From: Methylophilus rhizosphaerae | Lineage (GTDB): Bacteria; Pseudomonadota; Gammaproteobacteria; Burkholderiales; Methylophilaceae | Reading direction: 5' to 3' | Length of the DNA stretch: 64,000 nucleotides | Assembly (NCBI RefSeq): GCF_900100975.1 | Contig: NZ_FNFX01000005.1 | Location: forward strand, 124,001 to 188,000 | Part shown: positions 1 through 64,000 of the stretch, piece after piece | Numbering within the stretch: position 1 is the first letter of the stretch | Layout of the letters: every line of letters starts with the position of its first letter | Position numbers and translations under genes: made by a program | The notes under the pieces: generated by a model | What the model was told of the DNA's origin: nothing | The model's input: only the letters and a program-made list of their open reading frames with translations | The model's database searches: none

Positions 1-288
1 CTGATTAATGAACGTATCCGTGAAGAGTTACGCAACGGCAATACGCCACAAGCCAGTATCCACGCCGGTTATGATCGCGCGTTTGACACCATCCTGGACT
101 CCAACGTGACCACACTGATTGCCGGCCTGGCGCTGTTCATGTTTGGCACCGGCCCGATTAAAGGCTTTGCGGTTGTTCACGTGCTGGGGATTCTGACTTC
201 GATGTTCAGTGCCGTGCTGGTCTCCCGTGCGATCGTGAATCTCTTGTACGGCTATCGCCGCAAGATCGAAAAGCTTCGCATAGGTTAA
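1..288 (+). CDS. secD: Protein translocase subunit SecD, C-terminal part (truncated by window edge)
   Basis: The open frame enters from the window edge in frame 1 and ends at TAA 286-288, giving about 95 residues. It carries the end of a SecD-type membrane domain: a hydrophobic stretch with [19 protein letters not shown], then a last membrane helix and the basic tail [10 protein letters not shown]. SecD and SecF form the membrane complex that uses the proton-motive force to help SecYEG/SecA release exported proteins on the periplasmic side. The next gene, 31 bases downstream on the same strand, is secF, which fixes the identity. The N-terminal and large periplasmic part are outside the window. 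Confidence 0.95.
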
Positions 289-319
289 TTGCTGTTCACC
301 CTCTATTTGAGTACAGATT

Positions 320-1261
320 ATGGAATTATTCAGAATTAAAAAAGATATCCCGTTCATGAGCTACGGGCGTCTGACTACCTCGATCTCGCTGGTGACGTTC
401 ATACTGGCAGTGTTCTTTCTGCTGCACAGAGGTCTGCATTACGGCGTTGACTTTACCGGCGGTACAGTCATGGAAGTGCACTACCCGACCACAGCCAATA
501 TCCAGAAAATCCGTGAAGTCCTTGATGGCACCGGCCTGAAAGATATTACGGTACAGAACTTCGGTTCCAGCCAGGATGTGCTCATTCGCCTGCCAGTCAA
601 GAAAGACATGTCAATCGCGCAACTGTCAGAAAAAATTTCGGGCGCATTGAAAGCCTCGGATAGCGGTGCGGAAGTACGCCGTGTGGAATCCGTCGGCTCG
701 CAGGTGGGTGAAGAACTTTACGAAAACGGCGCGCTGGCTTTGCTGCTGGTGTGTTCAGGCATCATGGCTTACTTGGCGATGCGGTTTGAATGGCGTTTTG
801 CGGTTGCCGCCATTATCGCCAACATGCACGACGTCATCATTATCCTGGGCTTCTTTGCCTTCTTCCAGTGGGAATTCAACCTGACCGTACTCGCCGCGAT
901 TCTGGCAGTGCTGGGTTACTCGGTGAACGAGTCCGTGGTGGTATTTGACCGTGTACGCGAAAACTTCAAGAAGATGCGTAAAGCCAGCGCGGTGCATGTC
1001 ATTGATAACGCCATTACCCGTACCATGTCGCGTACCATCATCACCCACCTGATGACACAAACCATGGTCTGCTCCATGCTGTTTTTTGGTGGCGAAACCC
1101 TGCATAACTTCTCACTGGCGCTGACCATTGGTATTTTGTTTGGTATCTATTCTTCCGTTTTGGTCGCCTGCCCGATTGCCATGTGGCTGGGCGTAAGTCG
1201 CGCCAACCTGATCGGCGACGCAGAGAAGAAACCTAAAGACGAAGCGACACTCGCACCGTAA
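320..1261 (+). CDS. secF: Protein translocase subunit SecF
   Basis: A 313-residue membrane protein of the usual SecF length. A first membrane helix (about residues 20-38) is followed by the family motif GVDFTGGT (about 43-50), a periplasmic domain, and five further membrane segments in the C-terminal half. The stretch VLGYSVNESVVVFDRVREN (about 197-215) is the conserved SecF signature of the RND-like fold. It partners SecD, whose end lies just upstream, and SecA, encoded about 20 kb away in this window. The start ATG at 320 fits the start of the SecF family. A strong hairpin after the stop ends the unit. Confidence 0.97.
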   Translation: MELFRIKKDIPFMSYGRLTTSISLVTFILAVFFLLHRGLHYGVDFTGGTVMEVHYPTTANIQKIREVLDGTGLKDITVQNFGSSQDVLIRLPVKKDMSIAQLSEKISGALKASDSGAEVRRVESVGSQVGEELYENGALALLLVCSGIMAYLAMRFEWRFAVAAIIANMHDVIIILGFFAFFQWEFNLTVLAAILAVLGYSVNESVVVFDRVRENFKKMRKASAVHVIDNAITRTMSRTIITHLMTQTMVCSMLFFGGETLHNFSLALTIGILFGIYSSVLVACPIAMWLGVSRANLIGDAEKKPKDEATLAP

Positions 1262-1289
1262 CGGCCCTTTTACTCAATGCTTGATTTTT

Positions 1290-1325
1290 AGCCACTGGTG
1301 GGTACACTAGTGGCTTCTTGTTTTT
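1290..1325 (+). terminator. Rho-independent terminator after secF
   Basis: An 11-bp stem (1290-1300 with 1305-1315, one G-T pair) with loop GGTA is followed by CTTCTTGTTTTT. It lies 29 bases after the secF stop and just before the next gene, so it probably ends the secDF transcript. Confidence 0.8.
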
Positions 1326-1337
1326 AACATCACTCCT

Positions 1338-2606
1338 TTGGACAACATTCCTTTAAGCTGGCAAATTGGCCTGCTGCTGCTCTTGCTATCATTCACGGCA
1401 TTTTTTTCCATCGCCGAAACCAGTTTGATGTCGCTCAACCGCTACCGCATGCGGCATATGGCGAAAGAAGGTCATCGTGGTGCCAAACTGGCCAGCCGCT
1501 TGATTGCGCAAACCGATAAAACATTGGGTGCCATTTTACTGGGCAACACTTTTTGTATCGTCGGCTCCTCCACACTCGAAGTCATCATTTCACATCGCCT
1601 GTTCGGCGAAGGCGACTATGTGCTGATGTGGGGCTCACTGGCAATCACCTTTGCCATCCTGGTATTCAGTGAGATTTCCCCCAAAGTGATTGCCGCCGCC
1701 CATGCGGAAAAACTTGGTTTTGCCTCGAGCTACCTGCTGTACCCGCTGCTGTGGCTGTTCAATCCTGTGGTCTGGTTTGTCAACCTGTTCGTCAAAGGCT
1801 TTTTGAAACTGCTGGGTGTACGTGTCAACTTTGAACATGCGCACGCCGTCACCACCGAAGAATTACGCAGCATAGTCAGTGATGCCGGGCAATATATCCC
1901 CTCGCAAAGCCGCATGATTTTGCTTAACCTGCTCGACCTGGAAGATATTATTGTCGACCACGTCATGACAGCCCATACCCAGGTAGAATTTATTGATCTC
2001 GACCACCCGGTGGAGCAGATCATGGCGCAACTGGCCAATAGCCATCATTCACGGCTGCCCGTCCGCCAAGGCGATCATGAGGATATGCTGGGCATTATCC
2101 ATGTCCGCAAAGTATTACCGTTATTGCGTAACTTCCACGCTGGAAAAACCCCCACCAGGGAAGGATTACAGGCAGCTATCACGCCGCCCTATTACATCCC
2201 GTCCGGCACACCGCTGTATACCCAGTTGCAGCAATTCCAGAAACATCATGAACGTATCGCACTGGTGGTTGATGAATACGGGGAGTTCAAGGGGTTATTG
2301 ACACTGGACGATATTCTGGAAGAAGTGGTGGGCGAATTCACCACCCAGTCGCCCGAACGCACCAAGGATTTCCACCAGAATGAAGATGGTAGCTGGATGG
2401 TGGATGGCAGCAGCCAGCTGCGCGATATCAACCGCAAACTGAAACTCTCCCTGCCCATTGATGGTCCACGTACCTTGAACGGCTTGATTCTCGAGCATTT
2501 CGAAGACATCCCCGAGCCAAACACCAGCTTCAAAATTGACGATCACCGCCTGGAAATCATTGATGCCCAGGACCGTATTGTCAAACGTGTCAAAATTTAT
2601 CTCTAA
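1338..2606 (+). CDS. CNNM/HlyC-CorC family transmembrane protein
   Basis: A 422-residue protein with three parts: an N-terminal DUF21/CNNM membrane domain (about residues 8-180, several hydrophobic helices), a pair of CBS domains (about 200-330, including the motif VDEYGEFKGLLTLDDILEE), and a C-terminal CorC/HlyC domain. The family is linked to magnesium or cobalt transport and tolerance; the exact substrate cannot be read from sequence. The start is TTG at 1338, since no in-frame ATG precedes the first helix; the N-terminus MDNIPLSWQIGLL is typical of the family. Related proteins are often annotated as hemolysin, but there is no evidence here for a toxin role. Confidence 0.88.
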   Translation: MDNIPLSWQIGLLLLLLSFTAFFSIAETSLMSLNRYRMRHMAKEGHRGAKLASRLIAQTDKTLGAILLGNTFCIVGSSTLEVIISHRLFGEGDYVLMWGSLAITFAILVFSEISPKVIAAAHAEKLGFASSYLLYPLLWLFNPVVWFVNLFVKGFLKLLGVRVNFEHAHAVTTEELRSIVSDAGQYIPSQSRMILLNLLDLEDIIVDHVMTAHTQVEFIDLDHPVEQIMAQLANSHHSRLPVRQGDHEDMLGIIHVRKVLPLLRNFHAGKTPTREGLQAAITPPYYIPSGTPLYTQLQQFQKHHERIALVVDEYGEFKGLLTLDDILEEVVGEFTTQSPERTKDFHQNEDGSWMVDGSSQLRDINRKLKLSLPIDGPRTLNGLILEHFEDIPEPNTSFKIDDHRLEIIDAQDRIVKRVKIYL

Positions 2607-2617
2607 AAGCCGCGCAC

Positions 2618-2640
2618 AGGCCCCCCTGGGCCCTTGAATT
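2618..2640 (+). terminator. Weak terminator-like hairpin after the CorC-family gene
   Basis: GGCCC and GGGCC (2619-2623 and 2628-2632) flank a CCCT loop and are followed by a T-rich run (TTGAATTTTTCT). The stem is short, so termination is likely only partial. Confidence 0.4.
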
Positions 2641-2687
2641 TTTCTATACAAAGCGCAAAATGAACTCTAGATCAGGTAAGTAAAACT

Positions 2688-2999
2688 ATGGTACGACCAA
2701 AGCGTGAAGGTGATTTGCTTCTGGATCCGCAAATTGCCAGACCCAAACCTCCAGAGTTATACAAGGTGTTGTTGCTGAACGACGATTACACCCCTATGGA
2801 GTTTGTAGTATTCGTCATTGAGCAGTTTTTTTCCAAATCGCGCGAACAAGCGACCCAGATCATGCTCAAAGTACATACAGAAGGCATGGGCGTTTGTGGC
2901 GTGTATCCGCAGGATATTGCCGAAACAAAAATGCATCAGGTGCTGGAATCCGCCCGTGAGGCGCAGCATCCGCTACAGTGCGTGATTGAAGCGGCTTAA
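2688..2999 (+). CDS. clpS: ATP-dependent Clp protease adaptor ClpS
   Basis: A 103-residue protein of standard ClpS size. The disordered N-terminal tail is followed by the core with [20 protein letters not shown] (about residues 25-44), whose NDDYTPM segment builds the pocket that binds N-degron residues, and by the motif [20 protein letters not shown]. ClpS delivers N-end-rule substrates to ClpA and changes its substrate choice. clpA follows 250 bases downstream on the same strand, the usual arrangement. Confidence 0.97.
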
Positions 3000-3249
3000 G
3001 GTTCCCTCGGCCATACCGGGAATATAGGGGGAATATTATGACATTCCCAAGGTTCACGTGATGCCGGAGAGTGATAGGATAAGCAAATTAGTCTTTACGC
3101 TTGCCCCGCCCGGAAAATAATCACATGCAGGGATTGATTTTTTGGCAAAAGACACGATATCAATACATAGACAGAAGATGCCGATTAAAGATTGATCACC
3201 TCTGTGAAGATAGCGTTTTTCGTAGTGTAGTGTATTAAGGAAAGTCATC
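3000..3249. other. Non-coding gap between clpS and clpA
   Basis: This gap has no credible gene. A short frame on the minus strand (3054-3251) has no ribosome binding site and overlaps the clpA start. The stretch just before clpA ends in TAAGGAAAGTCATCATG, giving clpA a good ribosome binding site. The unusual length for a clpS-clpA gap suggests that clpA has its own promoter, but I could not identify one with confidence. Confidence 0.5.
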
Positions 3250-5505
3250 ATGATTGCTCAAGAACTTGAAGTTAGCCTGCACATGGCTTTTATGGACGCC
3301 AGACAAAAGCGTCACGAATTGATTACTGTTGAGCATCTGTTACTGGCCATGCTGGATAACCCTACTGCGGCCGAAGTGTTGCGTGCGTGTGGCGCAAAAT
3401 TTGACACACTACGGACTGAGCTGACTCAATACATCGAAGAACACACCCCGACAGTGGCCGGTACTGAAGAAGTCGATACCCAGCCAACGCTGGGCTTCCA
3501 GCGCGTGATCCAGCGCGCCATGCTGCACGTACAGTCTTCCGGTAAAAAGGAAGTGACCGGTGCCAATGTGCTGGTCGCGATTTATGGCGAAAAAGATTCG
3601 CATGCAGTATTTTTCCTGCATCAGCAAGGCGTCACCCGCCTGGATGTGGTGAATTTCATTTCCCACGGCGTGGCCAAAATCCAGGAGAGCGAGCCTAAAG
3701 CCACCGGCGCCGAACAGGAAACCGAAGGCGAAAGCGCTTCTACCGGCGCGCTGGAAAGCTTTACCCTCAACCTGAATACACAAGTCATTGCGGGGAAAAT
3801 AGATCCGCTGATCGGCCGCAGCCTGGAGCTGGAGCGCGTGATCCAGACATTGTGCCGCCGTCGCAAAAATAACCCGTTGCTGGTAGGGGAAGCCGGTGTA
3901 GGTAAAACCGCGATTGCCGAAGGCCTGGCCTCACGCATCGTCAACAAGGAGATTCCGGAAGTACTGGAAAATGCGACCGTGTATTCGCTGGATATGGGCG
4001 CATTGCTGGCCGGCACCAAATATCGTGGGGACTTTGAACAGCGCCTGAAAGCCGTAATGAAGCAACTGGCTGAAAAACCGGATGCCATCCTGTTTATCGA
4101 TGAAATCCACACACTGATTGGCGCAGGCTCAGCCAGCGGCGGTACTCTGGACGCAAGTAACCTGCTGAAACCCGCACTCTCCAACGGTTCGCTCAAATGC
4201 ATAGGCGCCACCACTTACCAGGAATACCGCGGTATCTTCGAGAAAGATCACGCGCTGTCACGCCGTTTCCAGAAAATTGATGTGACCGAACCTAGCGTGG
4301 CGGAAACCATTGAGATCCTGAAAGGGTTGAAAGCCAGATTTGAAGCACATCACAGCGTGAAATACAGCGCCAGTGCCCTGACAGTTGCCGCTGAATTGTC
4401 TGCCAAATACATCAATGACCGCCACTTGCCCGACAAGGCCATCGACGTCATTGATGAAGCCGGTGCAGCGCAACGTATTCTGCCCAAGAGCAAGCAGAAG
4501 AAAGTGATTGGCAACAAGGAAATTGAAGAGATCATTGCCAAGATTGCACGTATTCCGCCCAAAAACATCTCGACAGATGACCGCAATGCCTTGAAAACGC
4601 TGGAACGCGATCTGAAAGCGGTCGTATTTGGCCAGGACAAAGCGATTGAAGTTTTGTCTTCTGCGGTCAAAATGGCGCGTAGTGGCCTGGGCAATGGCAA
4701 CAAGCCTATTGGCAGCTTCCTGTTCGCCGGCCCGACCGGGGTGGGCAAAACCGAAGTCGCCAAACAACTGGCCTACGTGCTGGGCATTGAATTACTGCGC
4801 TTTGATATGTCCGAATACATGGAACGCCATGCAGTTTCACGCCTGATTGGCGCGCCTCCAGGCTATGTCGGTTTCGACCAGGGCGGCCTGCTGACCGAAG
4901 CCGTGACCAAACAGCCCTATTGCGTGTTGCTGCTGGACGAAATTGAAAAAGCCCACCCGGACATTTTCAATATCCTGTTGCAGGTCATGGACCACGGCAC
5001 GCTGACGGACAACAATGGCCGCAAAGCGGATTTCCGCAATGTGACCATTATCATGACCACAAACGCGGGCGCTGAGAGCATGTCCAAAGCCAGCATCGGT
5101 TTCACCAATAGCAAGGATGTGACAGACGAAGCAGCGGATCTGAAGCGCCTGTTCAGCCCGGAGTTCCGCAACCGCCTGGATGCCATCGTGTCATTCAGCG
5201 CCCTGGATCAGGAAGTGATCCTGCGCGTGGTTGATAAATTCCTCATGCAACTGGAAGATCAGTTACACGAGAAAAAAGTGGATGTCACCTTCAGTGATGA
5301 GCTCAAGGCCTATCTGGGTAAAAAAGGCTTTGATCCGCTCATGGGTGCCCGCCCCATGGCGCGCCTGATCCAGGATACCATCCGCAAGGCACTTGCCGAT
5401 GAGCTACTGTTTGGTCGCCTGAATGATGGCGGTCAGGTACATATCGATATTGATGAGCACGACCAGATCAAACTCATTTTCAAGGAAGAAGCCGTTTCTG
5501 CCTAA
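3250..5505 (+). CDS. clpA: ATP-dependent Clp protease ATP-binding subunit ClpA
   Basis: A 751-residue AAA+ unfoldase of the usual ClpA length. The N-domain (about 1-150) that docks ClpS is followed by two ATPase modules, with Walker A GEAGVGKT at about residue 214 and GPTGVGKT at about 494. The segment GAPPGYVGFDQGG belongs to the second pore loop. ASIGFTN (about 615-621) is the IGF-type loop that docks onto the ClpP protease. ClpA unfolds substrates and threads them into ClpP; clpP itself is not in this window. No middle coiled-coil domain is present, which separates it from ClpB and ClpC. AAGGA lies upstream of the ATG. Confidence 0.97.
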   Translation: MIAQELEVSLHMAFMDARQKRHELITVEHLLLAMLDNPTAAEVLRACGAKFDTLRTELTQYIEEHTPTVAGTEEVDTQPTLGFQRVIQRAMLHVQSSGKKEVTGANVLVAIYGEKDSHAVFFLHQQGVTRLDVVNFISHGVAKIQESEPKATGAEQETEGESASTGALESFTLNLNTQVIAGKIDPLIGRSLELERVIQTLCRRRKNNPLLVGEAGVGKTAIAEGLASRIVNKEIPEVLENATVYSLDMGALLAGTKYRGDFEQRLKAVMKQLAEKPDAILFIDEIHTLIGAGSASGGTLDASNLLKPALSNGSLKCIGATTYQEYRGIFEKDHALSRRFQKIDVTEPSVAETIEILKGLKARFEAHHSVKYSASALTVAAELSAKYINDRHLPDKAIDVIDEAGAAQRILPKSKQKKVIGNKEIEEIIAKIARIPPKNISTDDRNALKTLERDLKAVVFGQDKAIEVLSSAVKMARSGLGNGNKPIGSFLFAGPTGVGKTEVAKQLAYVLGIELLRFDMSEYMERHAVSRLIGAPPGYVGFDQGGLLTEAVTKQPYCVLLLDEIEKAHPDIFNILLQVMDHGTLTDNNGRKADFRNVTIIMTTNAGAESMSKASIGFTNSKDVTDEAADLKRLFSPEFRNRLDAIVSFSALDQEVILRVVDKFLMQLEDQLHEKKVDVTFSDELKAYLGKKGFDPLMGARPMARLIQDTIRKALADELLFGRLNDGGQVHIDIDEHDQIKLIFKEEAVSA

Positions 5506-5515
5506 AGCGGCTATT

Positions 5516-5545
5516 TTGCATCCACAGCGACATCTATACTATAAT
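5516..5545 (+). promoter_or_regulatory. Candidate sigma70 promoter of the metal-efflux operon
   Basis: TTGCAT at 5516-5521 and TATAAT at 5540-5545 are separated by 18 bases; an overlapping TATACT lies at 5535-5540. It starts just after clpA and is the only convincing promoter upstream of the five-gene efflux operon. Confidence 0.6.
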
Positions 5546-5555
5546 GCCGCTGTGG
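5522..5555. repeat. Perfect 8-bp inverted repeat around the -10 box (operator candidate)
   Basis: CCACAGCG (5522-5529) and CGCTGTGG (5548-5555) are perfect inverted repeats 18 bases apart, enclosing the -10 sequence. No T-run follows, so it is unlikely to be a clpA terminator. Placement over the promoter fits a repressor or activator site, possibly metal-responsive. No regulator gene lies next to it. Confidence 0.5.
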
Positions 5556-5557
5556 TC

Positions 5558-5576
5558 TTGCACTTGCAAGAGTGCA
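5558..5576 (+). promoter_or_regulatory. Overlapping small hairpins in the putative leader
   Basis: TGCACT (5559-5564) can pair with AGTGCA (5571-5576); CTTGCA and TGCAAG in the same stretch form an alternative smaller dyad. It would sit in the first 25 bases of the transcript. Role unknown. Confidence 0.3.
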
Positions 5577-5692
5577 TTCTCGGCCTATCCCGGACTATCT
5601 TCAGAGAATATTTGCGGGCAGGCTCTGAATTAACATGTTACGCACACACTCATCACTGATACGGTAATGACAGGATCAATTACCAGACAGTC

Positions 5693-6046
5693 ATGACCCT
5701 GTACATGCAAAAAATTTTCTATCTTTTACCCTTATTATGCTTGGTGTTTGCCTTGCAAACCACGGCTGCGGAACCCGCAGCCACACTCACATGGCTGCAA
5801 ACAGACGCTTCCCCGGTGACGCTGTCCAACGTGGTTGACGACACCCTGTCAGCAGACTTCAGCAATATGAGTGACAGTATTGATATGCTGGAGATTGCAG
5901 AAGTCGATATCGACAAAATCATTTTACCTGCTTTCGACTATCCGCTACAGCGTGCTACTTGCCTTACGCCCGAACACCGGCTCCCCGCTTATCACCCTTT
6001 CTTCGCTTTCTCGCTGGATCGACCTCCCAGAACCCTTAATTCATGA
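5693..6046 (+). CDS. Small exported protein of unknown function, first gene of the metal-efflux operon
   Basis: I do not recognise a domain. The frame encodes 117 residues; an inner start at 5708 (MQKIFYLLPLL) gives a tidier signal peptide, with a hydrophobic core LLPLLCLVFAL and a likely cut after TTAA. The mature part is acidic in its middle (many Asp, DMLEIAEVDIDK) and ends in a proline/arginine-rich tail. The gene lies between the operon promoter and the CzcC-like gene, the place that the small protein CzcI holds in some czc operons. The analogy is positional only; I see no clear sequence likeness. A periplasmic metal-binding or regulatory role is a guess. Confidence 0.6.
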   Translation: MTLYMQKIFYLLPLLCLVFALQTTAAEPAATLTWLQTDASPVTLSNVVDDTLSADFSNMSDSIDMLEIAEVDIDKIILPAFDYPLQRATCLTPEHRLPAYHPFFAFSLDRPPRTLNS

Positions 6047-6142
6047 TTTCCCACACCTGCGGCATGCCGTAGGTGCGTCATTTTAATTATGAATTAAGAT
6101 GGCTGTGTCATGATCCTTCACAGTCGTCTGAAAAGGATCGTT

Positions 6143-7393
6143 ATGTTAAGTAATACCCGCTGGCGAAAAGCATCCAGATTATTATGCTTATTTTGCTGCA
6201 CCTCCTCCCTGGCATTTGCAGACCCTACGTTTGACCTGAAAACCCTGTTGGACAAAGCCATCGCCGAAAACCCGATGATGGCTGTCAGCAAAGCTCAGAC
6301 AGCCGCTGCCGCTGCCGGCATCACTGCTGCTCGCGCTTATTACAATCCTGACCTGGAAGTCATGGGCGGCCCCGCCAGATACCGTGGTGTACCAACACCT
6401 GGTGCCACCGAAAGAAACTACGGCATAACTATTTCGCAGCCACTGGATTTTCCCGGCACACGCACGTCACGCCGTGAATTGGCCGAGCAGCAGTTCACCT
6501 ATGCTGAAAAAGGCATACAAACCACCAGTTTTGATTTGCGCAACCAGATCAAGCAAGCTTACCTGGGGGTGCTATTGCGCCAGCAATTGCTGGAAATGCT
6601 GGGCGCCAACCTGGCATTGCTGCAGGAAATTCAAAGCAAGGTCAAACGTAAAGTTGAAATCGGTGAAGCACCCAGGTATGAACTGATCAAGGCAGACACC
6701 GAGTTACTGGCCGCTGAACGTGATTACGCCAGCGCACAAACCCGTATTGATGAGGCCAAGGCCATCTTGCGCGGCATGATAGGCAATATGCCGGACAGTT
6801 TTGAAATCAAATCGGAGCTACCGACCATTGCAACGTTGCCCAGTATTACCGAGTTACGTCAGTCGGCAGAAAACAATCCCTATTTACAGCAATTGATCAC
6901 AGCCAAGGATGGCGCAGAAGCCAAGTTGAAACTTGAGCAGGCCCTGCGCTTCCCTGGCCTGACCCTGAAGTCTGACTTCACTCAGGATCCGGACCTGAAT
7001 ACGTTCAGGGTAGGGGTCGTCGTACCTTTGCCCGTCTGGAACCGCCGGGAAGGCCAAATCGCCCAGGCAGCCGCGGGCATTGAAGAGGCGGATGCCAATA
7101 TCAAGCTGCAACAACAGGTACTGCGCAAGGAGATTGACAGCGCCTATCAGCGTAATGTGATTGCCAGCAACCAGCTCAAGGTATTTGAAAACGGATTATT
7201 ACAACAGTCCGAAGCCACGCTCAGCCGTGCAGAAGCAGCCTATAAGTTCGGAGAACGCGGCATCCTGGAATATCTGGATGCGCAACGCGTCAATCGTGAT
7301 GTCAAGCGTGACTATCTGATTGCCAAATTCGATTATTTTTTCAGTGTATTGCAAATCGAACGTTTCATCGGTTCGGATTTGGTTCAACCATAA
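6143..7393 (+). CDS. TolC-family outer membrane factor of a heavy-metal efflux system (CzcC-like)
   Basis: About 416 residues with a signal peptide (positive start, hydrophobic core ending LAFADP) and two OEP-type coiled-coil repeats rich in Ala, Gln and Glu. Such proteins trimerise into an outer membrane channel that takes ions from the RND pump to the outside. I place the start at ATG 6143 because AAAAGGATCGTT precedes it; the frame is open back to 6110. The membrane fusion and RND pump genes follow within a few bases, so the three make one tripartite CzcCBA-type system. Metal specificity cannot be read from this subunit. Confidence 0.88.
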   Translation: MLSNTRWRKASRLLCLFCCTSSLAFADPTFDLKTLLDKAIAENPMMAVSKAQTAAAAAGITAARAYYNPDLEVMGGPARYRGVPTPGATERNYGITISQPLDFPGTRTSRRELAEQQFTYAEKGIQTTSFDLRNQIKQAYLGVLLRQQLLEMLGANLALLQEIQSKVKRKVEIGEAPRYELIKADTELLAAERDYASAQTRIDEAKAILRGMIGNMPDSFEIKSELPTIATLPSITELRQSAENNPYLQQLITAKDGAEAKLKLEQALRFPGLTLKSDFTQDPDLNTFRVGVVVPLPVWNRREGQIAQAAAGIEEADANIKLQQQVLRKEIDSAYQRNVIASNQLKVFENGLLQQSEATLSRAEAAYKFGERGILEYLDAQRVNRDVKRDYLIAKFDYFFSVLQIERFIGSDLVQP

Positions 7394-7403
7394 GGGGATG
7401 GTC

Positions 7404-8555
7404 ATGTCTCGCATTTTATTCTCAACTATATTGACGGCCGCACTGGCCCTGCTATCCACCGCATGTTCCGAAAAACCGGTCCCTCCCCCGGAAACCAAAG
7501 TAGCCATAGACCCTAACCTGGTCACGCTGACACCGGAACTGGAGGCCAATGTCAAAATCGGTGCCGTGTCCGAAATACAATTCGTCGACACCTTGCGGAT
7601 TCCAGGTCGTATCCAGGTCGATGAGCAGCATGAGTCACGCGCCGGTGCTTCCATTACCGGCCGTATCAGCACGCTGGATGTGCACCTGGGGGACGAAGTC
7701 AGGACTGGCCAGCGCCTGGCAACCATCAAGAGTACGGAACTCGCGCAATACCAGTTGAATTATATTAAAGCCAGCCAGCAAATGCAGTTGCAGACAAAAG
7801 CGGTCGACCGCGCCAAACAATTGCTGGAAGCCGATGTCATCAGCCTGGCCGAACTGCAGCGCCGGGAAGGCGAGCTGAATGCCGCCAGTGCCGAAGTGAA
7901 TGCCGCACGCGACCAGTTACTGGTACTGGGGATGACCTCAGGCAGCATTGCGCAATTAAGCTTGCACAATAGCGGTATGTCCACCAGCCAGGTGACCTCT
8001 AAAATCAATGGTACCGTCATTGCACGCAATGCCAGGCTGGGACAGGTCGTGGCACCCGCCGAGGAGCTGTTTGTGATTGCCGATCTTTCTCATGTATGGG
8101 CAGTAGCCGAGGTGCCGGAACAACAGATTGCGCATATCCGCGAAGGCCAATCACTGAATATTGAAGTGCCTGCGCTGGATGATGCCGAACTGACAGGCAC
8201 TTTGTCATTTGTAGGGGATATTGTGAACCCGGCCACACGTACCGTAATGGCACGCGCCAATATCAGCAATCCCGACATGCAGTTAAAGCCCGACATGCTG
8301 ATTACTATCCTGCTGGAAGCCAAACCGGAAAAAGTGATTGCGATTCCATCCACCGCCGTGGTCCGTGAAAACAACGCCGACTACGTGTTCTCGCAAACAT
8401 TGAAGTCCAAACAATACAAATTACTACCCGTGACACTGGGCCGGTCATACCACGGGCAAAGAGAAGTGTTGCAAGGTTTGCAACCTGGCGACCAGATCGT
8501 GCTGGATGGCGCTTTCCACGTCAACAATGAGCGTAAGCGCAAAGAAATGGAGTAA
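7404..8555 (+). CDS. Periplasmic membrane fusion lipoprotein of the RND metal-efflux system (CzcB-like)
   Basis: About 383 residues. The N-terminus MSRILFSTIL leads into a lipoprotein signal with lipobox LSTAC (Cys about 21), so the protein is anchored in the inner membrane by lipid. It then shows the HlyD/CzcB order: beta-barrel start, biotinyl-lipoyl-like segment (ITGRISTLDVHLGDEVRTGQ), a helical hairpin, the second lipoyl half and a C-terminal membrane-proximal domain. The start at 7404 lies 10 bases after the upstream stop behind AAGGGGATGGTC; an earlier start at 7320 would sit inside the upstream gene. It lacks the His-rich N-terminal extension of classical CzcB. Confidence 0.88.
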   Translation: MSRILFSTILTAALALLSTACSEKPVPPPETKVAIDPNLVTLTPELEANVKIGAVSEIQFVDTLRIPGRIQVDEQHESRAGASITGRISTLDVHLGDEVRTGQRLATIKSTELAQYQLNYIKASQQMQLQTKAVDRAKQLLEADVISLAELQRREGELNAASAEVNAARDQLLVLGMTSGSIAQLSLHNSGMSTSQVTSKINGTVIARNARLGQVVAPAEELFVIADLSHVWAVAEVPEQQIAHIREGQSLNIEVPALDDAELTGTLSFVGDIVNPATRTVMARANISNPDMQLKPDMLITILLEAKPEKVIAIPSTAVVRENNADYVFSQTLKSKQYKLLPVTLGRSYHGQREVLQGLQPGDQIVLDGAFHVNNERKRKEME

Positions 8556-8558
8556 AGC

Positions 8559-11500
8559 ATGATTGAGTCTTTAATTCGCAGCGCGCTCAAGCAGCGCCTG
8601 ATCGTACTGGTGCTGGCCATTGCATTGATGGTGGCCGGTGTATTTGCAGTCAAGAAGTTATCACTTGATGCTTTTCCCGATGTTACTAACGTACAGGTGC
8701 TGATTGCCACCCAGGCCACGGGTAAATCCCCTGAGGAAGTGGAGCGACTGATCACGGTACCGCTGGAAATTGCCATGACCGGCTTGCCGGGGCTGACGGA
8801 AATGCGCTCGCTGAACAAGAACGCCTTGTCGCTGATTACCCTGGTGTTCACTGATGACACCGATGTCTATTTTGCGCGGCAACTGGTCATGGAGCGACTG
8901 ATGGAGGTCATGGATCGCATGCCTCAAGGCGTCAACCCGGTACTGGGCCCGGTTTCCACGGGCCTGGGTGAAGTGTACCAATATACACTGGACAAACCCT
9001 CTGATGGCAAAAAGGAGTTATCGCAGGAAGACCTGACTGAACGCCGTTCCATCCAGGATTGGGTAGTGCGCCCATTATTGCGTGGTATTCCCGGCGTAGC
9101 AGAAATCAACTCGCAGGGCGGTTACGTCAAACAGTACCAGGTGCTGGTCAACCCGGATCGCATGACGCACTTTTCGATCAAGCTCAAAGATGTATATGAA
9201 GCATTGGCACATAACAATGCCAACAGTGGCGGTGGCGTCCTGCCACATTATGCGGAACAATACCTGATTCGCGGTGTAGGCCTGGTACAGAACCTGGACG
9301 ATATCCGCAACATGGTATTGAAGGAAAATAACGGCATTCCTGTATATATCCGCGATGTGGCTGAAGTCACCATCGGCCATGAGGTACGCGTCGGTGCCGT
9401 GCTCAAAAACGGCGATACCGAATCGGTAGGTGGCGTCGTCATGATGATGCGCGGTGGTAACGCCAAAGAAGTCGTCAGCCGGATCAAAGCCCGGGTAGAA
9501 GAAATCAACAGCCAGGGCATGCTGCCGCACGGCCTGCAAATTGTGCCTTATTATGACCGCAGCGAACTGGTAGATGCTGCCTTGCACACTGTCACCAAAG
9601 TGCTGATTGAAGGCATTATCCTGGTGATTGTGATCCTGTTCCTGTTCCTGGGTGACGTGCGTTCCAGCCTGATTGTGGTGGGTACCCTGATCCTGACCCC
9701 CTTAATCACGTTTATGGTGATGAATCATTACGGGATTTCCGCCAACCTGATGTCGCTGGGCGGCCTGGCAATTGCCATTGGCTTAATGGTCGACGGGTCA
9801 GTGGTCGTGGTCGAAAATACGTTTCACCATTTGGGTCATCGCCATGGTGAAAGCAAGATACGAATCGTACTCGAAGCAGCTGCAGAAGTAGCGACACCAG
9901 TGCTGTTCGGGGTGGGTATTATCATCCTGGTATTCCTGCCACTCATGACGCTGCAAGGGATGGAGGGCAAAATGTTTGCGCCTCTCGCTTATACCATCGC
10001 CATTGCGCTGTTTGTATCGCTCATCTTGTCTCTCACCCTGACACCTGCCTTGTGCTCGTATATGCTCAAAGGCGGCAGCGGGGAGGATACCAGGCTGATA
10101 CAAGCCATTAAGCGCCCTTACCTGAGCGCGCTCAACTGGGTACTGGGTAATGAGAAAAAAACCATTGCTGCTGCAACATTACTGTTTATTGGCACCCTGG
10201 CCCTGTTTCCGTTCCTGGGGTCTTCCTTTATCCCCGAGATGAAGGAGGGTTCCATTGTGCCGGGCATTAACCGTGTGCCGAACATTTCGCTGGAAGAATC
10301 CATCAAAATGGAGAACAAGGCGATGAAACTGATCATGGAAAAAGTGCCTGGCATCAAGTCAGCCGTTTCCGGCCTGGGGCGCGGTGAAAGTCCGGCAGAT
10401 CCGCAGGCACAAAACGAGTCCACGCCCATTATCAGCCTGAAGCCGCGTGAAGAATGGCCGGAAGGCTGGACACAGGATGATATTGCCGAAAAAATGCGCG
10501 CCGTATTGGAGCAGTATATTCCGGGCGTGCAAATCATCATGGCACAGCCAATTTCAGACCGTGTCGATGAATTGCTGACCGGCGTGCGGGCCGATGTCGC
10601 AGTCAAGATTTTTGGCGAAGATCTGGACGCATTGAAGCAGAAAGCGGACGAAATCGCCAGGATCGCCGGCACCGTGCCGGGAGCGACGGAAATCAAGGTG
10701 GAGAAAGTGTCGGGGCAGCAATACCTGAACATCACCATTGACCGTCAGGCCATTGCCCGCCACGGCATCAATGCTTCAGATGTGCATGATGTGATTGAAA
10801 CCGCCATTGGCGGCAAGATTGCGACTGATATCTTTGAAGGTCAGCGCCGGTTCTCGGCTGCTGTGCGCTACCCTGCCTCCTTCCGTAACAATGAAGAAGC
10901 CATCCGCAATATTATGCTGACCTCGCCCAATGGCTCCCGCGTCGCTCTGGAGGATCTGGCCGATATTGAAGTCAGGGACGGTCCAGCGCAGATCAGCCGC
11001 GAACTGGCCAAACGCCGCATCGTGATCGGTGTTAACGTCAAAGACCGTGACCTCGGCGGGTTTGTGGCAGAGTTGCAACAGGTACTGGGACAAAAACTGC
11101 AATTACCGGATGGTTACTACCTGGAATATGGTGGCCAGTTCCAGAATATGGAGCGCGCTATGGGTCACCTGATGATCATTATCCCGGCCACCATTGCCGC
11201 GATTTTCTTCCTGCTGTTTTTGCTGTTCCAGTCGTTGCGGTTCGCCACCATGATTATCCTGGTGTTGCCGTTTGCCTCGATCGGCGGCGTGATTGCACTG
11301 TTTGTCACGGGAGAATACCTGTCCGTGCCTGCTTCTGTCGGCTTTATCGCCTTGTGGGGCATCGCCGTGCTGAATGCAGTGGTGCTGGTTTCTTATATCC
11401 GTACTTTGCGTGAAGAAGGCAAGAGCCAGCTGGAGGCGATCCGCCAGGGTTGCGCCCAGCGCTTCCGGCCAGTGATGATGACCGCCACGGTCGCGATGTT

Positions 11501-11660
11501 AGGCCTGGTGCCATTCCTGTTTGCCACCGGCCCCGGTTCAGAAGTGCAACGGCCATTGGCCATTGTAGTAATTGGCGGATTGATTACCTCCACCTTGCTG
11601 ACATTGATTGTAGTACCGACCTTATACCGTAAATTTGAAGAAAACAAGATAGAGGCCTGA
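8559..11660 (+). CDS. RND heavy-metal efflux pump (CzcA/CusA family)
   Basis: A 1033-residue inner membrane protein with the RND plan: one membrane helix, a large periplasmic loop, a six-helix block, a second periplasmic loop and five final helices. The HME subfamily is shown by the start SLDAFPDVTNVQV (about 35-47) and the fourth-helix motif IGLMVDGSVVVVEN (about residues 405-418), with the aspartate used for proton-coupled export. The motif differs from both classical CzcA (DFG...DGA) and CusA (MVDAAIVMIEN), so I do not assign a metal. The gene starts 3 bases after the membrane-fusion gene. Divalent cations or copper/silver are the likely substrates. Confidence 0.92.
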   Translation: MIESLIRSALKQRLIVLVLAIALMVAGVFAVKKLSLDAFPDVTNVQVLIATQATGKSPEEVERLITVPLEIAMTGLPGLTEMRSLNKNALSLITLVFTDDTDVYFARQLVMERLMEVMDRMPQGVNPVLGPVSTGLGEVYQYTLDKPSDGKKELSQEDLTERRSIQDWVVRPLLRGIPGVAEINSQGGYVKQYQVLVNPDRMTHFSIKLKDVYEALAHNNANSGGGVLPHYAEQYLIRGVGLVQNLDDIRNMVLKENNGIPVYIRDVAEVTIGHEVRVGAVLKNGDTESVGGVVMMMRGGNAKEVVSRIKARVEEINSQGMLPHGLQIVPYYDRSELVDAALHTVTKVLIEGIILVIVILFLFLGDVRSSLIVVGTLILTPLITFMVMNHYGISANLMSLGGLAIAIGLMVDGSVVVVENTFHHLGHRHGESKIRIVLEAAAEVATPVLFGVGIIILVFLPLMTLQGMEGKMFAPLAYTIAIALFVSLILSLTLTPALCSYMLKGGSGEDTRLIQAIKRPYLSALNWVLGNEKKTIAAATLLFIGTLALFPFLGSSFIPEMKEGSIVPGINRVPNISLEESIKMENKAMKLIMEKVPGIKSAVSGLGRGESPADPQAQNESTPIISLKPREEWPEGWTQDDIAEKMRAVLEQYIPGVQIIMAQPISDRVDELLTGVRADVAVKIFGEDLDALKQKADEIARIAGTVPGATEIKVEKVSGQQYLNITIDRQAIARHGINASDVHDVIETAIGGKIATDIFEGQRRFSAAVRYPASFRNNEEAIRNIMLTSPNGSRVALEDLADIEVRDGPAQISRELAKRRIVIGVNVKDRDLGGFVAELQQVLGQKLQLPDGYYLEYGGQFQNMERAMGHLMIIIPATIAAIFFLLFLLFQSLRFATMIILVLPFASIGGVIALFVTGEYLSVPASVGFIALWGIAVLNAVVLVSYIRTLREEGKSQLEAIRQGCAQRFRPVMMTATVAMLGLVPFLFATGPGSEVQRPLAIVVIGGLITSTLLTLIVVPTLYRKFEENKIEA

Positions 11661-11698
11661 TGCCAGCGCTTAGGCCTCTATGTCGAAAAGGATAATTC

Positions 11699-12031
11699 AT
11701 GAAAGAAATTAAAGCCGTTGTCCAGCCGGCAAAGCTGGCAAAAATCCGCGCGGCACTGCGCCATATCAAAGACTTTCCCGGCATGTCGGTGAACAAGGTA
11801 GAAGGCTGCGGTAAACATCTGCAAACACCGAGCGCGGGGGTGAAAGAAGAGTTGACGGACTACAGCCCAAAGGTTTATCTCTATATGGTGGTGCCGGACG
11901 AACTGGTAGAGGGAATCTTGCAAATCATCGTGGAGGTGGGGCATACCGGCAATATCGGTGACGGCATTGTCTGGGTCACGCCGGTCGAACGCATGATACG
12001 GTTGTCCGAGCAAATTGAAGTGCTGGGTTAA
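11699..12031 (+). CDS. PII-like protein linked to RND metal efflux
   Basis: A 110-residue protein with the PII (GlnB) ferredoxin-like fold, recognisable at both ends: MKEIKAVVQPAKLAKIRAAL and GHTGNIGDGIVWVTPVERMIRL. PII proteins are trimers that bind ATP, ADP and other small ligands and signal by docking onto partners. Here the B-loop carries GDGIVW where true GlnB/GlnK have GDGKIF, so the nucleotide-contacting lysine is missing. The central loop is short and contains VEGCGKH, with a Cys and a His. It lies 38 bases after the pump gene with AAAAGGATAATT before the ATG, so it belongs to the operon. A control role over the pump is likely but inferred; nitrogen signalling is unlikely. Confidence 0.8.
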   Translation: MKEIKAVVQPAKLAKIRAALRHIKDFPGMSVNKVEGCGKHLQTPSAGVKEELTDYSPKVYLYMVVPDELVEGILQIIVEVGHTGNIGDGIVWVTPVERMIRLSEQIEVLG

Positions 12032-12033
12032 GA

Positions 12034-12801
12034 TTAAATTGCCCGCCAGTCCAGCCCTTGCTGCTGGCTGGCAATCTGCACCCACTCTGCAGCACATTGC
12101 AATACATTACTCAACGCCTGCCGTGCCAGGGCAGGCGTATTGTTTTTCTCGCTTAAATGCGCAGCAACCAAATGTTTGAGTTTGCTGTTATCCAGTTGCC
12201 CTAATAACTGCGCGCTGGTCTGGTTATCCAGATGCCCCAGCCAGCCACCGACACGCTTTTTGAGAGAATGCGCATAAGGCCCTGTCCGCAGCATCTCCAG
12301 GTCATGGTTGCACTCCAGCAATAAGCCATCGCAGCCTTGCAGCATGGCAATGATATGCGGCGTCACACTGCCGACATCGGTCAGCACACCCAGCTTGCGC
12401 ACGCCATCCCCCAATACGAACTGCGCCGGTTCACGTGCATCATGCGGCACCGGGTAAGGGCTGACCTCAATATCCTGCAGGGCAAACACAGTATGTGCAT
12501 CAATGATATGGATAGAAACAGGCTGTGATGGCAGGTAACGCTGGCACATGCTATAGGTGCCATGCGTCAGCCAGACCGGAATGTGGTAGCGTGCTGCCAG
12601 TTTGAATACGCCGCGCGCATGGTCATCATGCTCATGCGTGACCAGAATACCGGAGAGCTGTTCCGGTTGTAAATCCAGTCGTGCCAGGCGCTGCACGGTT
12701 TCCCTGACACTGAAACCGCAGTCAAGCAAAAGCCGGGTTTCCCCGGCTTCTACCACAGTCGCATTGCCTGCACTGCCACTGCCTAACGATGCAAATCGCA
12801 T
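12034..12801 (-). CDS. MBL-fold metallohydrolase (YycJ/WalJ-like)
   Basis: A 255-residue metallo-beta-lactamase-fold protein. The start MRFASLGSGSAGNATVVEAG is typical of the YycJ/VicX group. The metal motif is VTHEHDDHARG (His56, His58, Asp60, His61), with a later DVGSVT and a conserved LLLECNHD segment. Members of this fold are nucleases or hydrolases; the YycJ group is thought to act on DNA, though its substrate is not settled. It is the last gene of a minus-strand set dapA-bamC-this gene, 10 bases after bamC. It converges with the PII-like gene, with only two bases between the stops. Confidence 0.85.
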   Translation of the reverse strand: MRFASLGSGSAGNATVVEAGETRLLLDCGFSVRETVQRLARLDLQPEQLSGILVTHEHDDHARGVFKLAARYHIPVWLTHGTYSMCQRYLPSQPVSIHIIDAHTVFALQDIEVSPYPVPHDAREPAQFVLGDGVRKLGVLTDVGSVTPHIIAMLQGCDGLLLECNHDLEMLRTGPYAHSLKKRVGGWLGHLDNQTSAQLLGQLDNSKLKHLVAAHLSEKNNTPALARQALSNVLQCAAEWVQIASQQQGLDWRAI

Positions 12802-12811
12802 GCGGACGCCG

Positions 12812-14077
12812 TTATTTCAACTGATCATACATCAGTGAAATAATCCGGTTAGCCGTGGTTGAGGTATTGCGCTTGTTATCAGCAGTCAACACGTACACAT
12901 CGGTCGTATCATCAGCGTTTTCCAGCACCTGGATATGGTATTGCTTGCTGGATTTATCACCGTCAGACGTCCCTTTCCAGAACTTTGTTTTATCGCCCGG
13001 TTTGGCATCAGTGGCTGCCGGTGCTTTGTCATCATCGTCACTGCCCCAGAATTTCAGGCGCTCCAGCAAACTTTTTTTCTGCTTGATCGGGTCTTCTGCA
13101 TCGGTATCGGCATACCGCACATAGAAAATACCTTCGGAACGGTTCTTGTCTTCTGTCACAAAACCGATACGATCCAGCGCCAGGCCTACACGACGCCAGG
13201 CACGGTCGAACGGCTCGTTCAGCTTCAAGGTCACACTCTGGTCTGCCTCTTTGACCACATCCGCACGCTTATCCGCTGCGGCCTGGGTCATGACCTCATC
13301 TGCCTTCTGCTCATCCAGGCCCAGTTTGACCATCATGCGGCGCAACAACTCGGCATCCAGGTCCGCATCAAACTCCTGGCCGGCATTGTTTTTATTTTCT
13401 GCCGCATTGATACGGTAACCGGTATCAATTTTCCCAAGTTGGGTATTGACGTAATTCTTGCCGTCATCCGGCGCACCGGCCACGGTTCGGTGTGTCATGT
13501 AGATTTCAGTCGTGCCGTCTTTTTCGCCACGTTCCAGGCGGGTACGGAATTTACGCCTGTCTGCCAGGCCAGATAATTTATCCAGCCAGGCATCAAACTT
13601 CTCGCCGTAACCACGGTTGTCTTCCTTGGGTTTAATCGCATCAGGTTCCAGCCATTCGGTTTCAATCACCCCGATTTCAGGATTCTCCACCCGGACGGCA
13701 AAGCCCTGGTCCAGCCAGAAATCACGTACTATCGGCCAGATTTTTTCCGGCGGGGCATTCACCACCAGCCAGCGCTGCTGTCCAGCCTTGACCATACGCA
13801 CGTTTTTCATATCAGCCAACACCGGTTGCGGGCCATTCTGCTCTTGCGCTTCCTGGTTTTGGCTGTAAGCAGAATAACTGGTGCTGCCAGGCACATTATA
13901 GGTGCTGCTGGTACGTACTGCCGTCAGGTCTGGCGGCACTTCCAGTGGCTTGGAGCGGCCAGCACCCTTGTAATCCGAGCTGTTATCAATAAACGGCAGG
14001 GAATCGCAACCGGCCAGCACCCATACCAGGCTCGCCAGCACGGCGCGTTGACATAAAACATTACTGATGTATTTCAC
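12812..14077 (-). CDS. bamC: Outer membrane assembly lipoprotein BamC
   Basis: About 421 residues, somewhat longer than enteric BamC, as is usual in betaproteobacteria. From a GTG start at 14077 the protein has a signal peptide (KYISNVLCQR, hydrophobic ASLVWV) and lipobox LAGC, Cys about 24. The segment after it contains SDYKGAGRSKPLEVPPDLT, the BamC stretch that contacts BamD. Two helix-grip domains follow, separated by a Lys/Asp-rich linker (about 325-355). An ATG at 14107 overlapping the dapA stop is possible but puts charged residues before the signal. BamC is a lipoprotein of the BAM complex that inserts beta-barrel proteins. Cotranscription with dapA is the classical dapA-nlpB order. 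Confidence 0.9.
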   Translation of the reverse strand: MKYISNVLCQRAVLASLVWVLAGCDSLPFIDNSSDYKGAGRSKPLEVPPDLTAVRTSSTYNVPGSTSYSAYSQNQEAQEQNGPQPVLADMKNVRMVKAGQQRWLVVNAPPEKIWPIVRDFWLDQGFAVRVENPEIGVIETEWLEPDAIKPKEDNRGYGEKFDAWLDKLSGLADRRKFRTRLERGEKDGTTEIYMTHRTVAGAPDDGKNYVNTQLGKIDTGYRINAAENKNNAGQEFDADLDAELLRRMMVKLGLDEQKADEVMTQAAADKRADVVKEADQSVTLKLNEPFDRAWRRVGLALDRIGFVTEDKNRSEGIFYVRYADTDAEDPIKQKKSLLERLKFWGSDDDDKAPAATDAKPGDKTKFWKGTSDGDKSSKQYHIQVLENADDTTDVYVLTADNKRNTSTTANRIISLMYDQLK

Positions 14078-14103
14078 TGAGATCACCCTATCTTTGTCTT
14101 GCC

Positions 14104-14985
14104 TCATGAGGAGGCAATTTCTGCCTGTTTCATGGCGTTGCGCAATACTTCATGGTATTGGGATGATAAATTGACCAGCGGTAAACGAATACCGGTCGCA
14201 ATCAATCCCATTTGTTGTAATACCCATTTCACCGGAATGGGGTTGGCTTCCACAAACAATTTCTGGTGCAGGGCAAACAATTTGGCATTCGCCGCACGCG
14301 CACTGGCCACATCGCCATTGAGCGCAGATATGCACATTTCATGCATCAGGCGCGGCGCCACATTGGCCGTTACGGAAATCACCCCTTTACCGCCCAGCAG
14401 CAGCAATGCCAGTGCACTGGCATCATCGCCGCTGTAAACAGCAAAGTCGGCTGGTACGCGCAACAGCAAATCCGTGCCGCGCTCAATGCCACCAGTCGCG
14501 TCTTTGATGCCGACAATATTAGGCACACTCGCCAGGCGCAACACGGTGTCATTGCCCAGGTCACAGCCGGTACGTCCGGGCACGTTATAGAGAATCTGCG
14601 GGATATCGACTGCTTCCGCCACCGCCTTGAAGTGCTGATACAGGCCTTCCTGGGATGGCTTATTGTAATAAGGCGCAACCAGCAGGCAGGCATCGGCACC
14701 CAGTGCCTTGGCCTTTGCCGTCAACTCAATGGCTTCTGCAGTGGAATTGGCCCCGGTACCGGCAATCACAGGCACGCGCCTGGCAGTATGCTCTACAGTG
14801 GTTTTAATCAGCAGGCAATGCTCGTCCACATTCACCGTGGGTGACTCACCCGTGGTGCCGACAATGACGATCCCATCTGTGCCCGCTTCGATATGAAAAT
14901 CGATCAGTTTCTTCAGGGCGTCAATATCCAGACGACCATCTTCAAACATCGGGGTAACGATTGCTACCATACTGCCCGTTAACAT
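14104..14985 (-). CDS. dapA: 4-hydroxy-tetrahydrodipicolinate synthase
   Basis: A 293-residue class I aldolase-type enzyme that condenses pyruvate and aspartate semialdehyde in lysine and diaminopimelate synthesis. The start [13 protein letters not shown] matches the family; an upstream in-frame TTG at 15000 would add five residues. Visible signatures are GTTGESPT (pyruvate-binding Thr pair), [11 protein letters not shown] (catalytic Tyr about 133) and the Schiff-base lysine in GIKDATGG (about 161). It heads the unit dapA-bamC-metallohydrolase. Confidence 0.97.
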
Positions 14986-15224
14986 ACTTCTGCCATTCAA
15001 TAATAAAGCAATTATTTTAACTGATTATACGTGTTAACGCCAAAGATGCGCACCGATAACCATCAAGCCCACCCTGGCAGGAAAGCCTGTATGGGTCATG
15101 CCTGGTTCCACCAGGCCATGCGCCACAGGAAGTGCTTAAAGCCGATATTGGGCAACGCCTGTGTATACATGCCGGAACGCATGGCCAACGGCAGTTTCCG
15201 CTATAATATGGTGCTCTATGTTGA

Positions 15225-15983
15225 ATGCTGGAAAACGCGATCTGGTTAGCCTTGATGTACACACCGAGTCATGATGCTGTCGCCACCGGAAATGCCAACG
15301 GTCCGCTCAATATACTGATTGAGCGCATTGACGGCATCCTGCCGCAAACGCAATGCCAGCAATGCGGCTACCACGGCTGCAGGCCTTATGCAGAAGCCAT
15401 TGCACAAGGCCAGGCGCCCATTAATCAATGTCCGCCCGGTGGCGAGCCTGGCATCCGGGCGCTGGCCGGGTTGCTGAACCTGCCCTATTTGCCCCTTAAT
15501 CCGGCACATGGCATGACAAAACCTGCTGCCATTGCCATGATTGACGAGCCACACTGCATCGGTTGTACCTTGTGCATCAAAGCCTGTCCGGTCGATGCCA
15601 TCCTGGGTGCATCCCGGCAAATGCACACCGTTATCAGCCAGGAATGTACCGGTTGTGAATTGTGCCTGCCGCCCTGCCCGGTCGACTGTATCGTCATGCG
15701 ACCAGTAACAACGACGTCCTCAGATCAGGTGCAAGCAGAAGATGGCTACAGAAGCAAAACCAGCGCCGATATCGCGCGCAAACGCTACCAGCACAGGCAA
15801 GTGCGCCTGCAGCTTGAAAAACAGCAAACTGCCCCGAGCTATGCCGAACAGCACCAGCCCCAACCGGTAGCTGGGCAAAACGCGCCCAATGTTGCCATGC
15901 ATGCTGCTGGCACTGACGCGATTAAAAAGGCTGCCATTGCTGCAGCCATGGCGCGGGCTAAAACGCAAAAAAGTGCCCGCTGA
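15225..15983 (+). CDS. rnfB: RnfB-like electron transport protein with Fe-S clusters
   Basis: About 252 residues. An Fe-S domain with [16 protein letters not shown] (about residues 43-60) and a later NQCPPGG is followed by two ferredoxin 4Fe-4S motifs, [16 protein letters not shown] (about 111-126) and [16 protein letters not shown] (about 141-156), then a charged Ala/Gln-rich tail. This matches RnfB without the long N-terminal membrane helix; only a short hydrophobic start is present. Other rnf genes are absent here, and the neighbour is nth, a pairing common in betaproteobacteria. A role as electron donor, for example to Fe-S enzymes, is inferred. The start is uncertain; ATG at 15255 is an alternative. 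Confidence 0.85.
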
Positions 15984-16053
15984 CAGACAGGTAAACCAAT
16001 ATTGAAAATCGCTTGCAGATACTGCTTCCATCCATATTCCTGACCGTGCCTTT

Positions 16054-16713
16054 ATGAATGCCCAGAAAAGACTCGCCATCTTCGAAAGACTGGCCAAAGC
16101 CATTCCCAATCCAACCACAGAGCTGGAGTACACCACCACATTTGAATTACTGATTGCCGTGATCCTGTCTGCGCAGGCAACAGACAAGGGCGTCAACATT
16201 GCCACCCGCAAACTATTCAAGGTGGCCAACACCCCGCAAGCCATCCTGGATTTGGGCCTGGAAGGCCTGGAAAGCTACATCAAAACCATAGGCCTGTATC
16301 ATGCCAAGGCACAAAATGTGCTGAAATGCTGCGCACAGTTGCTCGCACTGCATGGTGGCGAAGTCCCTGATACGCGCGAAGCGCTGGAAGCGCTGGCCGG
16401 TGTCGGCCGCAAGACTGCCAATGTCATCCTGAACACGGCGTTTGGACATCCGACCATTGCAGTCGATACCCATTTGTTCCGTGTTGGCAACCGCACCAAA
16501 CTGGCCACCGGCAAAACCGTGCTTGAAGTCGAGCAGCGTTTCCTGAGTACCACCCCCAAGCAATATCTGCACGACGCCCATCACCTGCTTATCCTGCACG
16601 GGCGCTATACCTGTACCGCACGCAACCCCAAGTGTGGCGAGTGCTGCATTGTCGATTTATGCGAGTTTCATGACAAGCAATTGCAGCCAGTGAAGCCACC
16701 GGCAGGAAATTAA
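16054..16713 (+). CDS. nth: Endonuclease III (DNA glycosylase/AP lyase)
   Basis: A 219-residue HhH-GPD base-excision repair enzyme that removes oxidised pyrimidines and cuts the abasic site. The helix-hairpin-helix is LAGVGRKTANVIL, which carries the catalytic lysine, and the catalytic aspartate lies in VDTHLFRVGNR. The 4Fe-4S loop near the end has the spacing Cys-x6-Cys-x2-Cys-x5-Cys (CTARNPKCGECCIVDLC). Length is typical. It follows rnfB and overlaps no neighbour; the DUF1841 gene starts two bases after the stop. Confidence 0.97.
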   Translation: MNAQKRLAIFERLAKAIPNPTTELEYTTTFELLIAVILSAQATDKGVNIATRKLFKVANTPQAILDLGLEGLESYIKTIGLYHAKAQNVLKCCAQLLALHGGEVPDTREALEALAGVGRKTANVILNTAFGHPTIAVDTHLFRVGNRTKLATGKTVLEVEQRFLSTTPKQYLHDAHHLLILHGRYTCTARNPKCGECCIVDLCEFHDKQLQPVKPPAGN

Positions 16714-16715
16714 CC

Positions 16716-17165
16716 ATGGCCTTATTCAATCCCAGCCGCGATGAAGTACGCCAGTTCTTTTTTGATGCCTGGCAAAAATTCAGGCAACAACAGGCCCTGA
16801 CCGATCTGGAAAAAATGGCGGTGGGCATCATGCATGCCCATCCGGAATATCACACCCTCCTGGATCAGCCGGAACACTACCTGCAACAGGCTTATTATCC
16901 CGAAATGGGCGAAACCAACCCGTTCCTGCACATGAGCCTGCACCTTTCCATCCAGGAGCAAATCAGCATTAACCAGCCGCCCGGCATTACGCAGGCCTAT
17001 GGCAAACTCTGCACGCGTTACCGGGAAGAACATGAAGCCCAGCATGCCTTGCTGGAATGCCTGGCAGAAACCATCTGGCTGGCGCAACGCAACCAGACTG
17101 GGCTCGATGCGACCCATTACCTGCAGCTCATAGAGCAGCGCGCAGGCATTGCCCCTTCAACGTAA
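16716..17165 (+). CDS. DUF1841 family protein
   Basis: A 149-residue soluble protein. FNPSRDEVRQFFFDAWQKF at the start and HMSLHLSIQEQISINQPPGI in the middle are typical of DUF1841, a family of unknown function in beta- and gammaproteobacteria. There is no signal peptide or membrane segment. The second half is helical and His/Glu-rich (YREEHEAQHALLECLAE), which could allow metal binding, though that is a guess. It starts two bases after nth, so it is probably cotranscribed with rnfB-nth. Confidence 0.85.
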   Translation: MALFNPSRDEVRQFFFDAWQKFRQQQALTDLEKMAVGIMHAHPEYHTLLDQPEHYLQQAYYPEMGETNPFLHMSLHLSIQEQISINQPPGITQAYGKLCTRYREEHEAQHALLECLAETIWLAQRNQTGLDATHYLQLIEQRAGIAPST

Positions 17166-17287
17166 ACTATGCTTCAATAAGCCGTCATACCGATGACCGG
17201 GAACACATGGCATCATGACCGGACCAATAAGGATGCGGTGAGCAAAGCTCGCGTCTACTTTCAACTGCCTGATAAAAAGGAGCTACT

Positions 17288-17593
17288 ATGAGTACCCATA
17301 AAATTGCTGTGATTTCCAGCGCTGTTGCTTTATCCGTTGCCGCTGCGGCTGCACACACCGCCGACAACCCGTTTGAACTGAAAACCCTGGGCCAAGGCTA
17401 CCAGGTGGCTGATGCCGAAAAGGCCAAAGACGGCAAATGTGGCAATGGCAACTGCGGGGCAGACAAGAAAAAAGCCAGGGAAGGCCATCATCATGACAAG
17501 GCCAAGGAAAACGCTGATGCTGCCAACAAGATGAAAGAAGGCGACTGCTCGGCTGACAAAATGAAAGATGGCGGCTGCCATGCCAGCAAATAA
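17288..17593 (+). CDS. Bufferin-type RiPP precursor peptide, Cys-rich and exported (BufA/HvfA-like)
   Basis: A 101-residue precursor. The signal peptide (MSTHKIAVISSAVALSVAAAAAH) is followed by ADNPFELKTLGQGYQVAD, a conserved-looking core start, then a Lys/Gly/Asp-rich tail with four cysteines: DGKCGNGNCG, EGDCS and DGGCH, plus a HHH cluster. The last part is a near-repeat, KMKEGDC and KMKDGGC. This matches the low-complexity EGKCG-type precursors encoded before DUF692 and DUF2063 genes. In that family the DUF692 enzyme turns cysteines into heterocycles and the product binds copper in the periplasm. The ribosome binding site AAAAGGAGC is strong. Function here is inferred from family and operon. 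Confidence 0.85.
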   Translation: MSTHKIAVISSAVALSVAAAAAHTADNPFELKTLGQGYQVADAEKAKDGKCGNGNCGADKKKAREGHHHDKAKENADAANKMKEGDCSADKMKDGGCHASK

Positions 17594-17607
17594 CTAACTT
17601 TTTATGC

Positions 17608-18480
17608 ATGGCACACCTTCAGGATATCCGCGGGGCAGGACTGGGGCTTAAACGTGAGCTGATTCCCCAACTCAAGCAGCAATATGGCCAGCCGTGGCTA
17701 CAGCATTTGCAGTTTATGGAAATTGCCCCGGAAAACTGGATAGGTGCAGGCGGCAAATACGCCGCCGATCTTGCCTGGTTTGCCGGGCGTTACCCGATCG
17801 TCTGCCATGGCCTTTGCCTGTCCCTGGGCGGGCCTGATCCGCTCAATCTTGATTTCTTGCGTCAGGTAAAGCAGTTTCTCGTGGACTTTGACATTCCGCT
17901 GTATAGCGAGCATTTAAGTTATTGCAGTGACGCTGCCAATGGTTATCTGTACGATTTGTTGCCAATGCCGTTCACTGAAGAAGCCGTGCACCATGTAGCG
18001 CAACGCATACGGCAAACGCAGGAGATCCTGGAGCGCCGGGTCGCGGTGGAAAACACCTCTTTTTATGCCGCCGCCCCTATCTCGACAATGGCTGAAAGCA
18101 CCTTTATCAATGCCGTGCTGGAAGAAGCTGACTGCCACCTGCACCTGGATATCAATAATGTGTATGTGAATAGCGTGAATTTCGGCTTTGACCCCTATGC
18201 CTTTCTCAGCCAGATGCCTGCCAAACGTATCGTGTACGGCCATATCGCCGGCCATCTGCAAGTTGAACCTGATTTGCTGGTAGATACGCATGGCGCGGCC
18301 GTGATTGATCCGGTATGGCAACTACTGGAGTTTGCCTATCAAACCCTGGGGGTATTTCCCACTCTGCTTGAGCGTGACACCCATATTCCACCATTACCAG
18401 AGCTCATGCAGGAAGTGGATCGCGTCCACCATGCCCAGCAAGCCGCACAGCATCCGCGTCCCCATGAGGCCATCGCCTGA
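17608..18480 (+). CDS. DUF692 / MNIO-family multinuclear iron enzyme (BufB/HvfB-like)
   Basis: A 290-residue TIM-barrel protein of the DUF692 (MNIO) family, which uses a cluster of two or three iron ions to oxidise cysteines of a precursor peptide. It opens with GAGLGLKREL and shows the metal-site motifs in order: EIAPENW (about 37-43), VCHG (about 63-66), YSEHLSY (about 98-104), VAVENTSFY (about 146-154), HLDINNVYVN (about 183-192), GHIAGH (about 210-215) and LLERDTHIP near the end. It lies 14 bases after the precursor gene and its stop overlaps the start of the DUF2063 gene by one base, so the three are translated from one operon. Confidence 0.93.
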   Translation: MAHLQDIRGAGLGLKRELIPQLKQQYGQPWLQHLQFMEIAPENWIGAGGKYAADLAWFAGRYPIVCHGLCLSLGGPDPLNLDFLRQVKQFLVDFDIPLYSEHLSYCSDAANGYLYDLLPMPFTEEAVHHVAQRIRQTQEILERRVAVENTSFYAAAPISTMAESTFINAVLEEADCHLHLDINNVYVNSVNFGFDPYAFLSQMPAKRIVYGHIAGHLQVEPDLLVDTHGAAVIDPVWQLLEFAYQTLGVFPTLLERDTHIPPLPELMQEVDRVHHAQQAAQHPRPHEAIA

Positions 18481-19247
18481 TGCAGTCACTCCAGGCCTAT
18501 CAGGCAGCATTTACCGCCCACCTGCGCCAACCGCAGCAACAGGCGCAACCGCGTGGCGTGAATGCCAGGCGCCTGGCTGTTTACCGGGAAATCGTCTTCA
18601 ACCAGTTTTATGCCAGTGTCAGCGCCTGCTTCCCGGTATTACAGTCGATATTGGGCAAACGCCGCTTCAGGAAGCTGGTCAGGCAATGTTTTGCCAGCCA
18701 TCATTTCGACAGCCCCTTCTTCAGGGATATTTCCAGGGCATTCGTGGATTTCTTGCAGGCACTGGACCTGGCTGCCTGTCATTTACCTCCCTTTACTGCA
18801 CAACTGGCCCACTATGAATGGATAGAGTTGTATGTGAGCCATTTGCCCGCCGAAGGGTTGCCTGCTTCTGCTACGGCTATCAAGGATGCGGAGGCGCTGG
18901 CAGCGGCCACTGTGCAGTTACAACCCGCACACAGCTTGCTCAGTTATGATTACCCTGTGCATCAACTGTCCAGAAAACAGGCGCACCTGCCACCTGTACC
19001 TACCTATCTGCTGGTGTTCAGAACAGCGGATTTCCATATACGGTTTGTCCAGCTCAATGCCATGACTTACCAACTGCTGCTGCACCTGCAATCCACCCAG
19101 TCAGGGCTCACCGGTCACTTGGCCTGCCTGGCTGCCACCTTGCTGCCCCACCTGCCGGCTCAATCTGTCACAACCTTTGGCCTGCAAACCTTGTACACCC
19201 TTTATTTGCAACAGGCGATTATTGCTCATCCCGCAGGCACGGCATAA
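18480..19247 (+). CDS. DUF2063 family partner of the MNIO enzyme (BufC/HvfC-like)
   Basis: A 255-residue protein with a DUF2063 N-terminal domain (LQAYQAAFTAHLRQ ... ARRLAVYREIVFNQFYASVSACFPVL, about residues 3-60) and a C-terminal domain of the type that presents the precursor peptide to the enzyme. In related systems this protein acts with DUF692 as the recognition subunit. Its ATG overlaps the TGA of the MNIO gene by one base, so translation is coupled. No membrane segment is visible. Confidence 0.9.
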   Translation: MQSLQAYQAAFTAHLRQPQQQAQPRGVNARRLAVYREIVFNQFYASVSACFPVLQSILGKRRFRKLVRQCFASHHFDSPFFRDISRAFVDFLQALDLAACHLPPFTAQLAHYEWIELYVSHLPAEGLPASATAIKDAEALAAATVQLQPAHSLLSYDYPVHQLSRKQAHLPPVPTYLLVFRTADFHIRFVQLNAMTYQLLLHLQSTQSGLTGHLACLAATLLPHLPAQSVTTFGLQTLYTLYLQQAIIAHPAGTA

Positions 19248-19446
19248 GCTCCTGTTTTTACTGCTAGCCTGCCGTCTGTACAAGCGACTGATGACGTCCA
19301 TCGCCGATGCAACCCCGCTGTAAATTCTCCTTTTTTGCACCAGCCCTCATACCCGGCCAGCTTTTTTCATGCCGGCAATGTACCGACAAAACCCCTCGCT
19401 GAAGAAACTGATAGAATGAATACACAATAATGACATCAGATCTATC

Positions 19447-19914
19447 ATGCAAACCGTGCTGGCCAAAAAGGCCCTTAAACAGTTCCGTATTATTTTTGGT
19501 GCCGTCAGGCACCACTTCCGGGAAATCGAGTCAACCTGCGGCATTTCCGGCTCGCAGTTGTGGCTATTACACGAAATCGCCACCCATCCGGAATTAGGGG
19601 TTTCCCGGCTGGCTGAGAACCTGTCTATTCATCAATCGACCTGCAGCCTGCTGGTTGAGAAGCTCGTTAAAAAGCGATTGATCGAAAAACAGCGTTTAAG
19701 TGAAGACCAGCGTAAAGTCGGTTTGCTTGTCACGGCCGCTGGGCAGGCGGTGCTGGCCAAAGCACCACAACCCGTGGACGGCATCTTTCCCCAGATACTG
19801 GCAAGCATGGATGCCCACGCATTACAGAACCTGAGCACCGCCCTGGAACTGGTCATCGCCAGGCTGGATGACCAGACCAGCCAGTTAGGGGATCAGCACA
19901 TGGCAGATTTGTAA
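19447..19914 (+). CDS. MarR family transcriptional regulator
   Basis: A 155-residue winged-helix regulator. The DNA-binding part is SGSQLWLLHEIATHPELGVS through LAENLSIHQSTCSLLVEKLVKKRLIEKQ, with wing residues SEDQRKVGLLVT, and helices for dimerisation at both ends. MarR proteins usually repress and respond to small ligands or oxidation; one Cys lies in the ESTCGISG turn and one in the recognition helix (QSTCSLL). It lies 199 bases after the bufferin operon on the same strand, so control of that operon is possible but unproven. Confidence 0.85.
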   Translation: MQTVLAKKALKQFRIIFGAVRHHFREIESTCGISGSQLWLLHEIATHPELGVSRLAENLSIHQSTCSLLVEKLVKKRLIEKQRLSEDQRKVGLLVTAAGQAVLAKAPQPVDGIFPQILASMDAHALQNLSTALELVIARLDDQTSQLGDQHMADL

Positions 19915-19943
19915 ACCTGCGAAACAATGTGGGTGACTATCAT

Positions 19944-19979
19944 CCAAATAAAAGCCGGCGTTAGCCGGCTTTTATTTGG
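19944..19979. terminator. Bidirectional terminator, perfect 16-bp palindrome
   Basis: The arms 19944-19959 and 19964-19979 pair perfectly around a GTTA loop; the core is AAAAGCCGGC with T-runs on either strand. It serves the MarR gene on the plus strand and DUF1289 on the minus strand, which converge here. Confidence 0.9.
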
Positions 19980-19994
19980 AGGTGATGAATTTCT

Positions 19995-20183
19995 TCAGTC
20001 GCCAAAAACGGCGCGCTCACGCGCCGAGGCTTTTTCAATCACCGCAGATTTGGTGGCATTATCCATTTCCCACCATTGCTGGATTTCTTCCAGCGTACGG
20101 AAACAACCCTGGCAAAAACCGCTGTCTTCATCCATGGTGCAAACACCGACACAGGGAGAGAGAATAATCGTCTGATCCGTCAT
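19995..20183 (-). CDS. DUF1289 family protein
   Basis: A 62-residue protein with four cysteines in the family pattern: SPCVGVCTMDEDSGFCQGCFRTLEEI. DUF1289 proteins are small, probably metal-binding (Zn or Fe-S) and of unknown function. It follows secA by 19 bases on the same strand and ends just before the strong terminator, so it is the last gene of the secA transcript. Confidence 0.9.
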   Translation of the reverse strand: MTDQTIILSPCVGVCTMDEDSGFCQGCFRTLEEIQQWWEMDNATKSAVIEKASARERAVFGD

Positions 20184-20202
20184 GAAAACTCCTTTTGTAC
20201 CA

Positions 20203-22932
20203 CTAACTCAACGCACCATGACAGTTTTTGTAGCGCTTGCCGGAACCGCACGGACACGGCTCGTTACGACCGACCCGCACGCCTTCCGGCAAATTTAATG
20301 ATGATTGTGCACCGCCAGCATTATCCGCAGCAGGGTTGTAATCATTATGCTGGTACTGCACATTGCCGGCTTCTGCGGCGCGCATGGCTTCTTCGGCTCG
20401 ACGTTCCTCTGCTTCCAGCTCTTCGCGTGAACGCACCTGTACCTGCATGGTGATTTTGGTCACTTCGCTTTTCACGGTATTCAGTAGTGACTCAAACAGT
20501 TCAAACGCTTCACGCTTGTATTCCTGTTTCGGGTTTTTCTGGGCATAGGAACGCAAATGTATGCCCTGGCGCAGGTGATCCAGTGCTGACAGATGTTCAC
20601 GCCAGTGGTTATCCAGGCTTTGCAACATCACCGCACGTTCAAAATTGCGCATATTATCATTACCTGCCAATGCCTCCTTGGCAGCATAGTTCTCGTTCGC
20701 GGCTTCAACAATGCGCTCACGCAAGGTTTCTTCGTGCAAATCCGGATTGCTTTCCAGCCATTCACCTACCGGCAGGCTCAGGCCCGTCTCGTCCCGCAGC
20801 GCTTGTTCAAGTGCAGGCACTTCCCACTGCTCTTCAACACTGCCAGGCGGGACGTGAGTATTGAACAGGCTGTTCACCACATCTTCACGCATGGCGCTTA
20901 TGGTCTGACCAACATCAATTGACTCCAGCAACTCGTTGCGTTGCTCGTAAATCACTTTACGCTGGTCATTGGACACATCGTCGTATTCCAGCAACTGCTT
21001 GCGGATATCGAAGTTACGGCCTTCAACTTTACGCTGTGCGTTTTCAATCGCACGCGTCACCATGGCATGCTCAATTGCCTCGCCTTCCGGCATATTGAGG
21101 CGCGTCATAATGGCGGCCACACGCTCGCCAGAGAAAATACGCAACAGTGGATCTTCCAGCGACAAGTAGAATCGGCTGGAACCCGGGTCACCCTGGCGGC
21201 CAGAACGGCCACGCAACTGGTTATCCACCCGGCGGGACTCGTGCCGCTCGGTACCGATAATATGCAAACCACCCGCTGCCAGTACCGCATCATGGCGCTG
21301 CTGCCATTCAGCTTTTAATTGCTCAATTTTGGTCGTCTTGTCTGCATCGCTCAAATTGGCATCGTTCTGGATGGCATGGATTTCACCTTCGGAATTGCCG
21401 CCTAGCACAATATCAGTACCGCGACCGGCCATATTGGTGGCAATGGTAATCATGCCGACACGGCCTGCCTCTGCCACAATGGTCGCTTCACGCTCATGCT
21501 GTTTGGCATTCAATACCTGGTGTTCCAGCTTGGCCTGGGTCAGCAGTTGTGAAATCAGTTCTGAGTTTTCAATCGAAGTCGTACCCACCAGCACTGGCTG
21601 GCCTTTTGCCTGGCAAGCCTTGATATCCTCAATCACGGCTTTATATTTCTCCATCGCGGTGCGATAGACTTTGTCCATGGCATCAATACGCTTGATCGGC
21701 CTGTGTGTAGGAATAACCACGGTTTCCAGGCCGTAAATCTGGTTGAATTCGTAAGCTTCGGTATCCGCCGTCCCGGTCATGCCACTCAGCTTGGCATACA
21801 TGCGGAAATAGTTCTGGAAGGTAATCGAGGCCAGTGTCTGGTTTTCCTTCTGGATGGCAACGCCTTCCTTGGCTTCCACGGCCTGATGCAAGCCATCTGA
21901 CCAGCGACGGCCTGGCATCATACGGCCGGAAAACTCGTCCACAATCACGATTTCGTCATTACGCACCACATAATGCTGGTCACGGTGATACAGGTTCTGT
22001 GCGCGCAGGGAAGCGTACAAATGGTGTACCAGCGTAATGTTGGCCGGCTCATACAGGCTGGAACCGGCTGGTAACATTCCACTCTGTTCCAGCAATTGCT
22101 CAGCATGCTCGTGACCGGCTTCGCTCATGGTCACGCTTTGCGCTTTTTCATCGACCCAGAAGTCGCCTTCACCGTCTTCAAGCTGCTGGCGCATCAGTTG
22201 TTTCGCCACTTCATTGATGGCGCCATACAAATCCACACTATGCTCGGCCTGGCCGGAAATAATCAGTGGCGTACGTGCTTCATCAATCAGGATGGAGTCC
22301 ACTTCGTCGACCAGGGCATAGTGCAACGGGCGCTGCACGCGCTCTTCCTTGCTGAACACCATGTTGTCACGCAGGTAGTCAAAACCGAATTCGTTATTGG
22401 TACCGTAAGTGATGTCTGACGCATACGCCTGCTGTTTGGCATCGTGTGGCATTTGCGACAGGTTGATACCCACGCTCAAACCAAGGAAGTTGTAGAGTTT
22501 TCCCATCCATTCGGCGTCACGTTTGGCCAGGTAATCGTTGACGGTCACCACATGCACGCCTTTGCCAGTCAAGGCATTCAGGTAGGTAGGCAGGGTCGCC
22601 ACCAGGGTTTTACCTTCACCCGTACGCATTTCGGCAATTTTGCCGGCATTGAGCACCATGCCACCGATCAGTTGCACGTCAAAATGGCGCATACCCAGCG
22701 CACGTTTACTACCTTCACGTACAACGGCAAACGCTTCCGGTAACAGTTTTTCCAGTGTTTCACCCTTGGCGTAGCGTTGCTTGAACTCTTCGGTTTTTGC
22801 TTTCAGCTGCTCGTCCGTAAGCGTCTCTATCTCAGGTTCCAGCGCATTAATTTGTTTGACGATTTGCTGATATTGTTTGACCAGCCGCTCATTACGGCTA
22901 CCAAATACTTTTTTAAACAACGAGGCTAACAT
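20203..22932 (-). CDS. secA: Preprotein translocase ATPase SecA
   Basis: A 909-residue motor protein that pushes unfolded preproteins through SecYEG. Visible are the Walker [20 protein letters not shown] (about 102-120), the DEAD-type box [14 protein letters not shown] (about 209-222), the preprotein cross-linking domain, the second motor with [11 protein letters not shown], and the C-terminal zinc finger [19 protein letters not shown] that docks SecB and lipids. Before the finger lies a Glu/Ala-rich linker. Length and domain order are standard. It lies downstream of the M23 peptidase gene on the same strand, a common neighbourhood. Confidence 0.98.
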
Positions 22933-23037
22933 GAGTCACACCGATTCCCGCCAGGCGGGGTTAAAAGAAATAAACTGGGATTGTATAAGATATAAAGGGA
23001 AGTTGTCTCGATTATTGCACGCCAGTACCGGAATTTG

Positions 23038-23940
23038 TCAGGAATGGTTTCTGAGATACTCACGCGGATCCAGCGGATTGCCATTCAGGCGGATTTCATA
23101 ATGCAGATGAGGCCCTGTAGAACGACCGGTACTGCCTACCAGCGCGATTTTCTGCCCTTTTACCACACGCTCTCCCGCTTTCACCAGTAACTGTGAATTA
23201 TGCGCGTAACGTGTCTCCAGGCCAGATCCATGATCGATTTTCAGCAAATTCCCATAGTCCGGCGTTTGCACGGAAGTCGTGACTATGCCATCTGCAGCCG
23301 CATACACTGGCGTTCCCACGCCAGCCGGAAAATCCAGCCCCTCGTGAAACGCCCTATGCCCATTGAGCGGGTCAATCCGCCAGCCATAACTGGAAGAATT
23401 ATAAAGGACATTGATCGGGCTACTGTTGGGCAGCATATCTTTCAACACGCTTTTCAGCAGCAATTTGGCTTCAATCTTGCCTTGATATTCATCACGAAAA
23501 TCAAGATCCGCCGACATCTGCTCAATCGTGGCTTTCAGGTCCTCTTCCGTTAACGGTGCTTCTTTCACTAGCGGACCGCCCTGCCCCATGACCTCATTGA
23601 CAGACGCGCGCTCATCGACAGGTTCAGCCGTGGCTTTCAGGCCGGCCAGTTTGGACAGGCGCTGGTTCTGTGCATCCAGGCGCAAAATGCGCGCCTGCAA
23701 TTCGCCAATTTGTTTGGCGTAGGCGTCAAGATGGCTCTGGGTAGATAACATGGCCCCGCGCAGGTGTGGCGGTAAAATCGCCTTCACCCCCTGGCTCTTA
23801 ATCTCCTGCTGTGGCGTGATAAACAATAAAATCAACACCATAGGCACCAGGATCAGTGCCAGGACCACCCCCAAACTTTCAAAGAGGCCCAGCGTCTTTG
23901 GTTTGGTCATTTTTTCTGAAACAATAATGATATTAATCAT
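23038..23940 (-). CDS. M23 family metallopeptidase, membrane-anchored
   Basis: About 300 residues. A short N-terminus (MINIIIVSEKMTKPK) is followed by one membrane helix (VVLALILVPMVLILLFI), a periplasmic coiled-coil with QLQARILRLDAQNQRL-like heptads, and a C-terminal LytM/M23 domain. The zinc ligands are seen in HEGLDFPAG (His and Asp) and GPHLHYEIRLNG (HxH). Such enzymes cut peptide cross-links in peptidoglycan. The start at 23940 is preferred; the frame is open to 23961. It lies divergent to the DciA-like gene and 105 bases upstream of secA. Confidence 0.88.
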   Translation of the reverse strand: MINIIIVSEKMTKPKTLGLFESLGVVLALILVPMVLILLFITPQQEIKSQGVKAILPPHLRGAMLSTQSHLDAYAKQIGELQARILRLDAQNQRLSKLAGLKATAEPVDERASVNEVMGQGGPLVKEAPLTEEDLKATIEQMSADLDFRDEYQGKIEAKLLLKSVLKDMLPNSSPINVLYNSSSYGWRIDPLNGHRAFHEGLDFPAGVGTPVYAAADGIVTTSVQTPDYGNLLKIDHGSGLETRYAHNSQLLVKAGERVVKGQKIALVGSTGRSTGPHLHYEIRLNGNPLDPREYLRNHS

Positions 23941-24027
23941 GCCAGGAACTCTCGTTTGCACCGACCTTCATACGTGCTGAAGCCTGCGGTGTAGTACAAT
24001 ATTCAAGCATTCTGCGGACAACCATGC

Positions 24028-24474
24028 ATGTTAAAAATCAAACAGATTTTCACCCGCCATCACGACCTTCAACCCCTGTTGCAAGAGGCCAGTGATCGCC
24101 AGCAGTTGCAGCAATTATGGTCTGCGGTTGCCCCGGAATTTTCTACGCTTTCCCAGGTGCTGGCAGCCGAGCATGGCATACTCACCATCGGTGCTTATTC
24201 GGGCGCCGTTGCCAGCAAAATCCGGCTACTGGAAGCCGGACTGCTACGAAAAATTCAGGATTTTTGTCAAAAATCCCAGCAAATCAAGGGGTTAAACCTT
24301 AGCGCAATCAAGGTGAAAGTGCAAGTAAAATCTCGCCACCAAAGCAGGCATAAACGTATCAAATCCCCTTCAAATCAGGCTTTGAACACATTGGAGTCCT
24401 GTGCCGGCCAAATCAACAACCCCGCCCTTGAAGCCGCTTTACGGCATTTTATTGCCCATCAGCGCCGCCGCTAA
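24028..24474 (+). CDS. DciA-like (DUF721) protein
   Basis: A 148-residue basic protein. The middle part (LSQVLAAEHGILTIGAYSGAVASKIRLLEAGLLRKI, given in pieces) resembles the DUF721/DciA fold, which loads the replicative helicase DnaB in bacteria lacking DnaC. The C-terminus is rich in Lys, Arg and Ser. DUF721 genes often sit beside an M23 peptidase and secA, as here. The family assignment rests on that context and the helical core. Confidence 0.75.
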   Translation: MLKIKQIFTRHHDLQPLLQEASDRQQLQQLWSAVAPEFSTLSQVLAAEHGILTIGAYSGAVASKIRLLEAGLLRKIQDFCQKSQQIKGLNLSAIKVKVQVKSRHQSRHKRIKSPSNQALNTLESCAGQINNPALEAALRHFIAHQRRR

Positions 24475-24514
24475 GGTGCCACATTCCCCCACGCTCAATC
24501 TGTCCGGACCCCGC

Positions 24515-24543
24515 TTGTAGCTGCACTTTAATAGTGCAATAAT
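24515..24543 (+). promoter_or_regulatory. Candidate promoter of hppA with internal inverted repeat
   Basis: TTGTAG (24515-24520) and AATAAT (24538-24543) are exactly 17 bases apart. The spacer is itself an inverted repeat, TGCACT-TTAAT-AGTGCA (24522-24538), which could be an operator. hppA starts 93 bases downstream. Confidence 0.55.
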
Positions 24544-24636
24544 GCAGCAACCTGTAACACTTCATTTACAATTAATGATACAGGTCTGCAAGCAGTCATC
24601 ACCTTCAACGTCGTTTCATCAGGAACAGGAGAAGTC

Positions 24637-26667
24637 ATGTCAGTTGCATTAATGTTAGCCATCGGTGCCGCAGTATTGGCAGTACTATATGGCATAGTAA
24701 TGAGTCAGTGGATTTCTGGTTTACCTGCAGGCAACACCCGGATGCAAGAAATTGCCGGGGCTATTCAACAAGGCGCGGCTGCCTATCTGGCCAGGCAGTA
24801 TAAAACCATCGCGCTAGTCGGCATCATCCTGGCAGTGCTGATCGGTTTTTTCCTCGGCGTCCCCACCGCCACCGGCTTTGTAATCGGCGCAGTGCTTTCC
24901 GGCGCCTGTGGCTTTATCGGCATGAATGTGTCGGTCAAGGCCAATGTGCGTACCGCACAAGCCGCCACCAACGGCATAGGCGCAGCGCTGGATGTGGCAT
25001 TCAAAGGCGGTGCCATTACCGGCATGCTGGTGGTGGGCCTGGGGTTACTGGGTGTGACAGGTTTCTATGTCTATCTTGGTGCGGAACAGGCGACTGACCT
25101 GAACCCGCTCATCGGCCTGGCATTTGGCTCATCGCTGATTTCCATTTTCGCGCGTTTGGGTGGCGGTATTTTCACCAAAGGCGCTGACGTCGGTGCTGAC
25201 CTGGTCGGCAAAGTGGAAGCCGGTATTCCTGAAGATGACCCGCGTAATCCCGCCGTGATCGCAGATAACGTGGGGGACAATGTCGGCGACTGTGCCGGCA
25301 TGGCGGCAGACTTGTTTGAAACCTATGCCGTCACGCTGATTGCCACCATGGTATTGGGTGGCCTGATGGCCGCAGAAGCAGGCACCAGTGGCGTGATTTA
25401 CCCGCTGCTGCTTGGTGCGGTGTCGATTGTGGCTTCCATTATCGGCTGCTTTTTTGTCAAAGCCTCGCCTGGCATGAAAAACGTGATGCCTGCGCTTTAC
25501 AAGGGGCTGGCCGTCGCCGGTGTGCTATCGCTGATCGCGTTCTACTTCGTCACGCAATATGTATTCCCGCAAGGGTATACGCACGGTGAAGTGGCCGTTT
25601 CCAGACAGGCGTTGTTTGGTGCCTGTGCCGTAGGGCTGGTATTAACCGCCGCACTGGTATGGATCACGGAATACTATACTGGTACGGATTACGCACCGGT
25701 CAAGCATGTGGCACAAGCCTCCACCACCGGGCATGCCACCAACATTATTGCCGGCATAGGCGTCTCCATGAAGTCAACTGCATTGCCTGTGATTTCAGTC
25801 TGCATTGCCATTTTCGTGTCTTTCCATCTCGCTGGTTTATACGGGGTCGCTATTGCAGCCATGGCCATGTTGAGCATGGCCGGTATTGTGGTCGCACTGG
25901 ATGCTTACGGCCCGATTACCGATAATGCGGGAGGTATTGCCGAAATGGCGGAGCTGCCAAGCAGCGTACGGGATGTGACTGATCCACTGGATGCAGTCGG
26001 CAACACGACCAAAGCCGTGACCAAAGGCTATGCCATTGGCTCTGCCGGACTAGCCTCTCTGGTGCTGTTTGCCGATTACACCCACAAACTGGAAGGTGCA
26101 GGTATTTCTGCCAGTTTTGATTTAAGCGACCCCCGCGTCATTATTGGCTTATTTATTGGTGGCCTGATTCCCTTCCTGTTTGCCGCCATGGCCATGGAAG
26201 CGGTGGGTCGCGCTGCCAGCAGCGTGGTAGAGGAAGTGCGCCGCCAGTTTCGCGAGATCAAAGGGATTATGGAGGGCTCAGCGAAGCCTGAATACGGCAA
26301 GGCTGTCGATATGCTGACCACAGCGGCCATCAAGGAAATGATGCTGCCTTCCCTGCTACCCGTCGCCGCACCTATCCTGGTTGGCTTGTTCTTAGGCCCG
26401 GTCGCGCTGGGCGGATTGCTGATGGGCACCATTGTCACCGGTCTGTTTGTCGCCATCTCCATGTGTACCGGCGGCGGCGCGTGGGATAACGCCAAAAAAT
26501 ACATTGAAGATGGCCATCATGGTGGCAAAGGCTCGGAGGCGCATAAAGCTGCCGTGACGGGTGATACGGTGGGTGATCCATACAAGGATACTGCAGGGCC
26601 AGCGGTGAATCCGCTGATCAAGATCATTAATATTGTGGCCTTGCTGATTGTGCCATTGCTGCATTAA
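24637..26667 (+). CDS. hppA: Membrane-bound proton-translocating pyrophosphatase
   Basis: A 676-residue protein with about 16 membrane helices, of the usual bacterial length. It pumps ions while splitting pyrophosphate. The active-site motifs are present: [21 protein letters not shown] (split here for length) and [18 protein letters not shown] in the third loop, and [16 protein letters not shown] later. In [17 protein letters not shown] the first Lys occupies the position that marks potassium-independent, proton-pumping enzymes, whereas potassium-dependent ones have Ala there. AGGAGAAGTC precedes the ATG. In methylotrophs it is thought to recover energy from pyrophosphate made in biosynthesis. 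Confidence 0.97.
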
Positions 26668-26692
26668 CCCGGCACATAATAAAAACACCAGC

Positions 26693-26727
26693 AATAAAAA
26701 AGTCGGCTTGAAGCCGACTTTTTTATT
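26693..26727. terminator. Bidirectional terminator between hppA and ppa
   Basis: GTCGGCT and AGCCGAC (26702-26708 and 26712-26718) with a TGA loop are flanked by matched A-runs and T-runs (stem up to 16 bp). The two pyrophosphatase genes converge on it. Confidence 0.9.
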
Positions 26728-26742
26728 CATATCTGTCCAGGA

Positions 26743-27291
26743 TCAGAACGCTGGTTTCACTTCTGCTTCATTGTAACGTACAACGCCATCAGTAATTTCC
26801 TTGTGCGCATCTTCAATACCCACCCAACCATCGATTTTCACCCATTTACCTTTGTCCAGGTCTTTGTAGTGCTCGAAGAAGTGCGCAATCATATCCAGGC
26901 GCCAGGGAGACACATCGCTCAATGATTTCTGGTAGGCATACAGGCCGCAGACCTTTTCAATCGGCACGGCCAGCACTTTGGCGTCACCACCGGCCTCATC
27001 TGTCATGTTCAGCATGCCCAGTGCACGGCAACGCACCACCACGCCCGGCAGCAATGGCACTGGCGTAATCACCAGCACATCCACCGGGTCTCCATCATCA
27101 CCCAGCGTGTGTGGAATATACCCGTAGTTACAGGGATACTGCATGGAGGTGCCCATAAAGCGGTCTACAAACAGTGCACCGCTTTCCTTGTCCACTTCAT
27201 ACTTGACCGGATCACCATTGGCCGGAATTTCGATAATGACGTTAAAGTCGTGAGGCAAATCTTTGCCGCTAGGCACCAAATTCAAAGACAT
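26743..27291 (-). CDS. ppa: Soluble inorganic pyrophosphatase (family I)
   Basis: A 182-residue family I enzyme that hydrolyses pyrophosphate to phosphate. The signature [12 protein letters not shown] holds metal-binding aspartates; [18 protein letters not shown] and [11 protein letters not shown] are other family markers. The start [16 protein letters not shown] at 27291 fits the family, whereas the frame is open to 27339. It converges with hppA, so the cell carries both an energy-saving and a purely hydrolytic enzyme side by side. Confidence 0.96.
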
Positions 27292-27361
27292 CTTTTCAAA
27301 CCCATCCCACAAAAATTCGCCATTATAGGCGAATAACATAAACCTTTGTTTACAAAACGCA

Positions 27362-27658
27362 TTATTTTTGGCTTGCCGCAGGCGACACCTGCGACCGGCA
27401 AGCCTGCTGTACAGCCAGCGGGGTCACTTTCATTGCCAGGTGCAGCAATAACGGCACAATCACCAGTTCGTCCAGTTGCCCGATCACCGGGATAAAGTCG
27501 GGAATCAGGTCAAAAGGCATCACTAGGTATCCCAGTGCCAGCCATAGCAAAGCTTTGGCCAATGGGGGCGTTTGCGGATGCGCATGCAGGGCGCGGTAAA
27601 ATGCCAGCTCTTGCCTGAGGCGGCTGGCAAGCGTGGCAAGTTGCTCGCGGAAGCGCAT
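27362..27658 (-). CDS. DUF1232 family membrane protein
   Basis: A 98-residue protein. The core [42 protein letters not shown] (given as a description: a hydrophobic hairpin with [17 protein letters not shown]) is the DUF1232 signature. Function unknown; probably two membrane segments. It lies between purC and ppa on the same strand, 7 bases after purC. Confidence 0.88.
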
Positions 27659-27665
27659 GAAACGC

Positions 27666-28565
27666 TTATTCGACCTGCAAGGTACGCCCGGTCAGCCTGG
27701 CAAACGCTTCCATGTACTTGTCAGAAGTGCGCTGCGCCACATCTACCGGCAATGCAGGCCCCGGGGGGGTTTTATTCCAGCCGCAGCTTTCCAGCCAGTC
27801 ACGCACATATTGCTTGTCATAACTGGGTGGATTCGTGCCTACCCGGTATTGATCCGCCGGCCAGAAACGCGAGGAGTCTGGTGTCAGCACCTCATCCATC
27901 ACGTGTAACACGCCTTGTTCATCCACGCCAAATTCAAACTTGGTATCGGCAATAATAATGCCTTTGCTGAGTGCATATGCTGCGGCTTTGGTGTAAAGCG
28001 CAATGGCTGCTTTTTCCACTTGTGCCGTCAGGTCTTTACCAATCAGGGCTTCTACCTGGGCAATACTGATATTTTCGTCATGCTCGCCCACCGCCGCTTT
28101 GCTGGATGGCGTGAATAATGGCGCAGGCAATTGTTGCGCAAGCTGCAAGCCGGCAGGCAAGGGAATATCACATACGGTGCCTTTGGCCTGGTATTCTTTC
28201 CAGCCGCTGCCCACCAGGTAACCACGCACAATCGCCTCCAGCGGCAAGGCCCTGAGTTTCTTCACCACCACCGCGCGACCTTTCACCTGTTCTACCTCAT
28301 CGGGTGCGACCACGGATTCCGGCGCAATGCCGGTCAAATGGTTGGGCACCACGTCTTTCAACTGCTCGAACCAGAAATTGGCCATTTGCGTCAGCATGGC
28401 GCCTTTATGCTGAATACCGGTCGGCAGGATCACATCAAATGCACTCAGGCGGTCAGTGCTCACCAGCAACATGGTGTGCGCATCAATATCGTAAATATCA
28501 CGCACCTTGCCCTGATGCAGTTTTTTCAGGCTTTTAATCGAAGTTTCCAGCAAAGGCGCACGCAT
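27666..28565 (-). CDS. purC: Phosphoribosylaminoimidazole-succinocarboxamide synthase
   Basis: About 299 residues from ATG 28565 (MRAPLLETSIKSLKKLHQGKVRDIYDI). The enzyme joins aspartate to CAIR in purine synthesis. Family marks are LHQGKVRDIYDID, STDRLSAFDVILP, IPLEAIVRGY-type segment (LPLEAIVRGYLVGSGW) and IIADTKFEFGVDE. The frame is open to 28688, but the extra N-terminal part does not resemble PurC. This is the longer, two-block SAICAR synthase type of betaproteobacteria and yeast, rather than the 237-residue enteric type. Confidence 0.95.
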   Translation of the reverse strand: MRAPLLETSIKSLKKLHQGKVRDIYDIDAHTMLLVSTDRLSAFDVILPTGIQHKGAMLTQMANFWFEQLKDVVPNHLTGIAPESVVAPDEVEQVKGRAVVVKKLRALPLEAIVRGYLVGSGWKEYQAKGTVCDIPLPAGLQLAQQLPAPLFTPSSKAAVGEHDENISIAQVEALIGKDLTAQVEKAAIALYTKAAAYALSKGIIIADTKFEFGVDEQGVLHVMDEVLTPDSSRFWPADQYRVGTNPPSYDKQYVRDWLESCGWNKTPPGPALPVDVAQRTSDKYMEAFARLTGRTLQVE

Positions 28566-28770
28566 AATATCTACCGAAAAAGTAAAAACATTATTATAAA
28601 TGGCCTGCCTGCTTACAGGCGAACAATTTGTTCCGCCGGGCACCGCCACCAGCGGATGGCTGGCCTGTTTAAAAACCACCAAAATCACCGAATTGCTGCA
28701 TAAATACCCACAAAAAAACCACTTTTTAACACCACCTCATAGGCAGGGGATTTAGACAGGCGGGCAGCAC

Positions 28771-29829
28771 TTGACTAGCATGGGCTTAAGCTGGCAAGCT
28801 GTCCCTGTTGTGAATCTGGAACTATCTACCGGATATTTTGTGGACATCGCAGAACAATTACTGAGTGGTATTTTGGACACCTTGCCATTGCAAGTCGCCG
28901 TGATCGACCAGGCCAGCAATATTGTGTATGTGAACCAGGCCTGGCGTACATTTGGTTTATTCTATGGCCTGGAACTGGATACCGACTGGTTTGGCATTGC
29001 CTATCTAGACATTTGCCGCGCCAATGAAGATACCAATCAGCCCCAGCTACTCCATGGCATCCAGAAAGTACTGAATGGCAAAGCAGGCCAGTTCAGTATT
29101 GATTACCTGTGCCACACCCCGACCAAGCAACCCACCTGGCTCACCTTACATGTGCAGCCGATGAGCACCAATCTGGCCGACAGTCAGTTATTCCTGCTCT
29201 CACTGACCAATATTACGCATCATAAACAGGTGGAAGACAGGATCTCTGCGCTTACGCTCACCGACCCGCTGACCGGCCTCGCCAATCGCCGGCAACTGGA
29301 GCAAATCATGCGTGATGAATGGTCACGCGCCATCCGTCACCAATCCAGCCTGAGTGTAATGATGATAGATGCGGATCACTTCAAGCAACTGAATGACAAC
29401 ATGGGGCATGCGGCCGGAGATGAGTGCCTGAAAAAACTGGCGGGGATACTCAAGCACTACACCAACCGCCCAGGCGACCTGGCTGCACGCTACGGCGGGG
29501 AAGAGTTTGTGCTGATCCTGGGCCAAACCACTCAACAGGAGGCGATTAAGATTGCCGAGCGCATCCGCCAGAAAGTGATGGAGCTGGATATACGGTTTGC
29601 CGGCCATCGCCTGATGACGGTCAGCATCGGCATTGCGTCACTGAGCACACAGCAATCGCATACCACCAAAGAACAGCATGCGCGCAATCAATCACTAAAC
29701 TTCAGCGAAGATGAGCACTTATTGATTGAACAGGCAGACAAAGCATTGTATGTCGCCAAAAAACAGGGCAGGAACCGGGTGGAAGTGTACGACAAGCATC
29801 ACCGGCTGACGGTCCCGCTGACAGCGTAA
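28771..29829 (+). CDS. Diguanylate cyclase with PAS domain (GGDEF)
   Basis: About 352 residues. A PAS-like sensor (about 25-145; LPLQVAVIDQASNIVYVNQAW) is followed by a GGDEF domain with LTDPLTGLANRRQLEQ and the active-site motif GGEEF. RPGD lies five residues before GGEEF, forming an intact RxxD inhibitory site, so product feedback is likely. No membrane helix or signal peptide is seen. It makes cyclic di-GMP from GTP, controlling pili, surface life or motility; the sensed signal is unknown. The start is uncertain: TTG at 28771 or ATG at 28780. Confidence 0.92.
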   Translation: MTSMGLSWQAVPVVNLELSTGYFVDIAEQLLSGILDTLPLQVAVIDQASNIVYVNQAWRTFGLFYGLELDTDWFGIAYLDICRANEDTNQPQLLHGIQKVLNGKAGQFSIDYLCHTPTKQPTWLTLHVQPMSTNLADSQLFLLSLTNITHHKQVEDRISALTLTDPLTGLANRRQLEQIMRDEWSRAIRHQSSLSVMMIDADHFKQLNDNMGHAAGDECLKKLAGILKHYTNRPGDLAARYGGEEFVLILGQTTQQEAIKIAERIRQKVMELDIRFAGHRLMTVSIGIASLSTQQSHTTKEQHARNQSLNFSEDEHLLIEQADKALYVAKKQGRNRVEVYDKHHRLTVPLTA

Positions 29830-29853
29830 CGCAGCAGGCGAGCGCCGGTTGGT

Positions 29854-31047
29854 CTAGCTGGCGCGCGCTTCCAGCATGGCGACTGCCGGCAAGGTTTTAC
29901 CTTCCAGGAATTCCAGGAACGCGCCACCCGCCGTCGAGATATACGAAACCTTGTCGTAAATATCATATTTCTGGATCGCGGCAATAGTATCGCCGCCGCC
30001 GGCCAGGGTAAACGCTTTGGTTTCAGCAATCGCCTTGGCAATCGCTTTCGTGCCTTCACCAAACTGGTCAAATTCGAATACGCCGACCGGACCGTTCCAG
30101 ACCACGGTACCCGCCTTCATGATGATGTTCACCAGTTCGGCGGCAGACTGCGCCCCAATATCAAAAATCATATCATCGGCAGCCACCTCATCGGCAGACT
30201 TTTTGACCGCCGGTTCATTGGCATCAAACTGCTTTCCCGTCACCACATCTTTGGCGATCGGTACACAGGCACCACGATCCGACATCTTCTGCATCAGGCA
30301 TTTGGCCGTATCGACCAGGTCATCCTCACACAGGGATTTACCCACTTCATGGCCAGAGGCTTTCAGGAAGGTATTGGCAATGCCCCCGCCCACCACCAGT
30401 TGATCCACCTTGTCAGACAGGCTTTCCAGCACCGTCAGTTTGGTTGAGACTTTGGAGCCACCCACAATAGCAACCAGGGGGTGGGCCGGTGCCAGCAGAG
30501 CTTTGCTCAACGCATCCAGTTCCCGGGTGAGCAAAATCCCGGCACACGCTACTGGCGCAAACTTGGCAATGCCATGCGTAGAGGCCTCAGCCCTGTGCGC
30601 GGTGCCAAATGCATCCATCACAAACACATCACACAAGGCCGCATATTTCCGGGCAAGTTCGTCGTTATTTTTCTTTTCACCGATATTGAAGCGGCAGTTT
30701 TCCAGCAGGATCAGCTGGCCATCTTCCGTGCCCAGGCTATCTGCCGGGGCATTCGGTGCCAGCCAGTTTTTCACCAGGCGCACCGGTTGGCCAAGCAGTT
30801 TGCTCATCACATCCGCCACCGGCTTGAGGGAGTTTTCTTCAGAATACACGCCCTCTTCAGGGCGTCCCAGGTGCGAAGTTACCATGACTTTCGCGCCGGC
30901 TTTCAATGCGAATTCAATCGTTGGCATGCTGGCCACAATACGGGCATCACTGGTCACAACCCCGTCTTTGACCGGGACATTCAAGTCGGCGCGGATAAAG
31001 ACACGTTTGCCACGCAAGTCGAGATCAGTCATTTTGATGAATTTCAT
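29854..31047 (-). CDS. pgk: Phosphoglycerate kinase
   Basis: A 397-residue glycolytic/gluconeogenic enzyme that transfers phosphate between 1,3-bisphosphoglycerate and ADP. The N-lobe starts [16 protein letters not shown] and contains [10 protein letters not shown]; the C-lobe holds the nucleotide site, [15 protein letters not shown] and GGGDT. The start at 31047 ([13 protein letters not shown]) has CGGAG upstream; the frame is open to 31077. It follows gap on the same strand, the normal order. Confidence 0.97.
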
Positions 31048-31092
31048 ACACGTACTCCGGCGGCCCACACCGCTCAAAAATCAGGATTGAAT

Positions 31093-31118
31093 ACAAAAAC
31101 GGGGCATTCTGCCCCGTT
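31093..31118 (-). terminator. Terminator after gap
   Basis: On the minus strand AACGGGGCA (31118-31110), loop GAA and TGCCCCGTT are followed by TTTGTATT. It lies between gap and pgk, so pgk is probably also read from readthrough or its own promoter. Confidence 0.8.
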
Positions 31119-31123
31119 GATCA

Positions 31124-32125
31124 TTACGCAATATGCTGCACCAGGCGCAACAGGTTGCAGGTATAGCCATATTCGTTGTCGTACCAGCCGATGACTTTGA
31201 CAAAGGTTGGGTCCAGCATAATACCGGCATCGGCATCAAACACACTGGCGGCCGGGCTGCTGCGGAAATCGGTGGAAACCACTTTTTCAGAGGTGTAATC
31301 CAGCACGCCTTTCAATGCACCCGTCGATGCCTGTTTCATGGCATCACAAATCGCCTCGTAAGTCGTTTCACTACTGAGTTCAACGGTCAGGTCCACCACG
31401 GAAACATCGGCAGAAGGTACACGCATGGACATGCCGGTCAGCTTTTTGTTCAGGGCCGGAATCACTTTACCAACTGCCTTGGCTGCACCGGTACTGGAAG
31501 GAATAATGTTTTCGAACACGCTACGGCCACCGCGCCAGTCTTTTTTAGAAGTGCCATCCACGGTCAGTTGCGAAGCAGTCGCTGCATGGATAGTTGTCAT
31601 TAGGCCGCGTTTCACGCCAAAGCTGTCATGCAATACCTTGACTAAAGGCGCCAGGCCGTTGGTGGTACAGGAAGCAGCAGAAATAATGGCCTGGCCGGCA
31701 TACTCCTGGTGGTTCACGCCATAGACAAACATCGGCGTGTCATCTTTACCTGGCGCAGATTGCACCACTTTTTTAGCGCCACGGCCCAGGTGGGGCTGGC
31801 AGGTTTCCTGGGTCAGGAATGCGCCAGTGGACTCAACAATCACGTCAGCGCCGCCTTTGGTCCAGTCGATATTATTGGGGTCACGCTCGGCGGTCAGGCG
31901 GATACGTTTGCCATTCACCACCAGCTCACCGTTATCGGCTTCCACGGTGCCGCGGAAACGGCCATGCACGGAGTCATATTTCAGCATATACATCATATAT
32001 TCGATGTCATATGAGCTATTGATGGCGACGACTTCAATATCACTGAACTCGGCTTCCTGGACAGCGGCACGCAATACCATGCGGCCAATCCGCCCAAACC
32101 CGTTAATCCCTAACCTGACTGCCAT
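31124..32125 (-). CDS. gap: Glyceraldehyde-3-phosphate dehydrogenase, type I
   Basis: A 333-residue NAD-binding enzyme from ATG 32125 ([20 protein letters not shown]), with GGGGGAAAAT upstream. The catalytic cysteine lies in [13 protein letters not shown], and the sugar-phosphate site in [16 protein letters not shown]. The frame is open to 32200 but the extra part is not family sequence. It oxidises glyceraldehyde 3-phosphate and works with pgk just downstream. The residue after the first strand that decides NAD or NADP use was not judged. Confidence 0.97.
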
Positions 32126-32284
32126 ATTTTCCCCCAGACAATACGATAGAACTAAAACCCAGCATTTTAACCTAAACCACATATACTGGACAGATTGCAA
32201 GTACTTGACTTGATACGCGATAACTCAACAAAGTCACATGAGCTTGCTTTCAGGTTGGGCAGGCATTTATTAAGAAAGTTGGAT

Positions 32285-32794
32285 ATGTCAGAAAAAATTA
32301 TTCTTGCGGGTGGCTGTTTCTGGGGCATGCAGGATTTATTCCGCCGCTTGCCAGGCGTGATCAGTACCCGTGTCGGCTACACGGGGGGCGATGTGGCGAA
32401 TGCCACGTATCGAGATCACGGCAACCATGCCGAAGCCATTGAAGTCGTGTTTGACCCCACCCGCATCAGCCTGCGGCAATTGCTGGTATTTTTCTTCCAG
32501 ATTCACGACCCGACCACACCAGACCGCCAAGGTAACGACCTGGGGCCATCTTACCGTTCAGCCATTTTCTACCTGGACCCCATCCAGAAAGAAATTGCCA
32601 CGCACCTGATCAGCGAAATGAATGCTTCCGATATCTGGCCAGGGAAAGTGGTGACCGAAGTGACACCTGCCAGTAACTTCTGGGTGGCGGAAGCGGAGCA
32701 CCAGGATTATTTGCTGCGTTACCCGAACGGCTATACTTGTCACCGTATCCGGCCTAAATGGATATTGCCGCGCGACCGGCTGGAAATGGTTTAA
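32285..32794 (+). CDS. msrA: Peptide methionine sulfoxide reductase MsrA
   Basis: A 169-residue enzyme that repairs methionine-S-sulfoxide in proteins. The active-site motif is [11 protein letters not shown] (Cys about 10); [20 protein letters not shown] and [10 protein letters not shown] are family marks. Start ATG 32285 ([10 protein letters not shown]) is used; the frame is open to 32195, which overlaps the divergent gap leader. No msrB is next to it. A resolving cysteine near the end is seen only in the form YTCHRI. Confidence 0.93.
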
Positions 32795-32805
32795 CGCAAA
32801 CAGAC

Positions 32806-33372
32806 TTATTCGGTATCCGCCGGGGTATCCAATGATGTGTCCACTGGCGATGCCGGGTCAGCATTCGGTTTACGGGGCTTGCCGCCGTAACGCCGGCCCG
32901 AATGACGCAGGAAAGTCGCCAGCTCATTCAACGCCAGTTGATAGACTTCACGCTTGAATTCAATCACATCTTCCAGCGGCACCCAGTATTCACTCCAGCG
33001 CCAGGCATCAAACTCCGGATGCTCACTGGCACGCAATGACACATCAGAATCACGTCCGGTCAAGCGTAACAAAAACCAGATTTGCTTCTGGCCTTTATAA
33101 CTGCCGCGCCATTCGCGCTTGATCCAACTGGTAGGCACATCATAACGCAACCAGTCCCGCGTACGGCCCAGTATCTTGACGTGTTCCGGCTTGAGTCCCA
33201 CTTCTTCCATCAGTTCACGGTACATGGCCTGCTCAGGCGTTTCACCATACTTGATGCCGCCTTGCGGAAACTGCCACGCATGCTCTCTGATACGCTTGCC
33301 CCAGAACACCTGGTTGTGGGTATTACATAAAATAATCCCCACATTAGGACGGTATCCATCACGATCTAACAT
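32806..33372 (-). CDS. rppH: RNA pyrophosphohydrolase (Nudix)
   Basis: A 188-residue Nudix enzyme that removes pyrophosphate from 5' ends of mRNA and so starts decay. It begins [15 protein letters not shown], as in RppH, and the Nudix box is [23 protein letters not shown] (described: G-x5-E-x7-REL-x-EEVGL, about 39-61). The end is a short Pro/Asp/Thr-rich tail. It converges with msrA with 11 bases between. Confidence 0.94.
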
Positions 33373-33729
33373 ACAAAACTGCCTAAAATATTTGCTGCAA
33401 TTTTTTCATACTTTGCCCTTTAATGAAAGGACAACCATCAAGCCTGAGGGCAAAAGCACCCCCACATCCCTTCTCCCCAAGCGCGCATGAAGACATACAT
33501 GCCGCCCCCAAAAAACTCCGGTCGTGGCAAAGGGCCTCATACACTGTAAGCTTTTAATAAGCCTGCCACGGTACAATCAGCTTTTTATTTAAACTGAATG
33601 CTGGTACATACATACTTACAATGCCGCATCGGAAACATTTGCTGTCAACCTAATTCATATCATCGCGTTTTATATGACCATGTATCCAGTATTTGCCGCT
33701 TTATAACCAGATCCAGTACCCTGACGATT
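33373..33729. other. Intergenic region between rppH and the beta-propeller gene
   Basis: No convincing gene or RNA is visible. The frame of the downstream gene is open back to 33598, but the part before 33730 has no signal-peptide character. A GGCAAAGGGCC stretch and the weak inverted repeat TGGCAAAG/... near 33530-33570 do not form a clear terminator. It must carry divergent promoters, which I could not define. Confidence 0.4.
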
Positions 33730-34680
33730 TTGAAAATATCCAGCTTTACCTCCTTTATTCTCATCTTGTGCAGTTTCACTGCCACTGCCGGCGACCTCGC
33801 CTATATCACCAACCAGGGCAGTGATACCGTTTCCGTGCTGGATATAGCCCAGCAAAAAATCACGCACACCATTAACGTGGGCAAAGCACCGGTAGGTGTG
33901 GCCATTGCGCGCAAACAGCAGCGCGTCTATATCAGTAATGCCAACAGCCAGACAGTATCAGTTATTAACAGCCGCACCCAGCAAGTTATCCGGGAGATTC
34001 CGGTCAACATCCAGGCCGTCGGCATTGCGCTCAGCCGTGACGAAAAAACACTGTATGTCGCAGACTGGGGCGGTGCGCAAGTCATCGCCGTTGACACTGC
34101 CCAGCCGCAAAAACAGCAAGCGTTCAAGGCCGGCCAGACACCTTCCGGTATGGTAGTCAGCGCCGATAACAAAAAACTGTTTATTGCCAACCGCGACAGC
34201 AACGATATCACCGTGGTGGATACGCGTACGCTGCAGACCATCGCCCAGGTCAAAGTCGGCCTGCACCCTTTTGCGCTGACCTTAAGCCCGGATGGCCGTA
34301 CGCTGTTTGTCGTCAATGTGGTCAGTAATACCCTGACTCTGCTTGATGTGGATTCTTACCAGGCCAGCACCATCAAAACCGGCAAGCACCCTTATGGCGT
34401 TGCCATCAGTCCTGACGGCCGCTGGGCCTATGTCAGCAACAATCATGCAGAAAGCGTTTCGGTGATTGACATTGCCAGCGGCAACACCGTCAAAACCATT
34501 ACAGTCGGCGATTCCCCTGAAGGCATTGAATACGACAAAGCCAGTCACCAGATCATCGTCGCCAACTGGGGCTCAGATACGGTCTCCATCATAGATCCGC
34601 ACACCAATACGGTCACCCACACGCTGGACAGCCCCAAGCTGTGCCGCTCGTTTGGGCAATTTATTCTGGAAGCAAAATAA
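33730..34680 (+). CDS. Exported YVTN beta-propeller protein (YncE-like, PQQ-catabolism-associated type)
   Basis: About 316 residues from a TTG start at 33730, chosen because it gives a clean signal peptide (MKISSFTSFILILCSFTATAG) cut before DLAYITNQGSD. The mature part is seven short repeats of the form VSVLDIAQQKITHTINVGKAPVGVAIA / YISNANSQTVSVINSR, the YVTN blade. Families of this size accompany PQQ-dependent alcohol dehydrogenases in methylotrophs. An MxaD-like gene follows 150 bases downstream, supporting a methanol-oxidation role, but no dehydrogenase gene is in the window. Frame open to 33598, so the start is uncertain. Confidence 0.8.
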   Translation: MKISSFTSFILILCSFTATAGDLAYITNQGSDTVSVLDIAQQKITHTINVGKAPVGVAIARKQQRVYISNANSQTVSVINSRTQQVIREIPVNIQAVGIALSRDEKTLYVADWGGAQVIAVDTAQPQKQQAFKAGQTPSGMVVSADNKKLFIANRDSNDITVVDTRTLQTIAQVKVGLHPFALTLSPDGRTLFVVNVVSNTLTLLDVDSYQASTIKTGKHPYGVAISPDGRWAYVSNNHAESVSVIDIASGNTVKTITVGDSPEGIEYDKASHQIIVANWGSDTVSIIDPHTNTVTHTLDSPKLCRSFGQFILEAK

Positions 34681-34833
34681 ATGTGCGCTTCCTCCCGTTT
34701 TTCAGTTTTTTCACAGGATTGCTTATGAATTAGTCGCAAAGTGCCGTTTTTTTAGGTAAAGTCACGGGTTATTTTAAAACTCAAAAGACATCTTACTTTT
34801 TAGCTTTAATCTGTAAATTTCAGGAGATATGAA

Positions 34834-35379
34834 ATGAAAAAAATTCTGGGCGTGATTGCCGTTTCTTTATTACCACTGGTTCCGCTGACTGCTGCTGCAC
34901 ACGGTGCGGCTGCGCTGCGCTTCGAAAAAAGCGTGACCATCAAAGCACCAGCAGCAAAAGTCTGGGCATTGGTCAAAGATTTTGGTAACGAGCAAGCCTG
35001 GCATGCCGGCGTTGAATCGACCAAGACAGAGCAGAAAAAAGACGAAAACGGTGATGAGGCCACCTACCGTACCGTGAAACTGAAAAACGGCGGCACCATG
35101 TACGAAAAACTGCGCTCAGTCGATGACGCAGGCATGCGCCTGAAATATGAATATGTGCTGGAAAAAAGCACACTGCAATTCTCCAACTTCTACCCTATGA
35201 TTACCGTGACGGCCAAAGGCAATGAGACTGAAGTCACCGTCAAAGGCAGCTACACCCGCGCCGACTCTTCCAACATTCCAAAACCTGAGCAGAATGATGA
35301 TGCAGCAACCAAAGCGCTGGATGACTTCTTCGGCCAAGGCCTGGACAGCTTGAAAAAGGCTGCCGAATCGGGAAAGTAA
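34834..35379 (+). CDS. Exported SRPBCC-family protein, MxaD-like
   Basis: A 181-residue protein with a signal peptide (MKKILGVIAVSLLPLVPLTAAAH) and an SRPBCC/START-like fold: RFEKSVTIKAPAAKVWALVKDFGNEQAWH and a final helix DDFFGQGLDSLKKAAE. MxaD of methylotrophs has this form and is reported to help electron flow between methanol dehydrogenase and cytochrome cL. Naming rests on family likeness and the adjacent beta-propeller gene, so mxaD is not given as a symbol. CAGGAGATATGAA precedes the start. Confidence 0.78.
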   Translation: MKKILGVIAVSLLPLVPLTAAAHGAAALRFEKSVTIKAPAAKVWALVKDFGNEQAWHAGVESTKTEQKKDENGDEATYRTVKLKNGGTMYEKLRSVDDAGMRLKYEYVLEKSTLQFSNFYPMITVTAKGNETEVTVKGSYTRADSSNIPKPEQNDDAATKALDDFFGQGLDSLKKAAESGK

Positions 35380-35508
35380 TTAGCCAGGGTTCTGGAAAAA
35401 CTGCGCAAGGCAACAGTAAACCCTGGTGGAAGTTCTGGTAAGTCTTACGTTGTAACAAGTTAGTTTTGCAAACACAGTACAGGCCAAAAGCCTCACACTG
35501 TCACAAAC

Positions 35509-35541
35509 AAAGGGATTGTGTACCACGCAATCCCTTTTTGC
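35509..35541 (+). terminator. Terminator downstream of the MxaD-like gene
   Basis: AAAGGGATTG (35509-35518) pairs with CAATCCCTTT (35528-35537), the stem being extendable by a wobble pair, and is followed by TTTTTGC. It is 130 bases after the stop. Confidence 0.8.
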
Positions 35542-35724
35542 TTTCAGATGGCAATCTGACCAAAAACATCACCCCGCCTCGGTGACGGTGGACAAAGGCT
35601 GTCACTTTGCGTCATCTACCCCTCAACATTCCCTGACACAAATTTCCGGTTTCAAAGCCTGTAACTAAGCTATAAAAATACCTTAATTCTTTATTTTCAA
35701 CCAGTTATAACCAATAAATGAAAA

Positions 35725-35740
35725 TGGCACAGCTATTGCT
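35725..35740 (+). promoter_or_regulatory. Sigma54 (RpoN) promoter of the pilin genes
   Basis: TGGCAC-AGCTA-TTGCT matches the -24/-12 consensus TGGCAC-N5-TTGCW exactly, with GG and GC 10 bases apart. It lies 78 bases upstream of the first pilin ATG, as for pilA in many proteobacteria, where PilS-PilR drives transcription. Confidence 0.85.
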
Positions 35741-35818
35741 TACGGTCATGCAACACTGTTGGAAAAGCAGTGAATCAAAAATTAGTATTCACTTTAAACT
35801 TTGACTAAAGGAAATATA

Positions 35819-36163
35819 ATGAAAAAACACGTACAACAAGGTTTTACCCTGATTGAATTGATGATCGTGGTTGCCATTATCGGTATCTTGGCTTCTGTTG
35901 CGATTCCGGCATATCAGGATTACACCAAAGAAGCTGCTGAAAGCGCTTGCCAAACTGAAGCAAAATCTTATACAGATAAAGTAACCATTGATTTTGCAAG
36001 AAATACTACCATTACAGCGCCAGTAGCTACTGCATGTGAGAGCATCACTACGCCGGCAGCTGCAACAGATATAATCACAGCAAAATCCAAAAAACCAGGT
36101 GACGCAACATGGTCCTGCGACCTCAGTCAAGGTAGCACTTGTACTAAAGCAACAACACCTTAA
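35819..36163 (+). CDS. Type IV pilin-like protein 1
   Basis: A 114-residue prepilin with a short leader MKKHVQQG, cut before [16 protein letters not shown], the conserved N-terminal helix with Glu5. The globular part is short, with four cysteines (ESACQT, TACESI, WSCDL, STCTK), likely forming two disulfides. AAAGGAAATATA precedes the ATG; an upstream TTG at 35801 is not needed. It is transcribed from the sigma54 promoter and ended by a hairpin, with a second pilin behind. It could be the major pilin, or a minor or competence pilin. It is shorter than typical PilA (140-160 residues). Confidence 0.9.
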
Positions 36164-36176
36164 TAATTCCCTTACG

Positions 36177-36200
36177 AGCCCTGCATTTGCAGGGCTTTTT
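36177..36200 (+). terminator. Terminator between the two pilin genes
   Basis: AGCCCTGC (36177-36184) and GCAGGGCT (36189-36196) with an ATTT loop and TTTTT. It would let the first pilin be made in excess over the second. Confidence 0.85.
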
Positions 36201-36217
36201 AGCATCTAAAATTAAGC

Positions 36218-36580
36218 ATGAAATCAAACCGACATTCTGGATTCAATTTAATTGAGTTGATGATTGTCATCGCCATTATTGGCATTCTGGCTTCCGTCGC
36301 CATTCCAACATATCAGAATTACATACAAGAATCTGCTGACAATGCCTGCCTGGCTGAAGCCACAGCTTATGCGAGAAGAGCTTACACAGATATTCAACTT
36401 AACAAACCTGTCAACGCCATTTCCAGCCCGATTGCATCAGCCTGCAAAGAAATCAATGGCGGCAACGCTGTGACCACTGTCGCCAGCTTCACCGCCACGG
36501 CCAAAACACCCGGTAATGCGACCATTGGCTGTGATTTGCTTGCAGAAGTCATCTGCAGCAAAACTACGCCGACCCCATAA
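36218..36580 (+). CDS. Type IV pilin-like protein 2
   Basis: A 120-residue prepilin, MKSNRHSG cut before [22 protein letters not shown]. It keeps the four cysteine positions of pilin 1 (NACLAE, SACKEI, IGCDLL, VICSKT) and the [10 protein letters not shown] region parallels pilin 1's [10 protein letters not shown], so the two are paralogues from a tandem duplication. Phe-Asn instead of Phe-Thr at the start of the mature helix is a small difference. No promoter of its own is clear, so it depends on readthrough from pilin 1 or a weak start. Confidence 0.88.
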
Positions 36581-36683
36581 CGTCCAGCATTGTGTTCAAT
36601 ATCAACGCCCAGTCTGACTGGCTCCCAATGAACACTCGCATGGCTGTTATACTGCCTGTTTCGCTTTTATAAAGCCCGACAGC

Positions 36684-37337
36684 ATGCTAGAACACCTCAC
36701 AATCAATCAGCAAGGTCACGAAACTGCCACCATTTTCTGGCTGCATGGGCTAGGCGCCGATGGTCATGATTTTGCCCCTATCGTGCATCTGCTGGATCTG
36801 CAACATATCAAATTTATCCTGCCGCATGCGCCCTACCGGCCCGTGACCTTAAACAATGGTTACGAAATGCGCGCATGGTATGACATTGTTGGGTTGCAAC
36901 CCGACAGCCCGCAGGACGAAACCGGCATACGCAGCATGCAGTCCATCCTCAATGCCATGATAGAAAACGAGATTGTGCGCGGTATTCCGTCACAGCGCAT
37001 TTTACTGGCCGGGTTTTCGCAAGGTGGCGCAATGGCCTTGCATACCGCTACCCGGTTTGAGAAACCACTGGCTGGCGTGCTGGCGCTATCGACTTATCTG
37101 CCGCTGAAAAACCAGCTGCAAAGTGATCAGCAGGTAGCCAATAAACATCTGCCGATCTGGATGGCACATGGCCGGTTCGACCAGGTGATTGCCTTATCAA
37201 CTGCCCAGTCATCCCGCGACGTGCTGGAGACGGCTGGCTATCCACTGACCTGGCATGAATACGACATGCCACACAGCGTATGCGATGAGGAAATCAGCGA
37301 TATCCGCAACTTTCTGCTGACAGTGTTACCCGCCTGA
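36684..37337 (+). CDS. Alpha/beta-hydrolase, carboxylesterase/phospholipase family
   Basis: A 217-residue enzyme of the EstB/YpfH/acyl-protein-thioesterase type. The N-terminus has WLHGLGADGHDF, the oxyanion segment, and the nucleophile is the serine of AGFSQGGAMAL (about residue 112). The Asp and His of the triad are seen in ...HGRFDQVI and MPHSVCDEE. It hydrolyses esters; the physiological substrate is unknown. A single gene, separate from the pilins and xseB. Confidence 0.9.
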   Translation: MLEHLTINQQGHETATIFWLHGLGADGHDFAPIVHLLDLQHIKFILPHAPYRPVTLNNGYEMRAWYDIVGLQPDSPQDETGIRSMQSILNAMIENEIVRGIPSQRILLAGFSQGGAMALHTATRFEKPLAGVLALSTYLPLKNQLQSDQQVANKHLPIWMAHGRFDQVIALSTAQSSRDVLETAGYPLTWHEYDMPHSVCDEEISDIRNFLLTVLPA

Positions 37338-37418
37338 ACTGGGTGACCGCATTGAGAATAATCCCGCAAGCAAAGGGAGTTTTGTTAAAATGTCAGGCGT
37401 TTTAACAGGTTAATTCTC

Positions 37419-37661
37419 ATGAGTGATTCCAAAAAAGCCTCCCCGGCCAGCAGTGACTCCCAGACCTTTGCCCAGCGCATCGCGGCACTGGAAACCATCG
37501 TCCGCAACATGGAATCCGGTAATTTGCCTTTAGAGGCGGCGCTCACAGCCTATGCCGAAGGCACGCAGTTATTACAGGCCTGCCAGGCCTCACTGCAACA
37601 GGCCGAACAAACGGTCATGATCCTAAACCAGCAGCAACTGAGCCCGTTTGAACCAGATTAA
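37419..37661 (+). CDS. xseB: Exodeoxyribonuclease VII small subunit
   Basis: An 80-residue protein with the XseB core FAQRIAALETIVRNMESGNLPLEAALTAYAEGTQLLQACQ (described: AALETIVRNMESGNLPLE and YAEGTQLL). It combines with XseA to degrade single-stranded DNA. xseA is elsewhere. It is the first gene of xseB-ispA-dxs, a classical order. Confidence 0.95.
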   Translation: MSDSKKASPASSDSQTFAQRIAALETIVRNMESGNLPLEAALTAYAEGTQLLQACQASLQQAEQTVMILNQQQLSPFEPD

Positions 37662-37690
37662 TCCTCCGCCGGGCCGCTTTTACCTTACTC

Positions 37691-38578
37691 ATGACGCATT
37701 CATTCGCATTTGAACACTGGGCCAGCACACACCAGGTACGCGCTGAGCAGGTATTGGCGCGCGCGTTGCCCGGCGAAGAGACTTTGCCGGAGCGGTTGCA
37801 CGCTGCCATGCGTTATGCGGTACTGGGCGGCGGCAAACGCGTACGTGCATTGCTGTGCTATGCCGCAGCAGAGCTGGCAGGCACGACTGCCGACAGCGCC
37901 GATGCAGGTGCAGCAGCCGTGGAACTGATCCATGCCTTCTCCCTGGTGCACGATGATATGCCGTGCATGGATGACGATGATTTGCGCCGCGGCAAACCCA
38001 GTTGCCACAAGCAATATGACGATGCGACCGCATTGCTGGTGGGCGATGCGCTGCAATCACTGGCATTTACTTGCCTGGCTGAAACACAGGTACCACAGGC
38101 ATTAAAACAGGTGCAGTTGCTGGCACACGCCACCGGTTCACGCGGCATGTGCGGCGGCCAGAGCATAGACTTGCAAAGCACCGGCAAAACACTGACCCGC
38201 TCTGCGCTGGAAACCATGCACCAGTACAAAACCGGCGCATTGATTCGCGCTGCGACATTGCTGGGTGCTTATTCGGCGGATAAAACAGAGACATCATTGG
38301 TCAACTTGCTGGATCAATACAGCCGTAATATGGGGCTGGCATTCCAGGTGGTGGATGACATCCTGGATGCCACGGCAGACACGCAAACACTGGGCAAAAC
38401 CGCAGGCAAAGATGCCTTGCAGGAAAAATCAACCTATGTCAGCCTGCTCGGTATTGAGGAGGCCAACACCTTGGTGCAGTCGCTGTACCAGCAGTCTTTG
38501 CAGTTGCTGGCCGGTTTCGGCACCGAAGCCGACGCACTGCGCGGTATTGCCCGATTTATTTGTGAGCGCCAATTCTAA
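37691..38578 (+). CDS. ispA: Farnesyl diphosphate synthase
   Basis: A 295-residue prenyltransferase that builds geranyl and farnesyl diphosphate. The first Asp-rich motif is [14 protein letters not shown] (about 86-99), the second VVDDILD (about 220-226), with GGKRVRALL before and GDALQSLAF in between. It lies 29 bases after xseB and two bases before dxs, so the pathway genes are cotranscribed. Confidence 0.96.
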
Positions 38579-38580
38579 TC

Positions 38581-40428
38581 ATGACTTCACTGCTGTCTCG
38601 CATTCAATCGCCCACAGACCTGCGCAAGCTGGACCGCTCTCAGCTCAAGGCACTGGCAACGGAGTTACGCGCCTTCCTGATTCACAGCGTGTCGCAAACC
38701 GGCGGCCATCTGGCCTCCAACCTGGGCGTGATCGAGCTGACCATTGCGCTGCATTATGTCTACAACACACCGGATGACAGACTGGTGTGGGATGTCGGCC
38801 ACCAGACTTATCCGCACAAAATCCTGACCGGGCGCCGCGAAGGCATGGCCACCTTGCGTAAAGCGGGCGGCATTGCCGGCTTTCCAAAGCGCGACGAAAG
38901 TGAATACGACACCTTTGGCACCGGTCACTCCAGCACGTCGATTTCCGCTGCATTAGGCATGGCCGTTGCAGCCAAAGCGCAAGGCTTGGACCGTCGCAGC
39001 GTGGCCATTATCGGTGATGGCGCCATGACGGCGGGCATGGCATTTGAAGCGCTGAATAATGCCGGTGATATGGACACCAACCTGCTGGTCATCCTCAATG
39101 ACAACGATATGAGCATTTCCAACAATGTCGGTGCGCTCAACAATTACCTGGCCCGCCTGATGTCCGGCAAGCTGTACGATAGCGTGCGTCGCAGTGGTAA
39201 AAAAGTGCTGGATATTATTCCCCCGGTCAAGGAGTTTGCACGTCGTGCCGAGGAGCATGCCAAAGGCATGATGACACCAGGCACCTTGTTTGAAGAGTTC
39301 GGCTTTAACTACATCGGCCCGATTGACGGCCATGATATGGATACGCTGGTCGATACCTTGAGCAATATTCGCCAGTTGCAGGGACCGCAATTCCTGCATG
39401 TGGTGACGCAAAAAGGTAAAGGTTACAGCCCGGCGGAAGACAACCCGAACAAATATCACGGGGTCAGCAAATTTGACCCGCAAAACGGACACAGCCTGGC
39501 GCAAAATGAACAGCGCCCGACCTATACGCAGATTTTCGGCGACTGGCTGGTGGATATGGCCGCCACAGATAGCAGGCTGGTAGGCATCACCCCTGCCATG
39601 TGCGATGGCTCCGGCCTGAACCGTTTTGCCGAAGCATATCCACAGCGTTATTTTGATGTAGGTATTGCCGAGCAGCACGCACTGACATTTGCGGCCGGCA
39701 TGGCCTGTGACGGCCTGAAACCGGTAGTAGCGATTTACTCCACCTTCTTGCAACGCGCGTATGACCAACTGATCCATGACATCGCCCTGCAGGATCTGGA
39801 TGTGCTGCTGGCGATTGACCGGGCCGGACTGGTTGGCGCAGACGGCCCTACCCATGCCGGCAGTTTTGACCTGAGCTTTTTGCGCTGCATTCCCAACATC
39901 GTCATCATGGCGCCCAGCGATGAAAATGAATGCCGCCAGATGCTGACCACTGGCTACCTGCATACAGGCACGGCAGCAGTGCGCTACCCGCGCGGCAGTG
40001 GCATAGGCGCACCAATTTCCAAGACGCTGGAACGCATTGAGATTGGCAAGGCACAACTGGTCCGCCAGGGGAAAAAAGTCGCGATACTGGCATTTGGTAG
40101 TATGTTGCAACCGGCCCTGGATGCCGCCGCGTCGCTGGATGCCACGGTGGTGAATATGCGCTTTATCAAGCCACTGGATGAAACCACGATACTTGAAATT
40201 GCCCGCAGCCATGACCATATAGTGACTATAGAAGAAAACGCACTTATGGGCGGGGCAGGTGCCGCCGTGATGGAATGCCTGCAAGCACATCATGTGGTGA
40301 AGTCTGTGTTGTGCCTCGGTTTGCCGGACCATTTTATTGAACACGGCAGCCATGAAGCCATGCTGGCCGCATGCGGCTTGGACAAAACCGGTATTTGCAC
40401 AGCTATTGAGAAATTAATTTCCGAGTAG
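38581..40428 (+). CDS. dxs: 1-deoxy-D-xylulose-5-phosphate synthase
   Basis: A 615-residue thiamine-diphosphate enzyme making the first compound of the MEP isoprenoid pathway. The TPP site is [18 protein letters not shown] (about 144-161) and the second half has [20 protein letters not shown] and the transketolase C-terminal domain. Length and order are standard. ispA precedes by two bases and folE2 follows 49 bases later. Confidence 0.97.
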
Positions 40429-40450
40429 TAAACTCAACTATTAATCAACG

Positions 40451-40466
40451 GGCGGGCAATCCCGCC
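40451..40466 (+). promoter_or_regulatory. GC-rich hairpin in the folE2 leader
   Basis: GGCGGG-CAAT-CCCGCC lies 11 bases before the folE2 start and has no T-run. It could mask or stabilise the translation start; it is not a terminator. Confidence 0.3.
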
Positions 40467-40477
40467 ATGGAACTCTG

Positions 40478-41284
40478 ATGAATCAACCCGTTATTCCTGC
40501 AGTGATTGAAGACGTACAAAATACCCCTGACGTGCGCCAACTGGATATCAATAAAGTCGGCATCAAGTCTATCCGTCACCCAGTCATTGTGAAAGACAAA
40601 ACCGGCGGCGAGCAGCATACCGTAGCGGTGTTCGACATGTTTGTGCATTTGCCGCACAACTTCAAGGGCACGCATATGTCACGCTTTGTTGAAATTCTCA
40701 ACATGAATGAAAACGCTATTTCGATAGACTCATTCGAAACCATTCTGCGCCAGATGGTAGAGCGCCTGGAAGCAGAATCCGGCTATATCGAAATGCACTT
40801 TCCTTACTTTATCAACAAGGCCGCACCCGTCTCCGGCGTGAAAAGCCTGCTGGATTACGAAGTCACCTTTATCGGTGAGATTAAGAACGGCCAGTTCGAG
40901 ATTACTGTACAAGTGATGGTGCCGGTCACCAGCCTGTGCCCATGCAGTAAAAAGATTTCAGATTACGGCGCGCACAACCAGCGCTCACATGTCACGGTGA
41001 CGGCTTTGCTGAATGAATTCATGTGGCTGGAAGACTTGATTACGCTGATTGAAGACCAGGCCTCCTGCCAGTTGTATGGTTTGCTCAAGCGCCCAGACGA
41101 GAAGTTTGTCACCGAACGTGCCTATGACAATCCGAAGTTTGTGGAAGACATGGTACGTGATGTGGCTGCTCAGCTAAATAATGAGAAACGCATTGTGAAA
41201 TATGTCGTTGAATCTGAAAACTTTGAGAGCATCCACAATCATAGCGCGTATGCCTTAATTGAACGAGATAAACGAATCAGCTAA
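40478..41284 (+). CDS. folE2: GTP cyclohydrolase I, type IB (FolE2)
   Basis: A 268-residue enzyme that makes dihydroneopterin triphosphate from GTP for folate and pterin synthesis. Family marks are [45 protein letters not shown], which carries the catalytic cysteine, and [15 protein letters not shown]. The type IB enzyme is metal-flexible and independent of zinc, unlike FolE. It lies in the isoprenoid cluster, with no Zur-like site, so it looks like the housekeeping enzyme. Whether folE also exists elsewhere cannot be told. Confidence 0.96.
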
Positions 41285-41295
41285 CTCTCCCGTAC

Positions 41296-41323
41296 AAAAA
41301 AAGCCCGCAATGCGGGCTTTTTT
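41296..41323. terminator. Bidirectional terminator between folE2 and the MFS gene
   Basis: GCCCGC (41303-41308) with GCGGGC (41312-41317), an AAT loop, and A-run and T-run flanks of six to seven on each side. The two genes converge. Confidence 0.9.
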
Positions 41324-41336
41324 ACATTCATAGTCA

Positions 41337-42509
41337 CTAATGGCTGAACATGCCATTGCGTGCATAAGGCTGAGACAGCTGCAGGCCAAGCGCCACAATG
41401 AGGGCACCCGCCAACGGAAATAATGCCGCCAGGGTAAATGTCAGTTGCCCACCCAGATATTGCAGGGCAAACCCGCCTAACAATCCACCGAGCGCTCCGC
41501 CAATACCGTAGGCGACACTGTTATAAATGGCCTGCCCTTTGGCCTGGTGGCGCCCTTTGAAATACTGGCTGACCACTTCGACTGCTGCCGCATGGAAGCT
41601 GCCAAACGTAAACGCATGCATGGTTTGTGCCAGCAATAATAACCCCAAATGTTCTGGCACCAGGCCCATCAAGGAAAACCGCAGCACGCCGATCAGTAAG
41701 CTGGCGAGCAGGATGGTTTTGAGTTTGAAACGGCGCATGATCCACGGCATTTTGATAAAAATACCGATTTCACACAGCACACCCAGCCCCCACAACCAGC
41801 CTATCATGTCTTTGCTATAGCCATGTTCCGTCAGGTAGATCGAATAAAAGTTATACATCAGGCCATGCGCGGTCACCATCATGGCACAACCGAATAATAG
41901 CGACAGGACTGCGGGTTGCTTCAATATCTGCCACACCGAGAAATGGTCATGCGCATGTGGCGGCACCTGCGCTTCCGGTAGTTTCCAGGTGAGCCAAAGC
42001 AAGGCACACTGTACTGCCAGGATAAACCAGAGCAGGCTGCGGATACCAAACCAGTCAGTCAGGTAGCCCAGCAGCACCGATGCCACGATAAAGCCCCATG
42101 AGCCCCACAGGCGGATTTTGCTGTAATGACCGTTGGTGGTTGCCAGATGTGCCAGCACCAGTGACTCAGACAGTGGCAAGGTGGAGCTGGTAAACAGGCT
42201 CAGCGCGGCCATGACAATAAACATGCTGGCAAAGTCATGCGCCCAGAAAATGGCGACGAACCCCAGCAAGCCGAGCAAGGCGGTCATGCGTATCCAGCGT
42301 ACGCGCTGCCGGGTATGGTCTGCCAGCCAGCCCCACAGGTTAGGTGCAATAATCCGGCTCAGCTGGAACAGGGACATCAGGATGCCGATATCCGCCGGCG
42401 AAAAGGATTCAGCACTCAGGTACAGGCCCCAGTAAGGGACAAAAGCACCGACAAAAAAGTAATAGATGAAATAAAAACGGGACAGGTTGAAATGCAACAC
42501 ATGACTCAT
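41337..42509 (-). CDS. MFS transporter, HcaT/3-phenylpropionate permease-like
   Basis: A 390-residue membrane protein with about 12 helices. The first, FNLSRFYFIYYFFVGAFVPYWGLYL, and GILMSLFQLSRIIAPNLWGWLADHT, are characteristic of the MFS_1-like group with HcaT and LacY-related permeases. Substrate unknown; the family name does not prove phenylpropionate transport in this organism. It follows aroC with 76 bases between, on the same strand. Confidence 0.85.
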   Translation of the reverse strand: MSHVLHFNLSRFYFIYYFFVGAFVPYWGLYLSAESFSPADIGILMSLFQLSRIIAPNLWGWLADHTRQRVRWIRMTALLGLLGFVAIFWAHDFASMFIVMAALSLFTSSTLPLSESLVLAHLATTNGHYSKIRLWGSWGFIVASVLLGYLTDWFGIRSLLWFILAVQCALLWLTWKLPEAQVPPHAHDHFSVWQILKQPAVLSLLFGCAMMVTAHGLMYNFYSIYLTEHGYSKDMIGWLWGLGVLCEIGIFIKMPWIMRRFKLKTILLASLLIGVLRFSLMGLVPEHLGLLLLAQTMHAFTFGSFHAAAVEVVSQYFKGRHQAKGQAIYNSVAYGIGGALGGLLGGFALQYLGGQLTFTLAALFPLAGALIVALGLQLSQPYARNGMFSH

Positions 42510-42585
42510 AAGAATTCAACCGGAGGTGATTAACAAGTGGCTACACTCAAAAAAATGGCCCGTATTTTACGAGCCATGATGATAA

Positions 42586-43677
42586 TTAAATGCGCGGCAC
42601 ACTGCTGTGCACATCCGCATTCTGTGCACGGTGGCGCAAGGCATGATCCATCAGCACCAGCGCCAGCATGGCTTCGACAATCGGCGTTGCCCGTATGCCG
42701 ACACACGGATCATGACGGCCCGTGGTTTGCATCATGACCGGCTCGCCGGCCTGGTTAATCGAGCGGCGCTCCTGCGGGATGCTGGAGGTTGGCTTGAATG
42801 CCACATTGACCACGATTTCCTGTCCGCTGGAGATACCACCCAGAATGCCACCGGCATGATTGGTGGCAAAGCCTTCTGGCGTCAATTCGTCGCAATGTTC
42901 GCTGCCACGCTGGGCAATCGAATCAAAACCGGCACCGATTTCTACGCCTTTTACGGCATTGATGCCCATCATGGCATGCGCAATATCGGCATCCAGCCGA
43001 TCAAAAATCGGCTCACCCAGGCCGACAGGCACTTTCTCAGCAACGACAGTAATTCGTGCTCCCACAGAATCCCGTTCGCTGCGTACCTGGTCCATAAAGG
43101 CTTCCAGTTGCGGCAATATTTCGCTGTTTGGTGAGAAGAAGGCATTGCCTTCCTGTGACAGTGCATCCCAGCTGACGAATGGAATCCTGATCTCGCCAAT
43201 CTGGCTCAGGTAGCCACGAATCTGGATGCCATATTTTTCCTTAAGCCATTTCTTGGCAATGGCCCCAGCGGCTACACGTACGGCAGTTTCACGCGCACTG
43301 GAGCGGCCACCACCACGATAATCACGAATGCCGTATTTCTGTGTATAGGTGTAATCGGCATGCCCGGGCCGGAAGGTATTCATGATTTTGCTGTAATCCT
43401 GTGAACGCTGGTCAGTGTTGCGGATCAGCAACCCAATCGGCGCACCTGTGGTCTTACCTTCAAATACGCCGGACAGGATTTCCACCTGGTCAGCTTCATT
43501 ACGCTGGGTCACATGGCGGGAAGTGCCTGGTTTACGGCGGTCCAGGTCAAGCTGCAAATCCTCGGCAGACAACGCCAATCCGGGTGGGCAGCCATCGACA
43601 ATGCCGCCAATGGCCGGACCATGGGATTCGCCAAATGAAGTCAAGGTAAACAGGGTACCCAGAGTATTGCCAGACAT
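42586..43677 (-). CDS. aroC: Chorismate synthase
   Basis: A 363-residue FMN-dependent enzyme that closes the shikimate pathway. Family signatures are [19 protein letters not shown] (about 12-30), [30 protein letters not shown] and [18 protein letters not shown]. The start [20 protein letters not shown] is canonical. The neighbour upstream is corA on the opposite strand. Confidence 0.97.
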
Positions 43678-43804
43678 GCGATTGCTTTCTTTGAACAGTT
43701 GGCCTTATTTTATCATAGACTGGCTTACCGCCTGCCCGCGGGTTGCTTTCCGCCCGCAGCTTGATTACCCTTAAGCAAATGCTGCTGTATTTACACGGAC
43801 GATT

Positions 43805-44893
43805 ATGGCCAAACGCAAACACCCCCATCGCAAACATCGCTTGCTGGTAAGCGCCAATCCGGTATTGGCAGTCGAGACCGAACTCCCGGCCGAAGCCACG
43901 CCTGCCTGCATCCATAAAATCTGTTACAACGCAGATCACCTGGAGTCAAAACAGCTGACCATGCAGGATATTGCCCATTGGCAGGCACCCCCGGGACATA
44001 CCGCCTGGATTAACGTACACGGCGTGCTGGATATCCCGTTATTGCAGGCAGTGGCCAAGCGTTTCAAGCTGCACCCGCTGGTGCTGGACGATATTTTAAA
44101 TACCGAACAACGCCCGAAACTGGACAGCTATCCCGATTACCTGTTCCTGGAAACACGCCTGTTTTACTATGATGCTGACAACATGAGCGTCAGCTCCGAA
44201 CAAATCAGCATGGCATTAGGACGTGAGTGGTTACTTACATTCCAGGAGCGGCCATCCGGTAGTTTCGAACCAGTGCGTGAGCGCCTGCGTCAAGGTCAGG
44301 CGCTCATCCGCCAAAGTGGTGCTGACTACCTGTGTTATGCCTTGCTGGACAGTTTGATGGAACGTTATTTCCAGGTGCTGGAAGCGATCAATGATGATGC
44401 AGAACAGCTGGAAACGCATTTACTGGACCGACCCAGCCCGGAAGATTTGCAGAATATTCACCGGCTCAAACATGTGAGCATCCAGTTACGCCGCGCAGTA
44501 TGGCCATTGCGCGAAGTGTTGAACAGCCTGATTCGTAACGAGCACGGTTTTTTCAGCCCGCAAACATTGCCCTATTTACGCGACCTGTACGACCATACCG
44601 TGCATTTCACGGAATCGCTGGAAGCTATCCGCGATATGCTGAGTGGTTTACTGGATATCTATATGACCAGCCTGAGCCAGCGCGTGAACCTGGAAGTACG
44701 TGCACTGACGGTGGTGGCCATGCTGTTTATGCCAGCCACGCTGATTGCCGGGATATTCGGCATGAATTTCAGTGAAATGCCGTGGACTCATGATCCATAC
44801 GGCTTCTGGTGGGCAGTGCTGATCATGCTGGGCATTGCCCTTATCATGCTGCTGATGTTCTGGCGCAGGCAATGGCTGAGTAGCCGCCACTGA
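43805..44893 (+). CDS. corA: CorA-family magnesium/cobalt transporter
   Basis: A 362-residue protein. A large cytoplasmic domain of alternating strands and helices is followed by two C-terminal membrane helices, the first ending in the signature GMN of AGIFGMNFSEMP (about residue 318-320). It forms pentamers that admit Mg2+ (and Co2+ or Ni2+). The N-terminus is basic (MAKRKHPHRKHR). It is separated from aroC by 127 bases, divergent. No magnesium-sensing riboswitch is visible. Confidence 0.94.
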   Translation: MAKRKHPHRKHRLLVSANPVLAVETELPAEATPACIHKICYNADHLESKQLTMQDIAHWQAPPGHTAWINVHGVLDIPLLQAVAKRFKLHPLVLDDILNTEQRPKLDSYPDYLFLETRLFYYDADNMSVSSEQISMALGREWLLTFQERPSGSFEPVRERLRQGQALIRQSGADYLCYALLDSLMERYFQVLEAINDDAEQLETHLLDRPSPEDLQNIHRLKHVSIQLRRAVWPLREVLNSLIRNEHGFFSPQTLPYLRDLYDHTVHFTESLEAIRDMLSGLLDIYMTSLSQRVNLEVRALTVVAMLFMPATLIAGIFGMNFSEMPWTHDPYGFWWAVLIMLGIALIMLLMFWRRQWLSSRH

Positions 44894-44906
44894 CCGACAA
44901 ATTCTG

Positions 44907-45686
44907 TTACGCGGTTGCCGGTAACTGTTTAATCACATCCAGTAGCTCAAAATACAGCGTCATATAGTCACGGGCGCCCTGGCTGGCGGCATCATATTCA
45001 AAGATATGCTGCCCTATGCGCGCACTTTCGGTAAAGGCAGCCTGTTCCGATATCTTGGTCAGCAATACCTCATGGCCGAACAGGCGGCGCATCTCCTGCT
45101 CTACCTCGCTCGTCATTTCCTTGCGTTTGTCAGCACGCGTCAGCAAATAACGCCGTGCAATCCTGCGTTTCAGCACCGGTTCGAGCGCATTGAGGGCTTT
45201 GCCCACTTTAGCAGCCGAATGAATAGATAAATAATCTGCCGACACCGGCACCAGCACCAGGTCGCTGGCGAACATGGCGCTCAGTGAGATGACGCCTATA
45301 CCGGGAATACAATCCATGAATACGGTATTGTCAGGCTGTACCAGGCCCCATTGCGCCAGCCCGTCGCCCAGCCGCTTCAGGGTCGCGGGTCCACGGCCAA
45401 ACTCGGTATCCACTTTCATGAGCTCTTTAGTGGCGGGAATGAGTTGCAAGCCATTACGCAAGGGCTGCACCAGGTCGACCAGAGGGATTCCTGCCTGGTA
45501 AAACTTGAACAAATGTTGCTGCATCTCCAGACCGACATGCTTGTAGATTTCGGTCAGTTGGGCTTGCGGATCCATATCGATTAACGCCACAGGCTGGCGC
45601 TTGCGCTGCCAGGCGGCCGCCAGGTTTAGCGCCGTCGTGGTCGAGCCTACGCCCGCCTTCTGATTAAAAATGGCTATTTTCAACAT
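44907..45686 (-). CDS. ParA/MinD-like ATPase with altered P-loop
   Basis: A 259-residue ParA-type protein. The start MLKIAIFNQKAGVGSTTTALNLA has the deviant Walker A: the signature lysine after Q is present, but the P-loop position that is lysine in KGGVGKTT is serine (TCG codon) here. Walker A' is ALIDMDPQAQL (about 35-45) and Walker B TVFMDCIPGIGVISL. Nucleotide hydrolysis may thus be lost, though binding and dimerisation could remain. No ParB, partition site or replicon gene is nearby, and its neighbours are corA and a noncoding stretch. It could regulate positioning of a protein complex; function unknown. Confidence 0.85.
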   Translation of the reverse strand: MLKIAIFNQKAGVGSTTTALNLAAAWQRKRQPVALIDMDPQAQLTEIYKHVGLEMQQHLFKFYQAGIPLVDLVQPLRNGLQLIPATKELMKVDTEFGRGPATLKRLGDGLAQWGLVQPDNTVFMDCIPGIGVISLSAMFASDLVLVPVSADYLSIHSAAKVGKALNALEPVLKRRIARRYLLTRADKRKEMTSEVEQEMRRLFGHEVLLTKISEQAAFTESARIGQHIFEYDAASQGARDYMTLYFELLDVIKQLPATA

Positions 45687-45805
45687 GAGTCAATACGTTC
45701 AGGATTCGCTGTGCACACCGGATTGAGCCAATGGCATGGTCACCATCATAAACGATGTTGTGGCCGGAAACTACCCCGGCAGCTGCGAGCGCGAGAAACC
45801 AGTAG

Positions 45806-45925
45806 GCAAAAAGAAACCCGCTAAGGCGGGTTAAAAGGGGGTTTGGATCAGGAGGAAATCAATGCTAGTCGTTGAAAAATCAACCTAGCCATCAAACAAA
45901 ACATTGTGTGTTTCGTTCAAAGATG
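45806..45925 (-). ncRNA. Candidate small RNA with CCUCCU motif and intrinsic terminator
   Basis: On the minus strand TATACT (45936-45931) is followed by about 115 bases: a weakly structured 5' part, a hairpin (45889-45864: GCTAG and GTTGA arms around four T), an unpaired stretch with TTTCCTCCTGATCC that is complementary to ribosome binding sites, and then AACCCGC-CTTA-GCGGGTT with TCTTTTT as terminator (45832-45808). This is the layout of Hfq-type trans-acting sRNAs. No good -35 box is seen, so the promoter may need an activator. Not a family I recognise. Confidence 0.55.
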
Positions 45926-46068
45926 TTGCCAGTATAGAGGGGAGTTATTGCAGTAATTTGACCGAGCTGTAACTGAATTGTAAAAGTCAAAATTTAATTG
46001 TTATTAAATTGTAACCACTTCAGAAAAGCTGCAGGTGCTGACCGTTTAAGGTAAACGGTGAAGGGTGC

Positions 46069-46104
46069 GGGTATGTTAGCAGGATTCAGCCTGCCAGCAT
46101 ACCC
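46069..46104 (-). other. Stable hairpin downstream of dnaJ
   Basis: Two 15-base arms (46069-46083 and 46090-46104) pair in 14 positions around a six-base loop, 28 bases beyond the dnaJ stop. There is no T-run on either strand, so it is more likely a 3'-end stabiliser or attenuated terminator of the dnaJ mRNA. Confidence 0.5.
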
Positions 46105-46131
46105 GGGGAAGATAGCTTGCGATAAACGGGA

Positions 46132-47265
46132 CTAGCTGAAAAAGTCACGCGCCTTGTCTACCCAGCTTTTATTTTTGGGGCTGTGTTTACCGGCATCGGC
46201 CTGCGTGCTGCTTTCAAACTCACGCAATAGTTCTTTCTGCTTTTCTGTCAGGCGTACCGGTGTTTCAACCACCACGTGCACCATCAAGTCGCCATGCTCG
46301 CTGGAGCGCAGCGGCTTGATACCCTTGCCACGCAGGCGGAACACGCTACCCGTTTGGGTTTCAGCCGGGATTTTCATTTTGGCCGCACCATCCAGGGTAG
46401 GCACCTCAATCTCCCCGCCCAGGGCTGCAGTACTGAAGCTGATCGGCATTTCACAATGCAGGTTGCCGCCATCGCGCTGGAAAATCGCGTGCTCTTTTAG
46501 GTGCACGACGACATACAGATCCCCCGTTGGGCCACCGTTGACCCCGGCCTCGCCTTCACCACTCAAGCGGATGCGGTCACCTTCATCCACGCCGGCCGGG
46601 ATTTTGACATTCAGGGTTTTGTTCTGCTTGATACGGCCGCCACCATGGCAGGTCGGGCATGGCTCTTTCACCATCTTGCCGGTACCGTGACATTTCGGGC
46701 AGGTTTGCTGTACAGAGAAAAAGCCCTGTTGCATACGCACCTGGCCGTGACCATTACAAGTGGTGCAGGTGACAGGGGATGTGCCCGGGCGTGCCCCCGA
46801 CCCATGGCAGGTTTCGCAGGTCGACTGCACCGGAATGCGAATCTTGGTTTCCGTGCCTCTGGCGGCATCTTCCAGCGAGATTTCGAGGTTATAGCGCAAG
46901 TCAGCGCCGCGATAGACATTCGAACGCTGGCTGCGGCCACCACCACCGAAAATATCACCGAAGATATCCCCAAACGCATCACTGAAATTACCCGCGTTAA
47001 AGCCGCCGAAACCATTGCCGCCACCCATGCTTGGGTCAACGCCGGCGTGGCCATACTGATCGTAAGCGGCACGTTTTTGCTCATCACTGAGGATTTCGTA
47101 CGCCTCTTTGGCCTCCTTGAAGCTTTCTTCCGCTTTGGGGTTATCCGGGTTGCGGTCAGGATGGTATTTCATCGCCAGTTTTTTAAAGGATTTTTTAATT
47201 TCCTCATCACTGGCGTCGCGGTTCACTCCCAACACTTCGTAATAATCTTTTTTTGCAGCTGCCAT
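46132..47265 (-). CDS. dnaJ: Chaperone protein DnaJ
   Basis: A 377-residue type I J-protein. The J domain with HPD (YHPDRN, about residues 33-38) is followed by a Gly/Phe-rich linker, four zinc motifs ([32 protein letters not shown]) and the C-terminal substrate-binding domains. It activates DnaK ATPase and hands over unfolded proteins. It lies downstream of dnaK on the same strand with 116 bases and a terminator in between, so it is probably read partly through from the sigma32 promoter before grpE. Confidence 0.98.
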
Positions 47266-47344
47266 AGTTATTCCGTTTAATGCACCTGTGTCATAAAGAC
47301 AAACACACCCGCGATCAGCGTAGTGTGTTTGCCGGCATAATTGG

Positions 47345-47370
47345 AAAAAGAGCGGGCATCTCCTGCCCGC
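47345..47370 (-). terminator. Terminator after dnaK
   Basis: On the minus strand GCGGGCA-GGAGA-TGCCCGC is followed by TCTTTTTCC. It lies 12 bases after the dnaK stop and would lower dnaJ relative to dnaK expression. A further weak dyad, AAACACAC/GTGTGTTT, lies at 47300-47331. Confidence 0.8.
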
Positions 47371-47381
47371 CGTTTTCTAGC

Positions 47382-49301
47382 TTAGTCCTTCTTCACTTCT
47401 TCAAACTCGGCATCGACCACATCGCCTTCCACCGTTTTTTCACCATCAGCCTGGGCGCTTTCGGTATTGGCCTCTGCCTGTTGCTCGGCGTAGACTTTTT
47501 CACCCAGTTTCTGGGAAGCTTCCATCACGGCATTGGTTTTGGCTTCGATCACTTCTTTATCGTCGCCATCCTTGGCCACCGCTTCCAGCTCTTTAATGGC
47601 TTCCTCGATCCTGGCTTTCTCATCCGCGTCGATCTTGTCGCCATGCTCAGCCAGCGATTTCTTCACGCTGTGCAACACGCTGTCCGCCTGGTTACGCGCA
47701 TCTACCAGTTCACGCAGTTTCTTGTCTTCGTCAGCATATTTAGCCGCATCTTCTTCCATGCGCTGAATTTCTTCTTCAGACAAACCTGAGTTGGCCTTGA
47801 TGGTGATTTTGTTTTCCTTGCCAGTCGCCTTGTCTTTGGCAGATACGTGCAGAATACCATTGGCATCGATGTCAAACGTCACTTCAATCTGTGGCATGCC
47901 ACGTGGTGCCGGTGGAATATCACTCAGGTTAAACTGGCCCAGGCTCTTGTTGCCAGATGCCATTTCACGCTCGCCTTGCAACACGTGGATAGTCACGGCG
48001 TTCTGGTTATCGTCCGCAGTCGAAAACACTTGCGAAGCCTTGGTCGGGATCGTGGTGTTCTTCTTGATCAGCTTGGTCATCACGCTGCCCAGCGTCTCGA
48101 TACCCAGGGACAATGGAGTCACATCCAGCAGCAACACGTCTTTCACGTCACCCTTCAATACGCCACCCTGGATCGCAGCACCTACGGCAACCGCTTCGTC
48201 CGGGTTCACGTCTTTACGTGGGTCCTTGCCGAAGATCTCTTTCACTTTCTCCTGTACTTTTGGCATACGGCTCTGGCCACCGACCAGGATCACGTCGGAG
48301 ATGTCAGAAGGAGACACGCCAGCATCTTTCAATGCGGTTTTGCAAGGCGTGATCGTGCGTTCGATCAGGTCTTCTACCAGGGACTCCAGTTTGGCACGGG
48401 TAATTTTCACCACCAAGTGCTTGGGACCGGTCGCATCTGCCGTGATGTATGGCAGGTTGACTTCAGTCTGCTGGGCACCGGACAACTCGATCTTGGCTTT
48501 TTCAGCGGCTTCTTTCAGGCGCTGTTTTGCCAGCAAGTCATTGCGCAGGTCCAGCCCATTTTCTTTCTTGAACTCATCTGCCAGGAAATCAATGATGCGG
48601 TTATCGAAGTCTTCACCACCGAGGAAGGTGTCACCGTTGGTAGACAACACTTCGAACTGGTGCTCGCCGTCGATTTCGGTAATTTCGATAATGGAAATAT
48701 CGAAGGTACCACCACCCAGGTCATATACCGCAATCTTGCGGTCACCTTCCTGTTTGTCCAAACCGAACGCCAACGCTGCAGCAGTAGGCTCGTTAATGAT
48801 ACGCTTCACTTCCAAGCCCGCGATACGGCCTGCATCTTTAGTTGCCTGACGCTGGCTGTCGTTAAAGTAGGCAGGCACGGTAATCACCGCTTCAGTCACT
48901 TCTTCACCGAGGTAATCTTCGGCGGTTTTCTTCATCTTGCGCAATACTTCGGCAGAGATTTGTGGGGGGGCCTGTTTCTTGTCGCGCACTTCCACCCATG
49001 CATCGCCGTTGTCCGCTTTGGTAATGGTGTAAGGCATCAGGTCGATGTCTTTTTGCACTTCTTTTTCGTCAAAACGACGACCAATCAGGCGCTTCACCGC
49101 AAACAAAGTATTTTTCGGGTTGGTCACTGCCTGGCGTTTGGCCGGCGCACCCACCAGAATTTCGCCATCTTCCTGATAAGCGATGATAGAAGGGGTGGTA
49201 CGTGCACCCTCCGCGTTTTCAATCACGCGAGGTTTGCCGCCTTCCATCACGGCCACGCAGGAGTTGGTAGTACCCAAGTCAATACCAATGATTTTTGCCA
49301 T
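47382..49301 (-). CDS. dnaK: Chaperone protein DnaK (Hsp70)
   Basis: A 639-residue Hsp70. The N-terminal ATPase domain opens [21 protein letters not shown] and contains [14 protein letters not shown] and [13 protein letters not shown]; the substrate domain holds [20 protein letters not shown]; the C-terminal lid ends in an acidic tail ([15 protein letters not shown]). AAGGATTGAATAAT precedes ATG 49301; an upstream TTG at 49310 is not needed. It folds proteins with GrpE and DnaJ, whose genes flank it. Confidence 0.99.
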
Positions 49302-49399
49302 ATTATTCAATCCTTAAATTCGTTGATCTCAATACCGATGTTCTAATAATTGGGATACCTGAACAGATTTCAAGCCCCTATTTCAAATGTGGTTACAGA

Positions 49400-49933
49400 T
49401 TATTTTGCCTGGATGACAGTGACCAGGGCAGGACGCAACACGCGCTCATTCAGGCTGTAACCTTTTTGCAGCACGCTCAACACCGTATTCGGCTCGCCTT
49501 CGGCCGGCACCATGCTGATGGCCTGGTGCTTGTTAGGGTCAAACTTGTCACCGATCGGGTTGATTTCAGCGATATTGAATTTCTCGAACACACTCAGCAA
49601 CTGTTTCGCGGTCAACTCCACGCCATTCTTGTAACTGGTCACATCCGCGTTTTCCACCGCCAATGCTGCGTCCAGGCTATCTTTCACGGCCAGCAATTCA
49701 CCGGTGAACTTTTCCAGCGCAAATTTACGTGCCTTATCAATATCTTCAGTCGCGCGACGGCGAATGTTCTCGCCTTCCGCTTTCACATACAGCACTTGCG
49801 CCTTGGCTTCTTCCAGCGCAGCTTCCAGCTCGGTGATACGCGCCTCATGGCCATCTGCTGTTTGCGCCGGGTTTGCCTCACTGGCCACTGGTTCGTTTGG
49901 CATTTCATCTATAGATGTTTGCGGTTCTTGCAT
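49400..49933 (-). CDS. grpE: Nucleotide exchange factor GrpE
   Basis: A 177-residue DnaK partner. A disordered acidic N-terminus is followed by a long coiled coil ([33 protein letters not shown], described: heptads up to about residue 70) and the beta domain that ends with [14 protein letters not shown]. The motif [14 protein letters not shown] is family-typical. It is the first gene of grpE-dnaK-dnaJ and lies 47 bases after the sigma32 promoter. Confidence 0.97.
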
Positions 49934-49979
49934 GCTATTCCCCTATGAATTCAACACTTTTCATTTCACGATTACATCA

Positions 49980-50007
49980 ACATGGGGATGACCCTACTGA
50001 TTTCAAG
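49980..50007 (-). promoter_or_regulatory. Sigma32 heat-shock promoter of grpE-dnaK-dnaJ
   Basis: On the minus strand CTTGAAA (50007-50001) and CCCCATGT (49987-49980) are separated by 13 bases, matching the RpoH consensus CTTGAAA-N13-CCCCATNT exactly. It lies 46 bases upstream of the grpE start. Confidence 0.9.
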
Positions 50008-50038
50008 GGCAAAGAAGCGATTTGTGACAAATTACACG

Positions 50039-51031
50039 CTACGAAATAGCATGCGGGGCGACTTTACTCACTGCCGCCAGGACTGCCGAAACCTCCGGCA
50101 CTTGCTGCTTACCGCCCAAATTGATCGCCGCAGCAAAACGCCCGCCAGCCACGCCGGTCAGCCCGGGATCGGTATCGGTATACAACGCCACCACCGGGAT
50201 ATCCAGCGCGGCGGCCAGATGCGAAAGCCCGGTATCGACGCCAACCGCAAACCGCGCTTGCGGCATGATTTTGGCTAACTGTTGCAGGTGTAATTTGGGC
50301 AATACCTGCGCTTGCGGCACCTGCAGCGCAATGCGTTCGGCCCGTACCTGTTCTGCTGCCGAAGCCCATGGCAACAGCATGGCCAGGCCCTGTTGCGCAT
50401 AATGCTGGCCTAATGCTACCCAGTGATGTTCCGGCCACAGTTTGCTGTCACGGCTGGTAGCGTGCAATGCCATCCAGCACCGGGAGGGTAGCTGCAAGGT
50501 TTCAGACACGACGGCCGCTATCCGCTGGCCGCCCTGTAAACCGTAATCCGGTGAATCCTGCGAGATGGCATACCCCAGGCTGAGCGCCGCCAGGGTGCGC
50601 ATGCGGATCACCGCATGCTGGCGGTAAGTAATCGCATAGCAGTGGTGGTAAAAACGGCTGGCCAGCGGCTCGCGGATGGAATGTTTGTCATAGCCATGAC
50701 GGGGGCCATGTGCCCAGGTCGCCATCACTGCACTTTTGACCAGCCCCTGCAAATCCAGCACGGCATCATAAGCCTGCCGTGCCACCGCCCGCTTCACGGC
50801 GAAAATTTCGCGCCAGGTCTGGCAGCGCCACCACTGTTTGCGCCAGCGGCGGGCTGCGACTGTAAACACCTGCTGGACGCGTGGATGCAGGCGGGGAATA
50901 TCGGCAAAACTTTCCTCTACCAGCCAGTCGATCTGCACAGCGGGAAAATGGTGCAGAATGTCCTCAACAACAGGCAGGGCGTGAATCACGTCGCCCATGG
51001 AGGTGGTTTTGACTATCAGGATGCGTTTCAT
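50039..51031 (-). CDS. waaC: Lipopolysaccharide heptosyltransferase I
   Basis: A 330-residue GT9 family enzyme that adds the first L-glycero-D-manno-heptose to the Kdo of LPS core. The start MKRILIVKTTSMGDVIHALPVV is typical; ADIPRLHPRVQQ, VDTGLSHLAAALDIPVVALYTDTDPG near the end hold the donor site. The frame is open to 51229, but that part is antisense to the divergent glycosyltransferase. GrpE lies 106 bases downstream on the same strand. Confidence 0.93.
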   Translation of the reverse strand: MKRILIVKTTSMGDVIHALPVVEDILHHFPAVQIDWLVEESFADIPRLHPRVQQVFTVAARRWRKQWWRCQTWREIFAVKRAVARQAYDAVLDLQGLVKSAVMATWAHGPRHGYDKHSIREPLASRFYHHCYAITYRQHAVIRMRTLAALSLGYAISQDSPDYGLQGGQRIAAVVSETLQLPSRCWMALHATSRDSKLWPEHHWVALGQHYAQQGLAMLLPWASAAEQVRAERIALQVPQAQVLPKLHLQQLAKIMPQARFAVGVDTGLSHLAAALDIPVVALYTDTDPGLTGVAGGRFAAAINLGGKQQVPEVSAVLAAVSKVAPHAIS

Positions 51032-51061
51032 GGGCGCTATTTTCGCATACAATGCCATCGC

Positions 51062-52216
51062 ATGAAGTTTGCCTTTTTGATATTCAAATATTTTCCATTT
51101 GGTGGCATGCAGCGTGATATGTTGCGTACCGCCCAGCAACTGGCCAGGCATGGCCACGAAGTTGAAGTGTTTGCCATGTCCTGGCAGGGAGAAACACCGC
51201 CAGGCATTCGGGTGCACCTGCTGCCACAACGTGGCTGGCTAAATTACCAGCGCTATCAAAAGTTTATTGATGCGGCCTTTGCGCACATGCGCCAGCACCC
51301 ATTTGATTATGTCGTCGGCTACAACCGCATGGCTGGGCTGGATGCACATTTTGCGGCAGACCCTTGTTTTATTGAGCGTGCGCATAAACAACGTAATTTC
51401 TGGTATCGCTTGCTGCCGCGCTTCAAGTGGTTCGCCTCTTGCGAACAAGTGATTTTCTCAGCCGAATCCAGGACGGAGATCCTGATGGTCGCCCTCACGG
51501 AGAAGCCCGTTTTTCAACACTGGTATGGCACGCAGGATACACGGTTTCATTACATTCCCCCCTTCCTGTCTGCCGAGCGCTTCCAGTCTCAGGATCGTAC
51601 CGGCATGCGCGCTTACCTGCGACAGGCATTCCAGTTCGGGGCGGATGATTTTGTTTATATGCTCACCGGCTCGGGATTTCACATGAAAGGGCTGGATCGC
51701 GCGATTATCGCGCTGGCAGCCCTTCCGCCCGACATATTGGCGAATACCCGCATAATCGCGGTGGGGCAGGATAATCCGCATGATTTTGAAAAACTGGCAG
51801 CAAAGCTGGGGGTGACGGATCATGTTATCATCTCCAAAGGTCGCACAGATATTCCGCAATTAATGCAGGGTGCAGATATCTGCATACACCCGGCACGCCG
51901 CGAAAATACCGGCCTGGTCATCCTGGAAGGCATGGCCTGTGGCACGCCCATGCTGGTGACCGACACCTGTGGTTATGCCCATTATGTGGATGAAGCCAAT
52001 GCCGGCATTGTCTGCCACTCCCCGTATGACCAGGCACAATTCAATGTCTTGTTCCAAACCATGCGCCTCAATGACGCCGCTGCAAATGCGGAGTGGGGGA
52101 AAAACGGATGGCAAAAGGCACAGCAACTGATGCAGGAAAACGACGGGAGTGCGGAAGCCAAGATATTGATTCGCCTGGCCCGGCAGAAAAAAGCCCGCAT
52201 CGCCCAAACCGCCTAA
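51062..52216 (+). CDS. waaG: GT4-family glycosyltransferase of LPS core (WaaG-like)
   Basis: A 384-residue enzyme. It opens MKFAFLIFKYFPFGGMQRDML, as in WaaG, and has GSGFHMKGLDRAI and the E-x7-E type region HPARRENTGLVILEGMACGTP that binds nucleotide sugar. WaaG adds glucose to the heptose region of the core; the donor here is not determined. It diverges from waaC with 30 bases between the starts, so both promoters overlap. Open to 50615 but the earlier part is antisense to waaC. Confidence 0.88.
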   Translation: MKFAFLIFKYFPFGGMQRDMLRTAQQLARHGHEVEVFAMSWQGETPPGIRVHLLPQRGWLNYQRYQKFIDAAFAHMRQHPFDYVVGYNRMAGLDAHFAADPCFIERAHKQRNFWYRLLPRFKWFASCEQVIFSAESRTEILMVALTEKPVFQHWYGTQDTRFHYIPPFLSAERFQSQDRTGMRAYLRQAFQFGADDFVYMLTGSGFHMKGLDRAIIALAALPPDILANTRIIAVGQDNPHDFEKLAAKLGVTDHVIISKGRTDIPQLMQGADICIHPARRENTGLVILEGMACGTPMLVTDTCGYAHYVDEANAGIVCHSPYDQAQFNVLFQTMRLNDAAANAEWGKNGWQKAQQLMQENDGSAEAKILIRLARQKKARIAQTA

Positions 52217-52246
52217 GGTAGCGGGTGATCTGCGGGTGTTTGTATT

Positions 52247-53296
52247 TTATTCTGGTGGTCGGCCAGGCATAAACGGCACTCTACGCAATTTATCTGCCGC
52301 GGCTTTGCCTGCCTCGCTACGCTTCAGGGCATACGTCCTGGCCTGCGCCAGCAATGCGGCCGAAGGGAGTTGCGGGTTATCCGGCAAGGCAGACAAGGCT
52401 TCAAAGCTCTGCGCGTAAGGGGTAGCCACCTGCGCATCCATTTGCGCAGCCAGCTCATCAAAGCTGGCACTGCCTTCACGGCCTGCCAGCATAATCTGCT
52501 GCCAGTTGCGCTGGGCCTGCTGATCCACCAGATGCAGTCGCTGTACTTGTTGCTGGATGGCCAATTCGTCATGCCAGCGATATTTGGGCACCGGTAAATG
52601 GGTCAGCAATACAAACAGCGCTATCAACCATGTAAGCCCAGCCGCCCACTGCGTCGCCACGAATGGTTTACCGGACAAATTAACTGCCGGGAACAGCAGT
52701 AGCGCCATGACCATGCCTGTCACAAAGCCACCGATATGCGCGGAGTTATCAATCCCAGGCACCATATAGCCCATCAGGATCGTCAGGGCAGAAAACAGCA
52801 GCGCGCCCCAGAATAACCAGCGAAATGCCTGGGTATGCATGCGATGCCGGTCAAACCAGACATACACCAGCAACGCACCATAGATCCCGAAAATAGCGCC
52901 GGATGCCCCCCCAGACACGGCCTGGTTACCTTGTATCACCAGCGACAACAAATTGCCGGACACACCACTGACCAGGTAAATAAGCAGGAAACGCAAGGCG
53001 CCAAACATGCGCTCCACCAGTTTGCCACCATCCCATAACGCCAGCATATTCATACCCAGATGCAAGATGCCAAAATGCAGGAACATGGCCGAACCTAGTC
53101 GCCACCACTGGCCATCCGCAGTTGCCGGGGCGAAGTTGGCACCCCAGGCCAGTTGCACGATATTCGACGAATGCCAGAAACCAGCCCCATTCCACCACAT
53201 GACCACGAACACCAGTACATTCAATGCGATTAACCCTTTAGTGACGGGTGGCACGGTTGCGCGCAAGAGGTTGCGGTTGGGTGGTGATGACGACAT
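52247..53296 (-). CDS. Rhomboid-family intramembrane serine protease
   Basis: A 349-residue membrane protein. The six-helix rhomboid core (about residues 18-215) has a WGANFAP segment, the catalytic serine in GGASGAIFG and the catalytic histidine in NSAHIGGFVTG. After it comes one more membrane helix (WAAGLTWLIALFVLL) and about 115 soluble residues, rich in Gln and Ala, of no known domain. Its start is one base after the bioD stop, so it is the last gene of the biotin operon. A link to biotin is not known; it may only use the promoter. Confidence 0.9.
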   Translation of the reverse strand: MSSSPPNRNLLRATVPPVTKGLIALNVLVFVVMWWNGAGFWHSSNIVQLAWGANFAPATADGQWWRLGSAMFLHFGILHLGMNMLALWDGGKLVERMFGALRFLLIYLVSGVSGNLLSLVIQGNQAVSGGASGAIFGIYGALLVYVWFDRHRMHTQAFRWLFWGALLFSALTILMGYMVPGIDNSAHIGGFVTGMVMALLLFPAVNLSGKPFVATQWAAGLTWLIALFVLLTHLPVPKYRWHDELAIQQQVQRLHLVDQQAQRNWQQIMLAGREGSASFDELAAQMDAQVATPYAQSFEALSALPDNPQLPSAALLAQARTYALKRSEAGKAAADKLRRVPFMPGRPPE

Positions 53297-53944
53297 CTAG
53301 GTCAGTGGCTCCTGAAAAGGCAGCTCCAGTAATGGAGGCTGCTGCAAACCGGCAATCAGGGTCTGCAGGTTTTCCTGTGGGTGTGACATCTGCGGATCCA
53401 TACTGTTCGCCACCCAGCCACAACAATTTATGTCTCGTTGCCTGAGCGCTTCGGCGGTCAGCAAGGCATGATTAATGCAACCCAGCCGCATGCCGACGAC
53501 CACCAGCGCTGGCAGATTCAGTGCCTGGATCAAATCGGCGATGGTTTGCTGCCGGCTGTTCAACGGCACCAGCAAGCCGCCGGCGCCTTCCACAATCACG
53601 ACATCGGCCATCGCAGCCAGTTGCGCATAAGCCGTCTGGATCACATCCAGTTCAATTTCTATACCGGCTTGCGCTGCTGCGATATGCGGCGCAATGGCTG
53701 GTTCGAAACAATAGGGGTTAATCAGTTCAGGCGGCGCCGACACATTGGAAGCTGCGGTCAATTGCCGTACATCATCATTCTGCCAGCGGCCAGCCAGCCA
53801 TTCACAACCCGATGCGACCGGTTTCATGCCAATCACGGTCAACCCCTGTGCCACCAGTTGCTGCATCAGGCGTACGGTCACCGTGGTTTTGCCAACCCCG
53901 GTATCGGTGCCGGTCACAAAAAAATGTCGTGGCAGCGTGCGCAT
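53297..53944 (-). CDS. bioD: Dethiobiotin synthetase
   Basis: A 215-residue ATP-dependent enzyme that closes the ureido ring of dethiobiotin. The P-loop GTDTGVGKTTVTVRL lies at residues 12-26, and VEGAGGLLVPLN marks the active site. It follows bioC by three bases. Confidence 0.96.
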   Translation of the reverse strand: MRTLPRHFFVTGTDTGVGKTTVTVRLMQQLVAQGLTVIGMKPVASGCEWLAGRWQNDDVRQLTAASNVSAPPELINPYCFEPAIAPHIAAAQAGIEIELDVIQTAYAQLAAMADVVIVEGAGGLLVPLNSRQQTIADLIQALNLPALVVVGMRLGCINHALLTAEALRQRDINCCGWVANSMDPQMSHPQENLQTLIAGLQQPPLLELPFQEPLT

Positions 53945-53947
53945 AGG

Positions 53948-54820
53948 TTACCGCTGGCTGTCCTTGCGCGGCATAAACTGTACCGGACTGGTACCCGGTG
54001 CCGTATAAGGCTGGCTGCCGGTCCAGGCATGTACAAACACCACTTCATAGGTCGCCGGCAATTTACCGTCATGGCGGAACGTCTCATAACCTTGCCGCAA
54101 CTGCTGCAAAAACCCTTTTCCACTCAAGCCCTTGGCGCGTCCGACTGTCGCATTATGCGCGCCGATAGCTTTAAGGTCGCGCATCACTGATTCCACCGAC
54201 TCGTAGGTCAGCGTATAGTGCATCACATCCAGCACGGGCGCACTGAAACCGGCACGCGTCAACGCATCGCCAATATCATGCATATCAATAAACCGGCTGA
54301 CATGGGTATGCCCGGCGCCAGAGGCGGCACGCAACTCCCGAAGCGTATCCGGCCCCAGGGTAGCAAACATCAGCAAACCGTTGGGACGTAATACGCGACG
54401 GAACTCTTGCAAGGCAGCATCCAGGTCATTACACCACTGCATGGCCAGGTTGGACCACACCATATCGACACTGGCGGTCGCCAGGGGCAGCGACTCAATA
54501 TCGGCACAGACAAAACGTGGGCTGGCCTGCCAGAATTTATAGCGAGGGAATAAGGTACGGCTGCGCACCAGCATGCCTTCGGCAATATCCAGCGCGATAC
54601 CCTGTGCCTGTTTGAAGTGCTTGAGCAAGGCGCTCAATCCGTGTCCGGTGCCACAACCGGCATCCAGAATCACCTCCGGATCCAGTTTGACGACATCGAG
54701 CCGACTGAGCATTTCTTCACGGACCTGGCGCTGCAAAATGGCGGCCGCATCATACTGTTTGGCGGCGCGATGAAACGACTGCCGCATGCGCGACTTGTCG
54801 ATCTGGTACTCATCCTGCAT
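53948..54820 (-). CDS. bioC: Malonyl-ACP O-methyltransferase
   Basis: A 290-residue SAM-dependent enzyme. The SAM motif ILDAGCGTGHGLSALL lies at about 52-67 with DMVWSNLAMQWCNDLD and LLMFATLGPDTLREL further on. It masks malonyl-ACP by methylation so that fatty-acid enzymes can build the pimelate chain. It lies directly after bioH (no gap). Confidence 0.94.
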   Translation of the reverse strand: MQDEYQIDKSRMRQSFHRAAKQYDAAAILQRQVREEMLSRLDVVKLDPEVILDAGCGTGHGLSALLKHFKQAQGIALDIAEGMLVRSRTLFPRYKFWQASPRFVCADIESLPLATASVDMVWSNLAMQWCNDLDAALQEFRRVLRPNGLLMFATLGPDTLRELRAASGAGHTHVSRFIDMHDIGDALTRAGFSAPVLDVMHYTLTYESVESVMRDLKAIGAHNATVGRAKGLSGKGFLQQLRQGYETFRHDGKLPATYEVVFVHAWTGSQPYTAPGTSPVQFMPRKDSQR

Positions 54821-55612
54821 CTAGTTCTCCGCAGGCCCGGCGCTTGCCTCATCGGCCATGAACGCGTCCACTGCTTCGCAGAACGCATCAGCATGCGACA
54901 GGAACGGCGCATGCGCCGCACCGGCAATCACGCGCAGCTGCGCACGCTGCAAATGCAGCGACAACCAGTGTGCTGCAGATACTGGTGCCAGCGTATCGCG
55001 GTCACCGTGAATCAGCAGGGTTGGCTGGAACAAGCGGCCGGCTTCTTCACGCAAATCGGTCTGCAACAGGATATCCAGCGCCTGGTTCAGATTCTCTTGC
55101 GTTGGCGTCGGCTTGGCCGCAAATGCCGTGCGTAACTGGCGCACGGTACTGCGTGCATCCTTGGCATGCATGCACTGCAAGGTGAGGAAGTTCAGCAAAG
55201 TGGCAGTGAAATCCTGCTCGAAGCGCTGATTGAACTGTTCGAAATGCCGCGCAGCAATCCCGTGTGGCCAACCAGGCTTGCTGACAAAACAAGGATTGGT
55301 TCCCACCAGAATCAGTTTTTCCACACGGTCCGGCTGGTTAAGGGCAATCTGCTGCGCCACCAGGCCACCCAGTGACCAGCCCAGTATTGTAGACACACCG
55401 GGAATTTCTTCCGCCACCGCTTCAGCCACGCTGTGCAAGTGGTAGGGGTAAATGGCCCGGCTTTGGCCCATGCCGGGTAAATCGACCAGGAACAAACGAT
55501 AGTTGGCTGACAGGCGCTTGACCACGCGCTCCCAGACAGCACTATTCATCCCCCAGCCATGCAGCATGACTAATGGCTTGCCCTGCCCCATGATTTCGAT
55601 AAAGCAACTCAT
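54821..55612 (-). CDS. bioH: Pimeloyl-ACP methyl ester carboxylesterase
   Basis: A 263-residue alpha/beta-hydrolase. LHGWGMNSAVW starts the fold, GWSLGGLVAQQ holds the nucleophile serine (about 80), and the late Asp and His are seen in HGDRDTLAP and GAAHAPFLSHADAF. It cuts the methyl ester to release pimeloyl-ACP. Its ATG overlaps the bioF stop by four bases. Confidence 0.94.
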   Translation of the reverse strand: MSCFIEIMGQGKPLVMLHGWGMNSAVWERVVKRLSANYRLFLVDLPGMGQSRAIYPYHLHSVAEAVAEEIPGVSTILGWSLGGLVAQQIALNQPDRVEKLILVGTNPCFVSKPGWPHGIAARHFEQFNQRFEQDFTATLLNFLTLQCMHAKDARSTVRQLRTAFAAKPTPTQENLNQALDILLQTDLREEAGRLFQPTLLIHGDRDTLAPVSAAHWLSLHLQRAQLRVIAGAAHAPFLSHADAFCEAVDAFMADEASAGPAEN

Positions 55613-56793
55613 GCCTGCGTCCCAGCCGGAATTTCGCGTTCTGCCGCGTGTAATGCCGCAATCAATGCCCGTACGTCCGCCTCGCTATGCGCAGCCGACA
55701 GTGAAATACGCAACCGTGAGGTATTCGCAGGCACGGTGGGCGGGCGGATGGCAGGCACCAGGATGCCATGTTTTTGCAGGTATTGGCTCAATGCCAGTGC
55801 TTCATGATTATCGCCCACGATCAATGGCTGAATGGCAGTCTCAGAAGGGAGCAAATGCCAGCGTGTCAGTGACAGCTCACTTTTAAGCAAGGCAATCATG
55901 TCAAACAATTGCTTTCTTCGTGCATCGCCGTGTTCGATTTCCTTTACCGAGGCCAGCAATGCTGCCGACAGCGGCGGTGGTGCTGGCGTGGTATAGATAT
56001 AGCTATTGGCGTACTGGATCAGGTAGTCCACCACAATTTTTTCACCTGCGACAAAGGCCCCGGCCACGCCCGCCGCCTTGCCCAGCGTCCCCATCATGAT
56101 CAGGCGTGGTGACTGCAAGCCCAGGTGCTTGAGCGAACCGCGGCCTTGCGGGCCCAGCACGCCAAAACCATGCGCGTCATCCACATAAAGATAGGCATCA
56201 TAGCGTTCGCAGAGTTCCAGGTAAGCGGCCAGTGGCGCAATATCGCCATCCATGCTGAACACGGCATCGGCGGTCACCAGTTTATGGCGCGCCGTGCTGG
56301 CTTGCAGTAATTTTTCCAGCGTCGCCACATCATTGTGCGGAAAACGATGATGCGTGGCACGTGACAGGAATGCACCATCATTGAGGCAGGCATGGTTAAG
56401 CTTATCGGAAAACACGGCATCGTCACGGCCCATCAAGGCACTGATGACGCCAATATTGGCCATATAGCCAGTGGAGAACAGCAAGGCCGCCGGTTTGCCA
56501 ACAAAAGCGGCCAGCGCCTGCTCCAGTTGGTCGTGATAACGGTGATGGCCAGTAATCAGGTTGGAGGCACCACTGCCAACGCCAGCTTCTGCCGCAGCCG
56601 CTTGCAGCGCGGCCACCAGCGCACCATCATTGGCCAGACCCAGATAGTCATTACTGCAAAACGATAAAAACGCCTGGCCATTGGCGGTAATATGCTCTGC
56701 CTGCGGCGAATCCAGCAAACGGCGCTGGCGCATCAGGCCCAGTGCTTGCCGCTTCTCCAGGTCGGCCTGCAAATAATCCAGCAAACCGCTCAT
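55609..56793 (-). CDS. bioF: 8-amino-7-oxononanoate synthase
   Basis: A 394-residue PLP enzyme that joins pimeloyl-ACP and alanine. The PLP lysine lies in MMGTLGKAAGVAGAFV (about 237), with VDDAHGFGVLGPQGRG before it and GSGASNLITGHH earlier. It overlaps bioB by one base (TGATG) and bioH by four. Confidence 0.96.
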   Translation of the reverse strand: MSGLLDYLQADLEKRQALGLMRQRRLLDSPQAEHITANGQAFLSFCSNDYLGLANDGALVAALQAAAAEAGVGSGASNLITGHHRYHDQLEQALAAFVGKPAALLFSTGYMANIGVISALMGRDDAVFSDKLNHACLNDGAFLSRATHHRFPHNDVATLEKLLQASTARHKLVTADAVFSMDGDIAPLAAYLELCERYDAYLYVDDAHGFGVLGPQGRGSLKHLGLQSPRLIMMGTLGKAAGVAGAFVAGEKIVVDYLIQYANSYIYTTPAPPPLSAALLASVKEIEHGDARRKQLFDMIALLKSELSLTRWHLLPSETAIQPLIVGDNHEALALSQYLQKHGILVPAIRPPTVPANTSRLRISLSAAHSEADVRALIAALHAAEREIPAGTQA

Positions 56794-57827
56794 CAGATTT
56801 TCTTCAGGCCCAGTTTGGCAAACAGCTTATTATCGTCTTCGGCTTCAGGATTACCGGTGGTCAGCAATTTTTCACCGTAGAAAATACTGTTGGCCCCAGC
56901 CAGGAAGCATAGTGCCTGCACGGCTTCACCCATGCTCTGACGGCCTGCAGACAACCGCACAAAACTGTCAGGCATGGTGATACGTGCTGCGGCAATCGTA
57001 CGCACAAACTCGAGCGGATCCAGCGGATCAGTACCATGCAATGGCGTACCTTCCACTTGGGTCAGCAGGTTGATAGGCACGCTCTCAGGCGGTTGTTCCA
57101 TATTGGCCAGTTGCGCCAGCAAACCGGCACGCTGGGCACGGTTCTCACCCATGCCGATAATGCCGCCGGAGCAGACATTGATATCCACGCTACGTACGCG
57201 ATCCAGAGTATCCAGACGGTCCTGATAAGTACGGGTGCTGATCACATCACCGTAATATTCAGGGGCTGTATCCAGATTATGATTGTAATAATCCAGGCCC
57301 GCGTCTTTTAACTGCTCTGCCTGACCATCTTTCAACATACCCAAAGTGGCACAGGTTTGCAGACCCATGGCTTTGACTTCAGAAATCATCTTCAGCACAG
57401 GCTCAAGATCACGCTGTTTCGGGCCGCGCCAGGCTGCACCCATACAGAAGCGACTCGCGCCGCTTTCTTTGGCTGCCCTGGCTGCTGCAACCACATCATC
57501 AAGCTTCATCAATGGCTCGTTTTCCACCTCGGTGTGATAGCGCGCCGCTTGCGGACAATAGCCGCAATCTTCGGAACAGCCGCCGGTTTTAATCGACAGC
57601 AAGGTACTGACCTGCACCGCATTCGGGTCAAAGTGCTCGCGATGGACCAGCTGCGCCCTATGCAACAGGTCATTGAATGGCAGCTCAAACAATGCCATGA
57701 TATCGTCCACCTTCCAGCGTTCAACCGTGCGGTGATCGCAGCTGGCCGAGGCTTTCAGGCCATCAATATTAATCACGGAAGTATGAAGTTCGCTATTGCA
57801 AGCGCTAGAAGAAGTTTGCTGTTCCAT
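56793..57827 (-). CDS. bioB: Biotin synthase
   Basis: A 344-residue radical SAM enzyme, first gene of bioBFHCD. The cluster motif is [19 protein letters not shown] (Cys-x3-Cys-x2-Cys, about 83-90), followed by [18 protein letters not shown] and [14 protein letters not shown]. It inserts sulfur into dethiobiotin. The N-terminal 30 residues ([11 protein letters not shown]) are a divergent extension. A likely promoter lies 31 bases upstream. Confidence 0.97.
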
Positions 57828-57857
57828 AGTATTAAAGATGAATAATAATTGGGCTGA

Positions 57858-57886
57858 ATTATAGGTTGTTTACCTGTTCACGTGAA
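57858..57886 (-). promoter_or_regulatory. Candidate promoter of the bio operon
   Basis: On the minus strand TTCACG (57886-57881) and TATAAT (57863-57858) are 17 bases apart, just upstream of bioB. An AGGTAAACAA stretch in the spacer resembles one half of a BirA operator, but the second half is not clear. Confidence 0.55.
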
Positions 57887-58649
57887 AAAATTTTACAACA
57901 GATTAAAATTTAATCACTCGAATCCATTGCCATGGTTGCGGCACTGGCTGACCATGAACGCGCCCTGCTGTTTGTGCAACGCCCCTGCCACCCGCCATAC
58001 ACGTTCCATCACGCAAGGGCCGCTCTGTACGGCTTGTGCAACTGCCCTGCCCTGGTACGCATCGCCACGCTGCCCGCAATGCGCACTCCCCACCTTGCAT
58101 CACGCCACTTGCGGCATCTGCCTGCAACATCCACCAGCGTTTGATCGCACGCTGGCAATTTTCCGTTATGCCTATCCGCTGGACCATCTGCTGCATCAGT
58201 TCAAGTATCATCAGCACCTGGCCATAGGAAAATGGCTGGCGGAATCCATGCTGTCATCGCTGCCACCACAACTCACGCAGATGCGGCCGGATATCCTGCT
58301 CGCCATGCCCATGCATGCCCATCGCCTGCGGCAGCGCGGGTTTAATCATGCGCTGGAACTGGCAAGGCACTTGCAGCAAACGCTGGGCATTCCGCTGGAT
58401 ATTGACGGCTGCACCCGCATCGTGGATACACCCTCCCAAACAGGGATGGATATGAAAACCAGGATTCGCAATTTGCGCGGTGCGTTTGCCTCCCCCACAC
58501 AGTGGCAAGGAAAACATGTCATGGTAGTCGATGATGTGATGACGACAGGTGCCAGCATGCACGCCGTCAGCCAAGTGCTGAAACAGGCGGGCGCTGGCCG
58601 CGTGACGGCACTGGTATTTGCCAGGACGTTAAAAGATACAGAGGATTGA
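57882..58649 (+). CDS. ComF-family phosphoribosyltransferase-like protein
   Basis: A 255-residue protein. An N-terminal zinc-like part has cysteines in CCLCNAPATRH and CPQCALPTLHHATCGIC, and the C-terminal phosphoribosyltransferase domain ends with VMVVDDVMTTGASMHAV. Homologues (ComF, GntX) act in DNA uptake during competence; their reaction is unsettled. The start is GTG 57882; ATG 57954 just before the cysteine part is equally plausible. It is divergent from bioB, a known neighbour in betaproteobacteria, and converges with the MSHA genes. Confidence 0.88.
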   Translation: MKKFYNRLKFNHSNPLPWLRHWLTMNAPCCLCNAPATRHTRSITQGPLCTACATALPWYASPRCPQCALPTLHHATCGICLQHPPAFDRTLAIFRYAYPLDHLLHQFKYHQHLAIGKWLAESMLSSLPPQLTQMRPDILLAMPMHAHRLRQRGFNHALELARHLQQTLGIPLDIDGCTRIVDTPSQTGMDMKTRIRNLRGAFASPTQWQGKHVMVVDDVMTTGASMHAVSQVLKQAGAGRVTALVFARTLKDTED

Positions 58650-58692
58650 AACCAGGGAAGAACCAGGTCGCCGGGAAGTACTGGCGTTGATT

Positions 58693-59916
58693 TTACTCGT
58701 TGCGTGATTGCGGTGTACCACCCAACTGGCGGATACGCTGGCTGACAAACTCGGCCATACGCTCACTCAACGCCAGGCTCTGAACCAGTTGCAATTGCTG
58801 CAACGCCTGCGCATTCTGCCCGCTGGCCTGTAAGGAAAGCGCATAAGCCACCATGGTTTGTGCCTGGCCGGGGCGTAAAGTGATTGCCCGCTCAAAATAC
58901 GGCAGTGCTGCCTGGTACTGGCCCAGTTGCTGGCTGGCCATAGCCAGCATCCACTGGCTTTCCGCATCTTGCATCAACGCGTTTGCGACGGGTTTCAATG
59001 TGGCCAGTACGGCCTCCGGCTGGCCATGCGACAACTGCCATTTGGCCAGTGACCTGGCAAGCTCCACCTGTTCCGGGTAACGTTTGATCCCCGTTTGCAA
59101 CACGGAAACCGCTTCCGCGTCCTGTTTTCCCTCAAACAGATAGGCAGCCAGCAACTGGCGCGCATTCTCAGAAGACGGAGACAGTTCCAGTGCCTGGCGC
59201 AATGTAGACAATGCTTCGTTCATGCGCCCCTTCTGCTCATGGTCAACCGCCCGTTGAATCAGCACATTGGCTTCCTGGTCCGGGCGTAACTGCTTGTTGA
59301 CAACACCTCTGGCTTCGGGCGCGGAAGATGCAACATTTTCTTTGTTTTTCACCAGCGCAGTCGCGTCTGCCGGCGGTTCAATGACAGATAGCACCGTCGC
59401 CGGATTACCGCCTTCGGCAGGCTTGATGGAAAACTCCCCTTCAACCTGGGGCAAGGTCGCTGCTTTGGCCGAAGGGCGGCGTGTCGCAGGTTCAGGCGCG
59501 ATCTTATCCTGTTGTTTGCCGGCAGGTTCGGCGCGCGTATTCTGCCACTCGCTAAACAAGGTGCGGGTCAGTTGTGGCTGGGCATCCAATGGTTGATGCC
59601 CGAGCGTAGCCGGCGGCGGGATTTCTACTGTGGGCGGTAATGCTTTCACTGGCGCAGGCACTGTGCGGGCCACGGGCTGATGCGTTGGCGTGGCAGGTTT
59701 TCCGGAAAGATAAACAGACCATTCAGGCCAGTCAGACTTGATCCAGAGTGCCAGCCCCAGTATCAGCATGCCCCACAATAGAGGCTTCAACCAGCTAGAG
59801 GAAGCGGATTCAGGATGGTACAAGACCGGCTTAACCTGTGCGCCGGCCCAGCCATCGGCAGCGCTACCGCCCTGGCGTGCTTCCACATCCTTCAATACCT
59901 GGTTAATCAAACTCAC
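58693..59916 (-). CDS. mshN: MSHA biogenesis protein MshN-like (TPR protein)
   Basis: About 407 residues from GTG 59916 (SLINQVLKDVEARQGG), with GGGGGAACAGC upstream. One membrane helix (about 43-60, LKPLLWGMLILGLALWIK) is followed by a Pro-rich periplasmic region and, in the last 200 residues, TPR repeats (NEALSTLRQALELSPSSENARQLLAAYLFEGKQ, described). Such proteins are MshN-type structural partners of the MSHA pilus. It is the last gene of the cluster here; mshE, mshG and pilin genes do not follow. Confidence 0.85.
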   Translation of the reverse strand: MSLINQVLKDVEARQGGSAADGWAGAQVKPVLYHPESASSSWLKPLLWGMLILGLALWIKSDWPEWSVYLSGKPATPTHQPVARTVPAPVKALPPTVEIPPPATLGHQPLDAQPQLTRTLFSEWQNTRAEPAGKQQDKIAPEPATRRPSAKAATLPQVEGEFSIKPAEGGNPATVLSVIEPPADATALVKNKENVASSAPEARGVVNKQLRPDQEANVLIQRAVDHEQKGRMNEALSTLRQALELSPSSENARQLLAAYLFEGKQDAEAVSVLQTGIKRYPEQVELARSLAKWQLSHGQPEAVLATLKPVANALMQDAESQWMLAMASQQLGQYQAALPYFERAITLRPGQAQTMVAYALSLQASGQNAQALQQLQLVQSLALSERMAEFVSQRIRQLGGTPQSRNE

Positions 59917-59933
59917 GCTGTTCCCCCATGCTT

Positions 59934-60824
59934 CTAGCGGCCAAATCCTGCCAACGCACCATGCAGCGTCAACCACCATTTAAATCCATGCCCCAGCCAG
60001 CGGTGCTGTGCCTTCACACTGGCCTGTGTATCCAGAATCGCTGCTTTGACATCCTCCATAGACACGCCCTGCTGCCCTCGGCCAAAAGCGGACAATAGTG
60101 ATTTATGCGCCAGGATATTCAGCAACCGGGGAATCCCGTTCGCATAGCGATAGAGCAGGCGCATGCTGGCAGGCGTGAAAATCATGCCGCCCTGGTAGCC
60201 GGCCACGTGCATGCGATGGTTCAGGTAAAACCCCAACTCGGACCACTGCAACCCCTTCAACTGGTACTCAAAACTGATGCGCTGGCGCAACTGGCGGATG
60301 GAAGGATGATTGATGCGCTCTTCCAGTTCGGGCTGGCCGAAAATCACCACCTGGATCAATTTTCGCTTTTCAGTTTCCAGGTTGCTGAGCAAACGCAAGG
60401 CTTCCAGCGTCTCCAGCGGCATGGCCTGCACTTCGTCCAGGCAGACCACCACGTGCTGACCTTCCTCAGCATAGGTAAGCAGTTTGCGATGCAAGGCATC
60501 GATCATATCGTGATGCGTAAAATCCGGTTTGAACGCCACGCCAAACTCGGTGGCCAGTGTCATCAGCAACGCATGCGGATCAAGATAGGGATTGGGAATA
60601 AACGCCACTTTGCAGCCAGGCTCCAGTGCCTTCAGCAACCGGCGGCACAACAGGGTTTTACCGGTGCCGACTTCGCCGGTAATCTTGACAAAGCCTTCTC
60701 CTGACCGAATCGCAACCAGCAGTGTATTCAGTGCTTCCTGCAAACTGCGTGTTGCATAATAAAAGCTGGTATCCGGCGTAATGGTGAAGGGATACTCTTT
60801 CAGGCCAAAGTGCTGCAAATACAT
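59934..60824 (-). CDS. mshM: MSHA biogenesis ATPase MshM (ExeA-like)
   Basis: A 296-residue AAA-type protein. The Walker A GEVGTGKTLLCRRLLKAL (about 50-67) and Walker B VVVCLDEVQAM (about 124-134) are clear, and the start MYLQHFGLKEYPFTITPD is the ExeA/MshM signature. It supports assembly of the pilus system, probably in or near the inner membrane. It lies eight bases after mshL and 17 bases before mshN. Confidence 0.9.
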   Translation of the reverse strand: MYLQHFGLKEYPFTITPDTSFYYATRSLQEALNTLLVAIRSGEGFVKITGEVGTGKTLLCRRLLKALEPGCKVAFIPNPYLDPHALLMTLATEFGVAFKPDFTHHDMIDALHRKLLTYAEEGQHVVVCLDEVQAMPLETLEALRLLSNLETEKRKLIQVVIFGQPELEERINHPSIRQLRQRISFEYQLKGLQWSELGFYLNHRMHVAGYQGGMIFTPASMRLLYRYANGIPRLLNILAHKSLLSAFGRGQQGVSMEDVKAAILDTQASVKAQHRWLGHGFKWWLTLHGALAGFGR

Positions 60825-60832
60825 GCCAGCTC

Positions 60833-62587
60833 CTAGAAGTTATCTTCCTTCAGTTTTTCTATGCGCTCCTGGCTATCCAGCATATCCTGCGCCCAGTTAT
60901 CGCCACTGCGTACTACGGTTGATTTCAGCAGGATCACCAGTTCCTTTTTCTTACTGATTTCATCTTTCTGGCGGAACAAATTCCCCAGGAACTTTACATC
61001 GCCCAGGCCAGGCACCTTGGTGCGCTCATTACTGACCTCTTCCGACATCAGGCCGCCAATCGCAATCACGCTACCGTCCCTGGTACGTACAATGCTGTCG
61101 GTTTCGTTAATGTTGGAAGACGCAGTAGGAATGGTATACGTTCCGCCATTGGCGCTAGACAGGGTCACCGTCCTGTTGACCTGTGTCACCTCACTGACGA
61201 AGGGGTGGACATGCAGGATAATGTTGTCATTTTTATCAATCTGCGGCGTCACATCCAGGGAAATCCCCGAGAAATAGGGCTGCAACTGGATATCCGGCGT
61301 CACAATTGCCCCGCCCGTGGTAGTGGTTACGTTGGTTTTTACGTTAGTCACGTAAAAAGCATCATTACCGACTTTAAGGACCGCTTTCTGGTTATTGATC
61401 GTCGCAATCCTGGGGCTGGAAAGCACTTCCACATTGCCTTGCGTTTCCAGGAAATTCAGTAGTGCCGAGAAATTGCCTCCCTGCACCGCAATTGCAAATG
61501 CCGAGCCACCCAGTGAGATCGGGGAACTATTGTCCAGGAAACCGGGCGCGGAACTGGAAATCGTACCGTTCGTGATAGGGCCTGTCGTCCCCAGTGAAGT
61601 ATTGCCGTTGACATTACCAAAGGTCACATCCCGTGCGCCTTTTCTCAAAAAGGACCAGTTGATCCCTGCCTGCGATTCCCTGTTCAACTCCACTTTCAGA
61701 ATTTTTGCTTCCAGGATCACCTGGCGATCCACGGTCACCTGCATCAGGCTTAAAAACCTTTCAACCTGGCGGATTTCTTTAGGCATGGCTTTCACCATAA
61801 TCAACCCCGACTGGGCGTTAATCACCACTTTACGTCCGTTCTCCTCGCCGATCAGGCCACTCAGGGAGCCGGCAATTTCATCCCAGAAATCATTATTGGT
61901 ACGCATACTCACATCTGAGGCATACACTTGCAGGTTGGATGCACCCGAGGTGCCCGCCGTGCCAGTGCCCGTTGCCGCGCCCGTACCAGTCATGGCCGCA
62001 GCCTGGCCTGCAACGCCCGCCGCACCACCGGCACCCGAACCACTGGCCGTACCGGAGGTCACGCGTGTCGCGGAAGTACCCCGGCGCGCGCCGGTAATGT
62101 AGTTCACCTGAAACACCCGTGTCTGCAAGGTTTGCGGCTCGACAAAAATCTGTTTGCCATTCATTTTGTATTCATAGCCGTACAAATCACGCAAGGCATT
62201 GAGCGCCTCAAACAGCGTCACATCCTTCAAATTAATGGAAATATCGCCTTTCAGTTCTGAGCTCAGTGCAATGCTGTAGGGGCTGCCAGACACAATGCCC
62301 ATCAATACCTGTGCCGCAGGGGCTTTGTTTACCACCAGGTCGAACCTTGGTTCTACACGTTTGGCCAGTGATTTTGGTGGCTCAATTTTCAGCGGCTCGA
62401 ATAGCTCTTCGGTGATTTCCTTGGGTGGTGGCATGGTCTGCCCTTTTGCCTGGGCGGCGGCTTTTGCCAACTCATCCTGCATTTTAGGATTAATGGATAC
62501 ATTGCTTGGCGCAAACGGATTGCTTGTACATCCCGCCAATCCGGCACTGATGATGATCCAACCCAACGTATTCACAAAAGTTTTCAT
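60833..62587 (-). CDS. mshL: MSHA pilus secretin MshL
   Basis: About 584 residues from ATG 62587. A lipobox lies in the signal (ISAGLAGC, Cys about 20), then the N0/STN part (SISLKDVTLFEALNALRDLYGYEYK-like), N1 and the C-terminal secretin domain, with VPGLGDVKFLGNLFRQK and a C-terminal LVILLKSTVV. The ring of subunits forms the outer-membrane exit for the MSHA pilus. An Ala/Gly/Thr-rich insertion of about 40 residues (from about 183) follows the N0 domain, with GTASGSGAGGAAG. The frame is open to 62629. Confidence 0.92.
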   Translation of the reverse strand: MKTFVNTLGWIIISAGLAGCTSNPFAPSNVSINPKMQDELAKAAAQAKGQTMPPPKEITEELFEPLKIEPPKSLAKRVEPRFDLVVNKAPAAQVLMGIVSGSPYSIALSSELKGDISINLKDVTLFEALNALRDLYGYEYKMNGKQIFVEPQTLQTRVFQVNYITGARRGTSATRVTSGTASGSGAGGAAGVAGQAAAMTGTGAATGTGTAGTSGASNLQVYASDVSMRTNNDFWDEIAGSLSGLIGEENGRKVVINAQSGLIMVKAMPKEIRQVERFLSLMQVTVDRQVILEAKILKVELNRESQAGINWSFLRKGARDVTFGNVNGNTSLGTTGPITNGTISSSAPGFLDNSSPISLGGSAFAIAVQGGNFSALLNFLETQGNVEVLSSPRIATINNQKAVLKVGNDAFYVTNVKTNVTTTTGGAIVTPDIQLQPYFSGISLDVTPQIDKNDNIILHVHPFVSEVTQVNRTVTLSSANGGTYTIPTASSNINETDSIVRTRDGSVIAIGGLMSEEVSNERTKVPGLGDVKFLGNLFRQKDEISKKKELVILLKSTVVRSGDNWAQDMLDSQERIEKLKEDNF

Positions 62588-62652
62588 AACAGTCTCTCTA
62601 TTTGTTTTAATCTTGAGGCCGCACACCACACAGCCTGCAAGTATTGCTTACC

Positions 62653-63054
62653 TTATTTCTTTGCTTTGCCAGCAGGCCTGGCCGTTTTCATTTTCGTTTT
62701 TGTCGTTGTCTTGACTGGCGGCTTAGGCTCCACGAGATAACTGGATAACCCCAGGCCAACAACTTTCTTTTCGCCTGCCTTGCTGACAAATACCGCTTGC
62801 TGGTTCTTAATCGAGGCCAGCCTGAATCCGCTGTAACTCTCCCCGACCTGTACCATCTGGCCGTTCACCACGGCAAATCCGCCTTGGCCATTCTGCTGGA
62901 TAGCGCTCAGCTCCCACGGTTTTTCCGCTTGTGCTTGCGCATTGGGTAAATACTCCATCACAGCGGCCGGTGGTTTGGTTGGGTCTACCATCCCGGCAAA
63001 CACATTGGCCTGTGCCAGCCATCCTATCAACAGGGCTTTCATCAATATGCGCAT
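62653..63054 (-). CDS. mshK: MSHA biogenesis protein MshK-like
   Basis: A 133-residue protein with a signal peptide (MRILMKALLIGWLAQANVFA) and the mature start GMVDPTKPP, typical of PilP/MshK-like pilus proteins. The rest is a small beta domain (VVNGQMVQVGESYSG) and a Lys/Thr-rich tail. It is a predicted periplasmic partner of the secretin. Its ATG is one base after the mshJ stop; 66 bases separate it from mshL. Confidence 0.8.
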   Translation of the reverse strand: MRILMKALLIGWLAQANVFAGMVDPTKPPAAVMEYLPNAQAQAEKPWELSAIQQNGQGGFAVVNGQMVQVGESYSGFRLASIKNQQAVFVSKAGEKKVVGLGLSSYLVEPKPPVKTTTKTKMKTARPAGKAKK

Positions 63055-63055
63055 G

Positions 63056-63781
63056 CTAGATCCCCAACCATGCATTTTCGCCACTCAGGGTATACACCTG
63101 AACGGTCAACTCGCTGTCCGGGTATTCGGCTTTCAGCTCTGCGTTTTCCCAGGCAACACGCTGGCCTATCGCTTTCAATGACTGTGCATAATCCATCAAT
63201 GCGAAGTATTTGCCTTTCAGTTTGACTTTGACTGCATGCTGGTAAACATGCGGCACGTTCTGCCAGGCATCCGTCGCTGCAGCGTCTGTATTTCCGGCTG
63301 GAGCTGGTGCGGTTTGCGCCTGAATCAGTTTTCTTTGCTTCTCGATAAAATCAGCCACAGGTAAAGACTGCATTTCCATCACTTGTACATCACTATGTTG
63401 CTGCAACAGTTTTTTCAGCAATAACACCATTTCCTGCGGTGGCACCATATAAGCCGAAATGCTGACCAGGTCAGCACCCTGGCTGGCGATTTTCTGGTTT
63501 ACTTCATCAATCTCGCGCTGAAACCCATTGGTCGCCGGTTGCGGAGCGGCCTGGCTGGCCAGCGTTGTCATTTGCTCGGTCATCGCTGCGGTATCGTTCT
63601 GCAACTTGACGATTTCCTGTTGCGTATTGGCGAGCTGTACGCGTTGCGGTTCCAGCAAAAAAGTATCCATCAAGCCGACCACGGCAAACAGGCCAGCGCC
63701 GAAAATCATCCAGCGCTCCCGCTTCGAGAGCGCCAACCATTTGCCGTTCAGGATGTGTAACTGTTCAAATCGCATCAGCAT
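63056..63781 (-). CDS. mshJ: MSHA biogenesis protein MshJ-like
   Basis: A 241-residue protein with one membrane helix near the start (WMIFGAGLFAVVGLMDTFL, about 24-42), a coiled-coil periplasmic stretch and a GspM/PilO-like C-terminal domain (ALMDYAQSLKAIGQRVAWEN). It is the inner-membrane platform member between MshI and MshK. The start could be ATG 63781 or 63775. Confidence 0.82.
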   Translation of the reverse strand: MLMRFEQLHILNGKWLALSKRERWMIFGAGLFAVVGLMDTFLLEPQRVQLANTQQEIVKLQNDTAAMTEQMTTLASQAAPQPATNGFQREIDEVNQKIASQGADLVSISAYMVPPQEMVLLLKKLLQQHSDVQVMEMQSLPVADFIEKQRKLIQAQTAPAPAGNTDAAATDAWQNVPHVYQHAVKVKLKGKYFALMDYAQSLKAIGQRVAWENAELKAEYPDSELTVQVYTLSGENAWLGI

Positions 63782-63807
63782 TATGCTTTCTATTGTTTCC
63801 TTGCCCG

Positions 63808-63999
63808 TTATGGTGACTTCGCCTTGGGCTGTTGCACCGTTTGACGTACAAAATCATCCCAGCTGACTGTATTCCCCAGTTTATTTTTATCGCTGGCTTC
63901 CCGGCCTTTGACATCAAAAGCGTAGACTTTCAAATCATCCGCTACCGTAGAGGTGGATGTCGGCGCGCTTGCAGGCGCAGGAACCGGCGCAGGCGTTGC
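63808..63999 (-). CDS. MSHA biogenesis protein, MshI/PilN-like C-terminal part (truncated by window edge)
   Basis: The frame enters from beyond base 64000 and ends at TAA 63810-63808. It gives about 63 residues: a Pro/Ala-rich stretch (PAPVPAPASAPTSTS), then ADDLKVYAFDVKGREASDK, and a basic end QQPKAKSP. A gene directly before mshJ in MSHA clusters is MshI2, a PilN-like protein. The match is by position more than by sequence. Confidence 0.55.
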   Translation of the reverse strand, partial: ATPAPVPAPASAPTSTSTVADDLKVYAFDVKGREASDKNKLGNTVSWDDFVRQTVQQPKAKSP

Positions 64000-64000
64000 A

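Follow-up and report, generated by a model that had tools for sequence, protein, structure and literature searches.

What kind of peptide does a three-gene MNIO operon of Methylophilus rhizosphaerae make, and how many Cys-derived rings, of what type, would it carry? The locus had been read as a complete bufferin-type copper RiPP operon with a degenerate precursor. It lies in the window, by which we mean the whole stretch of 64,000 nucleotides that was analysed, and consists of ORFs for a precursor, an MNIO and a DUF2063 partner, all on the plus strand. The precursor stop codon is 14 bases from the MNIO start (17608) and the MNIO stop codon shares one base (18480) with the DUF2063 ATG; the genes, motifs and spacing first described (overlapping or 14 bases apart) are thus borne out by the ORFs and domain scores. 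The features of the locus are as follows:

16716 to 17165, plus strand: DUF1841 gene (PF08897, 193.9 bits), upstream neighbour outside the operon that marks the locus
17164 to 17179, plus strand: 16-base conserved, putatively promoter-like block, which genus relatives have 6 bases 5' of the sigma-factor start codon
17166 to 17287, no strand: 122-bp gap, filled in relatives by genes for an ECF sigma factor of about 180 aa and an anti-sigma factor of ZAS type, about 82 aa long
17288 to 17593, plus strand: HvfA-family precursor (NF050137), 101 aa, four Cys, signal-like N-terminal segment
17429 to 17458, plus strand: Cys sites 1 and 2, DGKCG-NGNCG (Cys51, Cys56), read from the sequence
17480 to 17527, plus strand: remnants of two lost Cys sites, from the alignment of genus precursors
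17537 to 17581, plus strand: Cys sites 3 and 4, EGDCS at 17537-17551 (Cys87) and DGGCH at 17567-17581 (Cys97)
17608 to 18480, plus strand: HvfB-type MNIO, 290 aa, with base Asp257 and altered pocket residue Thr258 (codon 18379-18381)
18480 to 19247, plus strand: HvfC-type DUF2063 (PME1) partner, 255 aa (NF050145, PF09836, PF22106)
19447 to 19914, plus strand: MarR-family regulator, downstream (PF12802, 40.3 bits; PF01047, 39.4 bits)

The MNIO (332.8 bits against PF05114) passes the curated HvfB model NF003818 (395.5 bits, cut-off 360) and misses the curated cut-offs of BufB (263.7 bits, cut-off 310) and the MbnB equivalog (28.4 bits, cut-off 325), so that bufferin proper and methanobactin were both rejected. 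Its partner passes the curated HvfC model NF050145 (221.6 bits, cut-off 142) and matches PF09836 (76.3 bits) and NGO1945_C (PF22106, 64.6 bits). The precursor reaches the HvfA-family repeat domain NF050137 (21.0 bits, cut-off 19.5) in a match that covers just 19 of 29 positions, and does not reach the HvfA equivalog NF050188 (23.6 bits, cut-off 95). No Pfam family, DUF2282 included, was found in it, and with four Cys it is not of the 6- or 12-Cys bufferin type. Its N-terminus is hydrophobic and Ala-rich by inspection, and similar across the genus; the precursor contains one true Lys-Cys (DGKCG), as does that of L012, while most genus precursors have at least two. Among solved structures, 3bww is a relative of the MNIO (sequence match of 262 bits) and 3dee a weak match to the partner. 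Judged by these scores, the operon is of the Lys-Cys captophorin (HvfABC/oxazolin) type and not a strict bufferin; of the original prediction, the complete operon, its copper-binding type and the degenerate precursor stand, and the bufferin label falls. The operon very probably makes, as its sequence predicts, a small exported peptide with Cys-derived copper-binding rings, and, since it is of the oxazolin type, we infer that these would be 5-thiooxazoles.

Comparison with known systems brings out what is reduced at this locus. Gene order, an HvfB-type MNIO, an HvfC-type partner and a Cys-repeat precursor with an N-terminal export segment are shared with HvfABC, the oxazolin operon of Haemophilus influenzae, which is reported to have six EGKCG-type sites and a DoxX-like gene (PMC13419390), whereas the window has four degenerate sites and no DoxX on its contig (the genome's four matches are on contigs C5, C7 and C8). 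FonABC (fontiphorin) of Fontimonas thermophila, a member of the Lys-Cys group, shares the enzyme and partner families, yet has seven modified sites (PMC13097082) against at most four candidates here, some ending in Ser or His. The Bufferin 1 operons of Caulobacter (SigF/NrsF) likewise join an MNIO, a DUF2063 protein and a secreted Cys peptide, and are linked with metal stress (PMC12452194, PMC3511200); unlike them, the window operon lacks DUF2282 and sigma/NrsF and misses the BufB cut-off, and it is the genome's second MNIO operon, on contig C8, that is accompanied by an ECF sigma factor and NrsF, together with DoxX. Among the literature matches listed, no paper dealt with such operons in the host family.

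Within that family, which we take to be the Methylophilaceae, a precursor-like ORF stands directly 5' of the MNIO at 100 of 102 distinct loci, far above chance, and the two misses (L042, L075) both lie at the start of the stretch examined. An HvfC-like ORF follows the MNIO at 101 of the 102, the exception (L106) having only 450 bases after its MNIO. The window MNIO has every residue that is fully or almost fully conserved in 348 relatives, and the gene is still conserved: pairwise dN/dS of hvfB is 0.05-0.13 in ten of 11 comparisons (the ten giving a value), the window values being slightly above the sister average and dS saturated, and private changes show no consistent excess. These observations bear on the stronger suggestion made for this locus, that the MNIO installs a different ring type or modification. 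A changed residue beside the catalytic base and Cys contexts unlike EGKCG would speak for it. However, the MNIO keeps the residues conserved among 5-thiooxazole formers; the MNIO-PME1 products that PMC13097082 looked at are 5-thiooxazoles, and FonB F250A and F250D are reported there to form a 5-thiooxazole-like product still; and neither the ORF list nor profile searches revealed a further tailoring gene in the three-gene unit. Because no catalytic residue is changed and no tailoring gene is added, we set a new ring type aside as very improbable. The operon looks instead like a rewired, reduced form of a known system, with no sign of new ring chemistry.

The number of rings, on the other hand, has probably changed. 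The precursor has exactly four Cys, at residues 51, 56, 87 and 97, together with HHH at residues 67-69 and the near-repeat KMKEGDC/KMKDGGC. In the genus alignment, EGHHHD in the window stands where relatives have EGSCHHD, and ENADAAN where they have EGSCSAD. The HHH and the near-repeat are decayed copies of a repeat still intact in relatives, and of roughly six Cys sites normally present, two are gone. The 17 other genus precursors read have five to eight candidate sites, against at most four here. The description of the precursor as degenerate and unlike long EGKCG arrays agrees with the loss of two sites relative to relatives, and, of the proposed different number or type of rings, the number is likely to differ; the conserved residues speak against the type. 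The motifs EGSCS and EGSCG were not found in the main text of PMC13097082, nor EGSC or Methylophil- in that of PMC12452194.

A second change affects the enzyme. The window MNIO has Thr258 where Phe is usual and Lys15 where Arg15 is usual. The equivalent Arg15 and Phe250 of FonB are a conserved signature, not the definition, of the Lys-Cys MNIO group (PMC13097082), and the near-homologue 3bww also has Phe. The Phe of FonB packs against the residues flanking the Cys (PMC13097082), and residue 258 is thought to decide which Cys are processed. Phe occupies this position at 217 of 246 HvfB-type loci outside the family (Tyr at 4 more) and at one of 102 inside, and the residue after Cys is other than Gly or Ala at 269 of 553 family precursor sites compared with 20 of 1334 elsewhere. 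Beyond the family, at least one non-Gly site is present in 20 of 177 loci with Phe or Tyr and in 14 of 21 without; in another genus (f179) such sites occur in none of nine Phe loci and five of six Leu loci. The one family enzyme with Phe, L098, whose sites are all Cys-Gly, is placed by the tree outside the clade that unites the other 92 family enzymes (support 99). As a check on the position, all ten genus paralogues L020 and L022-L030, seven of which adjoin CKG-type precursors, carry Asp there, the residue reported for MNIOs of the Cys-Lys group (PMC13097082); Asn stands there instead of Asp in the window genome's other MNIO (L115) and in the G010 counterpart of that enzyme.

The association between the Phe change and the altered Cys flanks is strong, yet it is not significant once loci are paired on the tree. 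Phylogenetic pairing of Phe loss with non-Gly sites gave 3.5 for, 0.3 against and 2.2 with no difference, that with non-Gly/Ala sites 1.3, 0.2 and 4.5, and an earlier pairing with Tyr scored as loss 2.3 pairs for and 1.3 against. There are also counter-examples. L127 keeps Phe and yet has five Cys-Ser sites (its sister L118 has Val), so Phe loss is not required for Cys-Ser sites, and in 29 of 100 family precursors Gly or Ala follows the Cys at every site; a strict rule that lack of Phe means a non-Gly residue after Cys was accordingly rejected. Ala or Ser before Cys is tolerated alongside Phe (L186, L128). Viewed family-wide, the change at residue 258 together with altered Cys flanks looks new, and the original prediction did not foresee it.

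How many of the four sites would be modified depends on what such an enzyme accepts. FonBC fully modifies a DGKCG substrate, requires a small residue after Cys, leaves charged residues there unprocessed, is blocked by most residues in that position and works very poorly when Glu precedes Cys (PMC13097082). Sites 3 and 4 may therefore stay unmodified, in which case the peptide would have two rings only, at Cys51 and Cys56, and would be a mixed, metallothionein-like copper binder with Cys87, Cys97 and HHH/His98 free. Some 2-Cys family members do retain the first pair alone (L083, L097, L104, L105), and EGDCS in the window is the only case of an acid directly before Cys among 100 family precursors. 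We regard this outcome as unlikely, since EG-S/A/N-C-S/H repeats are retained across much of the family beside a changed-pocket enzyme, a retention that unmodified Cys would not lead one to expect. Rather, the host-family enzyme without the pocket Phe (Thr258 in the window) can probably accept, because of that loss, not only Cys-Gly but also Cys-Ser and Cys-His.

The third change lies upstream. In each of the 18 further genus genomes that have hvfB, genes for an ECF sigma factor and for an anti-sigma factor of the ZAS type adjoin the operon. A search of the whole window genome gives no match to the anti-sigma factor and, as the best for the sigma factor, one of 40 bits (26% identity). The 16-base block is exact in the window and recurs, at unchanged spacing and with 0-3 mismatches, in 11 of 17 scored genus sigma loci, with 6-8 mismatches in the remaining six (L014-L019), and with a mean of 5.6 over all 48 sigma loci scored (7.1 in shuffles); if up to 3 mismatches are allowed, the window has no second match, and shuffles average 0.35. 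It was not found in 10 other sigma-less family loci (best 5-7 mismatches, without shuffles). When the 122-bp gap was compared word by word with genus loci, this block before the sigma start was the only shared element, and a sigma-70 promoter scan of 17100-19500 gave two sites, equal to shuffles and neither before the precursor. The surroundings are otherwise familiar: the DUF1841 neighbour was read before the sigma gene in L002, L003, L005, L006, L008 and L009 (absent in L007 and L010) and is immediately 5' of hvfA in nine of ten other sigma-less family loci in the stretches examined, and an ORF similar to the MarR-family gene also follows hvfC in L005, L012 and L013. The arrangement in relatives resembles rpoE-NMB2145 of Neisseria meningitidis (operon NMB2140-2145; gonococcal NGO1943-1948), in which a sigma factor and a ZAS anti-sigma factor are linked to an MNIO operon (PMC2893595), and Cys4, His30, Cys34 and Cys37 have the same residue numbers in the meningococcal and L005 anti-sigma factors; the window genome has lost the pair, and its locus has no DoxX. 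The meningococcal pair is reported to be unresponsive to peroxide, diamide and singlet oxygen (PMC2893595). Within the family the pair seems to have been lost some eight or nine times (fewest changes on one tree). Its loss from the window genome also looks new and was unforeseen.

Such losses could mean that the operon is decaying, poorly expressed after loss of the sigma pair, its precursor drifting and its job covered by the second MNIO operon on contig C8. Two Cys sites are lost and one is acidified, and in the sister genome G017 the opposite has happened at the same locus, with hvfABC gone and the sigma pair kept. Cys sites are also fewer in family loci without sigma (11 against 82, sigma-less meaning no sigma within the stretch examined; Mann-Whitney 0.005, or 0.012 minus L114 and 0.029 minus L114 and the window, relatedness ignored). 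L114 is doubtful as a sigma-less locus: roughly 2.1 kb 5' of its hvfB, outside the stretch examined, a sigma match (49% identity) lies on that contig and strand. When loci are paired on the tree, the link between sigma absence and few Cys is not significant (1.7 pairs for, 0.2 against). Moreover, hvfB and hvfC are intact, hvfB with the low dN/dS given above, and AAAAAGGAG is retained 5' of the precursor. Decay is, in our judgement, improbable.

The explanation that we favour, and hold to be reasonably probable as a whole, is a Lys-Cys captophorin operon with an altered pocket, a deleted sigma pair and two decayed Cys sites. The DUF2063 protein would present the precursor to the MNIO, which would oxidise its Cys to copper-binding 5-thiooxazoles (about -4 Da each), at most four per peptide now that two of about six sites have decayed; the exported peptide would hold excess copper in the periplasm. 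Before modification, a peptide starting at Asp26, the assumed cleavage site, has a calculated monoisotopic mass of 8055.7 Da. With the sigma/anti-sigma pair deleted and a promoter-like block left before the precursor, operon output is probably no longer gated by that pair. The sequence itself gives the gene content, the absent genes, the lost sites, the retained catalytic residues and the change at residue 258; ring type, copper role, relaxed specificity and altered regulation are inferred from it.

For the family as a whole we suggest, more tentatively, a 5-thiooxazole synthase of relaxed specificity whose precursor has drifted after Phe loss, the window genome being also freed from its sigma switch; this is a possibility to which we give somewhat less credence. 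If it is true, Phe loss made possible a drift from EGKCG to EG-S/A/N-C-S/H, and 5-thiooxazoles beside Ser or His could create mixed N,S copper sites. How MNIOs choose their Cys has been tackled with variants of one enzyme (PMC13097082). Here, about 100 natural enzyme/substrate pairs have both the pocket residue and the substrate flanks changed, with a smaller parallel in another genus, and a single swap at residue 258 would make this choice directly testable. Together with the reverse case in G017, the loss of the sigma pair from the window genome shows a peptide operon being separated from its likely switch.

The operon comprises three genes:

17288-17593, + strand: precursor (hvfA), an ORF of 101 aa with no Pfam family
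17608-18480, + strand: MNIO (hvfB), 290 aa, PF05114 at 332.8 bits
18480-19247, + strand: DUF2063 protein (hvfC), 255 aa, PF09836 plus NGO1945_C (Pfam)

The three-gene operon had been spotted correctly, and we confirmed its ORFs, the 14-bp gap between precursor and MNIO, and the 1-bp overlap of MNIO and DUF2063 genes. The "bufferin" sub-label in the original prediction was wrong; the MNIO scores 263.7 bits against an NCBIfam BufB cut-off of 310, but 395.5 bits against the HvfB cut-off of 360. The partner also exceeds its HvfC cut-off (221.6 bits versus 142), and on such scores we assign the operon to the HvfABC/oxazolin type, recently given the name captophorins (excerpts of PMC13097082, the source for all FonB and FonBC data below). 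The precursor exceeds the cut-off of the NCBIfam HvfA-family repeat domain (21.0 versus 19.5) and lies far under that of the HvfA equivalog (23.6 versus 95). The copper-binding MNIO-PME1 products examined in PMC13097082 contain 5-thiooxazoles and show absorbance near 305 nm, with 8 Da lost by a two-repeat peptide, and we infer that the product of the window operon would likewise be a copper-binding 5-thiooxazole.

For comparison, of 22 genus genomes, 21 gave an MNIO match and 19 of these have a high-identity orthologue; any MNIO was matched in 113 of 187 family genomes. Reading 372 loci gave an MNIO ORF in 371, above 230 bits in 358, of which 348 were distinct (102 in the family and 246 elsewhere). 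Sampling was uneven, in that named loci were ranked by likeness to the window (best 80 of 143 kept) and class loci came largely from the highest-ranking entries. Directly upstream of the MNIO, 100 of the 102 family and 198 of the 246 other loci have a precursor with motif sites; site counts omit the remaining 2 and 48. A Cys site was counted only if it followed residue 20 and matched [EDSTNQAKHG][GA]xC, giving 553 sites in the family and 1334 elsewhere.

The window precursor has four Cys sites, whereas each of the 17 genus precursors read for comparison has 5-8. In the genus alignment it carries EGHHHDKAKENADAAN where relatives have EGSCHHDKAKEGSCSAD; two Cys sites are missing, and HHH is the remnant of one. 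Across 100 family precursors, 18 have four counted sites and five have two. EGDCS of the window is the only site in the family with an acid just before Cys; its second site, NGNCG, is also present in an outside locus (L229).

Upstream of hvfA, relatives encode two proteins. One is an ECF sigma factor (56.8 bits for Sigma70_r2 and 46.9 for r4). The other, of 82 aa, matches zf-HC2 at 31.9 bits, and its Cys4, His30, Cys34 and Cys37 (counted on the translation of locus L005) match the positions in meningococcal anti-sigma-E NMB2145; the home operon of NMB2145, NMB2140-2145, is autoregulated (both from excerpts of PMC2893595). A sigma orthologue of at least 73% identity and the anti-sigma occur in the same 19 of 22 genus genomes, namely the 18 others with hvfB, where sigma always adjoins hvfB by coordinates, plus G017. 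A genome-wide search of the window genome gave a best sigma match of 40 bits (26%) and no anti-sigma match, a gap that may be an assembly deletion. Absence of the pair is also seen elsewhere in the family: among 93 loci with at least 1150 bp upstream of the MNIO fetched (the other 9 of 102 had too little sequence), 82 have both genes in that stretch and 11, including the window, neither. Outside the family, 25 of 232 long-enough loci have both. DUF1841 directly precedes hvfA in nine of the ten other family loci lacking the pair, and nine of those ten genomes have no sigma genome-wide at E 1e-12, some being incomplete (G066, 48%). The tenth, G151, has two sigmas, one of them ~2.1 kb upstream of its hvfB (L114), so L114 is doubtful as a sigma-less locus. 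On one of the G151 contigs C92 and C154, the intact hvfB accompanies this 49%-identical sigma; on the other, a 69%-identical sigma lies close to pieces of hvfB that contain stop codons. The latter is apparently the original hvfB, now broken, and the former a second copy that is intact.

On a quick tree, sigma presence requires at least 9 changes (8 without L114). A 16-base block that stands ahead of the sigma gene in 11 of 17 genus loci is kept without mismatch in the window; with the pair gone, hvfA now lies close behind it. G017 is the reverse of the window, an orphan switch: at the same chromosomal locus (L379, contig C12) it keeps DUF1841, sigma and the ZAS-type anti-sigma and lacks hvfABC. 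Sigma-less loci carry fewer Cys sites (p 0.005; 0.012 without L114; 0.029 without L114 and the window), and pairing on the tree gave 1.7 for, 0.2 against and 4.0 with no difference, which is not significant.

In FonB, Phe250 adjoins the base Asp249 and is placed against substrate residues Lys3 and Gly5; Phe is reported as conserved here among Lys-Cys MNIOs, and Asp among the Cys-Lys ones (PMC13097082). Thr258 of the window MNIO was matched to it as the predicted counterpart. As checks on this mapping, the preceding Asp is invariant in 348 relatives, and residue 258 is Phe in 217 of 246 non-family loci and Asp in all ten genus paralogues L020 and L022-L030, CKG-type precursors being seen beside seven of them. 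Eight of these paralogues (L020, L022-L024, L026-L029) are single frames of 547-579 aa, with the MNIO apparently fused to its partner. The remaining paralogue type has Asn; it comprises L115, from the window genome, and L021 and L116, which are a single place in G010. L115 (contig C8, 604500-610500) is a second MNIO operon, encoding on one strand an 86-aa CSKK-type precursor, the MNIO, a short DUF2063 protein, DoxX and an ORF resembling MsrA/MsrB by reading, with a divergent ECF sigma and NrsF.

At residue 258 the 102 family loci have Ser in 32, Asn in 25, Thr in 23, Ile in 9, Leu in 7, Val and Ala in 2 each, and Met and Phe in 1 each. Lys occupies residue 15 in 101 of these 102, compared with 6 of 246 loci elsewhere. 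Five loci (L162, L174, L332, L367, L371) have Tyr, Pro or Asp at residue 16, mostly Arg elsewhere, and Asn or His at 258; in the first four, where a precursor was found, several sites start with Ala or Ser in place of Glu, as a proposed Arg16-Glu1 contact would predict.

FonBC double variants tolerated only Ala besides Gly after Cys, and despite this narrow tolerance an LVHCY peptide was modified once (PMC13097082). Other residues follow Cys at 20 of 1334 sites elsewhere, compared with 269 of 553 in the family, where they are Ser (218 sites), His (38), Asn (7), Lys (3), Cys (2) and Gln (1). Outside the family, 20 of 177 Phe/Tyr loci versus 14 of 21 others have at least one non-Gly site (Fisher 7e-8), and 10 of 177 versus 4 of 21 at least one non-Gly/Ala site (p 0.046), both tests ignoring relatedness. 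Independent pairs on a tree built without the trait columns were not significant (non-Gly: 3.5 for, 0.3 against, 2.2 no difference; non-Gly/Ala: 1.3, 0.2 and 4.5); on fewer loci, with Tyr scored as loss, there were 2.3 for and 1.3 against. Within f179, a family sampled from a single genus, Cys-Ala/Cys-Ser sites face 0 of 9 Phe versus 5 of 6 Leu enzymes (Fisher 0.002, uncorrected for relatedness). Against the link, L127 keeps Phe yet has five Cys-Ser sites (its sister L118 has Val), and in 29 of 100 family precursors Gly or Ala follows Cys at every site. The sole Phe enzyme of the family, L098, faces only Cys-Gly sites; it falls outside the clade formed by the 92 remaining family enzymes in the tree (support 99), its joining to them being unsupported (21). 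We read this as an early loss of Phe that permits, and does not force, substrate drift. One family precursor (L112) has vicinal Cys pairs, with DGSCCA twice, and its enzyme has Met at 258.

The window MNIO has every residue conserved in at least 97% of the 348 relatives, among them H67, H102, E148, D181, H212, H216, D226, H228, E255, R256 and D257. Judging from the D-T-H motif, D226 and H228 would correspond to D242 and H244, essential in HvfB (excerpt of PMC13419390). Ten of 11 pairwise hvfB comparisons yielded a dN/dS value for the window, spanning 0.05-0.13; the average among other genus members was 0.065 (range 0.005-0.108), and the values are rough because dS is saturated. Of 18 three-way comparisons, 5 gave the window more private hvfB changes than its sister, the excess never being above 5, and 11 gave it fewer. 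By these sequence measures, the operon is probably still functional. It is an operon of known kind in an unusual state: its precursor is reduced, its switch is lost, and its enzyme belongs to a lineage whose specificity pocket is altered.
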